Part shown: piece after piece, positions 1 to 64,000 of the stretch | Position numbering within the stretch: position 1 is the stretch's first letter | Layout: every line of letters begins with the position of its first letter | Source of the DNA: Letharia columbiana | Lineage: Eukaryota > Ascomycota > Lecanoromycetes > Lecanorales > Parmeliaceae | Reading direction: 5' to 3' | Length of the DNA stretch: 64,000 nt | Assembly: GCF_014066305.1 (NCBI RefSeq) | Contig: NW_023501043.1 | Location: 1,240,001 to 1,304,000, forward strand | Notes under the pieces: generated by a model | Database searches by the model: none | What the model was told of the DNA's origin: nothing | Seen by the model: only the letters and a program-made list of their open reading frames with translations | Position numbers and translations under genes: made by a program

Positions 1-1641
1 CTGCGATTGGGCGACGGGGAGAAAAAATGATGGGACTACCTACAGATACAAGGTCACGGACTGCGGACAAACAACCTGCAAATATTCGACGGCATACGTG
101 CCGCCGAAATAAAAGTAATGGGCAGTGAGTGGGCTCTTCGGCAGCACCGATACTATTCACTACGGGTGCTTGGGCATAGAGCTACCTCGGCCTAGCGGCC
201 TCTTTGCATTCCATCTACTCGTGTAGCAAATGACGCCGGACATTCGTTCTACTCCTTCAATATGGGACTTTGGGCATTCTTTTTCTTTTCAAACATAGGA
301 CTCTAGGTATGCCTTCTCCTACTTCAACATAGGACTCTAGGCATTCCTTCTTCGGCTTCAACATGCATGCGACTCTATGTACTCAGCTTTAGCATTAGTC
401 GACACCTAGTCATTTAACATGACTGATAACTCGCAACTTGAGCCCAAAATGTCGCCATGAATGATAGTGTATACTATATGGCCTGCTCAGTGGGTTGGGT
501 ACACTCGTGATATCACCTCCTCTCTCAACAAGGTATGTCAGCATGCCTGTAACCTATGCTCGTGGCGCATGCCTGTAGTCTTGCTGAGCGCCGTGTGCAG
601 TACCCCCGTCGCCGAGATGTTGGAGACTTGACTGCCCCATTCCCCAAGCTCTTGTCTAATCGTGTAGAATCGAATGTAAAGCAACGCATACAATCGGTGT
701 AGAATCGCAAAGCCTCTTGGAGTAGGTTCGCTATGTGGATTGCTGAATACCGTAGTAACATGCTCACTCATTTTCGTCGCCATTCTAGTAGGCTTATCTA
801 GAGTGCTATGAAGGTTGGAATGGAGAGGTCGAAGCGGGGTTAAGAGGTAGAAGTGTGGTAAGAGGTGAAGCAGAGTTCGGGCTTCACAGCGAATGTATTG
901 TAGGCGGATTTCAGCGTTCGATGTGGGTGTAAAGAGTCCTCTCCTTGCAGGTCTGTTGGATCAGCTGTTTCGGCCGCTATCCGCCTCGCGATTCCTCCAG
1001 TGGTCTCGTCCTCTTGTATAGTGTCCTTGCTGGAGTTTCACTCAGTGGTCTCGTCCCGTGTGACGTCCTTATTGACTAGGTGCTTCCGACTGGTTACGTA
1101 GTTTACCGGCTTCCATTATCTCTTGGAACGTAATGGGTCGTCCTCACACTAACCTTAAAACCACTGTATTGTTTTGGCTCTGCTCACAGCTATGGCGAGT
1201 TGTAGGCAGTAGTAGTAGGTTCTTTTAGCTAGGGCTACTCACTGAGTATACTGAGTAGATGGGGGGCCGTTAGGTTTGTCCCTTGCGACCCCGGCCGGTA
1301 CAAGGTGAATGACTTGACTGATATCCTATAATTAACGGATCTTCATTTTGTTATCAGGATCGTGTCATGAATAATAGCTATGGTGAATATAGTAACTATG
1401 GTAGCTGTAGACGAGGAGAATAATCATGAGGAAAGAAAGGTGAAATCGCCTTAGGAAGACTTTATATTAAGGCTGGCCAGAGTATAAGTTAGGTAGCCCT
1501 ATACACTATGGCCTACTCAGTGGCCTTGGAGGTTCATTCTGAGAACTCCGGATTTGCAATTTGACCCTCATGATCGCTGTCCTAAAATGCCTTCCAACCT
1601 ATGCCCCGAGCCGTTCTCGCTTTTACACCTCTCAACATGAA
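1..1641. other. GC-normal region without a recognisable gene
   Basis: I find no convincing coding region here. The open frames between about 525 and 783 on the minus strand overlap one another, lack an ATG at their 5' ends or any family motif, and look like chance. The stretch contains a short tandem repeat (255-395). It also holds two similar blocks near 451-515 and 1366-1540 that share a TGTC-ATGAAT start and a later 'ggcctRctcagtgg' string. These may be remnants of one dispersed repeat or LTR, but I cannot define ends. Confidence 0.4.
255..395. repeat. Imperfect tandem repeat, about 36-bp unit, 3-4 copies
   Basis: Successive units begin 'caatatgggactttggg', 'caaacataggactctagg', 'caacataggactctagg' and 'caacatgcatgcgactctatg'. 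Each is followed by a pyrimidine-rich spacer containing 'cttct' or 'ttctttt'. The period drifts between about 34 and 38 bases, so it is degenerate and old. No coding frame crosses it. Confidence 0.6.
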
Positions 1642-2394
1642 TCAAGCATCTTTGAGAAAGTTCTTGTAGAGCTGCATCAATCCAAAGTCATCATTCTTTC
1701 GCACCGAAATCCCAGTGATCGAACCATTTGTCCACCCGGGTGTGCCGATACCGAACGATAAATCACCCTCCCTCTGACATGAATCGAAGTCGATAATGAT
1801 CGGCACGTCCTCCTTGTCCAGCATGATATTTGCGGGGTTAATATCATTGTGATTCAAACCTAGATCGTGAAGATGATCAAGGCCGTTTTTGACGCCTTTC
1901 AAACATGAACGGAGGTTCAAAGGTCGATTGCTGTCTCTCAAACGGTCTGATAAGGTTTCTTTGTATCTGACGAAGCAAAGACCGGTGACAAGGCCTTCAT
2001 CACGGACGCAGCCTAGATACGAGGCAATATGTGGATGTGGATGACGGCGCAGTATCTCGCACATGTGCGCCTCGTGAAGTAATATTTCGCGAGGTTTAGG
2101 ACCTGTTTCTGAGCCCAATCCGATTAATGAGGGCTTTTTGAGAAATGTGTCATTTGGTAGTGGGTGGGGCGCAAGCGTGAGATGGTCCGTGAATGGAGGC
2201 CAAAGATCTTCTTTTGGAATGGGAATCAGAGGGCAATCGAGTTGTTCGGCGTCGATGTCCAGAGAGATAGTAAATTCGAGTTGACTCTGTGCTTTGAACA
2301 CCTCGGTGCCCTGTGAAAGTACGATAGAATAATGATCGAAGGTCCAGTCATCTCCATCTTCCCTGTAAGCCTGGAGACATTGGATAATCTTCAT
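1642..2394 (-). CDS. Small protein-kinase-like protein
   Basis: This is an intronless 250-residue protein with an ATG start and the core of a eukaryotic protein-kinase fold. The catalytic loop reads HNDINPAN (residues 182-189), with Asp184 as the expected catalytic base and Asn189 for metal binding. The DFG position is DFD (202-204), and GTPGW (217-221) sits where the activation segment ends. A candidate helix-C region is at about 105-115 and a candidate ATP-binding lysine at 86-87. No clear glycine-rich loop is visible, and the C-lobe is short, ending about 45 residues after DFD. It resembles the small orphan kinases common in accessory regions of ascomycete genomes, whose substrates are unknown. 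With HND for HRD and DFD for DFG, activity is uncertain; it may be a pseudokinase or a truncated paralogue. The frame is clean, with no RIP-type stops. Confidence 0.75.
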   Translation of the reverse strand: MKIIQCLQAYREDGDDWTFDHYSIVLSQGTEVFKAQSQLEFTISLDIDAEQLDCPLIPIPKEDLWPPFTDHLTLAPHPLPNDTFLKKPSLIGLGSETGPKPREILLHEAHMCEILRRHPHPHIASYLGCVRDEGLVTGLCFVRYKETLSDRLRDSNRPLNLRSCLKGVKNGLDHLHDLGLNHNDINPANIMLDKEDVPIIIDFDSCQREGDLSFGIGTPGWTNGSITGISVRKNDDFGLMQLYKNFLKDA

Positions 2395-2798
2395 GATGCG
2401 CTGAGAAGGTGTAAGTATTGAACATTCGCCAAGAGGAGAAGGGGAGGCAGTGTACCATCTTTGGAATTAGGGCACAATTGTTTTTCAACTGCAGAAGCGT
2501 GATTTGTAGAGTATGATGTGAATCTAGGCAGCTTGAGCTAGCGACACGACTTGGGTATCTGAAGAATACGCTGAAGTGGTCACAGATGATGTGTATTATG
2601 TGTATCACGTATCATGTATAATAGGGTTTCATGCGGCCTTGTTACCAAAAATTAATACCAGGACGCTGGTTACCTAGGAATAAAAGGCTTTTCGAGTCGC
2701 TGAATGAAGATGTTGTTAGGACTGTACCAAGGTTGGAACATAGAATCATGGTTAATGAGGATATTAATGATGAGAAAGGAAGTACAGTGCAAGCGCAC
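2395..2798. other. Intergenic stretch upstream of the kinase-like gene
   Basis: No coding sequence is supported. About 200 bases upstream of the kinase start lie several 'tgtgtatta/tgtatcacgtatcatgtata' AT-rich strings (2588-2620). On the minus strand these could serve as promoter elements, but I see no decisive motif. Confidence 0.3.
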
Positions 2799-2880
2799 GA
2801 GGGTCGGGGACAAAAGTCGTTGGACACTTTGGTAGGGCTTAGCGGGGATCGGTGTCCAACGACTTTTGTCCCCGACCCTC
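2799..2880. repeat. Perfect 29-bp inverted repeat with a 24-base loop
   Basis: Bases 2799-2827 (starting gagggtcgggg) are the exact reverse complement of 2852-2880, with 2828-2851 as the loop. All 29 pairs match, including a GC-rich base segment, so a transcript would form a very stable hairpin of microRNA-precursor size. An open frame spans it on both strands, as expected from a palindrome and not evidence for coding. Flanking bases show no clear target duplication, so I cannot say it is a transposon. It could be the tip of a foldback element, a small-RNA precursor or a recombination scar. Confidence 0.85.
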
Positions 2881-3151
2881 GGCAGGTAGAGATAGGGGTG
2901 CGCCAAGGCACGCTAGGCTAATGGCCACTTTGTTTGGAAAGTTAGTAATGGTCTTAGACGAAATTTTAGGCAGTCGTCACGGAATACGCTTAGCATTTTC
3001 TCATCTCTAAGGGCAGCTAGCCTTCAAGTTCTGCGAGTCAACCAAGGTAAATACTTGTGCCTCAAGCTTCAAGGTATGAAGACTTCCGTATCTTATATCG
3101 TAGATTCAGCGACCGCAGGCAGCGGATGATGAGCTCCGCTAGGGGACCGCC

Positions 3152-3980
3152 ATGCAAGCTTCGCACCTGGACGTTCGCCAGGGAGGACCGCACTTTGGAA
3201 ATACCAATGCTCTCAATAGTCAGATCTTTCAGGGCAATTTCTATGGACTCACCATCAGTTAGAGACCCACCAATACAGATAGAACACAAGCTGATAATGC
3301 TCAGATCCCACGGCTGCTGCCCAGATCCCTCCAAGCACCTATGGAGGCCGCTATTCCCATTCGTCCCTCCGACCGGTCCCCAACTACGTCTGGCGACCAC
3401 GGTTGCACCAGAAGATCAAAGAGCAGTTACGCGACCTCAAGGATGACAGGGTGGAAGACGTGCGGATCCTGGTGGTGTGGGGGCTCGGTGGAGCGGGCAA
3501 ACCGCAGCTAGTGCTGAATTATATCCGCGAATATCGACAGGACTACATTATGGTGTTCTGGATTGAAGCTGGATCGAAAGAGTCGATCGAACGCGAGTCA
3601 AAGGGCTGAAGACCTATGAAAGTTGCGCGACCGATATCCTCTATATGGTGTAGTGCCAGAGCTGGCTGATATTGATGTTTGATGACAGCACAAATGTCCT
3701 CCGCTTTGTATGATGGGATCCAACGCTGGCAGAAGGCAATGTCCTCCCAAGCTTCGAGGGGCAAGGATGGTACAGGACTCAGGAGATTCTGCGAAGATTT
3801 TTCATATAGCTGGAATACAACTCAACAATCTCACCACACCTCTGGAAATGGGATCTCACCTGTATTGGTTCCAATTCCTGAGGAAGATAGACATGATCAT
3901 CTCCAGGAGGGTATGTCATTACGTCGTCGCCCCGAACAAGAGCCGGGGCAAGCTGGAGCCGCTGATGATTTGGTTGGATC
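3152..3980 (+). pseudogene. Broken NLR-type (STAND) P-loop NTPase fragment
   Basis: Three frames each hold a piece of what looks like a fungal NLR. Frame A (from the ATG at 3152) gives a Gly/Asn-rich stretch with FQGNFYG, typical of the linker before the NTPase domain. Frame B (3403-3609) gives the Walker A region GLGGAGKPQ (3481-3507) followed by FWIEAGSKES. Frame C (from 3623) gives RDRYPLYGVVPELADID, which continues the same domain after a +1 shift. Intact NLRs act as intracellular sensors in nonself recognition. Here the Walker A Thr/Ser after Lys is Pro, the frame breaks at least twice, and no repeat domain follows. The pieces 3679-4048 may be decayed remains of the Walker B part. The NLR assignment rests on motif order and is moderately secure; the gene is clearly not functional as it stands. 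Confidence 0.55.
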
Positions 3981-4060
3981 GTAATAAGGTTCCAGCTTCC
4001 ACGAGCCTCTCCCTGGCGCACGGGATGCTGGTTCAGCATCATCCGTAGAGTACAGTTCCA

Positions 4061-4360
4061 GTATCCTTCTTCAAAAGCCTAGTCTACTGGTGCTAACAGC
4101 TTGATCCTAGTATTATCACAATCCACGGCGCACAAGATCGTGAAGAATGGAAACGATCAAATCTGGAGGATGATGGGAGATTAGAGAGTCAGCAAAGGAT
4201 CGGACTCGACGAGTCACTCGATATAGATCAAGATGTAGATCCACATGCCCGGGAAGACATTCACGCGGAAAGCTCAGCGGGTTATAAGAAGCTTAGAGGA
4301 TTAAGTCATCCAACGACGAAGTTGATTGGTCGCAATTTGAGCAGCATTCAAAAGATATGA
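4061..4360 (+). other. Possible intron plus terminal exon of unknown gene
   Basis: Bases 4061-4110 look like a fungal intron: a GTATCC donor, a branch-like TGCTAAC at 4091-4097 and a CCTAG acceptor. After it an open frame runs from 4112 to a TGA at 4358-4360. It gives about 82 hydrophilic, acidic residues beginning IITIHGAQDREEW. The opening recalls the strand-plus-turn start of some alpha/beta hydrolase folds, but no further family feature follows, so I do not assign one. It may belong to the broken NLR gene upstream or be an unrelated fragment. Confidence 0.3.
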
Positions 4361-5986
4361 GGAGAGTCAGTATCTGTCTAGCCTAAACAATTTTTTTAAA
4401 CACCCAATTAGAGCCGTAATCTCTAATGAGGTCTCTGCTCGGTATTTGTTTGAAGATAATTTTGGTCTATTATGCTTTTTGCCATCAGTCTTAGTATACT
4501 TCTGTAAGAGAGTTCACAGAAAATAAATGCGCAACCTAGCAAATGACTTCACTTAGGATTTCTCCTAATCTGACTACAGGAGCCCTCGTCGAGCATTAGA
4601 TGGCAATAGCGTATAACGGTATCGATCACTGCAAGACTTTGGATAAAAGCAAGCCCTTTGCCGAAATATAGTGGCGCTTTCTCATGTTTCCAACACACTA
4701 CTCTAATAGGCTTGCAATCGAATCGTTCTCATTGACGTCGAGAGGTACAAAGCTGCAACCCCCTCTGGTACCCAGCATCCATCAAGATCTGCGGACTTCG
4801 CGGTTGTGTAGGCTCAACCCCGCACGTACAACAGGCATACCGCAGATCTTATACATTTCTCTGCTCTGCTTCGCGATTCTGCCCAGACGACGTCCTTGGC
4901 GCCTATGGGACCAATCCCTCTCCTTGTCCTTCCGACGATGATCGGCAGCTGTCCTTGCATCTTCGCAATGTTTCTTTCAACCTGTATCAATTGCTTCTAG
5001 TCGGCTGGAATAATCTCCACTAGCATTAATCCCTAGGCAGTTCTCCCACGATCTCAACGTCTCACAAAGAGTATCGCGAGCCTTTGGCGTCAGGTGGATA
5101 CATTTATTTTTGCTCGTAATGTTCTAAAGAAGACTTGAATCAGCTCTAGATCTTCATACAGACAAGGAATGCTTACCTCAACACGTTTCAAGGGTATCAA
5201 GACATGGATCTCTCTGCTAGATGTGCTATGGAGCTTTGGGGAAGAGATACCGTAGGCGTAACAAGTGTAAGAAATCAAGCGATAGCCCAAAAGCTGACCA
5301 TATAGATATCCTCTTATGCTTCCAGATCACCTGTCTTGTTGTGCTCTGGCCCTTTCCGATGCCGGTGATGAGTAGATGGATAATTTGCAATGGCCGCAAT
5401 TCGGGTGACCGCTTTCGCATTGCTTCCAATTACCTCCACGCTACCTTCTGCCTCTTGATTTCGCACGTAGCGGTAATGGTGACCTACTAGAGCGCACTCA
5501 TGAGGCATTTCTGTGGGCTTGGAAGTACTCAGGGGATAAGCGGGTTTGCTTTTTCGTCGCAAGCGAAGCTGTTCTTGTAGAAGACGTTGTCACGGACCTC
5601 CCAAACCTCCTCGGATACGAGTGCCATTAGTGTTTTTAAGGCCACTGCGTGGTCATTAAAGGGTTCGAACATGGTGCGTGGGTATTAAGGTGCGCTGTTC
5701 TGCTTCTTTTCGACTCAACCTTTTTGACTCGGGGACCAGAATCGCGCGTCTCCCACGATGCTGAAACTGTTGAGATGTTGTTGGACCGTAATGGGGACAC
5801 TGGTCGTAGAATCTTGCTCTCCATGTCACATAGCTCGGAGAGCTCTTGATCATCAAAGTTTGGGGGGTGTATTATGGGCATAGACGATCCGGCTCTGTTG
5901 CTGAACCGGACCTGGAAAAAATCTCTTGGGCGCATTGAGGGGACGATACTCGATCTATAATTAATCTTCTTAATATAAAAGATTTC
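4361..5986. other. GC-normal region with decayed fragments only
   Basis: No intact gene is supported. On the plus strand at about 5752-5849 the frame reads DAETVEMLLDRNGDTGRR, which resembles a single ankyrin-type repeat as found at the C-terminus of fungal NLR proteins. That would fit the NLR fragment upstream, but one repeat is weak evidence. Other frames between 4684 and 5560 overlap on opposite strands without motifs. The region may be a decayed gene cluster cut short by the transposon-rich block that follows. Confidence 0.35.
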
Positions 5987-5988
5987 TA

Positions 5989-6454
5989 CGGAGGTTGCCA
6001 CCGAAAGTCCTGAACATACGCTAAAACCCTTGGCATTCTTGGTATTTCTAGCATTTTGGCAAATTTCTTGAATAGCTTCATAATCTACATACGATGTTTC
6101 ATATAATTACGTATGTACTGATTTGCTCGGTCAGCTGGATCATAGGGCCGCTTATCCCCTCCTTCACGGCCCTCCCGATACTCGTTACCGCCTCGTAAAC
6201 GAATAACTTCGGCAATATATCTAGGCATACGCTGCTATCGCTACTGTGCACACAGTAATATCGCAACTATATACCCCGTATATATACAGTAATATCGCTA
6301 CTATGTACTTCATATGCATACACTCCATATATATAGCATTGATGTCGCTACTATGCAAAGCATTGATATTTAAGATATTCAAGATATTTGCCAAGAATGC
6401 CAAGGGTTTTGAAGCCCTAACCCTAATGTTCAGGACTTTCGATGGCAACCTCCG
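5989..6454. mobile_element. Tc1/mariner-derived MITE, 466 bp
   Basis: The ends are inverted repeats: CGGAGGTTGCCACCGAAAGT at the left and the same with one change at the right, continuing to about 28 bp. They are flanked by a TA duplication (5987-5988 and 6455-6456). The left 230 bases are homologous to the 3' flank of the larger Tc1 element at 17575 (for example 'gggccg...tcacggcc...ctcgttac'), and the right 100 bases to its 5' flank, so this is an internal-deletion derivative of a sister family. The middle holds iterated 'tatgcactccatatatatagc'-like strings also present in the large element. Next to the right repeat is CCCTAACCCTAA, two telomere-type units. It has no transposase and would need one supplied in trans. 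Confidence 0.85.
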
Positions 6455-6456
6455 TA

Positions 6457-6919
6457 CTTTAAAATAATCGTTCTAGATTTAAATAATTATAATTCATTTA
6501 TAATTTAAAAACTAAGAACTATCGCTTAGACGCTTTTACTTTCTATTTAAAATAATATAAAATAAATCGAGATATATTATATCTAGTCGAAACTATCGAA
6601 GTCGCTATATAATTAATTAAATTATATTATCGCTAAGATCTCTAAAATATTATTAGCTTTTCTATATAAGATATATTAAATAAAAAAATAATACGCCTTT
6701 ATTTATATATTATAAATATTAAAGAGTTAGATAGCGAATATCTAGATTATATATTTATTTAATTATAAAATATTCGTAATAGAGATTAAAAGCTAATTAT
6801 CTTAGCTATCGCTAGAAAAAGCTAAAAGAAAATAATTTTAGTCTTAACGTTAACTACGTAATTCCCAGCTATTATTAATAAAGATATATCAATTAAAAAA
6901 GTAAAAATCTTAATCTCGA
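6457..6919. other. AT-rich, RIP-type sequence at the isochore edge
   Basis: Base composition drops sharply right after the MITE. The stretch is mostly A and T with scattered 'cgaaactatcgaagtcgct' islands, and CpA is nearly absent. This is the pattern left by RIP on an old repeat. I cannot identify the parent element. Confidence 0.6.
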
Positions 6920-7080
6920 AAGCGAAAGGTATGATATATTCCATGGGATATTCCATATCAAGTGATACCATACCGTACCCGGGTATGGTATGGGTAGGGT
7001 CGGATACCATACCATTTTTCTGGTATGGGTTCGGGATCTTGGCGGTATATCCCACGGTATCATAGCTACCACTATCATCT

Positions 7081-7230
7081 ACCATGACTGCCACTACCAT
7101 GGCTGCCACTACCATGGCTGCCCCTACCATGGCTGCCCCTACCATGGCTGCCCCTACCATGGCTGCCCCTACCATGGCTGCCCCTACCATGGCCGCCCCT
7201 ACCATAGCTACTACTACCATAACTACTACT
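7081..7230. repeat. 15-bp minisatellite, 10 units
   Basis: The unit is ACCATGGCTGCCCCT; there are ten consecutive copies of exactly 15 bases. The outer copies are variants (accatgactgccact, accataactactact), while six central copies are almost identical. This gradient is expected when unequal exchange homogenises the middle of an array. Confidence 0.95.
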
Positions 7231-7433
7231 ACCATGGCTATCATATGATAGTAGGCTATTTCAATAATAAATAGTGATAGCCATGATAGTGGTAGCTGTT
7301 AGAATGTCAGGTATGTGATGTGTAGAACGGACGGATCAATTCTCCAGAACCTCTCCGGGGCCAGGTTCTAAATATAGTACAAAATTAGGTAGCTGGAAAA
7401 CATGGTGGCTGGGATGCGCGGGGGCCACATTTC

Positions 7434-7540
7434 GATGGTAGGCATGGTAGTGGCAGGCATGGTAGTGGCAGGCATGATAGTGGCAGGCATGGTAGTGGCA
7501 GCCATAGTAGTGGCAGTCATGGTAGATGATAGTGGTAGCC
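7434..7540. repeat. Same 15-bp minisatellite, inverted, about 7 units
   Basis: The units read GGCATGGTAGTGGCA, the reverse complement of the ACCATG-CTGCCACT form in the left array. Orientation is opposite to 7081-7230, which makes the two arrays the stems of a foldback structure separated by about 200 bases. Confidence 0.9.
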
Positions 7541-7789
7541 ATGGTTGGCCAGAATGATGATCAGAATAGCTACTTATACTTCTAAATATAGAAATCTCAG
7601 TCGGGATATCCCATACATATACCATTCCATGGTATGATACCACAGATATACCATACCGTGGGATATCCCGCCAAGATCCCATACCATACCAGGTATGGGA
7701 TCATGCAAATCTCAATAACCCATACCATACCAGAGTATGGTATGGCAGGTCAATATCCCATACCATACCATACCTTTCCGGCTTCGCTG

Positions 7790-10700
7790 CGAAAGAAGAA
7801 AGAAATCTTAACGCGAGTACTTATCTTAAAGATAAAATATCTTAATAATAAATAAATAATCTTATAATTAATCTCGATCTCGATCTTAAACTCTAGTCGA
7901 GTTAATTTTAGAGAAGATAAATAGAGTTTTTAATTATTAAAATAGCTAATATAATTCTAATAATATAGTATTATATCTATATATAAGAAATAAATCTCTA
8001 TTATTATAATATTCTTAAATTATCTTAATATCTTTAATATTTATTAATTATTTAACTTCTCGATAAAATATTATTCGCTATTTCGAGTATTAATAGATAA
8101 TAAATCTTTATAAATAAAAATCTAAACTATATCGAGCTAATCTTAAAGCTTAGCGAGACTTCCCTTATATACTTAAATCTCTAATATATTATAAGAAATA
8201 TTTTAATAGCGAGAGTAAATATATATTAAGCTCTCTTATCGATTTTAATTTAATATTAAAATAATTAACCTCTAAATTTCTACTAAAATCGATATTTAAT
8301 AAAGATCTCTTTAATTTTTAAGCGCGTTTAATTTCGTCGATATTATCTATCTTAATTATTTCTTTAAGCTCTATTAATATATAAACTTTATTCTTAAATT
8401 TAGACTTTAATAAAGCGAGTTTATTTAATTTATTCTCTAACGAAGAGAGTTTATCGAGTCTTTAAATATTATATCTTTCGAGAAATCTAAAATCTCGATT
8501 TCTTTAAGTCGTCTTAATAATATTAATAAGCTTAAAAATATTTTTAATTATTAAATCTAAAAATAATAATTTAAAAATAAATTAAAGCTATTTAAATTAT
8601 AGCGCTATATCGAAAAAGATTATATAAAATTAATTATTAATATTACTATTATTAAATCTTAGATCGATAGCTAATTATAAATATAAGATTAAATCTATAT
8701 TATATTAAAATCGCGCTATAAAAAGAATTTATATTCTAAAATTAAAAATAAGATTAACGCTAAAGAAATCTAGAAGACTCTAAATAAGTTTAAATCTCGA
8801 GATTTAAATATTTTTAATTTTATATTTAGAAAAATAAATAATATTACTTTTATAAAGTATAATAATAATCTCTAATTCTATATTAATAGATTTATAAAGA
8901 TTCTAAATAAATTTAATAACTTATTCTTAAAACTAAAATTTAATAAGAATTAAAAGATCTATCGCTTTTATTTAAGCTTAAATTCTTTATATAATTTATA
9001 CTATAAATAATATAATTAAAATTATAATATCTTTAAAAATAATAATATTATAAAATTCGATCTAAATTATATAATTATTTAATTTATTAATATTATAATT
9101 AATTTTATTAACTCGATTAGTATTAAAGCTTATATACTAATTACGCTAATTAATAAATTCTTTATATATAACTTATAGAGTATTATTATATTAATTATTA
9201 TTAGCGAAGCTATTAAATATAAAATTTAATAAAAAATCTATATTAATAACTCTTATATTTATATTTAAATTTATAAATATTATAAATATTATAAAAAGAA
9301 CTAATATAATAATATCGAATATATTATTCTATATTTTAAATTTAAGAAATAAAATAATAATAATAATAGAGAAGATTATAATAATCGCGAAGATCGCGAT
9401 AATTATAATAATAAAGATAATAATAAAGATAATAATAATAATAATTTCTTTAACTTAAATAATAAAGATAAAAATATTTAAAATAATAAATTTACTATTA
9501 ATTATTAGCTTAGTAGTATTAAGATTATTATTATATATATCTAATTAGCGATAGTATATAGTTTTATAATATATATTAATCTTAATTTAAAAAATACTAT
9601 ATATCTTATTACTAATTCTTAATTCTTATAGAATTAAATTTATTATTTCTTTATTAAAAAGAGCTTAAAGACTATAGCTTAAACTTCTTCGATATTTATA
9701 ACTATTATATTATTATATTTATAATTTATTAATAATATCTATACTTAATATATTACTTATAACTTCTTAATCTTTTAAATCTTTATTTTATTTAAATTAT
9801 ATTATTTAATTAATAAAGTTAATAATTTAGTTATAGCTATCGACTTTAAATATATTAAGCTTAAATATAAAAATCTTAAAAGTAAATAAATTCTATATAT
9901 AAAAGATATCTAGTATATCTTTAATAATAATTTTAATCTAATTTCTTAAAAGTAATTCGAGAATTAAAATTATTCGCTTTAATTTATATTTAAGAATATT
10001 AAAGTAAAGAAGTATAATATTATTTTTAGATACTAGCGTAATTATTTTTATATATTAAATATATAAATAAAGACTTTTATATACTTAGTAATTATTAATA
10101 AAAATATTTCTATCTATAATAAGTTTACTATATCTATATCTATATCTAAATCTAAATTCTTATTCTTATTCGCTAATACTCTAGATTCTTAAATTAATAA
10201 AAAAACTTTATATATATAATACGCTTATTATAATTACTTAAGATATTAGAATCTAAAGAAATTAGCTAAAATATATATTAAAATAAATTTATTTATTTTA
10301 CTCTCTAAAAACGCGTATAAATTATATAATATTATTAATATAAAAGTTAAATTATATAAGTATTATATAACGCTAAGCCGCTAAGAGAATAATCTAATTT
10401 ATAATAATCTCTAAAAGTCTTTCTCTATTTCTTATAATAATTATAAATAAATAATAATTTTTCTAGATAATAAAATACTTTATTTCGCTATATTCTTACT
10501 TTCTAATAAAAATAATTCTATAATTTTTATAATTTTTAAGTCTTTTCTAAATTAAGTTAAATATAAAAATTATATTTATATTAGATTTTATAGCGATTAT
10601 AGTTTTAAGTATAATAATTATAATATATATATTTTTTAACTTATTAAAGAAATTATCTAAAAAGATATTATATCTAATAATCTCTAAATAAATAATAAAT

Positions 10701-13190
10701 TTAAATATCTTAATTAAATAATATAATATAAGACTAGCGCTATATTTAAAGAGAGTAAATTATTATAAAAGTATTAATCGAAATTCGCGTAAGCTTTTAA
10801 TTATCTATATAATTTATAATTAATATTAAAAAGAGATATTATCTTTTATAAGGCCTTTATAAGCTATTTATCTAATATTTTATATCTTTAAATTATTAAA
10901 TAAATTAATTTCTATTAAATATATCTATTAAATATTAATTAAATTAAATATAAGAATTATATCTATAAGAGATACTTAATCGACTATAAAGCTAATCGAT
11001 TTTATTATATATTAATATTAAATAATAAAATTTAGATCTATTTAAATATAATTTAAATTAATAATATTTCTTTTAAATTTATTCTATTTAAATTTAATTC
11101 CGCTAAAAAAAGTTTATAATTAAAATCTATTTAAGAATAAAAATAAGCGTTATATAGATATATTATAAAAGATTATATATAAAATATTAATTATCTTTTT
11201 AATATTAATTTTAGAGAAAAGAGTTTTAAAAAGAATAAGATAAGAAATATTTATTAAAGTAATAATTATTCTAGCTAAAGTCGTTAAAGAATTTATTATT
11301 ATTATATAAATCTCTATTAAAGAAATATCTTTATAAATATCTTTATAGTAAATATTATTATAAATATATTTAAAGGAAATAGAGTTAAAATTACTTAAAA
11401 CTCTAAGCGAAAATATATTTATAAAATCTATTTTAATAGTATTAGGATTTTTAATATAAGCCTTAATAAAGCTTATAACTAGATTTATAATTAATCGATA
11501 ATCTTTTTTAAAATAATTTAAACGATATAAAGTTCTTAAAATTTATTATAATTTTTTATTAAATTTTTTTATTTTTTTAATTAAAATTAACGCTTTTAAG
11601 CTATTTAAATTTTAAATATATTAAAAAATAATAGTAAATAGATATTAAAAAATAAAATAGAAATTTATTATATAGAAAGAAGTTAACTCTCTTATAACTA
11701 ATAATATTTAAATTTTAATAAATCTACTTTTAAATATATATACTCTAAATAATAAATAAGTTTATAAACTTAAGCGAGGTTTTATTAAAAAGATTATATA
11801 ATATAAAGTTTAATAGATAATTTATAATTTTAAATAGCGCGAAGGCGTAGATTTTAATAAGATTTTCGCTTTTATAATTAAATCTATAAGCTATAAAGCG
11901 ATCTTTATTTTAATAATAATTCTCGATTAGAAATTAAAGTAAATAAATATTAAAATCGCTTTTCTCTATAATAATATAAAAGAAATTATCTATATAATAT
12001 AATTTACAAGCTTTAAGATTAATAATAAATATAAGATATATAAGCTAAAGAAGACGTTATATAATTTAAAGTAATTTTTAAGAGTTTAATATAATATCCT
12101 CTTTATATATTTAAAGAAATTAAACTTTAAGTCTATTATAATTAATTTCTCGATTTTTATTAATAATATTATAAGTATTATAATTTATATAAATAATATT
12201 CTTTTAGCTAATTTTATTAAAGTAGAAATTTAGAGTATTAAAGATAAGCTTAATAATTATTTCGAAATAATTAATTTAGAGTTATATATCTATTATCTAA
12301 ATATAATTATTATTAGAAATTATATTAATTATATTATTCGATTTAATTAAATAAAGTATATTAAAAAGTTTCTTACTAAGTATAGTATATAGAAATTTAA
12401 AGATATATCTACTTTTATAAATATCGAAAGATATTAAATATTTAAAGAGAACTTCTAGATCTTTAAAGTCTCTTATATTAAATATTAATTAATAATAAAA
12501 TTATTAATATATATAATACTCGATATAAAATTAGATATTATATTCGCGATCTCGATAATATTTTAATATAATTTAAATTTTAACGAAGTCTATTAGAAAG
12601 CGATTAAACGGATCTTTCGCTATTTTAAATAAATTATTAACTATTAATTTATTTTTAAAGAAGATCTAAAATCTCTAAGCGATTATATTAATATTAATTA
12701 AATTAATAATTAAGATATCTATCGCTTTACTTCTAGATATATATTTAATATCGATAGCGGGGTTATTAGTTAATTATTAAAATAATAATTTATTATAATA
12801 CTCTTAATCTATAAGACTAAATATATTAATTAAATATAAGTTATTAAAGAAGTAATTTAACTACGCGATTTATTAGATTAGCTTAATTTTAGCGATAAAT
12901 AAGCGTAAGCGATAATTATTTTTTATAATAATTAAAACGTTATAGTACTAGCTAAAAACTCTTAATTTTATATTTATATTAAATATATTAATATTTAATA
13001 TTACTATATATAAGAATAAATTATTATTAAAAACGTCGCTTTAAATTATATTTCTATCGATTAATAAATAGTTAATAATCTTATTAATATTCTCTATAAA
13101 AATAAGTTAAAAAGGTTTTATCGATTTATTAGATTTAAAATATCGTTTATAATTATAGCTTAATAATCTTACTATAGAAGAGTTATCTAC
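7790..13190 (+). mobile_element. RIP-destroyed Ty1/copia retrotransposon
   Basis: Reading through the many TAA/TAG codons on the plus strand recovers the copia order. There is a basic gag end near 9270-9440, a protease-like stretch (NSxF) near 9600-9650, and an integrase C-terminal part with YKGYLIGYE-like residues near 10960-11010. The reverse transcriptase box YINNILLA lies near 12190-12215 (YVDDILLA in intact copies, Asp-to-Asn as expected from G-to-A changes). The RNase H end, with FTSRYIFNI near 12730-12755 and FIDLLDLKYRL near 13110-13145, closes pol. The C-to-T and G-to-A substitutions hit both strands, so no protein is made. The left end lies somewhere in 7790-8400; LTRs are too mutated for me to place. 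Confidence 0.75.
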
Positions 13191-14690
13191 TCTAAAAAAG
13201 TTATTTTATTAATTTTTATATTACGAGTAATCGACTTAAGTCGCCCGCCGAGTCGTTATATTAGATTTAATACTCTATAAACTCGCTATTTTATATCGAA
13301 ATAGCTATTTCTTTAGCGCTATTATTTTTATCATTATTAAAACTTTTAAAGCTCTTTTAAAAAATCTATATCTATTTATTATTAATATCTCGAGTATTAT
13401 ATCTTTAAATTATCGTCGCTAGCTATTATTATTAAGAATTAATTATTTAAAATAATTTTATAGAGGTTTTATAGTCGACGATATATAGCTAGAAGAATTT
13501 CTTCTAATTATTTTATTTAGTTATTTCTATAAATATTCTTTAATCTTAAATTAATCGATTTTTAATATATATTAAATAGTTTAAAAATAAAATTTTCGAA
13601 AAATCGCTTTTTAATAAAAAGTAGAATTTAGATTATATTTAGATAAGGGCTATAATTTAATATAATCGTTTTTAAATTTCGACTTTTTACTTTATCTATC
13701 TTATTTTAAATATCGCGAACTTTAAATCTTATATTTTTTAATTTTATTTATATAGAGAGATAAGAGTATAAGAGATATACTTTTATATTAGCTACTCGAT
13801 ACTAACTCACTTTAACTATCTAATATTAATTTTACTTTTACTATCTAACGCTAACTTACTTTATCTTATCTATTTAATTTTAATATTATTAATATTAAAC
13901 TTCGTATTTATCGAATTTCGCTTATAAAAGAATATATACGAAGAAGAGTATTAAAATTCGGATTATATAACTCTTAGCGTCTTAGCGATTATATAACTAC
14001 GTTATATAATACGCCTTAGTACGCCCGTATTAAGTCGCTCTTTTCTTTTATAGAACTCTATAATTAATATAACTAAGTATTCTATCTTTATATTTTAATA
14101 ATATCTACTCTTTTTAATAATAAAAGAATTCTCTTTATTAGAATTTAAATAATAAATTATTCTTCGAAGAAGTATATAGCGATCTCGTATTTTTCGCTAA
14201 TAAGAATTAAAGACATCGAAGTAATATTATTAATTCTTTAATAATTATAAATAGTAGAAAAGTAATAGATTTTTATATAGATTATAATAGCGACGAAGAT
14301 TTTTAGCTTCGAAATACGAGTAAGTTTCTAATAAGAATTTAAAGAACTCTATTAAGAAGTATATAAATTTATACTCTTATAAAGTATATATTAGATAGTA
14401 GTAGTTTATATAAAGCTATATACTAAATATAAGAGAATTATAAAGTTATTTAAAAAGTAACTAACGAGTATATAATATTCGATTTATAATAGTTAATATT
14501 TAGATAATATAGATATACGTCGAAGAAGAATATTATATTACTTAAGTTTTTCCTTTCTTATCTTAATCGTAACCTCTTTTTTTAATATTTCTAAATTTTA
14601 TATAGTTTATTCTTATTAGACTAAAATATAATAGTAATTTTAGCTATATTAAACTATTTTTAATAAAATAATAAGAAAGAATATAAAAAA
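13191..14690. other. AT-rich stretch between copia and gypsy remnants
   Basis: This probably holds the 3' LTR of the copia element and the 5' LTR and leader of the following gypsy element, but RIP prevents pairing of the ends. A tandem-like run at about 13793-13870 repeats 'ctaactYactttaactatctaa'. GC islands such as 'gtcgcccgccgagtcg' (13241-13256) lack CpA sites, which is why RIP spared them. Confidence 0.45.
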
Positions 14691-17600
14691 GTCGCGTTCT
14701 TAAAAGACGCGATTTTTGAAGCTAAAATATTGCCTCGGCTTAGCGATTATCGAATATCTTCGTTAATCGATTTAAAAATATTACTATTATTAAAAACTGT
14801 AAAGATATTTAAAAAATCTTATTAACGTATTTTCGCGGTAAAATCTCAATTTAATACTCTATCGAGCTTATAGAGTTTAAAAAAATATTATTAATAATCG
14901 CTTTATTAAAAGCTTATTTCGAATTTTTAATAAAGTAAATTAAGAAAAGAGCTTTTATAGAAATTTAATATTTTTAAATTAAACGCTATACTATAAGTAA
15001 TATTAGAAATAATAAATACACGTATTTTTATATTTAAAGTATCTTAAAATATATAAAGATTATCGAGTTTATTATTATTTATAACTAGTTACTTATAATC
15101 TAGAATAATCTTTTATTAAAATTTTAATAAGATATTCTTAAGTCGACGTTATTAACTATTTTAAGATATCTTCTAAATGAAATTAACGTTAAATCGAGTA
15201 TTTAATTTAAAATAATATAATGAAATTATAATATTTTATAGTATATTAATAAGAAAGTATTAACGCTATTTAAGTAGTTTAATTAATATATAAGTAATAA
15301 CTTTTACTAGAGTAAATTCTTAAAATTATTCTTTTCTTCTTTATTATACTCTTAGTAATAATTCTATTAATCTTTTTTATTAAGATATAATAATTATAAG
15401 AATAACTTTATTAATTAATTTAATTAAATCTTATTAATAATAATAATTAACTTTTATCTTATCGACTTCTCGATAATTTCTATAAATTATAAAAAAAATA
15501 CTAACTCGTTTAATTTTTAGATATTATTAAATTAATAAAATTCTTATTAAAAAGATAACGAATTCGAAAGATAAGTAAATAGATTAAATCTCGAATTCTT
15601 TAATTATAATTAAAATAGACTCTTATAACTATAGAAGATAATATTAAATTAATAAGAAAGAATTATTACTATCTTCTTATAATAACGTTAAATTTAAATC
15701 TATATCTTATAATAAGAATATTTATTAGACTCTAAGCGAGCCTAGTAATTTCTATATTAATGAAAATTTAAATAATTACTAATTTCGCTAGAAAGATAAG
15801 ATAAATAAATACTTTATAAAAGTTATAGAGTATGTTACTAATATAACTAAGATTACTTTTATTTTAACGATTAATTATTAATATTAATATTATTATAAAG
15901 ATTTTATCTCTAATACTAGATTTTATTATTATCTTAAGAATTGAAATTTAGATTATTATTCTAAATATTTTTTATATCTAGACTTTTTATTAAAGAAATA
16001 CTTAAGAATTTCTTTTATAATTTAAATATATTTTCTTATCGAGAAATCTTTTATTAGAGATCTTTATTCTTGTCTTAAAAACTCTTCTATTAAAAAATCT
16101 TACGCGTCTTATATTAAAGAATCTTATTATAAAGAATCTTATTTTATAAATAATTCTATCGCGAGAAATAAGAAAGTAATCAAGTTATTAGCTAACTCTA
16201 CTTTAGATATTTAATATTAACTACGCTTTTTATAATTATTATTATATAAAAATTACTATTAAGCTACTACTTGATTAGAACGATAAAAAAAATTACATAG
16301 ATATAAACTACTTTATTATTTTAATAAATCGAGTTTATCTAAATAGAATATTCTTAAATTTATTAATTAAGAATATAATTAATTCTATTATAATAAGAGA
16401 TTTAGAATCTAATAAATATAAAACTTTAAAATATATAATTATATCTTTTTACTTTTCTAGTAAAAACTCTATAGCTATAATATCGCTAAGAAAAATCTAT
16501 ATTATTAATAAGCTTGAAGTAAATATTATAATATCTAAAAATGTTAATATTCTTATATTTTAATTAAGATTATTAATTATTAATTATTAAATATTTATAT
16601 TAATAGAAGTTTATATTAGAGAAAACTATATCGTTATATATCTCGTATATATTAAGAAATCTATTATTATTTTCTTATATTCTTAGATATAAATATTAAT
16701 ATATTATACTTTCTTATTCAAATGTAATTTTTTCTTTTAGCTAGATTATATAGATTTAACGCTTTATATTTATCTTATTAACTTCTTTATAATTATAATA
16801 TTAATCAAAAATAACTTAAATTAATTAATTAAATTTTTTAGAAATCTTCGCTTAGATATTATATAGAAAGTAGAATTTAATAATTACTATTATATTATAT
16901 TCGAGAAAAAAGATATTATTAAACTTACTAATTAATAATCTAAGAATAAATATTAGAAAAATCAGTTTAATTATATCTTTAATAAGATTATTATAATATC
17001 TATTATTATTATATTAAGAATCGCTATATAATCTATAATATTACTATTAGCGAAAATAATAACTTCTAATATATTCTCTACGAAATTTCTTAATATTTCT
17101 AAAGATTCTAATATTTTAAAAAGCTTTAAAATTTTCGAAATTCTTAGAATATCTACTTTTATAATTTTCTTATATCTTATTCTAAAAGTAATAATTATTA
17201 TTATAATTATAAATATAAACTTATTAAATAAAATTATAATCTATAATAATAATTCTTTTATTAATAAAGTAATTAAAAAGTTTCTAACGCTCTAATAAGA
17301 AGACGACTTTATCGATTTATCGAAGTAAAAATAAATATATATTCTATTAAAATCTAATTAAGAAAAGAATATTAATAAGATAATAAAATTTCATTTTCTT
17401 AATATCGAATATAAAGATATTATTAATAAAATATTTAATAAGCTTTACGAGTGAGAAAGATTAAATTAAACTATTAAAGTAACGTCTTTTAACTTCTTAA
17501 TTTTTATTATCTATAGAGTTATGTTCGATAATTTGAAAAAAGAGCGAGCTATCGTTAATATTTAAGAATTAATACGGAGGGTGGTATCAAAAGTCCTGCA

Positions 17601-17842
17601 CATGCGCTAAATCTCTTGGCATGCTTGGCATTTTAACAAATCTGACCTTTTTCTTGGATAGCTTCATTTTTCTAGTGACGATGCTTCATATAGCTACGTA
17701 TATACTCATTTGCTCGCTCGGTAGAGTTGTAGGGCCGTACATCACCTTCCTCACGGCCTTCCCTATACTCGTTACTATCTTTAAGGCGTATTACCTCCGC
17801 AATATGTCTCGGTATTCGCTCTATCTACTTCTGAATCCTCTT

Positions 17843-19617
17843 TTAAGTAAGCTCGTGATTCCAGCAATGTAGCCACCGTTCCTCGGCATCTTTGCGAGTC
17901 CTTGGTGCACCTTTTCGGGTAGTTTGACGCTTCATCCATGGCCAATAAGGCTCAATCATATTAAGATCCGGAGAGTTGCCGCACCAGACCATTCGAATAA
18001 TATCCATTGACATGTAAACTGCTTCCTGATACTTTGATGCATGGGCCGGCGCCTTGTCTTCCATGACTATTGTGTCAAGTCGCTCTCGTTTGCACTCCTG
18101 AGCGAATTTCAGAAGCTTTGGGATGAGAACCTATGTCTGATAAGAAGAAGAAATGTGAGAAATACGGGGATATATACCTTTTTCTGATAGCGATACCAAT
18201 TAATTCCCCCCTTCTTCCCCTTAATAGTAACTTTCCCAGTCTTAGCAGTGAAGTTCCACTCGGGTTTCTTGCCAGGAAGATTCCGTAGACCCATTCGTCG
18301 CATACCGGTCTCAAGTTCCCAAGCTTCTTTGGCCTCAGCTTCCAGAGCATCATTAATTTTAGCGAGATTCTCGGCACACTCCTTCTTTTCAGCTGCAGTT
18401 TCGGCTTTCCAAATATGGCACGGCCCCTTCTTATCATACGAGAAACACCCCCAGAACATGAACTCCATAGCACCTACGAAACGACGTCGGGCAAATTACA
18501 AATTCATACCCCAAACTATGGGATTCTTACAAATTCATACCCCATCTTACATTTTCATACCCCTCACCAAAAAAATGGGGTATGAACTTGTAAGTTGCCA
18601 GTCTTTGGGGTATGAATTTGTAAGTTACCATTTCTTGGGGTATGAAAATGTAAGATACCACCAACATCCCTATACCTGTAAATCATTAGAAGGGTATTTT
18701 GAGGTGTTCCAGGCTACCTACCCCAATTGTTACTACAAGTAACCCGAGTTACCGCTAAAGGGTTAAATAGGGGTGTTTGCACTTCACGCTGCAGACATCC
18801 CTAAGGGGCCCCGCAGAGCCCCCGGAGGAATAATTCCTAACACCAACCCGCCCTATAGATGGCAACTTACAAAATCATACCCCTATTAATGGTATCTTAC
18901 AAAATCATACCCCTGTTAATGGTATCTTACAAATTCATACCCCATTGGGGTATGAAAATGTAAGATGGGGTATGAATTTGTAAGAATCCCATAGTTTGGG
19001 GTATGAAAATGTAATTCGCCCAAACGACGTCGCACAGCAGATTTGACAAAGATTTCATTGGGTTACCGCCATACACGCACTTTTCCCCGCCGAGAATTCA
19101 AGATTACACTGGTTTCGTCACTCCAAATTACCTTTTTCCACTCCTCTATGGTCCAGTCTTGGTACCGTAAAGCGAATTGATATCGAGCTTCCATCATGGC
19201 TTCCGTAAGAGAGGGTTTTTTGGTGGTCTTACAGGGCCGGAAATTGTTCCGTTTGAGTACACGTAGAATCGTTGTTGACGAGAGTCCTTGTTCAGCAGCT
19301 AATATGAATGAGGTTTTCTCACGGCCGTAGCGATCTCTTCGTACAGCGGCCATAATAGCACTCTCAACCTCGGGGGTAATGATTGGGGGTCGTCCAGATC
19401 TCGGTGCATCACTCACGTATGATAGTAGTAATTTCTGAGACTTGCTGGAATCAAATCCTCTGTCACGGGCTTATTTCTGTAGACGACTAATAGTAAAGCG
19501 GGAGATCTCAGTAATAGCAGTAACAATTTGAGTTGCAATGCCAGCTTCGGCCAAAGCAAGTGCCTGAAGTCTGGTACCGTCATCATGATTAACAGCTTGA
19601 GCTTTGCCTGTAGGCAT
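17843..19617 (-). pseudogene. Tc1-type DDE transposase, interrupted
   Basis: The coding path starts at the ATG 19615-19617 (MPTGKAQ) with an N-terminal helix-turn-helix. It then has SGRPP before a second helical DNA-binding segment, and the first catalytic Asp in IWSDET. After the MITE (18489-19021) come EFMFWGCFSYDKKG, an intron at 18131-18177 (GTATAT...CATAG on the minus strand, phase preserved), then the second Asp in VMEDKAPAH and the Glu in SPDLNMIEPYW. There are 34 residues between the second Asp and the Glu, the Tc1 spacing. Stop is at 17843. Besides the insertion there are in-frame TAA codons after LQK (19471-19473) and after RVWR. Both are one C-to-T change at CpA from CAA. The product would excise and insert the element at TA; as read here it is inactive. 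Confidence 0.85.
18489..19021. mobile_element. 533-bp MITE with long inverted ends, 10-bp target duplication
   Basis: It is flanked by the direct repeat AAACGACGTC (18479-18488 and 19022-19031). The inverted ends are 75 bp with three mismatches (18489-18563, 18947-19021), starting GGGCAAATTAC / GGGCGAATTAC. Much of the element is a repeated core, GGGGTATGAA(A/T)(A/T)TGTAAG, in both orientations, roughly a dozen copies. A 10-bp duplication and long inverted ends fit a Mutator-like (MULE) non-autonomous element; that superfamily call is inference. It has no coding frame of its own; the 164-residue frame across it is a read-through. The same site is empty in the RIP-mutated Tc1 copy near 41160, confirming that it is an insertion. 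Confidence 0.9.
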
Positions 19618-22332
19618 TTTGACATAGAGAATATAGAGAGGATTGCTTCTTACAGCTATGTTGAGGACTTCATATGTGATACAAAGTCTTAAGATTCTCC
19701 CCCTTTTCTCGTGGGCCAGTGCGTTCAGCATTGACGTCGCAATTCGGTAAATGCACTCTTCATGCATGGCTGTAACGTCGCTACAACGCGTATGCACTCC
19801 GTATGTATACACTCCGTATGTATGCACCTCGTATGTACAGCATTGACGTCGCTGTTAAGTAAAAAGCAGTGATATTGAGGATATTCAAGATATTCAGAAT
19901 ATTTGCCAAGCATGCCAAGAGATTTAGCGCATGTGCAGGACTTTTGATGCCACCCTCCGTACTATTATATAAATAGATATTTATTTTTTATCTTTATAAT
20001 TAAACTTAATATTATTAATATCTTAATATTATTAATTATATAAGCTTATTTTATTAATAACGCGTATATTTTAATAATCGCTATAAACTTATAATTATGA
20101 ATTATCGCGATTAAAAGACTTTTAATATAATAGCTATAAATTATAGAATTTATTAATTTACGTATAGAGATAGATAAATAAGCTATTTTATTAGTTTCAA
20201 TAACTTATTAAAGCGTATATTAATAATATTATTATCTTTTTAAAAACCTTAAAAGAGTATCTTAATTATCTTTATTAAATCTTTAATTTTTATATAAAGT
20301 TAAAGATATTTATAAATTCTAAAAAGATACTTTTTAATTATTTTTTATTATATTTATTTAAATATAAAGTTAATTTTTTTAGATTTTAAATTATTATAAA
20401 TATATTATAAGTAATTACTAAACTCTTATTTTCGAAAACTCTTTCTAAATTAAAATTTTATTTAAAAATAATAAATTAGCTATATAATTATATCGCTAAC
20501 TATATTATTATAGTAAAATTTTTCTAAAATTAAAAGATTATAATACTTAATATATCTCTTAAAAAAAAAAAAACTTTACTTCTTAGTTTATTCTTAATTC
20601 ATTAACTAATATTAGAAAATTTACTTTTTAAATATTATAATAAGTACTATTAATTTTTTTATTTCTAATTTATTTTAATAATAAAGCTATATTTTATATA
20701 GATCTTAATATTAATAAACTTAAATTTAGAACTATAATTTATTATATTAAAGAAGAGCTTATTAATATTTACTTTAAACGCTCTTAGTTTAAATTAATCT
20801 TATCTTTAAATTACTTTTTTAAAAATATTAAAATTAGATATTAATCTATAAAACTTAAAGCTGCTAAGATTATATAAATTTTTTAAAATATAAGATATAT
20901 AATTAAATTAGCGTTAAAGATAATATTTTATATAAATTATACTTTCGCTTTTAATATATTTAAATAGATATATCTATCTACGTCTTTAATAATTAAATTA
21001 AATTTTAACTTTATTTAAATATTAGAATTTATCTAATATTTTTAAATCTTAAGTTTTATTATAAATTAAAATTAAAATATATGATATTAAATATCTTATT
21101 AAGATTTTTAAACTCTACTATTATAAAAATAATAGTTTTAATTAAGATATTATTAAAAATGATAATACTCTATATAGCTACGCTTACATCGCTATTACTT
21201 TTATTAAATTAAATTTAAAATTATATTAATAAATTCTTAATAATTATTAGAAGAATTTAGAATAATATAAAATCTTAAAAACTCTTAATTCGAATAATTA
21301 AGTAAATAAGAATATCGCTTCTCTTTCTTTCTCTTAGAATAATAATAATCTTATATAGAAAATCGATATAGTAATCGATACTTATACTTTTATATCGAGT
21401 CGACTCTATATATTACTCTATTATATATAAATCTTTTTTAAAATTATCTAATTTTATTAATTTTATTATATTAAATTCGCTAAATCTTATAAAAGTATAT
21501 CTTATTAATAATGAATATATAGTCTTATACGTTAATTATAAAAGTATATTTAATATTATTCTTAATACTAGCTCTATTAAATATCTCGATATTTATTATA
21601 TAAATTTCTATAGTCTATTCTTATCTTATTTATATTATATTATATTTTATTAATTAATTTTATTCTTATCTTATTAACTTCTATTAAAAACTATAATATA
21701 ATTATATTTATTATTAATGAATTCTTAAAAGAATTATATTAATTTCTAATAAGTTAATTTTTATTATTAAAAATTAAATATATTATTTACTTTAATAACT
21801 TCGAAAAATTCATTAAAAATTATTAAAGTAAATTATTTTAGATTATAATTATAAGTTTCTTAATAAATTATAAAAGACTTTTTTTATTAAGCTAGACGTT
21901 AAATTATTATACTTAACTATTTATTATTTATAAATTAATAGATTAAATATATATATTAACTAGATTTTTAAGCTTATTATTTACTTTTAAATATCTATAC
22001 TTAATAATATTATAATCTAATTAATTACTATTTTAGCTATTTAGATAAACTATAATAATACTATTTTTACTTTTTTAAATAAATCTTTAAAGTAGTTTTT
22101 TTATAATTTTTATTAAATTAATTATTAGATCTCGATATTTATGAAAAGTAATTAATATTAAAAAATATCGTTATTTGAAAATATCGAGTATTATTATCTT
22201 TATTTAGATGAGTTTAAAATTTTATTATAATTAATAATTATAATTTTATTTCTTCTATATAAATAATAATATATTTTTATAATTATATTATAATTATAAT
22301 ATTTTAATTACTTAACTTATTAAAAGAAAATA

Positions 22333-23640
22333 TTAGTATATATAATAGAATAAGATAGGGCTAAATTAGAAAATCTTGAATTTATATATATAGTTAATTA
22401 TTAATTCGGGGTTATTACGTCTTTTAACTAGACTAACTAAATTAGCCTACTAGCCCTTCTAAGCTTTCTTATTAAAAATTTATATATAGAAATTTTACAC
22501 TCTAAAATAATCAACTCTCTACGAATACTATTTCTTTATAATTTCGTAAATTATAGAACTTAGTATACGCTTTCTAACGCTATAAAAATAATAAAGTTTA
22601 GCCTACTATTAATAGATTAAATTAATATTCAAATATCGTAATTATATTAAACGCGTCCGGGATCAATTAATAATTCTTTCATCTATTTATATAACTATAT
22701 TTCTTCTATAATTCTATTAATCTATTAATTATAAATATATTCGTCTCTAATATCTCTTATCTAAATATTGCTAAATATCTAAGATATATATTTCTTTCGT
22801 TTATCTTTTAAATCTCTTACTAATAGTAATCGAGACCGTAAGCGAGTTTAATAACTATTTACTACTACTTATAAACGCGTTAAAAGACTCTTAAAAAGAG
22901 CTTAAACGGATTTATAACTATCGTTCTCCTTTATATACTTCTCTTAAGCCAGCGATATTTAATTAGCCACTTAATTAATACTATCTATTCTATTAACTTA
23001 GTAATTTACTTAGTTAGATCGTTAGCTAATTACTTAATTATTTACTTAATTAATTACTTAATCTAATATTCTATAAGAGAAGAAGTAAGAGAAGAAATTA
23101 TAATAGATAAATACGGAGAATACTATAAAGAATACTACGGAGAAATTAAGCGGTAATAAGACTATTATCGTTAAGAATACGGCTTAGCTCTTTAAGATCT
23201 TACGTTAAATTATTACTTAGTAAGCGGAGAATATTACTATAACTTAATCTATTATCTCTACTATATTAATATAATATATTACTATAATAATATTATAAGA
23301 GAAGAATCTACTACGACGATTATAGTTAATTAGGCCTCTATAGAAGAAATATCGAACGATATATATTTAAACGAATTAAAATCATTCGATGTCTATAGCT
23401 ATTTCATTATTCGAAAGATTTTACTACGATAGAAGATATTATGAGATTTACATTACTAATTAATACGTTATCTTCATTTCTTTCCGATATTTCAATACTT
23501 CTTATTATAAGAATATAACCTTTCTATATTTTTTATAGATAATTATTATAAATTAATTCTTTATACTCGATATATCTTTCTAATTAAGTCTTAGCGCGCC
23601 TCTCTCCGTATATATATATCTATAGATTATATATATTAAT
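22333..23640 (+). mobile_element. Helitron-like element, RIP-mutated copy
   Basis: It starts TTAGTATATATAATAGAATAAG after an A, a C-to-T form of the TCAG start seen in unmutated copies, and follows the same internal order. First comes the 'gcctactattaatagattaaa' block, then a decayed TTCTACCAA minisatellite region near 22700, the tail-repeat sequence near 23110-23190, and the 'gaattaaaatcattcgatgtc' block near 23370. It breaks off near 23640 before the terminal hairpin, next to the following copy. No Rep/helicase gene is present, so it is non-autonomous. Confidence 0.6.
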
Positions 23641-23673
23641 GAAATAACTTTATATTATATTAATATTATATAA

Positions 23674-24270
23674 CGAGTAAAGGCCTATGAATTAAATTCA
23701 TAATCATTTTTTTTTGATCGGGGCTGTCGAGTAAATTTTGGTGAGCGATCTTTGGTAAGCGATATCTGAATTCCTTACCTTTAAATATCTATAAGACTAA
23801 ATTTAGTAATTCTTTTTTTATCTAAAAGCCCACATTATATTCTATAGTTTAAACCAAAAATTCTAAAATTTTAATAGAAAACAAAAAAGTTATTCTAAAA
23901 TCAAATAATGTACACCTGTTTTTTGATTAGGGCTGTCGAGCGGATTTTGGTGAGCGGACTTTGGTGAGCGATATTTGAATTCCTTGCGCTTTAATAATTA
24001 TAAGACCAAATTTCAAAATTCTTAAAAATTCGAAAAGCGCAGACTGCGCTCCAAAATTTAAAATTTAAAATCTCAAAAAGTTAATAGAAAACAAAAAAGT
24101 TTTTCTATATGTTAATAATGTACACCTATTTTTTTGATGGTTGCGGACGCTAATTTGTTTACCCGCGGTGTCTAACCAAAAAGCGTAGACCTGACGAATT
24201 GATAATTGGCTGCACATACAAATTCAAGGTTTTCTAGTTCAGCCCTACCTTATTCTTTTATATATACTAA
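23674..24270 (-). mobile_element. Helitron-like element, short copy (597 bp)
   Basis: Read on the minus strand, it begins TTAG-TATATATAAAAG and ends in a hairpin (ATGAATT/AATTCAT around one base) followed by GGCCTTTACTCG. It is flanked by A on the 5' side and T on the 3' side, with no target duplication. This is the layout of Helitrons, except that the last four bases are CTCG/CTTG instead of CTRR. The body is mainly two tandem units of 209 bp (23712-24135). It is mostly spared by RIP. Confidence 0.65.
23712..24135. repeat. Tandem duplication, 209-bp unit, 2 copies
   Basis: Both units contain 'ggctgtcgag' (23722 and 23931), 'ttttggtgagcg', 'aattcctt', 'aaaacaaaaaagtt' and end 'taatgtacacct'. 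The same unit occurs once in the copy at 37732 and in about four RIP-mutated copies at 46530-47249, so copy number varies between elements of one family. Confidence 0.85.
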
Positions 24271-24271
24271 T

Positions 24272-27200
24272 ATTAATAATTATTTCTTAATAATAATTCT
24301 AATTAAAAAAATAGATTATGAATTTAATGTATAGGCCTAAACTTGTAATTTATAATTTATTAATCTTTTTAAAGTTCTCGAATAAATAAAACGTCTTATT
24401 TATTAATTAGAGATCTCTAATAATTAAAAAGTATATTAAATTTTTATCGTAATATAATTAAAATTATACTCGAATTTTTAAGTAAATTTATATATTTAAT
24501 CTTAGCCTTACTTTAACGAGTTATCTTTTATCTTTATTAAAAGCGATATCGAGATTTTTAGATTTTATTATAAAATATCTTATTAAATAAAAAGAATATA
24601 GATTATAATATAATAAAAAAAAAGTATTAAGAATCTTAATAATATTTAGAAATTAATTCGAAACTATAAGTATAAGAATAATAAGAAACTATAATCGTAG
24701 TATATAATAAGCTTAATTATTTCTATTTAGAAATCTATTATTTATAATAGTAAGCTAGTAAGCTTAGTAAGATATTTATTTAATAAGTCTATTTATTTAA
24801 TAAAGTAAGTATCTTATTAAGACTACTTATATTTTTATAATAATAATTTTATAAATAAGAAGAAAGTATAGTAATTTCGCTAAAATAAATTCGAGAAAGA
24901 TTTATCTTCGAAGAATACTTATTTTTAAAGAAATCTTATATAAAAAACTTTAAAATTTTAAAATTTTAATTATCGACTACTCTTCTACTTCTTTATAGAG
25001 ATATTATAATATTATAATTCGAACCGTCTAGATCTCAAGAAATAGCGTTATTTCGACGAGATTTTTAGCGAAAAATTTCTAATCTTTTCTAAGAAATAAT
25101 ATTACTTCAGCGAGATTCTTAATAAAGAATTTCTAATCTTTTCTAAGAGATAACGTTATTTCGATAAATTTTCTAACGCGAAGTTTATTAACGCGGAGTT
25201 TACTAACGAATACGTTATTATTCTTTTTTATATTCTTTAATTATATTTTTTACTTTTTACTTAAAGTAAGCGATTAAGTCTAATAAAGAAAACGCTAAAT
25301 ATTTCTATTATATAGAAGCTTTATTATATATTTAAATTATTAGATATCTATATTATTTAAAAGAATCTATATTAAATAATCTATACTATTAACGATAGTC
25401 TAATTTATTAAAAAACGAGTTTTCTATATCGAATATAAGAAATTCTTCTTCGCTTCGTTTCTCGTAAAAGGTTTATTATTAACTAATAAACTCTCGGCGA
25501 ACTTTCTATTATTTAAAAGAATACTATTTAGAATACTTATAAACTTTATAACGACTTAATTAGTTAAGAAATAAGTATTATAAACTTTTACGAAGAAATT
25601 ATACTATTTCGAATATTATAATTAAATTTTAATACTTAATATAAAGATCTATTATCTTTCTTAACTTATATCTTTATAATATCGAAGTTCTAGAAATCTC
25701 TTTATTTTACTCGATAAAGATATTATTAACTAAAATCGCTATTTCTACGCCTATCTTCTTTACTCTATTTTTACTTATATTTAATATATTATAAATTTCT
25801 TAAATTTTTATTTAAATCTATTTATATTAATATTAAGATATATATCTCTATATTATTAATTATTTATATATCGCGATTACTCTTATCTTATATATAATAA
25901 TCTATATAAAAGATATTCGCCTTTAAACTCGCTATTACTTCGTATATTATATATATAATAATCTCTATCTATTAAAATCCTCTATTAGCGATATTATAGA
26001 ATATTAAATTAATTAAAAAAGAATTAGACTTAAAAACTCGAGATATAAAACTAAAACCCGCCTAGTAGCTCCGCTTTACCCCCGTTCTTATTTTATATTA
26101 ATTAAGAGAAGATATTAAAATAGCGAGAGAAGACGTAAGACTAAAACTCGACTAGTATCTCTACCCTTTTACCTCTATCTTTACTATTACTTATATTACG
26201 AAATTTCGAGATATTTAGAATAAATCGATAATTATAAATTAGATAATTACTTAGTTTAAGATTATTAGATTTATCTATCTTTATAAATATTAATTTAATA
26301 TTATTTAATAATTAAAAAATAAGAATTTAAGATAAGCTTATTTATAATAATAATTATTTTCTTATTAATACTTTTAAAATTATATATATTATAATAAGAC
26401 TTAAAGATAAGATTATTTAATATATTTCTACTAGATAATATTATAGCTTCTACTCTTTAATTAATAATCTTCTTAATTATTTAAATAATATATATGAAAT
26501 ATTATTATCTATTATTAAAGATATATATCGTTAAGTTTATCGTATAATAAAGAGATAATATAATTAATTATTTCTCGAGTTCTATAGATAATTTATAAAG
26601 TATTTTAAATATAAAATTAAACGTCTAATAAACGGCGATAAATATATAATATTTAAATTAATTAATAAATTAGAGTTTTTTAAAAAAAAATAGAAATTTT
26701 ATATATAAAGGAAATTAAACTTAGTTACGACTAAAGATATATTTTATATAATTAAATCTCGATAATTTAGAGAAAGTTCAAAAACTTATTAATAAGAAGT
26801 CGAAAATATTTATTAAATAATATGTTAAGATAAGACTTAAAGATATAATAAAACCCTATAATAAATATACTATTATTCTTTAATTTAATTTAGAGAAATA
26901 TAGACGATAAGAATATCTTTAAAAGACTTCTTTTTTTATATTAAAAAATCGATTTTCTAGATCTATATTACTTATTAATAGTCTTATATTAGATTTATTA
27001 AGTAGGCTTCTCTTATTATTATATATCTAAAGGGCTTTCGAAGTTATAATACGTTATCTATAAATCTTACTATCGTCGTTAATAATCTTAATTAATATCG
27101 ATTATATAATATTTTATAAAGAAACTTACTTAATATTAAATTAGAGTTTTAGCGTTTATAACTCGATTTAATTTAGAAGATATCGACTAATTAGATTATA

Positions 27201-27707
27201 TTATTTTATTAATTTCTTCTTTATTATATTAGATAGCTATTATATAGTAAATTCTTTTTTAATTATTATTTATTTAATTCTTTATAAATCTTTATTAAAT
27301 TAAAAGCTCTTAATACTATAATAAAGTACTATTAACGATACGCTAGCGAAATCTCCGAGACGTAATATTATTATTATCGTCGTCGTCGAAGAAAGATATT
27401 AATTTAATCTAATATACTAATATTAAAAGTTCTTTATTTTTATAGATTTTTAGCGAGTATAATATATACGATGGAATTATTTAGTTCTTTCGAAGGTTTA
27501 TAATAAGTAGGCTGAATGAGAGAAGGACTTAGAGAATTTAGAATCTTGCTGATATACAGATAAGATATAGCTATATCTTCGAGATCTTAATCATCTCTAG
27601 TTAAGGCCTACACGAACTATGAATATTTAAAGATATAAGGCAAGCAATAGGCCTATATCTCCGGTCTATTAGCTATAGAAACTATAGCTATTTAAGAGAG
27701 GGGGTAG
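24272..27707 (+). mobile_element. RIP-mutated LTR-element internal region (unassigned)
   Basis: The stretch ends in a purine run AAGAGAGGGGGTAG (27693-27707), a polypurine tract, directly before a recognisable LTR at 27708. So at least its right part is the 3' internal end of an LTR retrotransposon on the plus strand. I could not recover RT or integrase motifs in the frames I read, and no matching 5' LTR is visible, so it may be a truncated or non-autonomous copy. The last 300 bases before the LTR are less mutated. Confidence 0.5.
25039..25190. repeat. 54-bp tandem repeat, about 2.8 units
   Basis: Units start at 25039, 25093 and 25147 with 'ga(a/g)ata(a/g)cgtta' and share 'aaatttctaatcttttctaa'. 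They differ mainly by C/T and G/A changes, as expected after RIP of an originally uniform repeat. Confidence 0.75.
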
Positions 27708-27872
27708 TATTATAAGCGTATTCTTAATATACCCCTTAGCTCTATAGCTAGCGAGCCTTAGCGAAGATATCTTCTATTATATTATACCTTCTTTCTATAT
27801 ATATAATTCGATAGTCTTATTATTCTATTCTATCTCATCTATACTAGTATCGTATCTATGCTAATTCTAATA
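27708..27872 (+). repeat. 3' LTR, RIP-mutated
   Basis: Starts TATTATAAGCGTA and ends CTAATTCTAATA. It aligns throughout with the unmutated LTR at 39890-40062 (TGTTACGAGCGTA ... CTGGTCCTGACA); nearly all differences are C-to-T or G-to-A. The shared inner string 'tggctagcgggcctt' versus 'tagctagcgagcctt' shows the relation. A polypurine tract precedes it. Confidence 0.85.
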
Positions 27873-28601
27873 ACTTTCGTCTAAGTTATAGACTTAAGAA
27901 TTATTACTAAGAATAGTTAATAACTAAGACTAAGATACGACTTATAGAAAACGCTAAATATTAAAAATCGAATTAAAAAAACTATAAACTCCTCTATAAA
28001 AAATTATCTTTCTTATTATAAAATCTATTTATAATTATTTTTCTCTTTATATAACTTATTTATAAAAATTTAATCGAAGTAGATATTTAAATTATTAGAT
28101 AAATGTAAATACGCGTAATTATACGTTAAAGTATACTCTATTTTATATTATAAATCTCGAAAGCGATAAGATATTTAACGTAATCTATAAGTATAAATAC
28201 TAGTATTTTATTTATTATAGAATATTTTAAATAGAAATAAATAGTAAAGACTATTAGACGTACGTTATAAAAAGCGATCTATAGTCTTATATTTAAATTA
28301 TATTTAAGTATATCTAATACTATAATAGTAATAATCTCTACGATTATTATAACTCGAAGTAAATTTATTTAAAGATAAATAAGCGAATATAGTAGAGAGA
28401 GTTTTACGTTAGATATTTAGATATTATTACGAAATAATTTTAAGTGAAATCATATATATGAATAATATATATGTGTGATGTAATAATTCTATATAATATA
28501 TAAGATCTATAGTAGAAGAAGTCTCTATAGTATCGTAGTGTTAAGGTACTAAGCCTAATCGAAACGCCTAGTAAAGAAATTCGTAATAGATATATATAAT
28601 T
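27873..28601. other. AT-rich RIP-type sequence, unassigned
   Basis: No motif recognised. It follows the LTR and may be the old target sequence of that element. 'atatatatgtgtgatgtaataattctatata' (28466-28496) and 'gttaaggtactaagcct' (28540-28556) loosely recall the BIR-LTR repeat, but the match is too weak to call. Confidence 0.3.
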
Positions 28602-28880
28602 AATAGTCGAAAAGATATAATATCTAATATGAAATTTAAGTAATTTTCGAGATATTATCTTAAAAGATATAGAATATCTCTAATTTTACTCGATATCTTA
28701 TATATAAATTATCGTATTTTAAATATATCTCGTATAAAATAGACTAGTCTCGTTATAGAACTTTAAGAATTATAAGATTCTATAAATAGATTATAAAGAT
28801 ATAGGTCTTTAAAGAAAAGAAGTAAAAGTTATAAAATTCTAAATTAATTTTTTTTTATATCTTCTTAATCGCTATATAGA
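28602..28880. mobile_element. Small TIR element (MITE), RIP-mutated, empty-site copy
   Basis: It starts GTCGAAAAGATATAATATC and aligns over its length with the element that carries the BIR-LTR insertion at 32064-33666. At the position where that element holds the LTR unit between two AGAGG copies, this one reads a single 'agaag' in 'gaaaagaagtaaaagtt' (about 28815-28831). It is therefore a natural pre-insertion control. Related ends occur at 56779 and in the foldback element at 6926. Confidence 0.7.
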
Positions 28881-29589
28881 ATATATACGATATAAGTAAT
28901 ATAATCGTATCTATCTAAGAATATTTATTCTTTAAAAAAAGAGAAGAGATAAATATAAGAAGAGCGATAGTTATCGAAATTATTAAAGAATTAGAACTAG
29001 TTTTAAAAAAATTAAAAGACTATAATCTAGAAATAAAAGTAGAAAAAAATACGTTAACAAGTAAGAAAATCTTTTTTTAAAGTTTAAATCTATTAAAAAG
29101 TATGATATTATTATATCGAATATGAAATAAACTATTAATTATATTATTAATATCGACGAGTTAGACGCTAGATCGACGTTATTTAAAAGTAATTTCTTAA
29201 TTTCTATAAAACGTTTATAGTTCTATTAAATTTCTAAAAATTTCACGCTATAAATCTTAACTCGCTACGTAAGAATCTCGACGAGATTTCGAGTTATATC
29301 TCGCTATCTCGACTAGTTCTTAGTATTTATAAGCGACTTCTTTAAACTTTAATATTATATATTAAGAATTATAATAAAATCGAGTTTATAATATAATATT
29401 ATAGTTTAAATTAAAGTATAAGATATAGATATTTAGAAATATAATAAGATATATTAGATTAGATTTAAAGAAACGTTATAAAAGCGCTATAGAAACGCTA
29501 TAAAAATATTATAAGAGTAATAGCTTTAAATTAATATAATAAAACGCTTAATAAGAATAATAGAGTATTTTTATTATTTGATAAAATAA
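28881..29589. other. AT-rich RIP-type sequence, unassigned
   Basis: I recognise no protein motif or repeat end here. It lies between the small TIR element and the Helitron-like copy at 29590. Confidence 0.4.
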
Positions 29590-31538
29590 CAAGTAAAGGC
29601 CCATGAATTAAATTCATGGAGTTGGATTTTTCTAAGTCAAATCGAACTCTAATCGCTTACTGTACGTTTTTGACCTACATACAGGCATATATGTACGGAG
29701 AGAGGCGCGCTAAGGCCTAATTAGGAAGGTGTATCGAGTGTGGAGGATTGATCCGTAATAATTGCCTACAAAAAACAGAGAAAGGCCATGTCCTTATGGC
29801 AAGAAGTATCGAAATACCGGAAAGAAATGGAGACAACATGCCAATTAGTGGTGTGAATCCCACATTATCTCCTGCCGCAGTGAAATCTTTCGAATAATGA
29901 AATAGCTGTCAGAGCAAGACATCGGACGGTTTCAATTCGTCCAAATATGCATCGTTCCGGAGTGATGATTTGATGTGGAACCGTGGAGAGCATATGAGGT
30001 GGGATCTTGGAGAGCTGAGCCGTGTTCTTGACGATGGTGGCCTTGTTGCCGCTTAGTTTCTCCGCAGTGTTCTCCGCATTTGCCTGTTGTAGTTCCTCCT
30101 CTTGCTCCTCAATGCAGTGGGGATGATAGGCCAAGTTGCAGTGGTATTCTCCGCTTGCTAAGTGATGATTTGATGTAGAACCGTGGAGAGCATATGATGT
30201 GGGATTTTGGAGAGCTGAGCCGTGTTCTTGGTGCTGGGGGCCTTGTTGCCGCTTGGTTTCTCCGCAGTGTTCTCCATAGTGTTCTCCGCAGTGTTCTCCG
30301 CATTTGCCTGTTGTAGTTCCTCCTCTTACTTCTTGATGTAGTGGGGATGATAGGCTAAGTTGCAGTGGTGTTCTCCGCTTGTTGAGTGATGATTTGATAT
30401 GGAACCGTGGAGAGCATATGACGTGGGATCTTGGAGAGCTGAGCCGTGTTCTTGGTGCTGGGGGCCTTGTTGCCGCTTGGTTTCTCCGCAGTGTTCTCCA
30501 TTTTCTCCGCAGTGTTCTCCGCATTTGCCTGTTGTAGTTCCTCCTCTTACTCTCTTGATGTAGTGGGGATGATAGGCTAAGTTGCAGTGGTGTTCTCCGC
30601 TTGTTGAGTGATGATTTGATATGGAACCGTGGAGAGCATATGACGTGGGATCTTGGAGAGCTGAGCCGTGTTCTTGACGATGGTGGCCTTGTTGCCGCTT
30701 GGTTTCTCCGCAGTGTTCTCCGCATTTGCCTGTTGTAGTTCCTCCTCTTACTCCTTAATGTAGTGGGGATGACAGGCCAAGTTACAGTGGTGTTCTCCGC
30801 TTGCTGAGTGATGATTTGATGTGGAATCGTGGAGAGCATATGACGTCCGGACGCGTTTGGTATGACTACAATATTTGAATATTAGTTTAACCCACCTACC
30901 GCTGGCTTGGGAAGAGTATGTAGGGGAGGACGTATCCGTTCGGGCTCTTTTTGAGGGCCTTCCAACGCGTTTATGAGCAGTAGTAGGTAGCTGTTAGGCT
31001 CGCTTGCGGCCTCGATTGCCAGCAGTAGCGGATTCGTCGAGGGGTGGCTTGGGGGCGTCAGTAAGGGGCTCTAATTGGGCGAGGGGTACCGAAGACGATT
31101 GTGTTTATATTGGTGGAATTGATAGAATTGGTAGAATTGGTAGAATTGGTAGAATAATGGAAGAATAACAAACAGGTGGAAGGATTATTATCCGATCCCG
31201 GACGCGTCTGGTGTGACTACCATGACTACCATATTTGAATGTTCATTTAATTCACCAATAGTAGGCCAAACTTCATAATTTTTACAGCGTTAGAAAGCGC
31301 AAAGCGAGCTCTACAATTTACCAAATTATGAAGAAACAGTATCCGTAGGGAGCTGGTTATTTCAGAGGATAAGACTTCTGCACATAGATTTTTGTAGATT
31401 TTTGATGGTTGCGGACGCTAATTTATTTACCCGCGGTGTCTAACCAAAAAGCGTAGACCTGACGAATTTATGATTGGCTGCACATACAAATTCAAGGTTT
31501 TCTAGTTCAGCCCTACCTTATTCTTTTATATATACTGA
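29590..31538 (-). mobile_element. Helitron-like element, full-length copy (1949 bp)
   Basis: On the minus strand it runs from TCAGTATATATAAAAGAATAAG (31538 downward) to a hairpin CCATGAATT-T-AATTCATGG and GCCTTTACTTG ending at 29590. The flanking A and T leave no target duplication. Inside, in order: the 'tttggttagac' block, a TTCTACCAA minisatellite (about 31105-31160), the array of roughly 200-bp repeats (29960-30845), then a unique 3' block (29600-29950). That 3' block is shared with the BIR-LTR element ('gacatcggacggtttcaatt', 'gccatgtccttatggcaaga'). No replicase or helicase. It is almost free of RIP damage. Confidence 0.75.
29960..30845 (-). repeat. Array of roughly 200-bp repeats, 4-5 units
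   Basis: Each unit (minus strand) contains GAGGAGGAACTACAACAGGC, 'aatgcggagaacactgcgg', 'ggcaacaaggcc', 'aacacggctcagctctcc', 'cacatcaaatcatcactca' and 'ggagaacaccactgcaac'. Translated in the frame used by the BIR ORF it reads QQANAENTAEKPSGNKA. Unit lengths vary from about 200 to 222 by gain or loss of a 15-bp 'gagaacactgcg' sub-unit, and the frame changes between units, so this array no longer encodes a protein. The long open frame 29865-30839 is a patchwork of all three frames. Confidence 0.85.
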
Positions 31539-32063
31539 TATTATCTAGATCTAACTCTACTTCGTTAAAATCTCGTCTTAAAGCGAGATAATATTAAGCG
31601 TTTAAAATCTTTTCTTATCTCCCTTCGTTACGTAGCGTATCTAGATATTAAGAAATAATTTAAGTTTTAGAAATTAAATCTTAATTTAGAAGAATAGTTA
31701 GCTAGAAGTTTTATATTATATAAGATATTTATTATTTAAAAAGATAAGAGTAATAAGAGATTTTTTATAGTTTAAAATAGTTATTAATTAATATATATAA
31801 AAGAATAAAATAAACTTAAGTTAAAAAAAAGTTAATTTATATATATAATTAAATATAAGTTTAATATTTTTACGCTCTTTTATTATATCGACTAAGTTAG
31901 CTCGCTAGCCCTCTCGAGATCTCTTATTAAAAAATAGATATACGTTATTTATAAATAGAATAAGTTTTATATTTCTATTAAATTTTTAATTTTTTTTAAA
32001 TTATAATACGTATTTTACGCTTTTTAACGATTTAAAGATTTTGAAATTAAGTCTTATAATTAT
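31539..32063 (+). mobile_element. AT-rich flank and RIP-mutated Helitron-like 5' part
   Basis: From about 31788 the sequence 'tatatataaaagaataaaat' starts a RIP-mutated Helitron-like copy on the plus strand. It continues through 'aagttagctcgctagccct' and the 'gattttgaaattaagtcttataattat' part of the 209-bp unit. It is then cut by the small TIR element at 32064 and resumes after 33666. The part before 31788 is unassigned AT-rich DNA. Confidence 0.55.
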
Positions 32064-32284
32064 AGTAGCCGAAAAGGTATAATATTTGATATGGGATTTA
32101 GGCAATTTTCGAGATATCATTCCAAAAGATATAAGATATTTTCAATCCCACTCGGTATTCTATATATATATTACCGTATTTTAAAATCGTCCCGTATAGA
32201 ATAGACTAGTCTTATTATAGAGCTTTAAGAATTATAAAATTCTATAAATAGAATATAAAGATATAAATTTTCAAATAAAAGAGG

Positions 32285-32425
32285 TGTTAAGGAATCATTA
32301 TGATTTGACTCATATATGTGTGTGGTGTAAAAGATGTTGAGTATCTATGTAGTCTGCAGGCAGATATGTGCGGTGCCAAGCCTACGCTAGTGGCCCTATG
32401 AGTATCCCTGAGGCATCTCATGACA
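32285..32425 (-). repeat. 3' LTR of the BIR element (141 bp)
   Basis: Begins TGTTAAGGAATC and ends CATCTCATGACA on the plus strand; the inverted ends TGT...ACA are canonical. It is identical to the right LTR except at four sites. The adjoining interior on the minus strand is T-rich and shows no clear polypurine tract, which is odd for an LTR element. Confidence 0.93.
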
Positions 32426-32762
32426 ATTGCCCACAAAAAACAGAGAAATGCCATGTCCTCATGGCAAGAAGTATGCATGCATGATTTTTCGAAAAACCGG
32501 AAAGGAGTGGAGACACCGTGCTAATTAGTGGTGTGCATCCCACGAAATCTCCTGCTGGAATGAAAACTTTTGAATAGTACCGGAGCAAGACATCGGACGG
32601 TTTCAATTCGTCCAAATATGTATCGTCCAATCTTCCTCCTGCAGTGGCCTAATTGGCTGTGATCGTCGCAGTAGATCCTTCTCTTGTATCGTCAACTCAA
32701 TGATATGCCATATCAATACGATATCGCCGAGGCACGCAGAGATAGCAGGCCAAATTGTAGTG

Positions 32763-33290
32763 TCATTCTCCGCTTGCTGAGTGGCGATTTGACGGGGGGA
32801 TTGTGGAGAGGTAAGCCGTGTTCTTGACGATGGTGGCCTTGTTGCCGCTTGGTTTCTCCGCCGTGTTCTCCGCCGTGTTCTCCGCAGTATTCTCCGCATT
32901 TGCCTGTTGTAGTTCCTCCTCTTGTAGAGTATCAGACTGAGTGGCTGACTGAGTGGATGACTGAGTGGCTTGCTGAGTAGCTGACTGAGTGACTGGCTGT
33001 AGAGACCTTCTCGTATATTGCTGGCGAGTCTTCTGATTCCGGTGCTTCTTCTTCTGCTGTGTTGCACGGACGAATGGACACTCCGGTGATCGAGTAGCGT
33101 GGAAATCGAATGGATTATCACTATCCCAGTCACAAGGATCAAGACCGCATAGTGAGCACACCGTTAGATCCGGGGATGGAAAAGTAGGGTCGAATTCTCG
33201 ATGAAAGCCAGCACGGGCTACGTCAGAGGCACTTGGATATACGTGTGGCCATGACGTGAATGAGGCAAGTCTTGCAGCGTATGAGTTCAT
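32763..33290 (-). CDS. BIR-domain protein carried by LTR element
   Basis: A 175-residue ORF with an ATG start, 182 bases inside the 5' LTR. Residues 7-74 match a single BIR domain: RLASFTSWP at the N-terminal helix, ARAGF (25-29), then the zinc ligands Cys45, Cys48, His64 and Cys71, with Trp55 and DNP (58-60) at their expected places. The Cys-to-His spacing is 15, one less than usual. BIR domains bind proteins in cell-division (Bir1/survivin type) and apoptosis control. Residues 76-120 are basic then Gln/Ser/Thr-rich (SATQ repeats), and the tail has three NTAE repeats of the kind expanded in the Helitron-like arrays. The frame ends at 32763; downstream the sequence can be read on in other frames to LDELKPSDVLL, so the original protein was probably longer. 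Function in this context is unknown. Confidence 0.8.
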   Translation of the reverse strand: MNSYAARLASFTSWPHVYPSASDVARAGFHREFDPTFPSPDLTVCSLCGLDPCDWDSDNPFDFHATRSPECPFVRATQQKKKHRNQKTRQQYTRRSLQPVTQSATQQATQSSTQSATQSDTLQEEELQQANAENTAENTAENTAEKPSGNKATIVKNTAYLSTIPPSNRHSASGE

Positions 33291-33454
33291 TGTGATATCG
33301 ACAGGCCTATTGAAAGGATCGATTTGGACGGTGTCAAAAGGTACTCGATGACTGCGAGTGTGTTGGAGGTCCGGCTTGGAGCGTCACACTATTAGGTGTT
33401 GATGTGGGCTTTGCGTAAACGTCTGATGACGCCTGGATATCCTATGAAGTAGGG

Positions 33455-33470
33455 CCAGGTGTTGCTACCA
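33455..33470 (-). promoter_or_regulatory. Primer-binding site of the BIR-LTR element
   Basis: On the minus strand TGGTAGCAACACCTGG lies two bases inside the 5' LTR. It starts with TGG, complementary to the CCA end of a tRNA, which is the standard place and form of a minus-strand primer site. It fixes the element's orientation. Confidence 0.75.
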
Positions 33471-33472
33471 AT

Positions 33473-33613
33473 TGTTAAGGAATCATTATGGTTTGACTCA
33501 TATATGTGTGTGTTGTAAAAGATGTTGATTATCTATGTGGTCTGCAGGCAGATATGTGCGGTGCCAAGCCTACGCTAGTGGCCCTATGAGTATCCCTGAG
33601 GCATCTCATGACA
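33473..33613 (-). repeat. 5' LTR of the BIR element (141 bp)
   Basis: Matches 32285-32425 at 137 of 141 positions; followed by the target duplication AGAGG. Two of the four differences are A/G transitions and two are G/T, so they are ordinary divergence and not mainly RIP. Confidence 0.93.
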
Positions 33614-33666
33614 AGAGGTAAAAGTTAAAAAATTCTAAGTCCAAAAAATATCATACCTTTTCGGCC

Positions 33667-34395
33667 AGTATATAATTATTTAAAAAATAAGAAATTTAAA
33701 TATCTCTTATTAAAGTTCGCTCGATAGCCTTAATTATAAAATAGATATATATTAATTAATTTTAAAGAAATTCTTTTATTTTCTATAATTCTTTTTAAAA
33801 GATTATAGAATATAATTTACGCTTCTAAATAAAAAAGAATTATCAAATTTAATCTTATATATATTTAAAGATAAGGAATTTAAATATCGCGTATTAAAGA
33901 CTTATTTACTCTATTAAGAATAATAATATATATAATAGAATAAAATAGGGCTAAGCTATAAAATCTTAAATTTATATATATAATTAATTATAAATTTAGA
34001 GTTATTACGCTCTTTAATTAAATCGACTATATTAGCTCGCTAGTTCTCTTAAGCTTTATTATTAATAGTTTATATATAGAAGTTTTATATTTAAAAATAT
34101 CTAGCTTTTTATAAATGTTATTTCTTTATAATTAATTAAAATATAAAGTCTAATTTACACTTTCTAATAATATAAAATTTATAAAATTTAATTTACTATT
34201 AATAAGTTAAATTAATATTTAAATATAAGTAAAGATCTATAAATTAAATTCTCAGAGTTAAATTTTTCTAAATTAAATAAAGTTAGATTTTTTTAAATTA
34301 AATAGAATTTTAGCTCTAGCTCTAAGTTAAATCGAATTCTAATCGCTTACTATATATTTTTAATCTATTTTTATTATTATAAAATTAATAAAGAA
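33667..34395. mobile_element. RIP-mutated Helitron-like fragments in tandem
   Basis: 33678-33920 completes the 209-bp-unit part of the copy split by the TIR element ('cttattaaagttcgctcgatagcc'). At about 33927 a new 5' start ('atatatataatagaataaaatagggct') follows directly, giving head-to-tail copies, and runs to about 34220. At 34226 a 3' terminus in the opposite orientation begins (AAGTAAAGATCTATAAATTAAATT, mutated form of the hairpin end). All are heavily C-to-T / G-to-A converted. Confidence 0.55.
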
Positions 34396-35490
34396 GATAA
34401 GAGCTCTAACTCTAAATTAAATTAAATTTTATTTATTTTCTATATAATAAATAGCTTATTACTATTACTATAGATTACTAATTAATTATATTCTTATTTA
34501 AAAAAAGTATTTACTTAATAATCTTATTCTTAATATATCTTACTAATCGAGTAAATTATCTTCTTAATAAATTATTTAAAACTATAATTAATAAATTAAT
34601 TTTACTAATAACTCGATTTAAGATTATATATAATTAATTATAAATAAAGATCTTAGAATATAGATATAAATCGATTTACTATAATAATTAATTTTAAATC
34701 TTATTAATTATTATATTAAAGATTAATTAAATTAAAAATTAAATATATTAAAAAAAAATTATTTAAATTAATCGAGGTTAGAGGAATATATAATATATAA
34801 TATTATTAATTATTAGATTTATTTTTAGAAATATAATAATTAAGTATTTTAAATCTAATATATTTAATTTATAAATATATTCTATTATATAAATATATAT
34901 ACTATTTTAAATTTCTTAATAATATTATTATATATATATTTATTTTAATTTTAAATAATAAGATAAAAGTAATATTTATTTAAAGATATTTATTATTTTA
35001 ATAGATAAAAGAAAACTATTTTTTTTATTAATAACTTAATCTCTATTATTATAAATAATCTTAATTTAAAAAAATTTATTAAGAATTTAATTATTAGATT
35101 AAACGATATTCTTATTAAAAATATAAAGAATTATTCTAAAAATATAAAAATTAATTATTTAATATAAATTAAGATTATTATAAGTAATATTATTTAGCTA
35201 AATAATAAAATTATTTAATAATTACTTAATAAATTAATTAATAGCTTCTTATTTTTAGAGCTTATTAAAATATTATTATTTATATTTAATAATTTTTAAA
35301 TAAATTTCTTTATATTAATTCGATTCTAACTAATTAAATTAAAATTATAAATATATTTTTTATAAATCTAAAGATTTAAATATAATTTTAAAAAATAAAA
35401 CGCTTTTAATATAAATTTAACAATGAAACTTAATTTAATATTTTTAATAATTAAAAAAATTTAAAAAAATTATTATAAAAATATATAACT
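34396..35490. other. Extremely AT-rich sequence, unassigned
   Basis: Almost only A and T, with a few TCGA-type islands. I recognise no element. It ends at the A that flanks the next Helitron-like copy. Confidence 0.4.
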
Positions 35491-35491
35491 A

Positions 35492-37447
35492 CAAGTAAAG
35501 GCCCATGAATTAAATTCATGGAGTTGGATTTTTCCAAGTCAAATCGAATTTTAGCCCTAGCCCTAAGTCAAATCGAACTCTGATCGCTTGCTGTGCGTTT
35601 TTGACCTACTTCCACCACTACAAAATTGATTTAATCTATATAGTATACAGGCACATATATACGGAGAGAGGCGCGCTAAGGCCTAATTAGGAAAGTGTAA
35701 TAATTACTCACAAAAAACAGAGAAAGGCCATGTCCTTATGGCAAGAAGTATCGAAATACCGGAAAGAAATAAAGACAACGTGCTAATTAGTGGTGTGAAT
35801 CCCACAATATCTCCTGCCGCAGTGAAATTTTTCGAATAATGAAATAGCTATAGACATCGGACGGTTTCAATTCGTCCAAATATGCATCGTTCCGGAGTGA
35901 TGATTTGATGTGAAACCGTGGAGAGCATATGACGTGGGATCTTGGAGAGCTGAGCCGTGTTCTTGACGATGGTGGCCTTATTACCGCTTGGTTTCTCCGC
36001 AGTGTTCTCCGCATTTGTCTATTATAGTTCCTCCTCTTACTCCTTAATGTAGTGGGGATAACAGGCTAAGTTGCAGTGGTGTTCTCCGCTTGCTGAGTGA
36101 TGATTTGATGTGGAACCGTGGAGAGCATATGACGTGGGATCTTGGAGAGCTGAGCCGTGTTCTTGGTGCTGGGGGCCTTGTTGCCGCTTGATTTCTCCGC
36201 AGTGTTCTCCATAGTGTTCTCCGCAGTGTTCTCCGCATTTGCCTGTTGTAGTTCCTCCTCTTACTCCTTAATGTAGTGGGGATGACAGGCTAAGTTGCAG
36301 TGGTGTTCTCCGCTTACTGAGTGATGATTTGATGTGGAATCGTGGAGAGCATATGACGTGGGATCTTGGAGAGCTGAGCCGTGTTCTTGGTGCTGGGGGC
36401 CTTGTTGCCGCTTGGTTTCTCCGCAGTGTTCTCCGCATTTGCCTGTTGTAGTTCCTCCTCTTACTTCTTAATGTAGTGGGGATGATAGGCTAAGTTGCAG
36501 TGGTGTTCTCCGCTTATTAAGTGATGATTTGATATAGAACCGTGGAGAGTATATGACGTGGGATCTTGGAGAGCTGAGCCGTGTTCTTGGTGCTGGGGGC
36601 CTTGTTGCCGCTTGGTTTCTCCGTAGTATTCTCCGCATTCGCCTGTTGTACATCCTCCTCTTATTTAACTGAGTGCGAGGGTACCGGAGAGTAAATGTGT
36701 TCATAGGGTGATGAAGAACGGATAGGGGAGGAAGACGCGTCTTAGGAGGTAGCATCGCTGGGTTAAAAGGCACCATCGCTGGCTTAGGAGGAGTATATAG
36801 AGGAGGACGATGGCTGTGAATCCGTTCGGGCTCTTTTTGAGGGCCTTCCAACGCGTTTATGAGTAGTAGTAGGTAGCTGTTGGGCTGCGGCCTCGATTGC
36901 CAGTAGTAGCGGATTCGCGGAGGGGTGGCCTAAGGGCGTCAGTAGGGGCTCTAAGAGGCGGGCAAAAGGGGTGTACGTGCCTGAAACGTTGAGTAACCTT
37001 TAGGCGAGGGGTACCGAAGACGATTATATTCATATTGATGGAATTGGTAGAATTGGTAGAATAGTGGAAGAATAACAAACACACCAACAGGTATTATTAT
37101 TATCCGATCCCGGACGCGTCTGGTGTGACTACCATGACTATCATATTTGAATGTCCATTTAATCCACCAATAGTAGGCCAAACTTCATAATTTTTACAGC
37201 GTTAGAAAGCGCAAAGCGAGCTCTACAATTTGAGGAATTATGAAGTAACTGTATGTATCGCAAGCTGAGTACTTCAAAGTGTAAAACTTCTACATACAAA
37301 TTTTTGATGAGGGAGGCGCGGGAGGGCTACCGGGCTGACTCAGCCGGTCTAACCAAAGGGCGTAGCGAACCCGAATTGATGATTGGCTGCACATACAAAT
37401 TCAAGGTTTTCAAGCTCAGCCCTACCTTATTCTTTTATATATACTGA
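35492..37447 (-). mobile_element. Helitron-like element, full-length copy (1956 bp)
   Basis: Minus-strand start TCAGTATATATAAAAG (37447 downward), end hairpin CCATGAATT-T-AATTCATGG plus GCCTTTACTTG at 35492, with flanking A and T and no duplication. The order is the same as in the copy at 29590, with about four roughly 200-bp repeat units (35888-36660). In the minus direction a proline-rich frame precedes the array (near 36850-36680), and a short TTCTACCAA minisatellite lies at about 37035-37067. Little RIP. A 'gggaggcgcgggagggc' block near 37310 replaces the 'ggttgcggacgctaa' block of the 29590 copy, so at least two subfamilies exist. Confidence 0.75.
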
Positions 37448-37731
37448 TATTATTAAAAAGAGTAAAATTCTTTTTAAATATTTTAAAATATATAATTAAT
37501 AATTTAATATCGTAGCGATTTTATATAGAGATTTTATTTTAAAAAATAAACTTAATTATTTTTAATAATTAAATTAAATTAGATCTTATCGATATATTAT
37601 AATTAAGTAATAATATTAAGAGTAATTTTAAAGTAAAAATAAGCGATAATATTATCTTAAAGAAGAATAAAGGCGATATTAAATAAAATTATAATAATAA
37701 TTATTTTAAATTTATATCGTACTCTTTATAA
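37448..37731. other. AT-rich spacer between two Helitron-like copies
   Basis: RIP-type sequence without recognised content; it separates oppositely oriented copies whose 5' ends face each other. Confidence 0.4.
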
Positions 37732-38168
37732 TTAGTATATATAAAAGAATAAGGTAGGGCTGAGCTTGAAAACCTTGAATTTGTATGTGCAGCCAATCAT
37801 CAATTCAGGGTCACTACGCTCTTTGGTTAGACCGGCTGAGTCATCGCGGGTAAATAAATTAGCGTCCGCAACCATCAAAATCTCGCCCTCCCGCGCCTCC
37901 CTCATCCAAAAATAGGTATACGTTATTCACAATAGTAATAACTTTTTTGTTTTCTATTAAAATTTTGAAATTTTTTTTTTAAAATTTTGAAACGCTGTTT
38001 GCGCTTTCCGAATTTTTAAGAATTTTGAAATTTGGTCTTATAATTATCAAAGCGCAAGGAATTCAAATATCGCTCACCAAAGTTCGCTCACCAAAGATCG
38101 CTCACCTATTTACTCGATAGCCCTGATCAAAAAAATGATTATTAATTTAATTCATAGGCCTTTACTCG
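37732..38168 (+). mobile_element. Helitron-like element, minimal copy (437 bp)
   Basis: Starts TTAGTATATATAAAAGAATAAG after A37731 and ends in 'attaatttaattcat' hairpin sequence plus AGGCCTTTACTCG before T38169. It has one 209-bp unit in place of the repeat array and 3' block. Both termini are intact, which makes it the best copy for defining the ends of the family. Confidence 0.7.
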
Positions 38169-38169
38169 T

Positions 38170-39889
38170 ATAATATAATAAATTATAATTTTATTAATAT
38201 TTCTATAATTATTAAAAAAAAGTTGGTTATTAAAATAAGAGATCGCGTTTTAAATAGCGTTAGTTATAGCGATTTAATTATTATTAAAACTTATTTATAT
38301 CTATTATTAAATATTAATTTAATAATTATAACTTTTATATAAAAATCGATTTTAATTATTAATATAATATTATTTATAATCTTATTAAATTATAAATAAA
38401 TTAAAATTAATAATAAAATTAATATTTTTTATAAAACTATTATTATTATTTTTAAATAAATTTAAATAAAATAAAAATAAAAGTCTTTAATAATTATTTA
38501 TTTATTTATTTTATATATTATTTAATAGAGAAAAAAATATAATATTAAGTTTAAAGAATATAATTATAATTATTAAATAATTTAAATAGAGAAAAATATA
38601 TATTAAGTAAGAAATATATATAAAATATATATAAAATATAGATAAAATATAGATAAAATATATATAAAATATATATAAAATATAAAAGAAAAATTAAATT
38701 ATTTATAAGTAAAAAAAAAATATATATATATATTTAACGCGAAAAGTTTTAATAACTAAAAATAGAATACTATATTAAAAAAAATTACGATATTTTATAA
38801 TTATTATTAATATAAAAATCTTCTTATTCTATAGTTTAAAGTTCTTTAATTTATATAAGAAATTATTAAAAAATATATATATAATATAAAAAGTTTTAAT
38901 ATATAAAAAAGAAATATTATATTAAAAAAATTTATAATATTTTAATATTATTATTAACGCGAAAAACTATTTATATTATATTTAAAGTTTTTTTATCTAA
39001 TAAAAAAGAATTATCTATATATTCTAATTTATAATTATTTTATAAATTTAAAAAATTATTAAATTTATATTATAATAGAATTATTATAAAAACATTTTTT
39101 AAATAATATTTTCTATATTAGATTACTTCTTTATTTAATATTTAATTTTATTTAATACTATTATAAAGTAAGTCTCTCGCTATATAAATATTATAATAAA
39201 AAAAATTATTATCTATTATATAAAAGTTTTTAAAAAATATAAAATTTAATATATTTAAAAGAAGATATTATAGATAAAGTTATTTTTTAATATTTAAATT
39301 AATATAATATATTCTTTTAATAATACTTCCATATCTCTAATATAAACTTTATTTAAATATATCTTATTTATTCTTTTTTTAAATATATTATATTAATAGA
39401 TTAATATAGAAGAAATCTTTTATTTATTTTTACTATTAATATTATTTATTTAGCTAGAAAAAGACTATTAACTTAAATTAATATTTATATATTATATTAT
39501 TATTTAATTTAAATTATTATTATTATTAAATATTATATTATATTAGTTTAAAAGAGAAATAAAGGATTATTTAATAAAAAAATTATAATTATATAATTTA
39601 AAGCTAAAAATTCTTTAATAAACTTTTATAAAGTATATTTATTATATATTTTAATACTCTTAAATCTTATTTATCTAGTCTAAATCTATACTATTCTAAT
39701 CTATATTACTTTTTATACTCTATATAAAAATTAATCTAATTATTACTCTTAAAAATATATTTAAAAATATATCTATAAATTTTAATATTAATATAAATCT
39801 TTATATTAAGATAAGCGTTATATTCAATTAATAAATAGAGATTATAAAATATTACTTAATAATTCTATTTAGATTTATTATCTAATATT
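38170..39889. other. Extremely AT-rich sequence with a 12-bp repeat
   Basis: No element identified. A tandem run of 'ataaaatatata'-type 12-mers occupies about 38618-38692, with G variants (atagataaaata). The rest is RIP-type AT sequence with occasional 'aacgcgaaaa' islands. Confidence 0.4.
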
Positions 39890-40062
39890 TGTTACGAGCG
39901 TACCCTTGACACACCACTCAGCCCTCAGCCCTATGGCTAGCGGGCCTTGGCGGAGGCATCTCCTACTATATCATGCCTCCTTCCCACATACATAGTTCGG
40001 TAGCCTTATTATCCTAGTTCTACCTCACCCATACTGGTATCGTACCTATGCTGGTCCTGACA
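39890..40062 (+). repeat. LTR (173 bp), not RIP-mutated
   Basis: TGTTACGAGCGTA...GGTCCTGACA with canonical TG/CA ends. It is the same family as the mutated LTR at 27708. No polypurine tract lies before it, so it is either a 5' LTR with its leader or a solo LTR. No 5-bp target duplication is visible at its edges. Normal base composition. Confidence 0.75.
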
Positions 40063-40391
40063 TTATAATAAGGCTCCTTCGTACACCCGGCGAAGAGAAA
40101 CACATACGGGCCAATCAACGCACACTCACGCCCATTCGGATTAGCGGACGAATGGTTAATAAACAAACGCGCTGGCAAGGGCTTTGTCAAGATACTAACT
40201 TGAGACCAAGACACCACGACCGGTTAAGGTCAAGACAGGAACTTGAGGCATCGTATCCTTGGGTCAGCCCACCAAACGGGTAATTCGTTTCGGCATGACG
40301 GAACGGCCTCTGGACAGCAGGAGGGATAAAGCACCGCTGGACCATTCGTACTGCAAGCGAATCAGAAAGAAACTGACGGACAACAACACCC
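40063..40391 (+). other. GC-normal 329-bp segment after the LTR
   Basis: It begins TTATAATAAGGCTCC and lacks an obvious TGG primer site. Probably leader sequence of an LTR element truncated at 40391, where the RIP-mutated Tc1 copy starts. No coding frame is supported; the 65-residue minus-strand frame crosses the LTR boundary. Confidence 0.35.
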
Positions 40392-41975
40392 TATACGAAG
40401 TATATATATAATAGCGATATTAATAGAGTATATAATAGTAATAATATTAAAGTATTAATTATAGTATAGAGGAATAGAGGGAGAGTATAAAGACTTTTAG
40501 TATATAAGTCTCGTTTATATAGTATAATAGATAGGAATCTTCTTACTATTCTCTATCTTAATTATCTTTTATTAATATATCTAATATTTAAAGTATTAAT
40601 TATAATAATAGAACTCGAATTTAAGTACTTACTTTAACTGAGGCTAGGATTACTATTAAAATTATTACTATAATTATCGAAATATCTTATTAAATTATTA
40701 ATCGACTTTAGAAATAAGCCTGTGATAGAGGATACGATTTTACTATATTTAAAAAACTCTTAATATTATATATTATAGATAAGTCTAGATTCGAATATTT
40801 CTTAATTATTATATCTATACTTAAGAGTATAATTCTAGATATTATATAAAAAAACCGCTATAGTCGTAAAAAGACTTCTTTTATACTTATTATTAAATAA
40901 AAAATCTTATTTATAATAATACTACGAGTACTTAGATGTAATAATTTCCGAGTTTATAAAATTATTAAAAAATTATCTCTTATAGAAGTTATAATAAAAG
41001 TATATTATTAATTCGCTTTATAATATAAGAATTAAATTATAGAAGATTAAAAAAGAGTAATTTAAAGTAATAAGATTAGTATAATCTTAAATTCTTAATA
41101 GAAAAGAGTGCGTATATAGCGTTAATCTAATAAGATCTTCGTTAAATCTAATATATAACGTCGTTTCGTAGATACTATAAAGTTTATATTCTAGAAATAT
41201 TTTTTTTATAATAAAAAGAGTTCTTATTATATCTAGAAAGTCGAGATCGCTATTAAAAAGAAGAAGTATATTAAAAATCTCGCTAAAATTAATATTACTT
41301 TAAAATCTAACGCTAAATAAGCTTAAAAACTTAAGATTAATATAAGATATATAAATCTTCGAAATTCTCTTAATAAAAAGCTTATATAAAACTTTATTAC
41401 TAAGATTAAAAAAGTTACTATTAAGAGAAAAAAAAGGGGAATTAATTAATATCGCTATTAGAAAAAGATATATATTCTTATATTTCTTATATTTCTTCTT
41501 CTTATTAGATATAGATTCTTATTTTAAAGCTTTTAAAGTTCGCTTAAAAGTATAAATAAGAAAGACTTAATATAATAATTATAAAAGATAAAGTCTTAAT
41601 ATACGTATTAAAGTATTAAGAAGCGATATTTATATTATTTAATATTATTAGAATAGTCTAATATAATAACTCTTTAAATCTTAATATAATTAAGTCTTAT
41701 TAGCTATAAATAAAACGTCGTATTACTTAAAAAGATATATTAAGAACTTATAAGAAAGTCAAAAAATAGATAACTATATTATTAAAATTACAAGCTTATT
41801 TAAAAGAGGATTTAGAAGTAAATAAAGCGAATATCGAGATATATTATAAAGGTAATACGCTTTAAAGATAGTAATAAGTATAGAAAAGATTATAAGAGAG
41901 ATAATATATAATTATACGACTTCGTCGAGCGAGCTAATAAGTATATACGTAATTATATAAAGTATTATCGTTAAA
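40392..41975 (+). pseudogene. RIP-mutated Tc1 transposase copy
   Basis: With stops ignored, the plus strand reads as the same transposase as the element at 17575. Near 40645 ITIKIITIIIEIS matches IATQIVTAITEIS; near 40870 SRKKTSFIL matches GREKTSFIL. Near 41180-41330 are RRFVDTIKFIFWKYF and NLAKIN, and near 41430 TIKRKKRGINQYRYQKK, followed by the equivalent intron. The site of the 533-bp MITE is uninterrupted (AACGTCGTTTCGTAG near 41160). The 5' inverted repeat is missing (starts at 'tacgaagtata', joined to GC-normal DNA), and the 3' end is cut about 60 bases before the repeat by the next element. Nearly all changes are C-to-T or G-to-A. Confidence 0.8.
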
Positions 41976-43229
41976 ACGTCCTCCCCTACATACTCCTCCT
42001 AAGCCAGCGATAGGTGGGTTAAACTGACATTCAAATATTGTAGTCACACCAAACGCGTCTGGGATCGGATAATAATCCTTCCACCTATTTGTGTAACCAT
42101 TCTTCTTCCACCATTCTACCAATTCTACCAATTCTACCAATTCTACCAATTCCACCAATATGAACACATTTACCCTCGGTACCCTCGCACTCAGTTGAAC
42201 AAGAGAAGGATCTACAACAGGCGAATGCGGAGAACACTACGGAGAACATTGCGGAGACAGTCATCAGCAGCAGTGACACAACAGGCCTACTCTCCACGGT
42301 CTCACACCAATCCACTCAGCCAGTGCAAGAGAAGTCAATACAGCAGGCGAATGCGGAGAACACTGCGGAGAAACCAAGCGGCAACAAGGCCCCCAGCACC
42401 AAGAACACGGCTCAGCTCTCCAAGATCCCACGTCATATGCTCTCCACGGTTCCACATCAAATCATCACTCAGCAAGCGGAGAACACCACTACAACTTGGC
42501 CTGTCATCCCCACTGCATTGATAACATCGCAAGAGGAGGAACTATAACAGGCAAATGCGGAGAACACTGCGGAGAACAGTACGGAGAACACTGCGGAGAA
42601 ACCAAGCGGCAACAAGGCCCCCAGCACCAAGAACACGGCTCAGCTCTCCAAGATCCCACGTCATATGCTCTCCACGATTCCACATCAAATCATCACTCAG
42701 CAAGCGGGGAACACCACTGCAACTTGGCCTGTCATCCCCACTGCATTGATATGATACATCACTGCAATGAGCACACAAGAGAAGGATCTACTGCGACGAT
42801 CACAGCCAATTGGGCCACTGCAGAAGGAAGTTCGGACGATACATATTTGGACGAATTGAAACCGTCCGATGTCTTGCTCTGACAGCTATTTCATTATTCG
42901 AAAGATTTCACTGCGGCAGGAGATAATGTGGGATTCACACCACTAATTGACATGTTATCTCTATTTCTTTCCGGTATTTTAATACTTCTTGCCATAAGAA
43001 TATGGCCTTTCTCTGTTTTTTTATAGGCAATTATTACGGATCAATCCTCTACACTCGATATACCTTCCTAATTAGGCCTTAGCGCGCCTCTCCGTATATA
43101 TATGTCTATATGTAGGTCAAAAACGCACAGCAAGCGATCAGAGTTCGATTTGACTTAGGGCTAGGGCTAAAATTCGATTTGACTTAGAAAAATCCAACTC
43201 CATGAATTTAATTCGTGGGCCTTTACTTG
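41976..43229 (+). mobile_element. Helitron-like element, 5'-truncated copy
   Basis: Begins abruptly at about 41976 (ACGTCCTCCCCTACATACTC) inside the RIP-mutated Tc1 and keeps the 3' terminus: hairpin CATGAATTTAATTCGTGGG and CCTTTACTTG ending at 43229 before T. It carries the TTCTACCAA minisatellite (42106-42160), about 2.5 roughly 200-bp repeat units (42190-42755), and the 3' block with an open end reading LDELKPSDVLL (to 42882). In the BIR-type frame the part 42195-42547 is open (QQANAENTAEKPSGN). Not RIP-mutated. Confidence 0.7.
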
Positions 43230-45889
43230 TAGTTATATATAGAGATTAAAAAATAGATTTTAATTAGAAATTTTAATATTATTAGCGAAATCTATCTTAA
43301 TAATATTAAAAAATTAATTTTTAAAATATAATATAATAAGAATATAGATATATAATAAATTTTATTTTTAAAATTTAATAATATAAATATAAATTAAAAT
43401 TTAATTTATTACTTATAAAGTTAATTAAAATTAAAATTAATTAATATTTTAATTAATTATACTTCGCTTTTATAAAGATAAAAAAAAAATATATTATAAA
43501 GTTAATTAATATAGATTATAATATATAATAAATTAAATTATATTAGAAGTATTTCTAAAGATTATAATCTATATTAATTATTTAATTAATATATCGTTTA
43601 AGATATTATTCTATTAAATAAGATAGAAAAAAGTTATTATATTATAATAGAGAATAAAAAAAATAAAAAAAAATCTAATATCTTTCTCTTTAGAATATTA
43701 TTTATAAGAATTTTTAACTTTAATTTAAATATTCTAATAATTAAATTAAATTAATTAATTAATAGTTTATTTATTAAATAAAAGATCTTTTATAACTTTA
43801 ATTTATTTTAAATTATAGATAAAAGTTATAAAGAGATTTAATTAATTAAATTTAATAATAGAGTAATAATATTCTAATAAAGTTATTTTATAAATTATAA
43901 ATCTTCTTAATAGAAGAAAGAGAGAATAATATATTATTTATTAATTTAATTATTTATAATAACTCTATTAATATAAATATTAAAAACTATTTAATAGATA
44001 TTAATTTAAATAATCTTTTAATTTATTTTTAATTAATAAAATTTATTATTTTCGATAGCTATATAGATATTATAGATAGAATATTATAATAATCTATTAA
44101 AATATAATTAAATTTATTACGATAAATCTATATTATATATTTATAGAAAGTTAATAATTAATAAAATAGAAGAAATAAATAATATAAATTTATAATATAA
44201 AATAAGTATTATTTATATAAAGTTATCTTAATTAATAATTTCTCTAATTTATAAAATAATTCTTTTATTTCTACTTCGCTAAGTAAGAAGACTTTTATTT
44301 AATATATTATATATATTATATATATTATTATATTATAATATTTATTAAATAAAAAATATAAAAGAATAGCGTCGAGATATATAGAATTAATAATAATATA
44401 AAATATTAAATCTTTTATTAATTTAAGTTTTTATTAACATATTTCTAATTTTAGATATATCTAAAAAATTATTAATATTATTCTTTTAAATTATAATAAT
44501 TTTATTTAAAATAGAATAATTATAAATATATAAATTATAATATTATAAATTTTTATAAAGTAACTTATAATCTCTTATATTTAAATTAATTTTTAATCTT
44601 TTAAATATTAATATAAAAATATTAATATAGAAATTAATATATTTAAAGATTATAGCTATTTTATAATAAAGTATCTAATTAATATAATTATAACAATTAT
44701 ATTTTTTAAAGTTAATATAAAAAATGCGATTAAAAAAAGTTATATTATATTTTAAATTAATTTTAAATATTATTTATAATATAAATTTAATTAAAAATTC
44801 ATATTTAATTTTTTTAGAGATATTAAGATAGATATATAAGTAGTAATTTTTTTTTTCAAGATTTTATATATATAAAAGATGATTAAATAATGAATTAGAA
44901 TTTATTATAAAATTATAAAGATTATATTATTATATTAAACGCTATAACGATAAAACTTTTTATAATTCTTAATAAAATTTAAGATTTCTAATATTAAAGA
45001 ATAGAGAATTTAATTAATAATATACTCGCTAAAATTGATTAGATTATTTATACTTATTTTAATATTTTTATAATTTTATTTTATATTATTTACTTCTTAA
45101 TTAATATCTATTTTAAATATATTAATTTTAATTTTTTTATTATTATAATATTACTCGATTATATTATAACTATTATAAATTTAATTTATAAAATCTAAAT
45201 TATATTATATAGATTTTATAATATATAAATAATATATAATATAATTAGCGAGCTTTATTAAAGATTAAATAAAATTTAAATAAAAATTAAAAGATAGATT
45301 AAAAGATTATAAATTATTAAAAAAATATTATTAGAAAAATCTATTAATAAATCTTATAATAGAGAATCTTTAATAACATCTTTATCTTATTTAAAAGCTT
45401 CTTCTTAATAATATTTAAAATCTAATATATATTAAAAGATTTTAAAATAGAATAATAAAGAATAAATAAAGAAGAAAAATATATTTTAAAAGATAATATC
45501 GCTAAGTTAAAAGATATTATTATTAATTTAAAAGAAATTTATAAAAAAAAAAAAAAAAAAAAAACTCTTTTTAAGAATTTTTTAATTTGTTTATAAATAG
45601 TAGTAAATAGTTATTAAACTAGTTTATAATCTTAATTATTAATAATAATAAATTTGCTAAAAGATGATTTAGAGATATTAATAAAGACTCTAAAAGACGA
45701 ATAAAAGAGATATATATATCTTAAATATTAAATAATTTTTAAATAAGAAATATTAAGAATAATTATATTTATATTAATAAAATTAATAGAATTAATAAAG
45801 TAATAAAAGAATAATAATTATATAAATAAATAAAAGAATTATTATTTAATCTTAAACGTATTTAATATAATTATAATATTTAAATATTA
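43230..45889. other. Extremely AT-rich sequence, unassigned
   Basis: 2.6 kb with hardly any G or C outside TCGA/GCGA islands. Includes an A-run of about 22 bases at 45544-45565. No protein motif recovered in either direction. Similar in texture to 34396-35490 and 38170-39889, so these may be fragments of one ancient element. Confidence 0.4.
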
Positions 45890-47249
45890 ATTTAATTTAT
45901 TAATAATAAGTTAAACTTTATAATTTTTATAGCGTTAGAAAATATAAAGCGAGCTTTATAATTTAAAGAATTATAAAATAACTATATTTATTATAAGCTA
46001 AATACTTTAAAATATAAAATTTTTATATATAAATTTTTAATAAGAAAATATAAAAGAGCTATCAAGTTAACTTAATTAATCTAATTAAAAAAAATAAAAA
46101 AGTTAAATTTATAATTAACTATATATATAAATTTTCAATTTTAAAATTCAACTCTATTTTATTTTTTTATATATATTAATATATTTTATTAATTTATTTA
46201 TTAAAAAGCTTTTCTATCTATAATATCTTCTTCTAAATATATTTAATCTAATATTCTTTTTTATTATTATAATATTTATATAATAAAAAGTTTACTTTAT
46301 AATAATATTAAATAAGATTAAATATTAAATAAAGTAATAATTTAAAAGAAAGAATATTACTTATAAAGTTTCTTTATAATAATTATTATATATAAAAGAA
46401 TAAGATAGAATTAAATTTAAAAATCTTAAATTTATATATAAAATTAATTATAAATTCGAGATTATTATATCTTTTAATTAAATTATCTAAGTTAACTCGC
46501 TAGCTTACTCGAGCTCTTTTATTAAAAAAAAAGATATATATTATTAATATATAAAAGAACCTTTTTATTTTCTATTAAAACTTTAAAAATTAAATTAAAT
46601 TATAAAATAAAATATAAACTTTTAGATAAAAAGAATTTTTAAATTTAATCTTATAATTATTAAAGCGTAAGAAACTTAAATATTACTTATTAAAGTTTAC
46701 TCGATAATTAAATAATCTTATTTAAATATATATTATTTAATTTTTAAAATAAGATTTTTATTCTCTATTAAAGTTTTAAATTTTTCTTTTTAAATTATAG
46801 AATAAAATATAAGCTTTTAAATTAAAAAAAGAATTCTAAATTTAATCTTATAATTATTAAAGTGTAAGAAATTTAAATATCGCTTATTAAAGTTCGCTCG
46901 ATAGTCGAATAGCTCTAATCAGATATATATTATTTAATATTAAAATTTTAATTTTTTTTTTAAACTATAGAATAAATTATAGGCTTTTTTAAAAAAAATT
47001 CTAAATTTAGTCTTATAATTATTAAATTATAAGGAATTTAAATATTATTTATTAAAAATCGCTCGATAGCTAAATAACTCTAATTAAAAAATAATAGAAA
47101 TATATTACTAATATATAGAATAATCTTTTTATCTTCTATCAAATTCTTATAATTTTTTTTTAAATTATAGAACGAAATCTAGGCTTTTAAATAAAGTAAT
47201 AGTTATTAAATTTAGTCTTATAATTATTAAAGTATAAAAAATCTAAATA
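45890..47249. mobile_element. RIP-mutated Helitron-like copies with about four 209-bp units
   Basis: 45890-46180 is a minus-orientation 5' part ('gttaaactttataatttttatagcgttag' ... 'tatatatattaata'). At about 46390 a plus-orientation copy starts ('tatatataaaagaataagataga') and continues through about four RIP-mutated 209-bp units, recognisable by 'cttataattattaaagYgtaagaaa' at roughly 46655, 46850, 47015 and 47220. It abuts the 5' end of the next copy at 47250 without spacer. Confidence 0.55.
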
Positions 47250-48187
47250 TTAGTATATATAAAAGAATAAGATAGAGCTAAGCTTGAAAACCTTGAATTT
47301 GTATGTGTAGCCAATCATAAATTTGGGTTCGCTACGCTCTTTGGTTAGACCGGCTAAGTCAGCCCGGTAGCCCTCCCGCGCCTCCCTTGTGAAAAATTTG
47401 TATGGAGATGTTTTACACTTTGAAGTACTCAGCTTGCGATACATATATAATTCCTCAAGTTGTAGAGCTCGCTTTGCGCTTTCTAACGCTGTAAAAGTAA
47501 TGAAGTTTGGCCTACTATTGGTTGGTTAAACTGACATTCAAAGATTGTAGTCACACCAAACGCGTCCGGGATCGGATAATAATCCTTCCACCTGTTTGTA
47601 TAACCATTCTTCTTCCACTATTCTACCACGTCAGCCAGTCACTCAGTCAGCCACTCAGCTAGCCACTCAGTCTAATACTCTACAAGAGGAGGAGCAAGAG
47701 GAGGAACTACAACAGGCAAATGCGGAGAACACTGCGGAGAAACCAAGCGGCAACAAGGCCACCATCGTCAAGAACACGGCTCAGCTCTCCAAGATCCCAC
47801 GTCATATGCTCTCCACGGTTCCACATCAAATCATCACTCAGCAAGCGGAGAACACCACTACATGCATTGATATGGTACATCACTGCAATAACGTCATAAG
47901 AGGAGGATCTACTGCGACGATTATAGTCAATTAGGCCTCTACAGGAGGAACATCGCAAGAGGAGGAACTATAACAGGCAAATGCGGAGAACACTGCGGAG
48001 AACACTACGGAGAACACTGCGGAGAAACCAAGCGGCAACAAGGCCACCATCGTCAAGAACACGGCTCAGCTCTCCAAGATCCCACGTCATATGCTCTCCA
48101 CGGTTCCACATCAAATCATCACTCAGCAAGCGGAGAACACCACTGCAACTTGGCCTGTCATCCCCACTGCATTGATATGGTACATCA
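47250..48187 (+). mobile_element. Helitron-like element, 3'-truncated copy
   Basis: Starts TTAGTATATATAAAAGAATAAG after A47249. It contains the 'gcctcccttgtgaaaa' subfamily block, a shortened minisatellite and two roughly 200-bp repeat units (47690-48180). At 47630-47860 the BIR-type frame is open and includes the SATQ-rich part (QSATQLATQSNTLQEEEQ), otherwise seen only in the BIR-LTR ORF. It is cut at 48188 by the LTR-like end of the gypsy element. Mostly not RIP-mutated. Confidence 0.7.
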
Positions 48188-51100
48188 TGTCAGGGACTCA
48201 ATAGTGTATGTGGTAACTCTATATTGTAGTATAAAGAGAATACTATCTATATAGAATTATTATAAGTATAAGCTTCACAGTAAGATAGAAAGGCTAAAAG
48301 GCCTTAATACGCTAAGCTTAATTAGACTATAATATAAGTAAGATTATAAAATTATTAAAATTATAATATTATCTTCTTCTTTAATTTAAAGCTTCGGCGA
48401 TAACTATTATATAATAGATATTAATCTTATAAAAAGTATATTTAGATATATATAAAGTAATATCCTTAGATATATTAATTTAGTATTTTATTATAAGATT
48501 AAAATCTTTCTATAAATCGATATAGCTACTATAAATTAATAGCGCTAATAGAGAAAATTATTCTAAAGATCTTTTAAATAATAAATAAGAGTTAATGATC
48601 TCGAGATAGTAATAGTAAAAGTCTACTACTAGATTCGAATATTTTATTATATCTATAAATAATTATTAGAATAGATTTTTCTCTATTTTAAGATCTCTAT
48701 ATCTAGTTTTATATATTAGATATTTCCTCTTACTAGTTAAGAAATTATTTTTTTATTTATTTAATTTAAATTAAACTATTTCTTTAATATTATAGATTTT
48801 ATCTTCTTTATTAACGTCGATAGATAATAGCGAGAACTTAATCTATTCTAATAATAAGTTATTATTATTAAGATATAATAGCTATAAATAAAAGATAGAG
48901 TAAATATTATTTATAAAATTAGAAGTTCTAACTCGTAAGCGAAGTTATCTAAAACTTTAATAATTTTAAATAATTCGAAATTCTTATAATTTAGTAATTT
49001 ATTAGAGCGTATAATTTTAATATTTCTTTTATTAAGTATAATTATATCTTTAACTTTAAATTCTAATATTAAAAGTTAATAATAATTAGCTTATTTTTTC
49101 TATAAAGCTTATAATTATTTAAATTAATTTTTTAGATAATTTCTTATAATATCTATCTTCTTAATAAACTTATTAATTAATTTAATATCTCTTCTCGCTT
49201 TTAAATTAGCGAATTAATTTTAAAAGATTAAAGATTTTACTCTTAAGTAAAAAATATATTCTTTGAATAAGGAAATGATAATATATTTAATAGGATATTC
49301 TTATCGAAGTTAGCTTCGAACTTTACTATTAATAATAAATTTATCTAATTATCTTAATTATAATTAATATAAATTTTAAGATATTATTTTAAAATAGCGT
49401 TAGCGTTCTTTATTTATTTATTAGTTTCGAGATAAAATATAATAGAGAGTTTAAGTCTAATTTTAATTCTTTTATATAATTTTCTTTAGAAATATATCGT
49501 AAATTAAATATCTTAATTGAAGATAATAATAAATAAATATTCATTTTCTCGCTATATAAATTTAATAAAAACCTAAATTACTATCTTCACTTCTAAGAAG
49601 TCTAAAAAAATAAATTTCTTCTTCTTACTAAGTCTATTTATAATTATTATAATATATTAATAAAAGTATTTATATTAAAGATAAATAGATAATAATATAA
49701 TAAAGTTAATAAAAATATCTTATTAATACTATTCGAAAATGGAAAGAGATTTAAGTAAACTTTATTTATTCTCTTTATAAGTTTTAAATCTTTTATAGAT
49801 ATAATAGCTCTTAATATATCGAGTAATAAAATTCGTTATTTTTAATTAATAGTAAAGTTTACTTATTCTATCGTAGATTAATAATCTATTAGCGTAGCCT
49901 TTAAGTAAAGAGTTATAAATATCTATAATAATTTTAATTCGTAATTCGAGAATATTCGATATATATAATCTATTATTAATATATAATAATCTATTATAAA
50001 GATAATAATTATCTAATTTTAGCTTAAGATTATTCTTAATTATTTTAAATAATAGTTTTTTCTATCAAAATATCTTTAATTAAATAATTTTTTAAGCGAT
50101 ATTATTATAATTATAAATATCTCTTATTTAATATAATAACTTAGAAGTATTAATAGTAGAGATTTCTCTCGATTCTTCTATAAATTCCTCTTAAGAAGTC
50201 TTTATTAAAGTCTCTAATAGTAATTCTTTATTAGACTTCTTATTATTAATATTATTTTATTTATTTTATTTATATAATATTATAGCTAAAGAAATAATAT
50301 TTTTTTTATATTATTTAGAAATATAATAATAAGATATATAATATTCTTAATATCTTCGTTAAGATTATTATCTTTTAAAATTATATAATATTAATAATAG
50401 ATATAATCGTTATTCTTATTTTTAAATAAATCTTCTATTTATTAAATAAGATTATTAAATTTAATACTTTATTTTTCTAAATAATAAATAATTAAAAAAT
50501 TAAATTTAAAAAAAAACTTCATCTATCTTACTTAGTAAGAATTAAATTATTTAAAAAATATAAAGTATTATAAATTTTTATAATTTAAAATAATATTAAT
50601 AAAATTCTTAATAGAGATATTAATTAATTTAGAATATTATTTTTCGAAGACTTATATTATAGCTATAAGTTTTTTATTATAAATATTATAATTATACTCT
50701 ATAAAAGATATCTTTTTAAAGAGAAATATTATAGATTTAAATATTTTATCTTTATCTTCTTATAATAGAATAATAATAATTATAAAATTAAACGCGTTTA
50801 TTTCTAACTAAGTCTTTTTATTTAAATTAAAATAAATAAATATAAAGATAATAGTAAAAGCTTTCTTAAGCGTTTTAAAAGTAAGTTATTTAAGATATTC
50901 TTAAATCTATAGATAGATAAAGTTTTTCTTCTATTAAATATAGATAAAATTTATTAGAGATATCGCGATTTTAAAGTACTTCGTAATAAACTTTTAATAG
51001 AAATTAGCGAATTCTAAGAATATTTATATATCTTTAATATATCTAGATTTCTTCTATTAAGTAATAGCTTTAATTTTCTTTATATTTATTTTTACTTCTT

Positions 51101-52559
51101 TCGTTATAATAATTAATTCTAAATATTTAATTTTAATAATATAAAAATTATATTTATTAATATTAAGATAGAGGCTAGCTTATCGAAGTTTCTTTAATAT
51201 CTTTTTTATATATTAAATATATTTATTTTTAATATTATTATAGATAAGAATATCGTTTAAATAAATAATATAGAATATATCTAGATATTTATATAAGATA
51301 TTATTAATAAATATTTAAAAAGTAATAGAGATATTATATAATTTAAAAGATATTATTATATATTTGAATAGATTATATTAAGTAAGAAATACGATTTTTT
51401 CTTTATAACTCTTTTTTATTTTAATTTCGTTAAAAGCGGCTATAATATCGAATTTATTATATATTCTTATCGCGTATAATTTAGCGAGAATCTCTTTAAT
51501 TAATAAGAGAGTATTTTAATTAGAAATAATAAGTATATTAAGAGCTTTATAGTCTATATATAATTTAAATTCTTTATTAGATTTCTTTATAATTAAAATA
51601 AATATTACGTAGAAAGAAGTACTTAGTCTAATATAGTTTTTTTTTAATATTTTATTAATATATTTCTTTATAATTAATATCTAATCTCTAAAGAGTTTAT
51701 AAATTCTTTTTAATAATAGAATAATTTCTTTTTTAAGATTAATTTATAGTTAATAAAGCGATAAAAGAAAGATTTATTAGTTTTAATAGTATTCTAAATA
51801 TCTAGCTATTCGTAATATATTATAAAAACTTATTTCCGTAACTATTTTATAGTTAGTAATTTCTTTCTTAGCTTATAAAAGAATTTCTTATAATCTTTTA
51901 CTATAATAGCGACGATATTAATAATAAACTTTACTTTCTTATTAATAGAATTAAAAAATTATTTAAAATTTTAAAATTATATAATAATAATTTAATTCTT
52001 TAATTTTTTAACTATCTTAATAAAAATATAGATAAAAATCTTTACTATATTCTTTTTTTAAATATAGTCTTTACTATATAATTTAAATTCTTTTTTAAAA
52101 ATTTATTATTACTTTAAATAGTAATAAGTTTATTATATAATAAATAATTAAATATATAATAATTTAAATTAAGTATAATAGTTCTAAATTTTTAAAAATA
52201 TATAAGAGTTATATTATTCTAACTATAATATTTCTAAAATAATATTAAATTATTTTAATAAGATAATTAAGTATTAAAGTTCTTTTATATAATCTTTTAA
52301 AATAAGTTTTATTAAGATTATATATATAATATTAGAAATAAAAATAGATTTATTATCGACTAGTTATAATCTATAAAGTTATATTAATATTACTTTAAAT
52401 AGCTTATTTATTTTAATAAAAGATATATTTATAAAGCTTAATATTAAAGCTTCGATATTTAAAAGATAATTAATCTTAATCTATTTTATTAATATAATAA
52501 TTTTTCTATAAAAGTTTAATTAGCGTTTATTTTATAAAGAGATTTTAATAGTAATAATA

Positions 52560-53300
52560 TCACCTCGTGAGGTAGTAAGTCACACCCTCGGGCACTAAGC
52601 CTAATATAGTATAAATCCTACATAAACACCGACTTCCGACGCTACTCCTCGATTTTCACACTAAGGGCCAGCTAAGCGAGCGGAGAAGATTTTACCATAT
52701 AGCTACATAGATACATAACAAATGAAGCAATTTGTCTACAAATTCAGGTACCACTGTAGCAACCTATTCTAATCCTCCATGCAAATTATCTAAATCAGAG
52801 GTAACCCATTTAGCCCGGGGAAAAACACTCAATATCATGACTTTTGGCCTACATTTGGCCTACAATTAATCGCTATCCCCTTAATCTTCACTACCCCAAA
52901 ATATTTCATCGTCGTCGTTTACCAATACATGAAGATCCTTCTAGTATCTTCGCTTCCGGCGATAACAGGGTGTGTTACATTTACCACATTTCCAAGAGGT
53001 TTGTAACATATATCTCTTCCTCGTATTGCCAGAAATCTCGCCCAATAGCCTTCGTTTCTTCTACTTCTGGTAGCGGACGCTTCCCATAGGCCGCTTTCTG
53101 GTCTTTAATCCACTTGATATCGTCCGAGGGTCCTTCAATCTCATACTCATCGACGCGCATAGTGTAGGAAGACGTTTATATAGAATTGTGTGGATATTAT
53201 GGTTGACAGTAGGGGAAGAATAATGGAATGCTACTTTTTTGTCTACACAGCCCTGTAGGGCTTAGTGCCCGAGGGTGTGACTTACTACCTCACGAGGTGA
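52560..53300. mobile_element. 741-bp TA-flanked element with 42-bp perfect inverted ends
   Basis: Inverted ends TCACCTCGTGAGGTAGTAAG... (52560-52601 and 53259-53300) match over 42 bases without mismatch, with TA at 52558-52559 and 53301-53302. Normal base composition inside RIP-saturated DNA, so it is a young insertion in the gypsy element. It contains a short ORF on the minus strand (52981-53160). TA target and size fit a Tc1/mariner-type non-autonomous element, but the ends match neither the Tc1 family at 17575 nor the small TIR element at 32064. Confidence 0.9.
52981..53160 (-). CDS. Short ORF (59 residues) inside the TA-flanked element
   Basis: ATG at 53158-53160, TAA at 52981-52983. Strongly acidic N-terminal half (MRVDEYEIEGPSDDIKWIKD) and FWQYEEEIY near residues 43-51. 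A TATATAAA string lies 15-22 bases upstream. Just before the stop, a second frame reads KCGKCNTPCYRRKRRY, a Cys-rich basic segment. It could be joined by a frameshift or an unseen intron, so the ORF may be the start of a longer zinc-binding protein or a captured exon. I do not recognise a family. Confidence 0.35.
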   Translation of the reverse strand: MRVDEYEIEGPSDDIKWIKDQKAAYGKRPLPEVEETKAIGRDFWQYEEEIYVTNLLEMW

Positions 53301-55000
53301 TACGCGAATAGAGAGATAAAAGCGAGTATTCTTTCTATTTTTAACTCTTTAATTTTTATATATAAAACTTTTAAGTCTCTAGCGGCGACTTAATTAAAAA
53401 TATTTAATTTTTTAATTTTTATAATAATTTAACGAGGATATTCTTCTCTATATCGACGACTTTTAAAACTATATTAATTTATTCTATTAATAAATCTATA
53501 TTTCTATATAGAGTACTATTATCGCTAAAATAATATCTAATTTTTAAATATTTAAAATATCTATCTTTTTTTCAAATTCTATTTATTAATAGCTTAAAAT
53601 ACTTATATTTTTATATATAGAAATTTTCGATAGTAATATTATTATTATTTTTAATAAAGAAAGAAATACGCTAATTATTCGAGGGGATAGAATTTCTATA
53701 ATTATTATTAGTTTTATTAATCTTTTTCTTACTTTTTAAATCTAACGCGTTATTAATAGCTTAAAAATCTATATTTAATATTTATAGAATAATAGTTAAT
53801 TTTTAGAAAGTATTAAAAGATTATTTTAAAATTCGATATCTTAGACGTATAGAGATTAATTATTTTAAATTAAATATTTTATAAATATTAGTAAATTCTA
53901 AGGGAGTAATAGCTATAGAGAATTATACGTAGAAATTCTTAAACGATTTCTTCTTATCTATTACTTTTATATTAAATTTAAAATTAAATATCTTAATATT
54001 CGATTTAATAATCTTATTATATATTTCGAATATATTATTTAATTTATTAATTATTTCTTAGACGATTTAATATAAATTTAAGATATTTTTATTTACTCTT
54101 ATTTTAATAATATTATATATAATAAATTTATAATAATCTCGTATATAATCGATTTTTTTAAGTTTAATAAGAAAGATTATAATACTTTATTTAAATTTCG
54201 CTTTAAGATATTAATATTAGCTATTCTACTTATCTTAATTATTAATATTATAAAAATTTAAGACGTTAAAATATCGTTTATTTAATTCTATATTCTCTAC
54301 GCGATTTATAATAGAAATATAATATAAATTTTAATAAATGTTATTAATAAAAATACTCGACTAACGAGATATAATCTCTATATCTTTTTTATCGAAGTTT
54401 TTTAAATTAGTTAATATAAAAGATTATTACTTCTTTAACTATTACTCTTTACGTCTTAAATCTTACTTAAATTTTTTATAATAAGTTTTATAATATTAAT
54501 GCGATATCTATTATATCTATTATTAATATCTCGCTTATAAGATAATTAGTTATTCTTATTATTTAGCTAGATAATAATTATTAATATCTTTATCTTAATT
54601 TAAGCGATATTATAGTTAAATTCTTTATTTTATTATTAAAATATCTTAATATTACGATTAATAGTTCGAAAGCTTTTTATTAATATTTTTAATTTATTAT
54701 ATTAAGTATTAAAAGTATTAATAATACTTTTTATAAAATTCTATAAATTAATAATAGAGATAAAGATTATAATTAACTCTTTTTCGATAATATCTATAAA
54801 TTATACTTCGATATAATTTAAATTAAGTTCGATAATATATCTTCTAAAAGTAGAATATTTTCTTTTACGTCGTATAAATAATTTAGCTTTAAAGATATTT
54901 AAGATCTTTTTATTAAAGTTCTTAAGTTTTTTTAAATAATAATATATCTATAATATATCTATAATAGTTTAACTTTAGATATTATTTCAATTTGAGATTA

Positions 55001-57530
55001 AGAAATTTATAGCTAATATTAAATTAGTAAGAGTATAAAGAAGATTTTATCTAGGGTTTATTTTCTTTAATATATTAAAGATATCTATTTTTTTAACTTA
55101 TTAAGTCTTTTTATAAATTTATAAAATTAATAAATAAAGAAAAGAAAGTTATAATTTACTATATCTTTAATATTTATAATTATATATTTAATTATATAAA
55201 TAAAAAACTCGAAAAATTAAAAAGAAAGAGAGTTTTTTAGAATTTTTTTTTTAAAGTTTTTAAAATAGCTTATAAGAAATTAATTATCTATTATAATTAA
55301 ATTTAATTAAATTTAAATTATTTATATAAATAAGTTATACTTCTATATTTAAATTATAATAATATAAAATTAAAGAAATTAAATTAAAAGATTAGAATTA
55401 AAAAAAAGTTATAAATAAAAATTTATTAAGAAGCGCTTAAAAGTATATTTTAAATTATTAAGATATTAATATAAAAAATTAATTATAAAAAATTAAATAA
55501 ATAAATTAATAAAATAAAAATACGCTTAATTAAGTAATAGAATCTAAAATTAAGAATTTAGATAATAAGAATAAATATAATTAGCTTTAATAATATAAAT
55601 AAAATAATAAATCTTCTAATTATTATTCTAGTTATAATCTTACTTCTATTCTTTATAAAGCTCTTTTTAATAATTTAGCGAATTTTCTAATTCTAAAATA
55701 ATAAAAGAAATTAAAATTTAAATATATTATAATTACTCGAATAGTTTATAATATTCTTTATTCTCTCGCGAGAGTTATTATATATAAGCGATATTTTTTA
55801 ATAATTAAAAGATATTATAATATTTAAAAATATTATTTATTAGCGATATTTTATATTTTAATAATAATTTTTTATATAAAATATTAAGAAAATAAGCTTA
55901 AATAGATTAAATTTAATTTTAAAAAAGATTTTAATATATTAAATTAGATTAAAAGAGCTAATAATACTTTATATAAAAATTTAATTAATAATTATAATAA
56001 TTATATTAATAAAGATAATAAGCTTATAAAAAATATTTTAATAAATCTAATATTTATAAATTTATTAAGATATATCGCTAATACTCTATAATATATAGAG
56101 AAATAATTAATAAATTTATAATTAAAGAGAATTATTAATAATAAATTTAATCTTAATAAAGAGATCTAAAATAACTTAAAAAGCGAATTTATTTATAAAT
56201 AATTAATAAGTTTATTTAAATAGAGATAGATTTAAGATATATAAAAGAATCGCGATAGAGTAGACTAGAAGAGAAGTAAAGAATTTAAAAAAAGAACGAA
56301 TATAAAGTTTATTAAGCTTATTTAACTCGTTAAGATAAATATATAAATAGAGATAATTATAACATTTTATTCTTATAAATTTTTTTTATATTAATATTTT
56401 AAAAAGAAGAATAGAGACGCTTATAGTTCTAATTATTATTCTAATTATTACTATTAATAAAAAGATAAATAACTATATTAGATTACTCTTTATATTCTCT
56501 CTCTCTTAATAAAGAAGAATAAATATATTCTATATATCTTAATCGAATTATTCTATAAATATAAAAATGTTAACTAGAATATCTTATATATATATTATAT
56601 TATAATATAATATCACGAATATATCATATCGTGAAATATCCCGTTAAGATCTCGAACCCATATTAGAAAAATGAAATGATATTTAATTCTATTCATATCA
56701 TATTCGGATACGATATAATATCACTTAATATGAAATATTCTATGAAATATATTATACCTTTTCGACCAGTAATTTTAACTCGAGAACGCTATCGCTATTA
56801 AAGATCTCTTATTCTATTTTAATTATATTAATATTATATCTATATTAATTCTAGCTAGTTTATTACTCGCTAATTTCTTTTATAAATAAAATTTATTAAA
56901 ATATTTTTTATAGAAATTATCTTTTAGATCTTTATAAGTAGCGAATTTATCGTTATTTAAACTATATTAGATAAGATTATTATCGAGATCTTCTTATTTA
57001 ACTTTATATTTAAAATAATTTTTAATAAGTTAAGAGATAATCTTTTTTTAATAACTTATCTAATCTAATTATTAACGTTAATATATTCTTAAAGAGAATT
57101 TATCTATCTTAATAAAAGATTATTTATTATAAGATTTAAGAGATTAAGATAAAAAATATTATAGATTTTTATACTTAGCGAAAATTCTAGATAATATAAG
57201 ATTCTTATAAAATCTATAATTTTAAATAAATTAAATCTTCTATAATTTAATTTACGAGAAGAATAATCATAGATAATATTCTTATTACTTTAAAAAATCT
57301 TATTATCTATTTAAAAGATAATCTTTTATTAATACTTATTAGCTTATATAATTATAATCTTTTAAATATAATTTATAATATTTTTATCTAAGTAATATTA
57401 AAACGCTTATAAATAATCTTATAATTAATAATATTCGAGCTAAAACTTATTTAAAAATAAAATCTCTTATTTATAAGAAAAGATAGAATATTAATAATCG
57501 ATAAAATAGTATTATTATCGATAAATTTAA
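55001..57530. other. AT-rich RIP-type DNA up to the isochore edge
   Basis: No further element identified except the foldback relative at 56585-56779. Base composition switches within a few bases at about 57531, where GC-normal sequence (cggctgctgtgccggctgc) begins, 60 bases beyond the 3' end of the kinase gene. Confidence 0.5.
56585..56779 (-). mobile_element. RIP-mutated arm of the foldback element family
   Basis: In reverse complement it follows 6926-7070 closely: AAAAGGTATAATATATTTCA for AAAGGTATGATATATTCCA, then 'catttttctaatatgggttcgagatctta' for 'catttttctggtatgggttcgggatcttg'. Differences are almost all C-to-T or G-to-A. The outer end continues into CTGGTCGAAAAGG, the same terminus as the small TIR elements at 28602 and 32064. 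This links the foldback and small TIR families. Confidence 0.75.
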
Positions 57531-57593
57531 CGGCTGCTGTGCCGGCTGCAGGTCCCAATGCCTCAAATCCCGCTGCGCCGAGTACAGGTACCG

Positions 57594-59236
57594 TTAAACC
57601 CGATCTTCCAGCAGAGCTCTCTTGGACCTTGCAGCTTCTGCAGGATCGTCATGTCTTCGGTCCTGCTCTAGCGCTATTGGAAGCCAGCAGTTATGCTCCA
57701 GAGCCTGTTCGGCCGACCACCGATCCTGAGGCCTCCATATGAGCAACTTCGAGACCAGGTCGACAAGAGGCTCACCGTCAGTTCCCCTAACGTAGGAATC
57801 ACGTAGAGTCCTGAGAATCGATGCGAGCTGATCCTGCGTGATCTTCGAAAACTCTCGGGCCTTGTAACCTAGGACTTCGGCGATTGCATACCCGTAAGCC
57901 CACGTGTCAATCTTTGCCGTGTAGGGACCATCCCTGGCTACCGTCCAGACTTCAGGCGCTAAAGTGTAGATTGGGCCAATTGTCGTGACTTTGGACGTCT
58001 TTGCTTCGACGGCTTTGCCGTAATCGCAGAGCGCAGCGCGAGGAGGGTCATTAGACATAATGAGCATGTTTTTCGGCCTGATGTCGCGATGCATAATTCC
58101 CATGGCATGTAAAGTCTTGAGGCCTTCGAGTGGTTCTTTGAGAAAGTGTAACTTCGCCGGTCGTGGAATGCTCGTGTTGCCCCAGAATCCTCCCGTGAAA
58201 TCCGAGATTGCGCTGGGCATGAAAAGGAAGAGCCTCTCTAAGACACAGCAGATTTCAGGACGGCCGTGCTCACACATCGCGCTCAAGGTCGGAAGTAAGC
58301 CAGGCTCATTCTGAAGTGTGTCAGGAACATCATATACAAGGCTCTGTATATACATACCGTAAAGCGTGTCCCCATGCTCACCTCTGCTAAAACCTCAGAC
58401 TTATTTCTTGCTTCCATTCGCAGCTCTTTTATAGCCACTAAATCGCCTGTCTTAGTATCGAGTCCCTGGGTGATCCAACCAAATGCGCCTGATCCTCGCG
58501 TTTCGAGTTCAAGGTACCGTCCCCTCAGAACGTAGTTGTCGCCAGGCATCCTCTGCAGTGGTCCTATCTTAAACTGATTGTGCCCTAGTAGTTGTGCTTC
58601 AAGGAACCTGTCCCTTTTCTCAAAGTATGACATCCTGTACTTCTCCGCCACCGTATGCTCCAGCTCATACTCACACATGCCCGCCCGGATCCTTGTCGAG
58701 TGTTCGTATACAAGGTGCTCTTCGTCGTAGTCCAACTTGACCCACTTGCTACCCAATCTATACTCTACTGATGCTTTATGGCTTCCTCCCTTTAACATGA
58801 GAAGTCCAGATTGTCGGTTAAAGTGGAAGATCATATGTACACTAGCAAGCGACATGCTTAGTTGATCACCAGGTTATGATAAAAGGAGGTCTACCCCACG
58901 GTTTGCCGGTGATTTTTTGGTTCCTCGACCCACTCTCCAGCCCAAGTGAGGAAACTCTGGTTCACGTTCTTGATCGAAAGAAAGGACGAAATATGCTGAA
59001 TTTTCCATTTGAAACCCCTCAGTCTCACCTTCGAGCTGGCTATCACAATCGGTGGAACTCTCCACGGGTTCAACTGACGCTACAGGCATTGCACTGCTAA
59101 CAAGATTCCGCTCCAAGAAACGCATATGAAATGTCTTATTCTCTTCGACATAAATATGGGTTGCCGAGAACAAACGTTGTGCAATTTGATTGCGGGGTAT
59201 AAGCCTGGCAAAATCGCCATTGAATGTATCAGCCAT
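57594..59236 (-). pseudogene. FHA-domain protein kinase with one in-frame stop
   Basis: The ATG at 59236 starts an exon to 58382, followed by an intron at 58311-58381 (GTGAGC donor, CCTGACA branch, CAG acceptor, phase 0) and a second exon to the TAA at 57594. Total is about 523 codons. An FHA domain lies around residues 85-170 (GWRVGRG, then SVHMIFHF, both typical of FHA strands), so it should bind phosphothreonine peptides. The kinase follows with RGSGAFG, VAIK (Lys at about 270), HRDIRPKN, DYG for DFG, and LAPEVW. FHA-plus-kinase proteins act in signalling such as the DNA-damage response, though this divergent type is of unknown role. A TAA at 58874-58876 falls inside the FHA domain; CAA with one C-to-T change at CpA would restore reading. 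The remainder is clean, so it is a very recent pseudogene, a truncated gene starting at MSLASVH, or a sequence error. Confidence 0.8.
58311..58381 (-). other. Intron in the FHA-kinase gene (71 nt)
   Basis: Minus strand GTGAGC...CCTGACACACTTCAG. It falls between VLAE and NEPGLL, joins two frames at phase 0 and removes the frame change between the exons. The branch string CTGAC lies about 10 bases from the acceptor, usual for filamentous fungi. Confidence 0.85.
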
Positions 59237-59280
59237 TCGAGCTTGCTCTCTATTCTAGTTCAAAATTTCCATGCCGCAGA
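59237..59280 (-). promoter_or_regulatory. Residual 5' flank of the kinase gene
   Basis: Only 44 bases separate the kinase ATG from the LINE tail. Any original promoter has been displaced by at least 4.7 kb. No TATA or CCAAT string is visible in what remains. Confidence 0.5.
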
Positions 59281-59304
59281 GATTGATTGATTGATTGATT
59301 GATT
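59281..59304 (-). repeat. LINE 3' tail, (AATC)6
   Basis: Six perfect GATT units on the plus strand, AATC on the element's own strand, preceded by TGATGT. Several LINE clades end in short simple repeats instead of poly(A). This marks the exact 3' junction with the kinase upstream region. Confidence 0.85.
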
Positions 59305-59466
59305 ACATCATACTACCCTGAAGTCTTGCCCTAGTGGCCGACTATGCGAGTTACGTAATCTATCTGATCCTTTCGGCCAATCATATGGTCTCAAATAAAT
59401 GAGGCTATACAAGTCACCGTCATGGTTCTGCGTCTTGGGTACTTGATCCTTGGGAAGGGGTGCACC

Positions 59467-62322
59467 CTACATCGCTGGGGCCCTCCCGTCTTGACCGTGT
59501 CCTTCTTTTTGACCGCCCACCCTAGTGAATCCTTGTTGTTGGTCCTCATCAAGGGCTTGATATTGCCCAATAAGCCCAGTACTCCTTATAAAGTCCGCCG
59601 CCATTGAAGCATAGCGTGGTTTTGTTAGCATGTCCTTGTGAGTAATAACCCCCTCTTTCACCTTCCTTCTTTCTTCGGCCCACCACATTCCTCGCTTCTT
59701 GCTGAACAGCCTACATTCGTGAAGGATGTGCCGAGCCGTCTGCTTCGCTCCACACTCGCATTCTTCATCCTCTATATCCGGTACCCATCGGTTGTAAAGA
59801 AAGGCCTTAAGACCTATTTTCTCGGTCCTCATTTGCGTTATCAGCGACGTCTTAGCGCGCTTGACTCTCGAATGCAGAAGTTGTATTTGTTTCGACGGTG
59901 TTGGTTGGATTCTTCTAAGAATACCGCCTCGCTTCTCGTTGGCCCATTCGATAGTCCATTGTTCCATCGCGTGGTCCCTGATAGCTGTCTTAACCGTCGA
60001 TATCATTCTTACCTGTATGACTGACAATTGGGCTGTTTCGTTAGTGTTTACCTCCACTCTTTTGTCATGGACCACTCGCTCTCGCCAGCCAGTGGCCTTC
60101 TTCGCCTCCCTATCCGCCCATTCATTGCCGTCGATACCGATGTGCGCCGGGATCCAGTGTAATTCTGTTGCTACCCCGAGATGCCTTAGCGAATTGATGA
60201 TCTGTACTGCCTGTATCACATAGATCTGCCCCGAGTGCTTGCCCGGGTCTCCGATAGCCTGAATCGATGCTTGATTGTCCGTGTTTACTATGACTCTGCT
60301 GAGTTGTAGCCTTGTTTGGTGCACGACTGCCATAGTTAGAGCTTGAAGAATACCGTGCAGCTCCGCCGAGTACACCGTGTACCAGTCGCTTGAGCCCAAA
60401 TAGACACTGAAAGTAGAACCAATGTCTGACGATACAGCTGAAGCTCCCACCTTTTTATTGATCCCGCTACCGTCTGTGTATATCATTGCATGACCCTCAT
60501 CAATCGATCTTTTGGCCAGTTCTTTGGCGGCTTTCTTGGTCTTATGAATTATCGTTTTGGGAGGCTCCCAGTCGGGAGCGGCGCTGAAAGGGCGTAGTTT
60601 CTCAATCTTATTGGTGTCGCCGTATCGTTCTTCGAATCTATTGGTATGTCGCTCCAGTGGACTCAGTTTCCTGTTCTTCTTGGGTTTTCTTTTGGACTTC
60701 CATCGCTCGAATCGTGGCTTAATAATCTCGCCATATGCTGGACTAGTGGCGATTCGTAAGACAGCTTCCGAGGTGATCTTGTCTAGCTGTTGTTTAACTG
60801 GTAGGAGGTGCGCTTCTATATCGAGTGCTGGAATGGATGTGGCCTTGAATGCTCCAGTTATCTTCCTCTCTGCCTGAGATTGAATCCTTTGTAGCGATGA
60901 GAGGTGAATTTTGTTGTGGCCGGCAGTGTCTTCGGGCTGGTACCATGCTGAGCAGCAGTACGTCATTTGTGGGATAATTACTGCCTGATAGAGCTGTCTC
61001 ATGCTCTTATAGTTGCCACCCCACGTCGATCCGGCAATCCTCGCCAGTGCACCGATGCTTTTGGTAGCCTTAGACCGAATCTCCTTGTTGTGGTGACTCC
61101 ATAGAGGTTTAGAGTCGATTTCGACCCCTAGGTAGCGGACAAAGCGTCTCGCCTCAATGCATTGCCTCTCGTTGAGTTGCAGGGGATGGTCTAAGCTGAA
61201 TCTCTGTTTTCTACTGAGGTGCAGCAGTTGATATTTGCTGGGATCAAACTCCGATCCGTGTCGTAACGCCCACTTCATACAAACTTCGTCGTGGATTTTG
61301 CGGAGGGCGTTACAGTTTTCCTCGGTGGAGTCTCCCACTGTCAGAAGGCCTATGTCGTCTACGAAGCCGGTGGCTACCGTTCCTAAGTCGGCGCGACTGT
61401 TACATTCATCAATGAGATCTGAGTTGTAGAAGAGGTAAAGTATGGGCGACAGCGGTGATCCTTGAGGAATTCCGGTTGCTATGGGAGTCTTTGGTGTGGA
61501 GTGTTCGCTTGTTTTCAGCACTGTTGTCCTATTGGACAAGAACGATTCTACCCAGTTAACTACTCTCGTGTCGATTTTTCGCTTTCGGAGGTTGTGGAGC
61601 AGTCGAGGATGAGAGACTTTATCATATGCACCTGAAACGTCTAGCAGTAACATCGTGGCTACTTTGTCAGAGTTCCAGGCCTGATATATCCTTTCTAGAA
61701 GGTAGTGGATGCCGTGTTCACATGACCGCAATCTACGGCCTCCCATATGTGTGGCCGGCAGGAGTCCATGTGTCTCCGCAAGATATGCTATTCTCCTAGC
61801 AAGAATAAACTCCATTGCCTTTCCTATGGTGTTAAGTAGAGCTATTGGCCGGTATCCTTTAGGAATCGAGTGGTCCTTGCCCGGCTTCGGAAGGACAATT
61901 GTTATCGATGTTCTAAAGTGCTCTGGGCAGTAGCCGTTCGTCATGCATGCATTGAATATTCTATGTAGATGAGGGAGTAACGGCTCCAGGATCTCCTTGA
62001 GAATCAGGTTGGGGATCGCGTCTCCCCCCGGGGCTCTCTTTGACGGTGCTTGCGTTATGGCCTTTCTTATCTCATTCACGGTGATCGTGCCCATCAGGTA
62101 GGCTTGTGGGTACGCCGTGTCGACGCTGATGTCATCTAACTCCGCCTGTACCGGTGGTGGGAAGAACGTTCTCATAAGAAGATCTGCCTTCGGGCCTGGT
62201 TCGTTGTATTCTCGTTTATCTTTGTCAAATAGCGGAGGGAGACACGCCTGTGTTGTAAGTTGTTTTCTGGCCCACTTGGTCTTTTTCCACATCATTTGCG
62301 GCGACTCGCACGCCTCTGCCAC
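59467..62322 (-). CDS. LINE ORF2, reverse transcriptase and RNase H part
   Basis: A 951-residue open frame without internal stops. Order: a linker; reverse transcriptase with GYRPIALLNTIGK, LLDVSGAYDKV, GIPQGSPLSPILY and the catalytic FVDDIG (F-DD variant of Y-DD); then a thumb region. A complete RNase H follows: TDGS, AELHG, TDNQ and EWADREA hold its four acidic residues. Near the end CECGAKQTARHILHEC is the Cys/His knuckle seen in Tad1 and I-type elements. It makes cDNA on nicked chromosomal DNA. Upstream it is split from the endonuclease by the 59-bp duplication; removing one unit puts both parts in one frame, about 1,330 residues, the normal size for this clade. Confidence 0.9.
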   Translation of the reverse strand: MAEACESPQMMWKKTKWARKQLTTQACLPPLFDKDKREYNEPGPKADLLMRTFFPPPVQAELDDISVDTAYPQAYLMGTITVNEIRKAITQAPSKRAPGGDAIPNLILKEILEPLLPHLHRIFNACMTNGYCPEHFRTSITIVLPKPGKDHSIPKGYRPIALLNTIGKAMEFILARRIAYLAETHGLLPATHMGGRRLRSCEHGIHYLLERIYQAWNSDKVATMLLLDVSGAYDKVSHPRLLHNLRKRKIDTRVVNWVESFLSNRTTVLKTSEHSTPKTPIATGIPQGSPLSPILYLFYNSDLIDECNSRADLGTVATGFVDDIGLLTVGDSTEENCNALRKIHDEVCMKWALRHGSEFDPSKYQLLHLSRKQRFSLDHPLQLNERQCIEARRFVRYLGVEIDSKPLWSHHNKEIRSKATKSIGALARIAGSTWGGNYKSMRQLYQAVIIPQMTYCCSAWYQPEDTAGHNKIHLSSLQRIQSQAERKITGAFKATSIPALDIEAHLLPVKQQLDKITSEAVLRIATSPAYGEIIKPRFERWKSKRKPKKNRKLSPLERHTNRFEERYGDTNKIEKLRPFSAAPDWEPPKTIIHKTKKAAKELAKRSIDEGHAMIYTDGSGINKKVGASAVSSDIGSTFSVYLGSSDWYTVYSAELHGILQALTMAVVHQTRLQLSRVIVNTDNQASIQAIGDPGKHSGQIYVIQAVQIINSLRHLGVATELHWIPAHIGIDGNEWADREAKKATGWRERVVHDKRVEVNTNETAQLSVIQVRMISTVKTAIRDHAMEQWTIEWANEKRGGILRRIQPTPSKQIQLLHSRVKRAKTSLITQMRTEKIGLKAFLYNRWVPDIEDEECECGAKQTARHILHECRLFSKKRGMWWAEERRKVKEGVITHKDMLTKPRYASMAADFIRSTGLIGQYQALDEDQQQGFTRVGGQKEGHGQDGRAPAM

Positions 62323-62357
62323 GAACTCTCTGAACGCCTTCCTGGTAGTTCTCTTGA

Positions 62358-63470
62358 TCAGGTTGTTTTTGAAGTTCTTGGCGACTTTATACTCATCCCA
62401 TGCTTCCTCCGAGAGCGTCGTTCGTTTTTGAAGTTCTTGGCGACTTTATACTCATCCCATGCTTCCTCCGAGAGCGTCGTTCTCCAGCTTCTTTTCAGCG
62501 ATTTGCAACGCCTTTGTGCTTCCTTGCATTCTGGCGTGAATCCCGGTCTAGACCGTGGCGACAACCTGATGACCGGAGTGGACTCCTCTATGGCCGCTTG
62601 GATAGAGTCAATAATGGCCGCTACTTGATGATCGATGCCATCGTTAGTGAGGTTTTCACCATTCCCCTGGGGATTGGCTAGGCACTCTTTCGATGCCATG
62701 GCTCTAGCGAGTGTCTCTCTCAGGACCTCGGCGTCCAGTTTGTTGAAGTTTCGGCGTGTCGTTGGTGCTAACTCCATCACGGCCAGCTCAAGCTTTGTGA
62801 GAATTGGGAGGTGGTCGGATCCGCTTTCGAAATCATTTCCGATATTGCAGTTAATGACATTTGCTGTTAGTGCTGGAGTGGCGAATAGTAGGTCTATTGT
62901 TGTTTGACAGTTTTCTTCGTATGTCACCGTTTCTACTGGCAATGCTTGTTCCATGGCGAATTCTTCCGCTATGAGTATTAGTTCTTCTGCTCTCTCATCG
63001 ATACGAGCATCCGGTCCCCCCCACATCGTGTGGTGAAGGTTGAAGTCGCCTAGCATGATCTGTTCGTCATCCTTAGACTCCACAAGCGTCTCATGTAGTT
63101 CGTCAAGTCCGTCTATTTGTTGGTCGCCGGGGTTGTAGATGTTGTGTATGCGTATAATTCTATTGTTTTCGGACTTGATGTTAAGAGTGCAGAGGTCCGG
63201 TGAGTGATATGATGGGTACCATTGCTTTGGTGATATTCTCTTGTTGATATAGAAGCACACTCGTGTGTTGTTATGGTAGGGGTAGATCAAGTTGAATCTA
63301 TCCTTCAGGGGATGATACGACGTGTTTGTGTTGGTGTTTCTCCAGGGCTCCTGAATTGCTACTATATCGATGTCATAGATCTTTTCGTTATCGAAGAGTT
63401 CTACCATGACCGTTCTGGATTTCCTTGTGTTGTATTGCAGTATTGATAGCTGACTGGGGTGTGCTACCAT
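62358..63470 (-). CDS. LINE ORF2, APE-type endonuclease part
   Basis: Starts at the ATG 63468-63470 and has all landmarks of the apurinic-like endonuclease of LINEs: LQYN, AIQEPW (catalytic Glu), YNPGD, LGDFNLHH and SGSDHLPI (the Asp/His pair). It nicks target DNA to prime reverse transcription. The frame runs correctly to about 62424, then enters the second copy of the duplication and ends at 62358 with about 20 out-of-frame residues (RRKHGMSIKSPRTSKTT). The start overlaps the ORF1 stop in ATGGTAG, so ORF2 is probably translated by reinitiation. Confidence 0.88.
   Translation of the reverse strand: MVAHPSQLSILQYNTRKSRTVMVELFDNEKIYDIDIVAIQEPWRNTNTNTSYHPLKDRFNLIYPYHNNTRVCFYINKRISPKQWYPSYHSPDLCTLNIKSENNRIIRIHNIYNPGDQQIDGLDELHETLVESKDDEQIMLGDFNLHHTMWGGPDARIDERAEELILIAEEFAMEQALPVETVTYEENCQTTIDLLFATPALTANVINCNIGNDFESGSDHLPILTKLELAVMELAPTTRRNFNKLDAEVLRETLARAMASKECLANPQGNGENLTNDGIDHQVAAIIDSIQAAIEESTPVIRLSPRSRPGFTPECKEAQRRCKSLKRSWRTTLSEEAWDEYKVAKNFKNERRSRRKHGMSIKSPRTSKTT
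62365..62482. repeat. 59-bp perfect tandem duplication in LINE ORF2
   Basis: Bases 62365-62423 are repeated exactly at 62424-62482 (starts GTTTTTGAAGTTCTTGGCG). Because 59 is not a multiple of three it shifts the frame between endonuclease and reverse transcriptase. No difference has accumulated between the two copies, so it is very recent or an assembly artefact. Confidence 0.95.
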
Positions 63471-64000
63471 TTCTCGGTGTTATTGTTAGTGTTGCTTACT
63501 CGCTCCGCCCAGTCCATAGAGTCCGCATCCCCTTCCTGAGTGTTCTCCTTTTCTTGGTCGTCGATGGACCGGATATGTCTCTTTTTGTTCCCATTGACGG
63601 GGACCGCAATTCTCTCATTGCCACTCTTTTGACTTAGGGGCTGTCTGTCGTCCTCGGGGTTGTTAATTTCCCCTGCCGCTATACCGTCCTCATATCGTTT
63701 GGCTTCGTCTACTGCTTTGGAGGGCGATCTGTTTCTAGGCGAGGCCCTTGTTGGTGATGTGGAAGCATACCTCCTTCCACTCGGCTGGAGATTCGGTGTA
63801 GTAGTTCTTTCGAGGTCCGGCCCTCTGATTCCTCCCCTGCTGACTATCCTACCTCTGCCTGCTGGCCCACCGCGCGTGGATGCCAGCCTCGGGAAAAATT
63901 CCTCATTTCGCCCACGATTGGACGCATTCTGAAAGTAGTTGCTTGATTGATCGCTTGTTTGGTAGCTAGCCGGTGCCTCCTTCGTTGTCACGAATCGTGA
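63464..64000 (-). CDS. LINE ORF1 (nucleic-acid-binding protein), C-terminal part
   Basis: Open from the window edge to the TAG at 63464; the true start lies outside, and the GTG at 63991 is not a convincing start. The visible 178 residues are hydrophilic. A Gly/Arg-rich stretch (RGGPAGRGRIVSRGGIRG) resembles RNA-binding RGG segments, followed by Ser/Pro-rich and then acidic sequence ending TNNNTEKW. LINE ORF1 proteins coat the element's RNA. No zinc knuckle is visible in this part. Stop and ORF2 start overlap (ATGGTAG). Confidence 0.8.
   Translation of the reverse strand, partial: SRFVTTKEAPASYQTSDQSSNYFQNASNRGRNEEFFPRLASTRGGPAGRGRIVSRGGIRGPDLERTTTPNLQPSGRRYASTSPTRASPRNRSPSKAVDEAKRYEDGIAAGEINNPEDDRQPLSQKSGNERIAVPVNGNKKRHIRSIDDQEKENTQEGDADSMDWAERVSNTNNNTEKW

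Follow-up and report, generated by a model that had tools for sequence, protein, structure and literature searches.

A BIR domain as a constrained, putatively captured and exchanged module in a non-autonomous LTR retrotransposon family of Letharia

Introduction

Small LTR retrotransposons that depend on a helper have been sorted largely by what they encode. TRIM elements are described as shorter than 2 kb, with LTRs and without pol (PMC6022998, PMC6934838), and under the published classification rule they carry no domain (PMC6022998). TR-GAG elements, which the same source describes for plants, are non-autonomous LTR elements with one coding region, gag, the remaining functions being supplied by a helper (PMC6022998). 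Descriptions of known gene-capturing elements include gene capture, template switching and, in rice, negative selection. IAP-like sequence within genomic repeats has been reported from shrimp, either as a long repeat that includes a WSSV-related segment or as a repeat resembling a gene, and the account of these repeats describes no LTR element (PMC3124438).

Here, we analyse an LTR element of Letharia columbiana that lies in a 64,000-nucleotide stretch of genomic DNA, hereafter the window. The element shares with TRIMs its small size, its LTRs and the absence of a pol-like ORF, but it encodes a constrained protein; because its ORF is both coding and constrained, TRIM, the size class without a host gene to which the initial annotation had likened it, is the wrong class and was rejected. 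TR-GAG was likewise rejected, the gene of the window copy being a BIR gene and gag-like sequence occurring instead in two related elements (C19 and C3:977k). The window element nonetheless works like a TR-GAG with its gene replaced: both are non-autonomous, with LTRs and one coding region, and a BIR or another module stands where TR-GAG has gag. It has IAP-like sequence within a genomic repeat in common with the shrimp repeats, and gene capture, probable template switching and negative selection in common with the known gene-capturing elements, from which its family differs in that the N-terminal part of one ORF is exchanged, the captured domain is a BIR and the host is a fungus. The ORF has the BIR zinc-ligand residues and fold of Bir1, survivin and other BIR proteins, but it sets a single BIR in a retroelement ORF. 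A Bir1 orthologue was rejected, since there is one BIR and not two and since this BIR groups with a single-BIR gene and not with the Bir1-like locus, represented by a 51-aa exon piece. Literature searches found no paper on a BIR in fungal LTR elements, and we regard the element as a new variant among non-autonomous LTR elements.

Results

A complete LTR element with a single BIR gene

The structure proposed in the initial annotation, namely 141-bp LTRs with TG/CA ends, an AGAGG duplication, a tRNA-type primer site and a single 175-residue ORF, was confirmed (Table 1). The two LTRs differ at 4 of 141 positions, and neither the ORF list nor Pfam revealed a pol-like ORF in the 1.3 kb of the element. 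When the flanks were joined with one AGAGG, 178 of 201 positions matched locus L048 across the junction, and L048 is, on this alignment, the paralogous empty site of the insertion. The conserved stretch GTGGGCAAT would make a weak polypurine tract of putative function.

The reading of the ORF as a BIR protein was borne out by a match to the Pfam profile PF00653 (E 4.7e-10; 40.3 bits against a cut-off of 22.9), by the C-C-H-C zinc-ligand residues and by a BIR fold in the fold test. The basic segment is predicted to be mostly a single helix (residues 72-97), and a comparable segment occurs in the proteins P0009, P0103 and P0130, each time behind a different module. At about residue 166 the window ORF departs from the frame of its sister copies.

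Table 1. Features of the BIR-carrying element, numbered from the first nucleotide of the window
Feature	Position	Strand	Basis or remark
Complete LTR retroelement	32285..33613	-	1,329 bp, in Letharia columbiana (lichen-forming ascomycete, Parmeliaceae), contig C8
Target-site duplication AGAGG, left	32280..32284	.	Sequence; empty paralogous site
3' LTR	32285..32425	-	141 bp, TG...CA
T-run and GTGGGCAAT preceding the 3' LTR, polypurine-tract position	32426..32445	-	Sequence; similar in C19 element
Remaining tail-coding region (other frame in window copy) and 3' untranslated part	32446..32762	-	
175-residue ORF: BIR, basic segment and low-complexity tail	32763..33290	-	
BIR domain, residues 7-74	33069..33272	-	Pfam; genome search; fold
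Basic segment, residues 72-98, end of the exchangeable module	32997..33077	-	
Leader, primer site to start codon	33291..33454	-	Common to other-module copies and C19 gag-like element
Primer-binding site TGGTAGCAACACCTGG, 16 nt	33455..33470	-	Complementary to initiator tRNA-Met 3' end and CCA
5' LTR	33473..33613	-	141 bp
Target-site duplication AGAGG, right	33614..33618	.	Sequence

Around the element, G+C drops to 9-26% in many 2-kb blocks; low-G+C DNA of this kind is as found after repeat-induced point mutation (RIP). Elsewhere in the window, long ORFs at 59467-63991 (-) resemble the reverse transcriptase and endonuclease of non-LTR elements, with a reverse transcriptase (RT) match above cut-off at 61117-61890 (C8:1301117-1301890), and ORFs at 1642-2394 (-) and 57594-58355 (-) look kinase-like by eye.

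An initiator tRNA-Met gene lies at C10, and its final 13 nt, with CCA added, give the primer site when read as the reverse complement. The 18-base pattern formed by AT and the primer site has 11 exact places in the genome and 7 with one mismatch, its reversed control none. The tRNA gene itself (C10:345717-345944, +; loci L083 and L082) lies in four pieces, interrupted by three introns (50, 49 and 57 bp) that have spliceosome-like GT..AG borders and sit at unusual places, and ARAGORN calls it only once all three are removed; a literature search gave no title on a four-piece initiator tRNA-Met gene. Its anticodon-arm word GGGCTCATAACCC has two exact matches in the genome, C10 alone being in a tRNA context, in a search that would miss genes with an intron inside the word. 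A related primer-site-like word, ATGATAGCAACACCGG, stands in a repeat-like stretch of contig C8 (L084, C8:908129 region).

A dispersed family with interchangeable modules

The search of the 52.2-Mb genome for further copies of the LTR revealed a dispersed multicopy family with LTR-flanked BIR copies: 119 candidates were obtained, and all 40 that were scored were positive. Fourteen pairs with both LTRs in one locus formed the set for family analysis. Thirteen of them have a 5-bp target duplication (12 by script, C48 by inspection), C8_548k having none, and the paired LTRs show no difference in two cases and one in four, with a maximum of nine (C126). BIR is carried by 11 pairs, module B by two (C28 and C72) and module C by one (C91), while a fifteenth pair (C3:976609-978419) and the sister element C19 have a gag-like gene in place of these modules. 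The BIR is free of stops in seven of the 11 BIR copies and contains stops in four. Among the matches listed, other BIR copies are found at C9 and C44 (2 stops each) and at C57, C32, C45 and C130 (12-19 stops), C6 has a partial BIR copy, C27 is a short, more distant match, and most others are tail-only. The Pfam BIR profile scored above cut-off at 17 places in the genome, 11 of which are element copies. Dozens of Letharia 'hypothetical proteins' match the window ORF, many through the tail only and some being BIR elements themselves; in named species, BIR-element proteins come from L. columbiana and L. lupina only.

Relative to the window element, locus L044 (C57:53159-53659 plus flanks) shows 390 C>T/G>A changes, 0 reverse transitions and 7 transversions, as counted from three overlapping alignments with LTR stretches counted repeatedly; by this pattern L044 is a nearly full-length copy wrecked in a RIP-like manner. 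The window also holds composite repeats in which the element's tail region occurs as units of roughly 200-285 bp, at 29600-31600 (-), 35500-37500 (-), 42000-43200 (+) and 47600-48200 (+). Three of these, read by eye, end in a partial C19-type LTR, with no paired LTR seen, and the genome holds many further tail matches.

In blastn, the window copy aligns with C72, C91 and C28 only as far as the start codon, element position 326, and then again from 615-620, and the bases preceding the ATG are alike across the BIR, B and C elements and the C19 gag-like element. In a comparison of seven copies by segment, module B reached 97.3% between C28 and C72, whereas the tail of C28 was 97.1% to the BIR copy C52 and 88.1% to C72, and the leader of C72 was 97.2% to the window copy and 86.6% to C28. 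Leader, module and tail thus have different nearest relatives, and therefore modules are, to judge from these identities, exchanged among members of the family. Template switching is probably the route; such switching between co-packaged RNAs has been reported in Veju TRIMs and in BARE elements (PMC13317346).

The same arrangement recurs in unnamed ENA proteins, in which a single tail type stands behind BIR (P0009), module C (P0103) and module B (P0130), with tail identities of 66% over 119 positions for P0103 and 66% over 118 for P0130. P0103 and the C91 protein (P0048) share 39% over 132 positions, partly of low complexity. Outside Letharia, a module B protein is known from a named species, Alectoria sarmentosa (P0112), and its end resembles, by eye, the tail type of P0009, P0103 and P0130. 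Module B is predicted to be a helical hairpin with no clear relative, and no host source of it was found.

The BIR is constrained and the tail weakly so

Selection on the BIR was examined over up to 83 codons in nine copies (36 pairs), or in 28 pairs when the decayed copy C126 was removed. Without C126, pooled pN was 0.030 and pS 0.154 over the 28 pairs, which share branches and are not independent. Ratios of single pairs ranged from 0.04 to 0.60 without C126 and from 0.36 to 0.86 with it, one pair having no differences. We also compared amino-acid replacements with a null in which the same base changes are placed at random, RIP context being ignored. Among four chosen copies without a stop in the BIR, the BIR had 1-7 amino-acid changes against random-placement means of 5.9-14.3, lower in all six pairs (fraction <=0.0035 of 2,000). 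The tail, compared in an overlapping set of elements, had 16-21 changes against 21.6-26.4 expected; the fractions ranged over 0.005-0.474 in its seven pairs and were below 0.05 in five of them. The one pair available for module B had 2 changes against 4.1 expected (fraction 0.065). We conclude from the aligned copies that the BIR part is under strong purifying selection across copies and that the tail is weakly constrained.

A gag-like sister and a candidate helper

C19 is a 1.9-kb LTR element with the duplication ATAAC (by eye). It matches the BIR element at 91% over 278 positions, from the LTR end through the primer site to the leader, and at 79% over 377 positions at the 3' end. Its ORF is broken by stops and is not a BIR, yet has the same leader and ATG context as the BIR elements. 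One piece of this ORF without stops has a match at C3:977404-978066 (64%, 8 stops), within the pair C3:976609-978419, whose LTRs belong to the same family as those of the BIR element. The piece is also weakly like the starts of two long frames, at C3:1387014 (28%, E 1e-8) and C18:357652 (24%, E 9e-5), with lengths of 2,335 and 2,197 aa; on each of these strands a frame of that same length holds a listed RT match. A third match, to C116:118119 (23%, E 6e-7), has RT about 2 kb further on in another frame. We call the C19 ORF gag-like because of these weak matches to the starts of RT-associated long frames; the pieces of C19 gave no gag domain in a Pfam search. In a single comparison involving low-complexity sequence, the gag-like N-terminus was weakly similar to the tail-bearing protein P0061 (29% over 75 aa, E 8e-5).

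Upstream of the 2,335-aa frame on C3 stands AATGGTAGCAACACC, after a CA, which corresponds to 13 nt of the element's primer site. The RT-bearing LTR element at C3:1385.7k, a Ty3/gypsy-type candidate, is thus a possible helper of the BIR element; no LTR-length match was found between it and the C19 element.

Origin of the BIR

BIR proteins, which the initial annotation had taken to be normally single-copy, have matches at four places besides the element copies (C25:552k, C25:181k, C69:47.9k and C1:2096k). We read C25:552k as Bir1-like, and the BIR stretch at C1:2096k contains a stop. Locus L062 (C25:181455-181886) is a two-BIR ORF in which, by eye, a stretch resembling a C2H2 zinc finger comes after the BIRs. 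C69:47.9k encodes a single BIR (P0081, HO173_011276) in an uninterrupted, intronless ORF, and it is this gene, not the Bir1 named for comparison in the initial annotation, that is the nearest genomic BIR outside the element copies (49% over residues 3-82). Since it is intronless, intron loss is uninformative on capture.

In a BIR tree of 22 rows and 74 columns, with the host Bir1-like locus entered as its exon piece, ten element BIRs are united in a single clade (86/86), joined next by P0081 and one unnamed-protein BIR (82/84); the direction from host to element depends on the deepest split, with 61/77. Capture from the lineage of the single-BIR host gene is the better reading of this tree. 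As both Letharia species carry the element BIR, capture would predate their split or the element passed between them. The idea of a host BIR gene captured and mobilised by a non-autonomous retroelement is well supported, by the profile match, the LTR-flanked copies and the host-gene relation; of the outcomes held at the outset to speak against it, namely no BIR profile match, a unique ORF or no relation to a host BIR, none occurred.

Discussion

We consider it highly probable, on the sequence evidence, that the element is a non-autonomous LTR retrotransposon whose single gene joins a captured BIR to an element-specific tail, the BIR being a constrained and exchanged cassette and the missing functions probably coming from a helper in trans. 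During reverse transcription, a template switch would have put a BIR of the single-BIR lineage in the place of a gag-like gene, either before L. columbiana and L. lupina separated or with later transfer between them, and chimeras would since have been made and remade by template switching between co-packaged RNAs. The candidate Ty3/gypsy-type helper, using the same tRNA primer, would copy and integrate the element RNA. Least certain is the part of the protein. BIRs bind free N-termini, including that of histone H3, and in a putative element-serving protein the BIR would be a protein- or chromatin-binding head and the basic helix an RNA- or particle-binding part; with these two parts, the protein might conceivably act as the element's own adaptor.

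Several other readings were weighed. A BIR transduced by chance and functionless for the element would accord with the stops in four of the 11 BIR copies, with the lost tail frame of the window copy and with the captured gene sequences reported in numbers in plant LTR elements (PMC13317346). We find it improbable: BIR replacements fall well under random expectation in each of the six pairs, the tail lies closer to expectation than the BIR in a set of elements that overlaps the BIR set, and L. lupina too has BIR-carrying proteins. The modules could also have been captured independently by element lineages that are old and separate, with no ongoing exchange, and module B is old, being present in Letharia, Alectoria and many unnamed proteins; we give little credence to this account, against which stand the differing nearest relatives of leader, module and tail inside one genome at 97% identity. 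The reverse of capture, domestication of the host single-BIR gene from such an element, might be suspected from the uninterrupted ORF of that gene and from its being the nearest genomic BIR outside the element copies, but its relatives P0086 and P0088-P0090 share its C-terminus (like DWVELGF..EEKDDWVKV) and branch outside the element clade, with weak deep splits, and we judge domestication very improbable.

It is rather unlikely that the BIR targets the host, putatively as a decoy or as a regulator affecting Bir1, division or cell death, and that the constraint reflects such an effect. The retained ligand residues and fold would suit such a role, as would the description of Botrytis Bir1 as anti-apoptotic (PMC3158057). 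On the other side, Bir1 is not the nearest host gene, and other members of the family have no BIR; an effect on a BIR pathway is therefore not needed for spread. Capture of a BIR by the element remains the preferred reading. A wider idea, which we hold as possible although doubtful, is of a modular, effector-like family in which a fixed RNA chassis (LTRs, initiator-tRNA primer site, leader and tail) has its protein head repeatedly swapped. If true, the heads would be host-interaction domains, the BIR being the one that is recognisable, and each would be kept functional for targeting, packaging or survival of the element in its host.

Captured genes in transposons are often taken as accidents. 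In this fungal mini-element the captured domain is selectively maintained across copies, is present in two Letharia species and forms part of a reshuffled cassette, and what an element gains from a host domain becomes testable. The finding also bears on annotation, the 'hypothetical proteins' of Letharia including both BIR elements and tail-only matches. The gag-like, BIR, B and C elements together form a natural series in which to ask what a non-autonomous element gains from the module that it carries.
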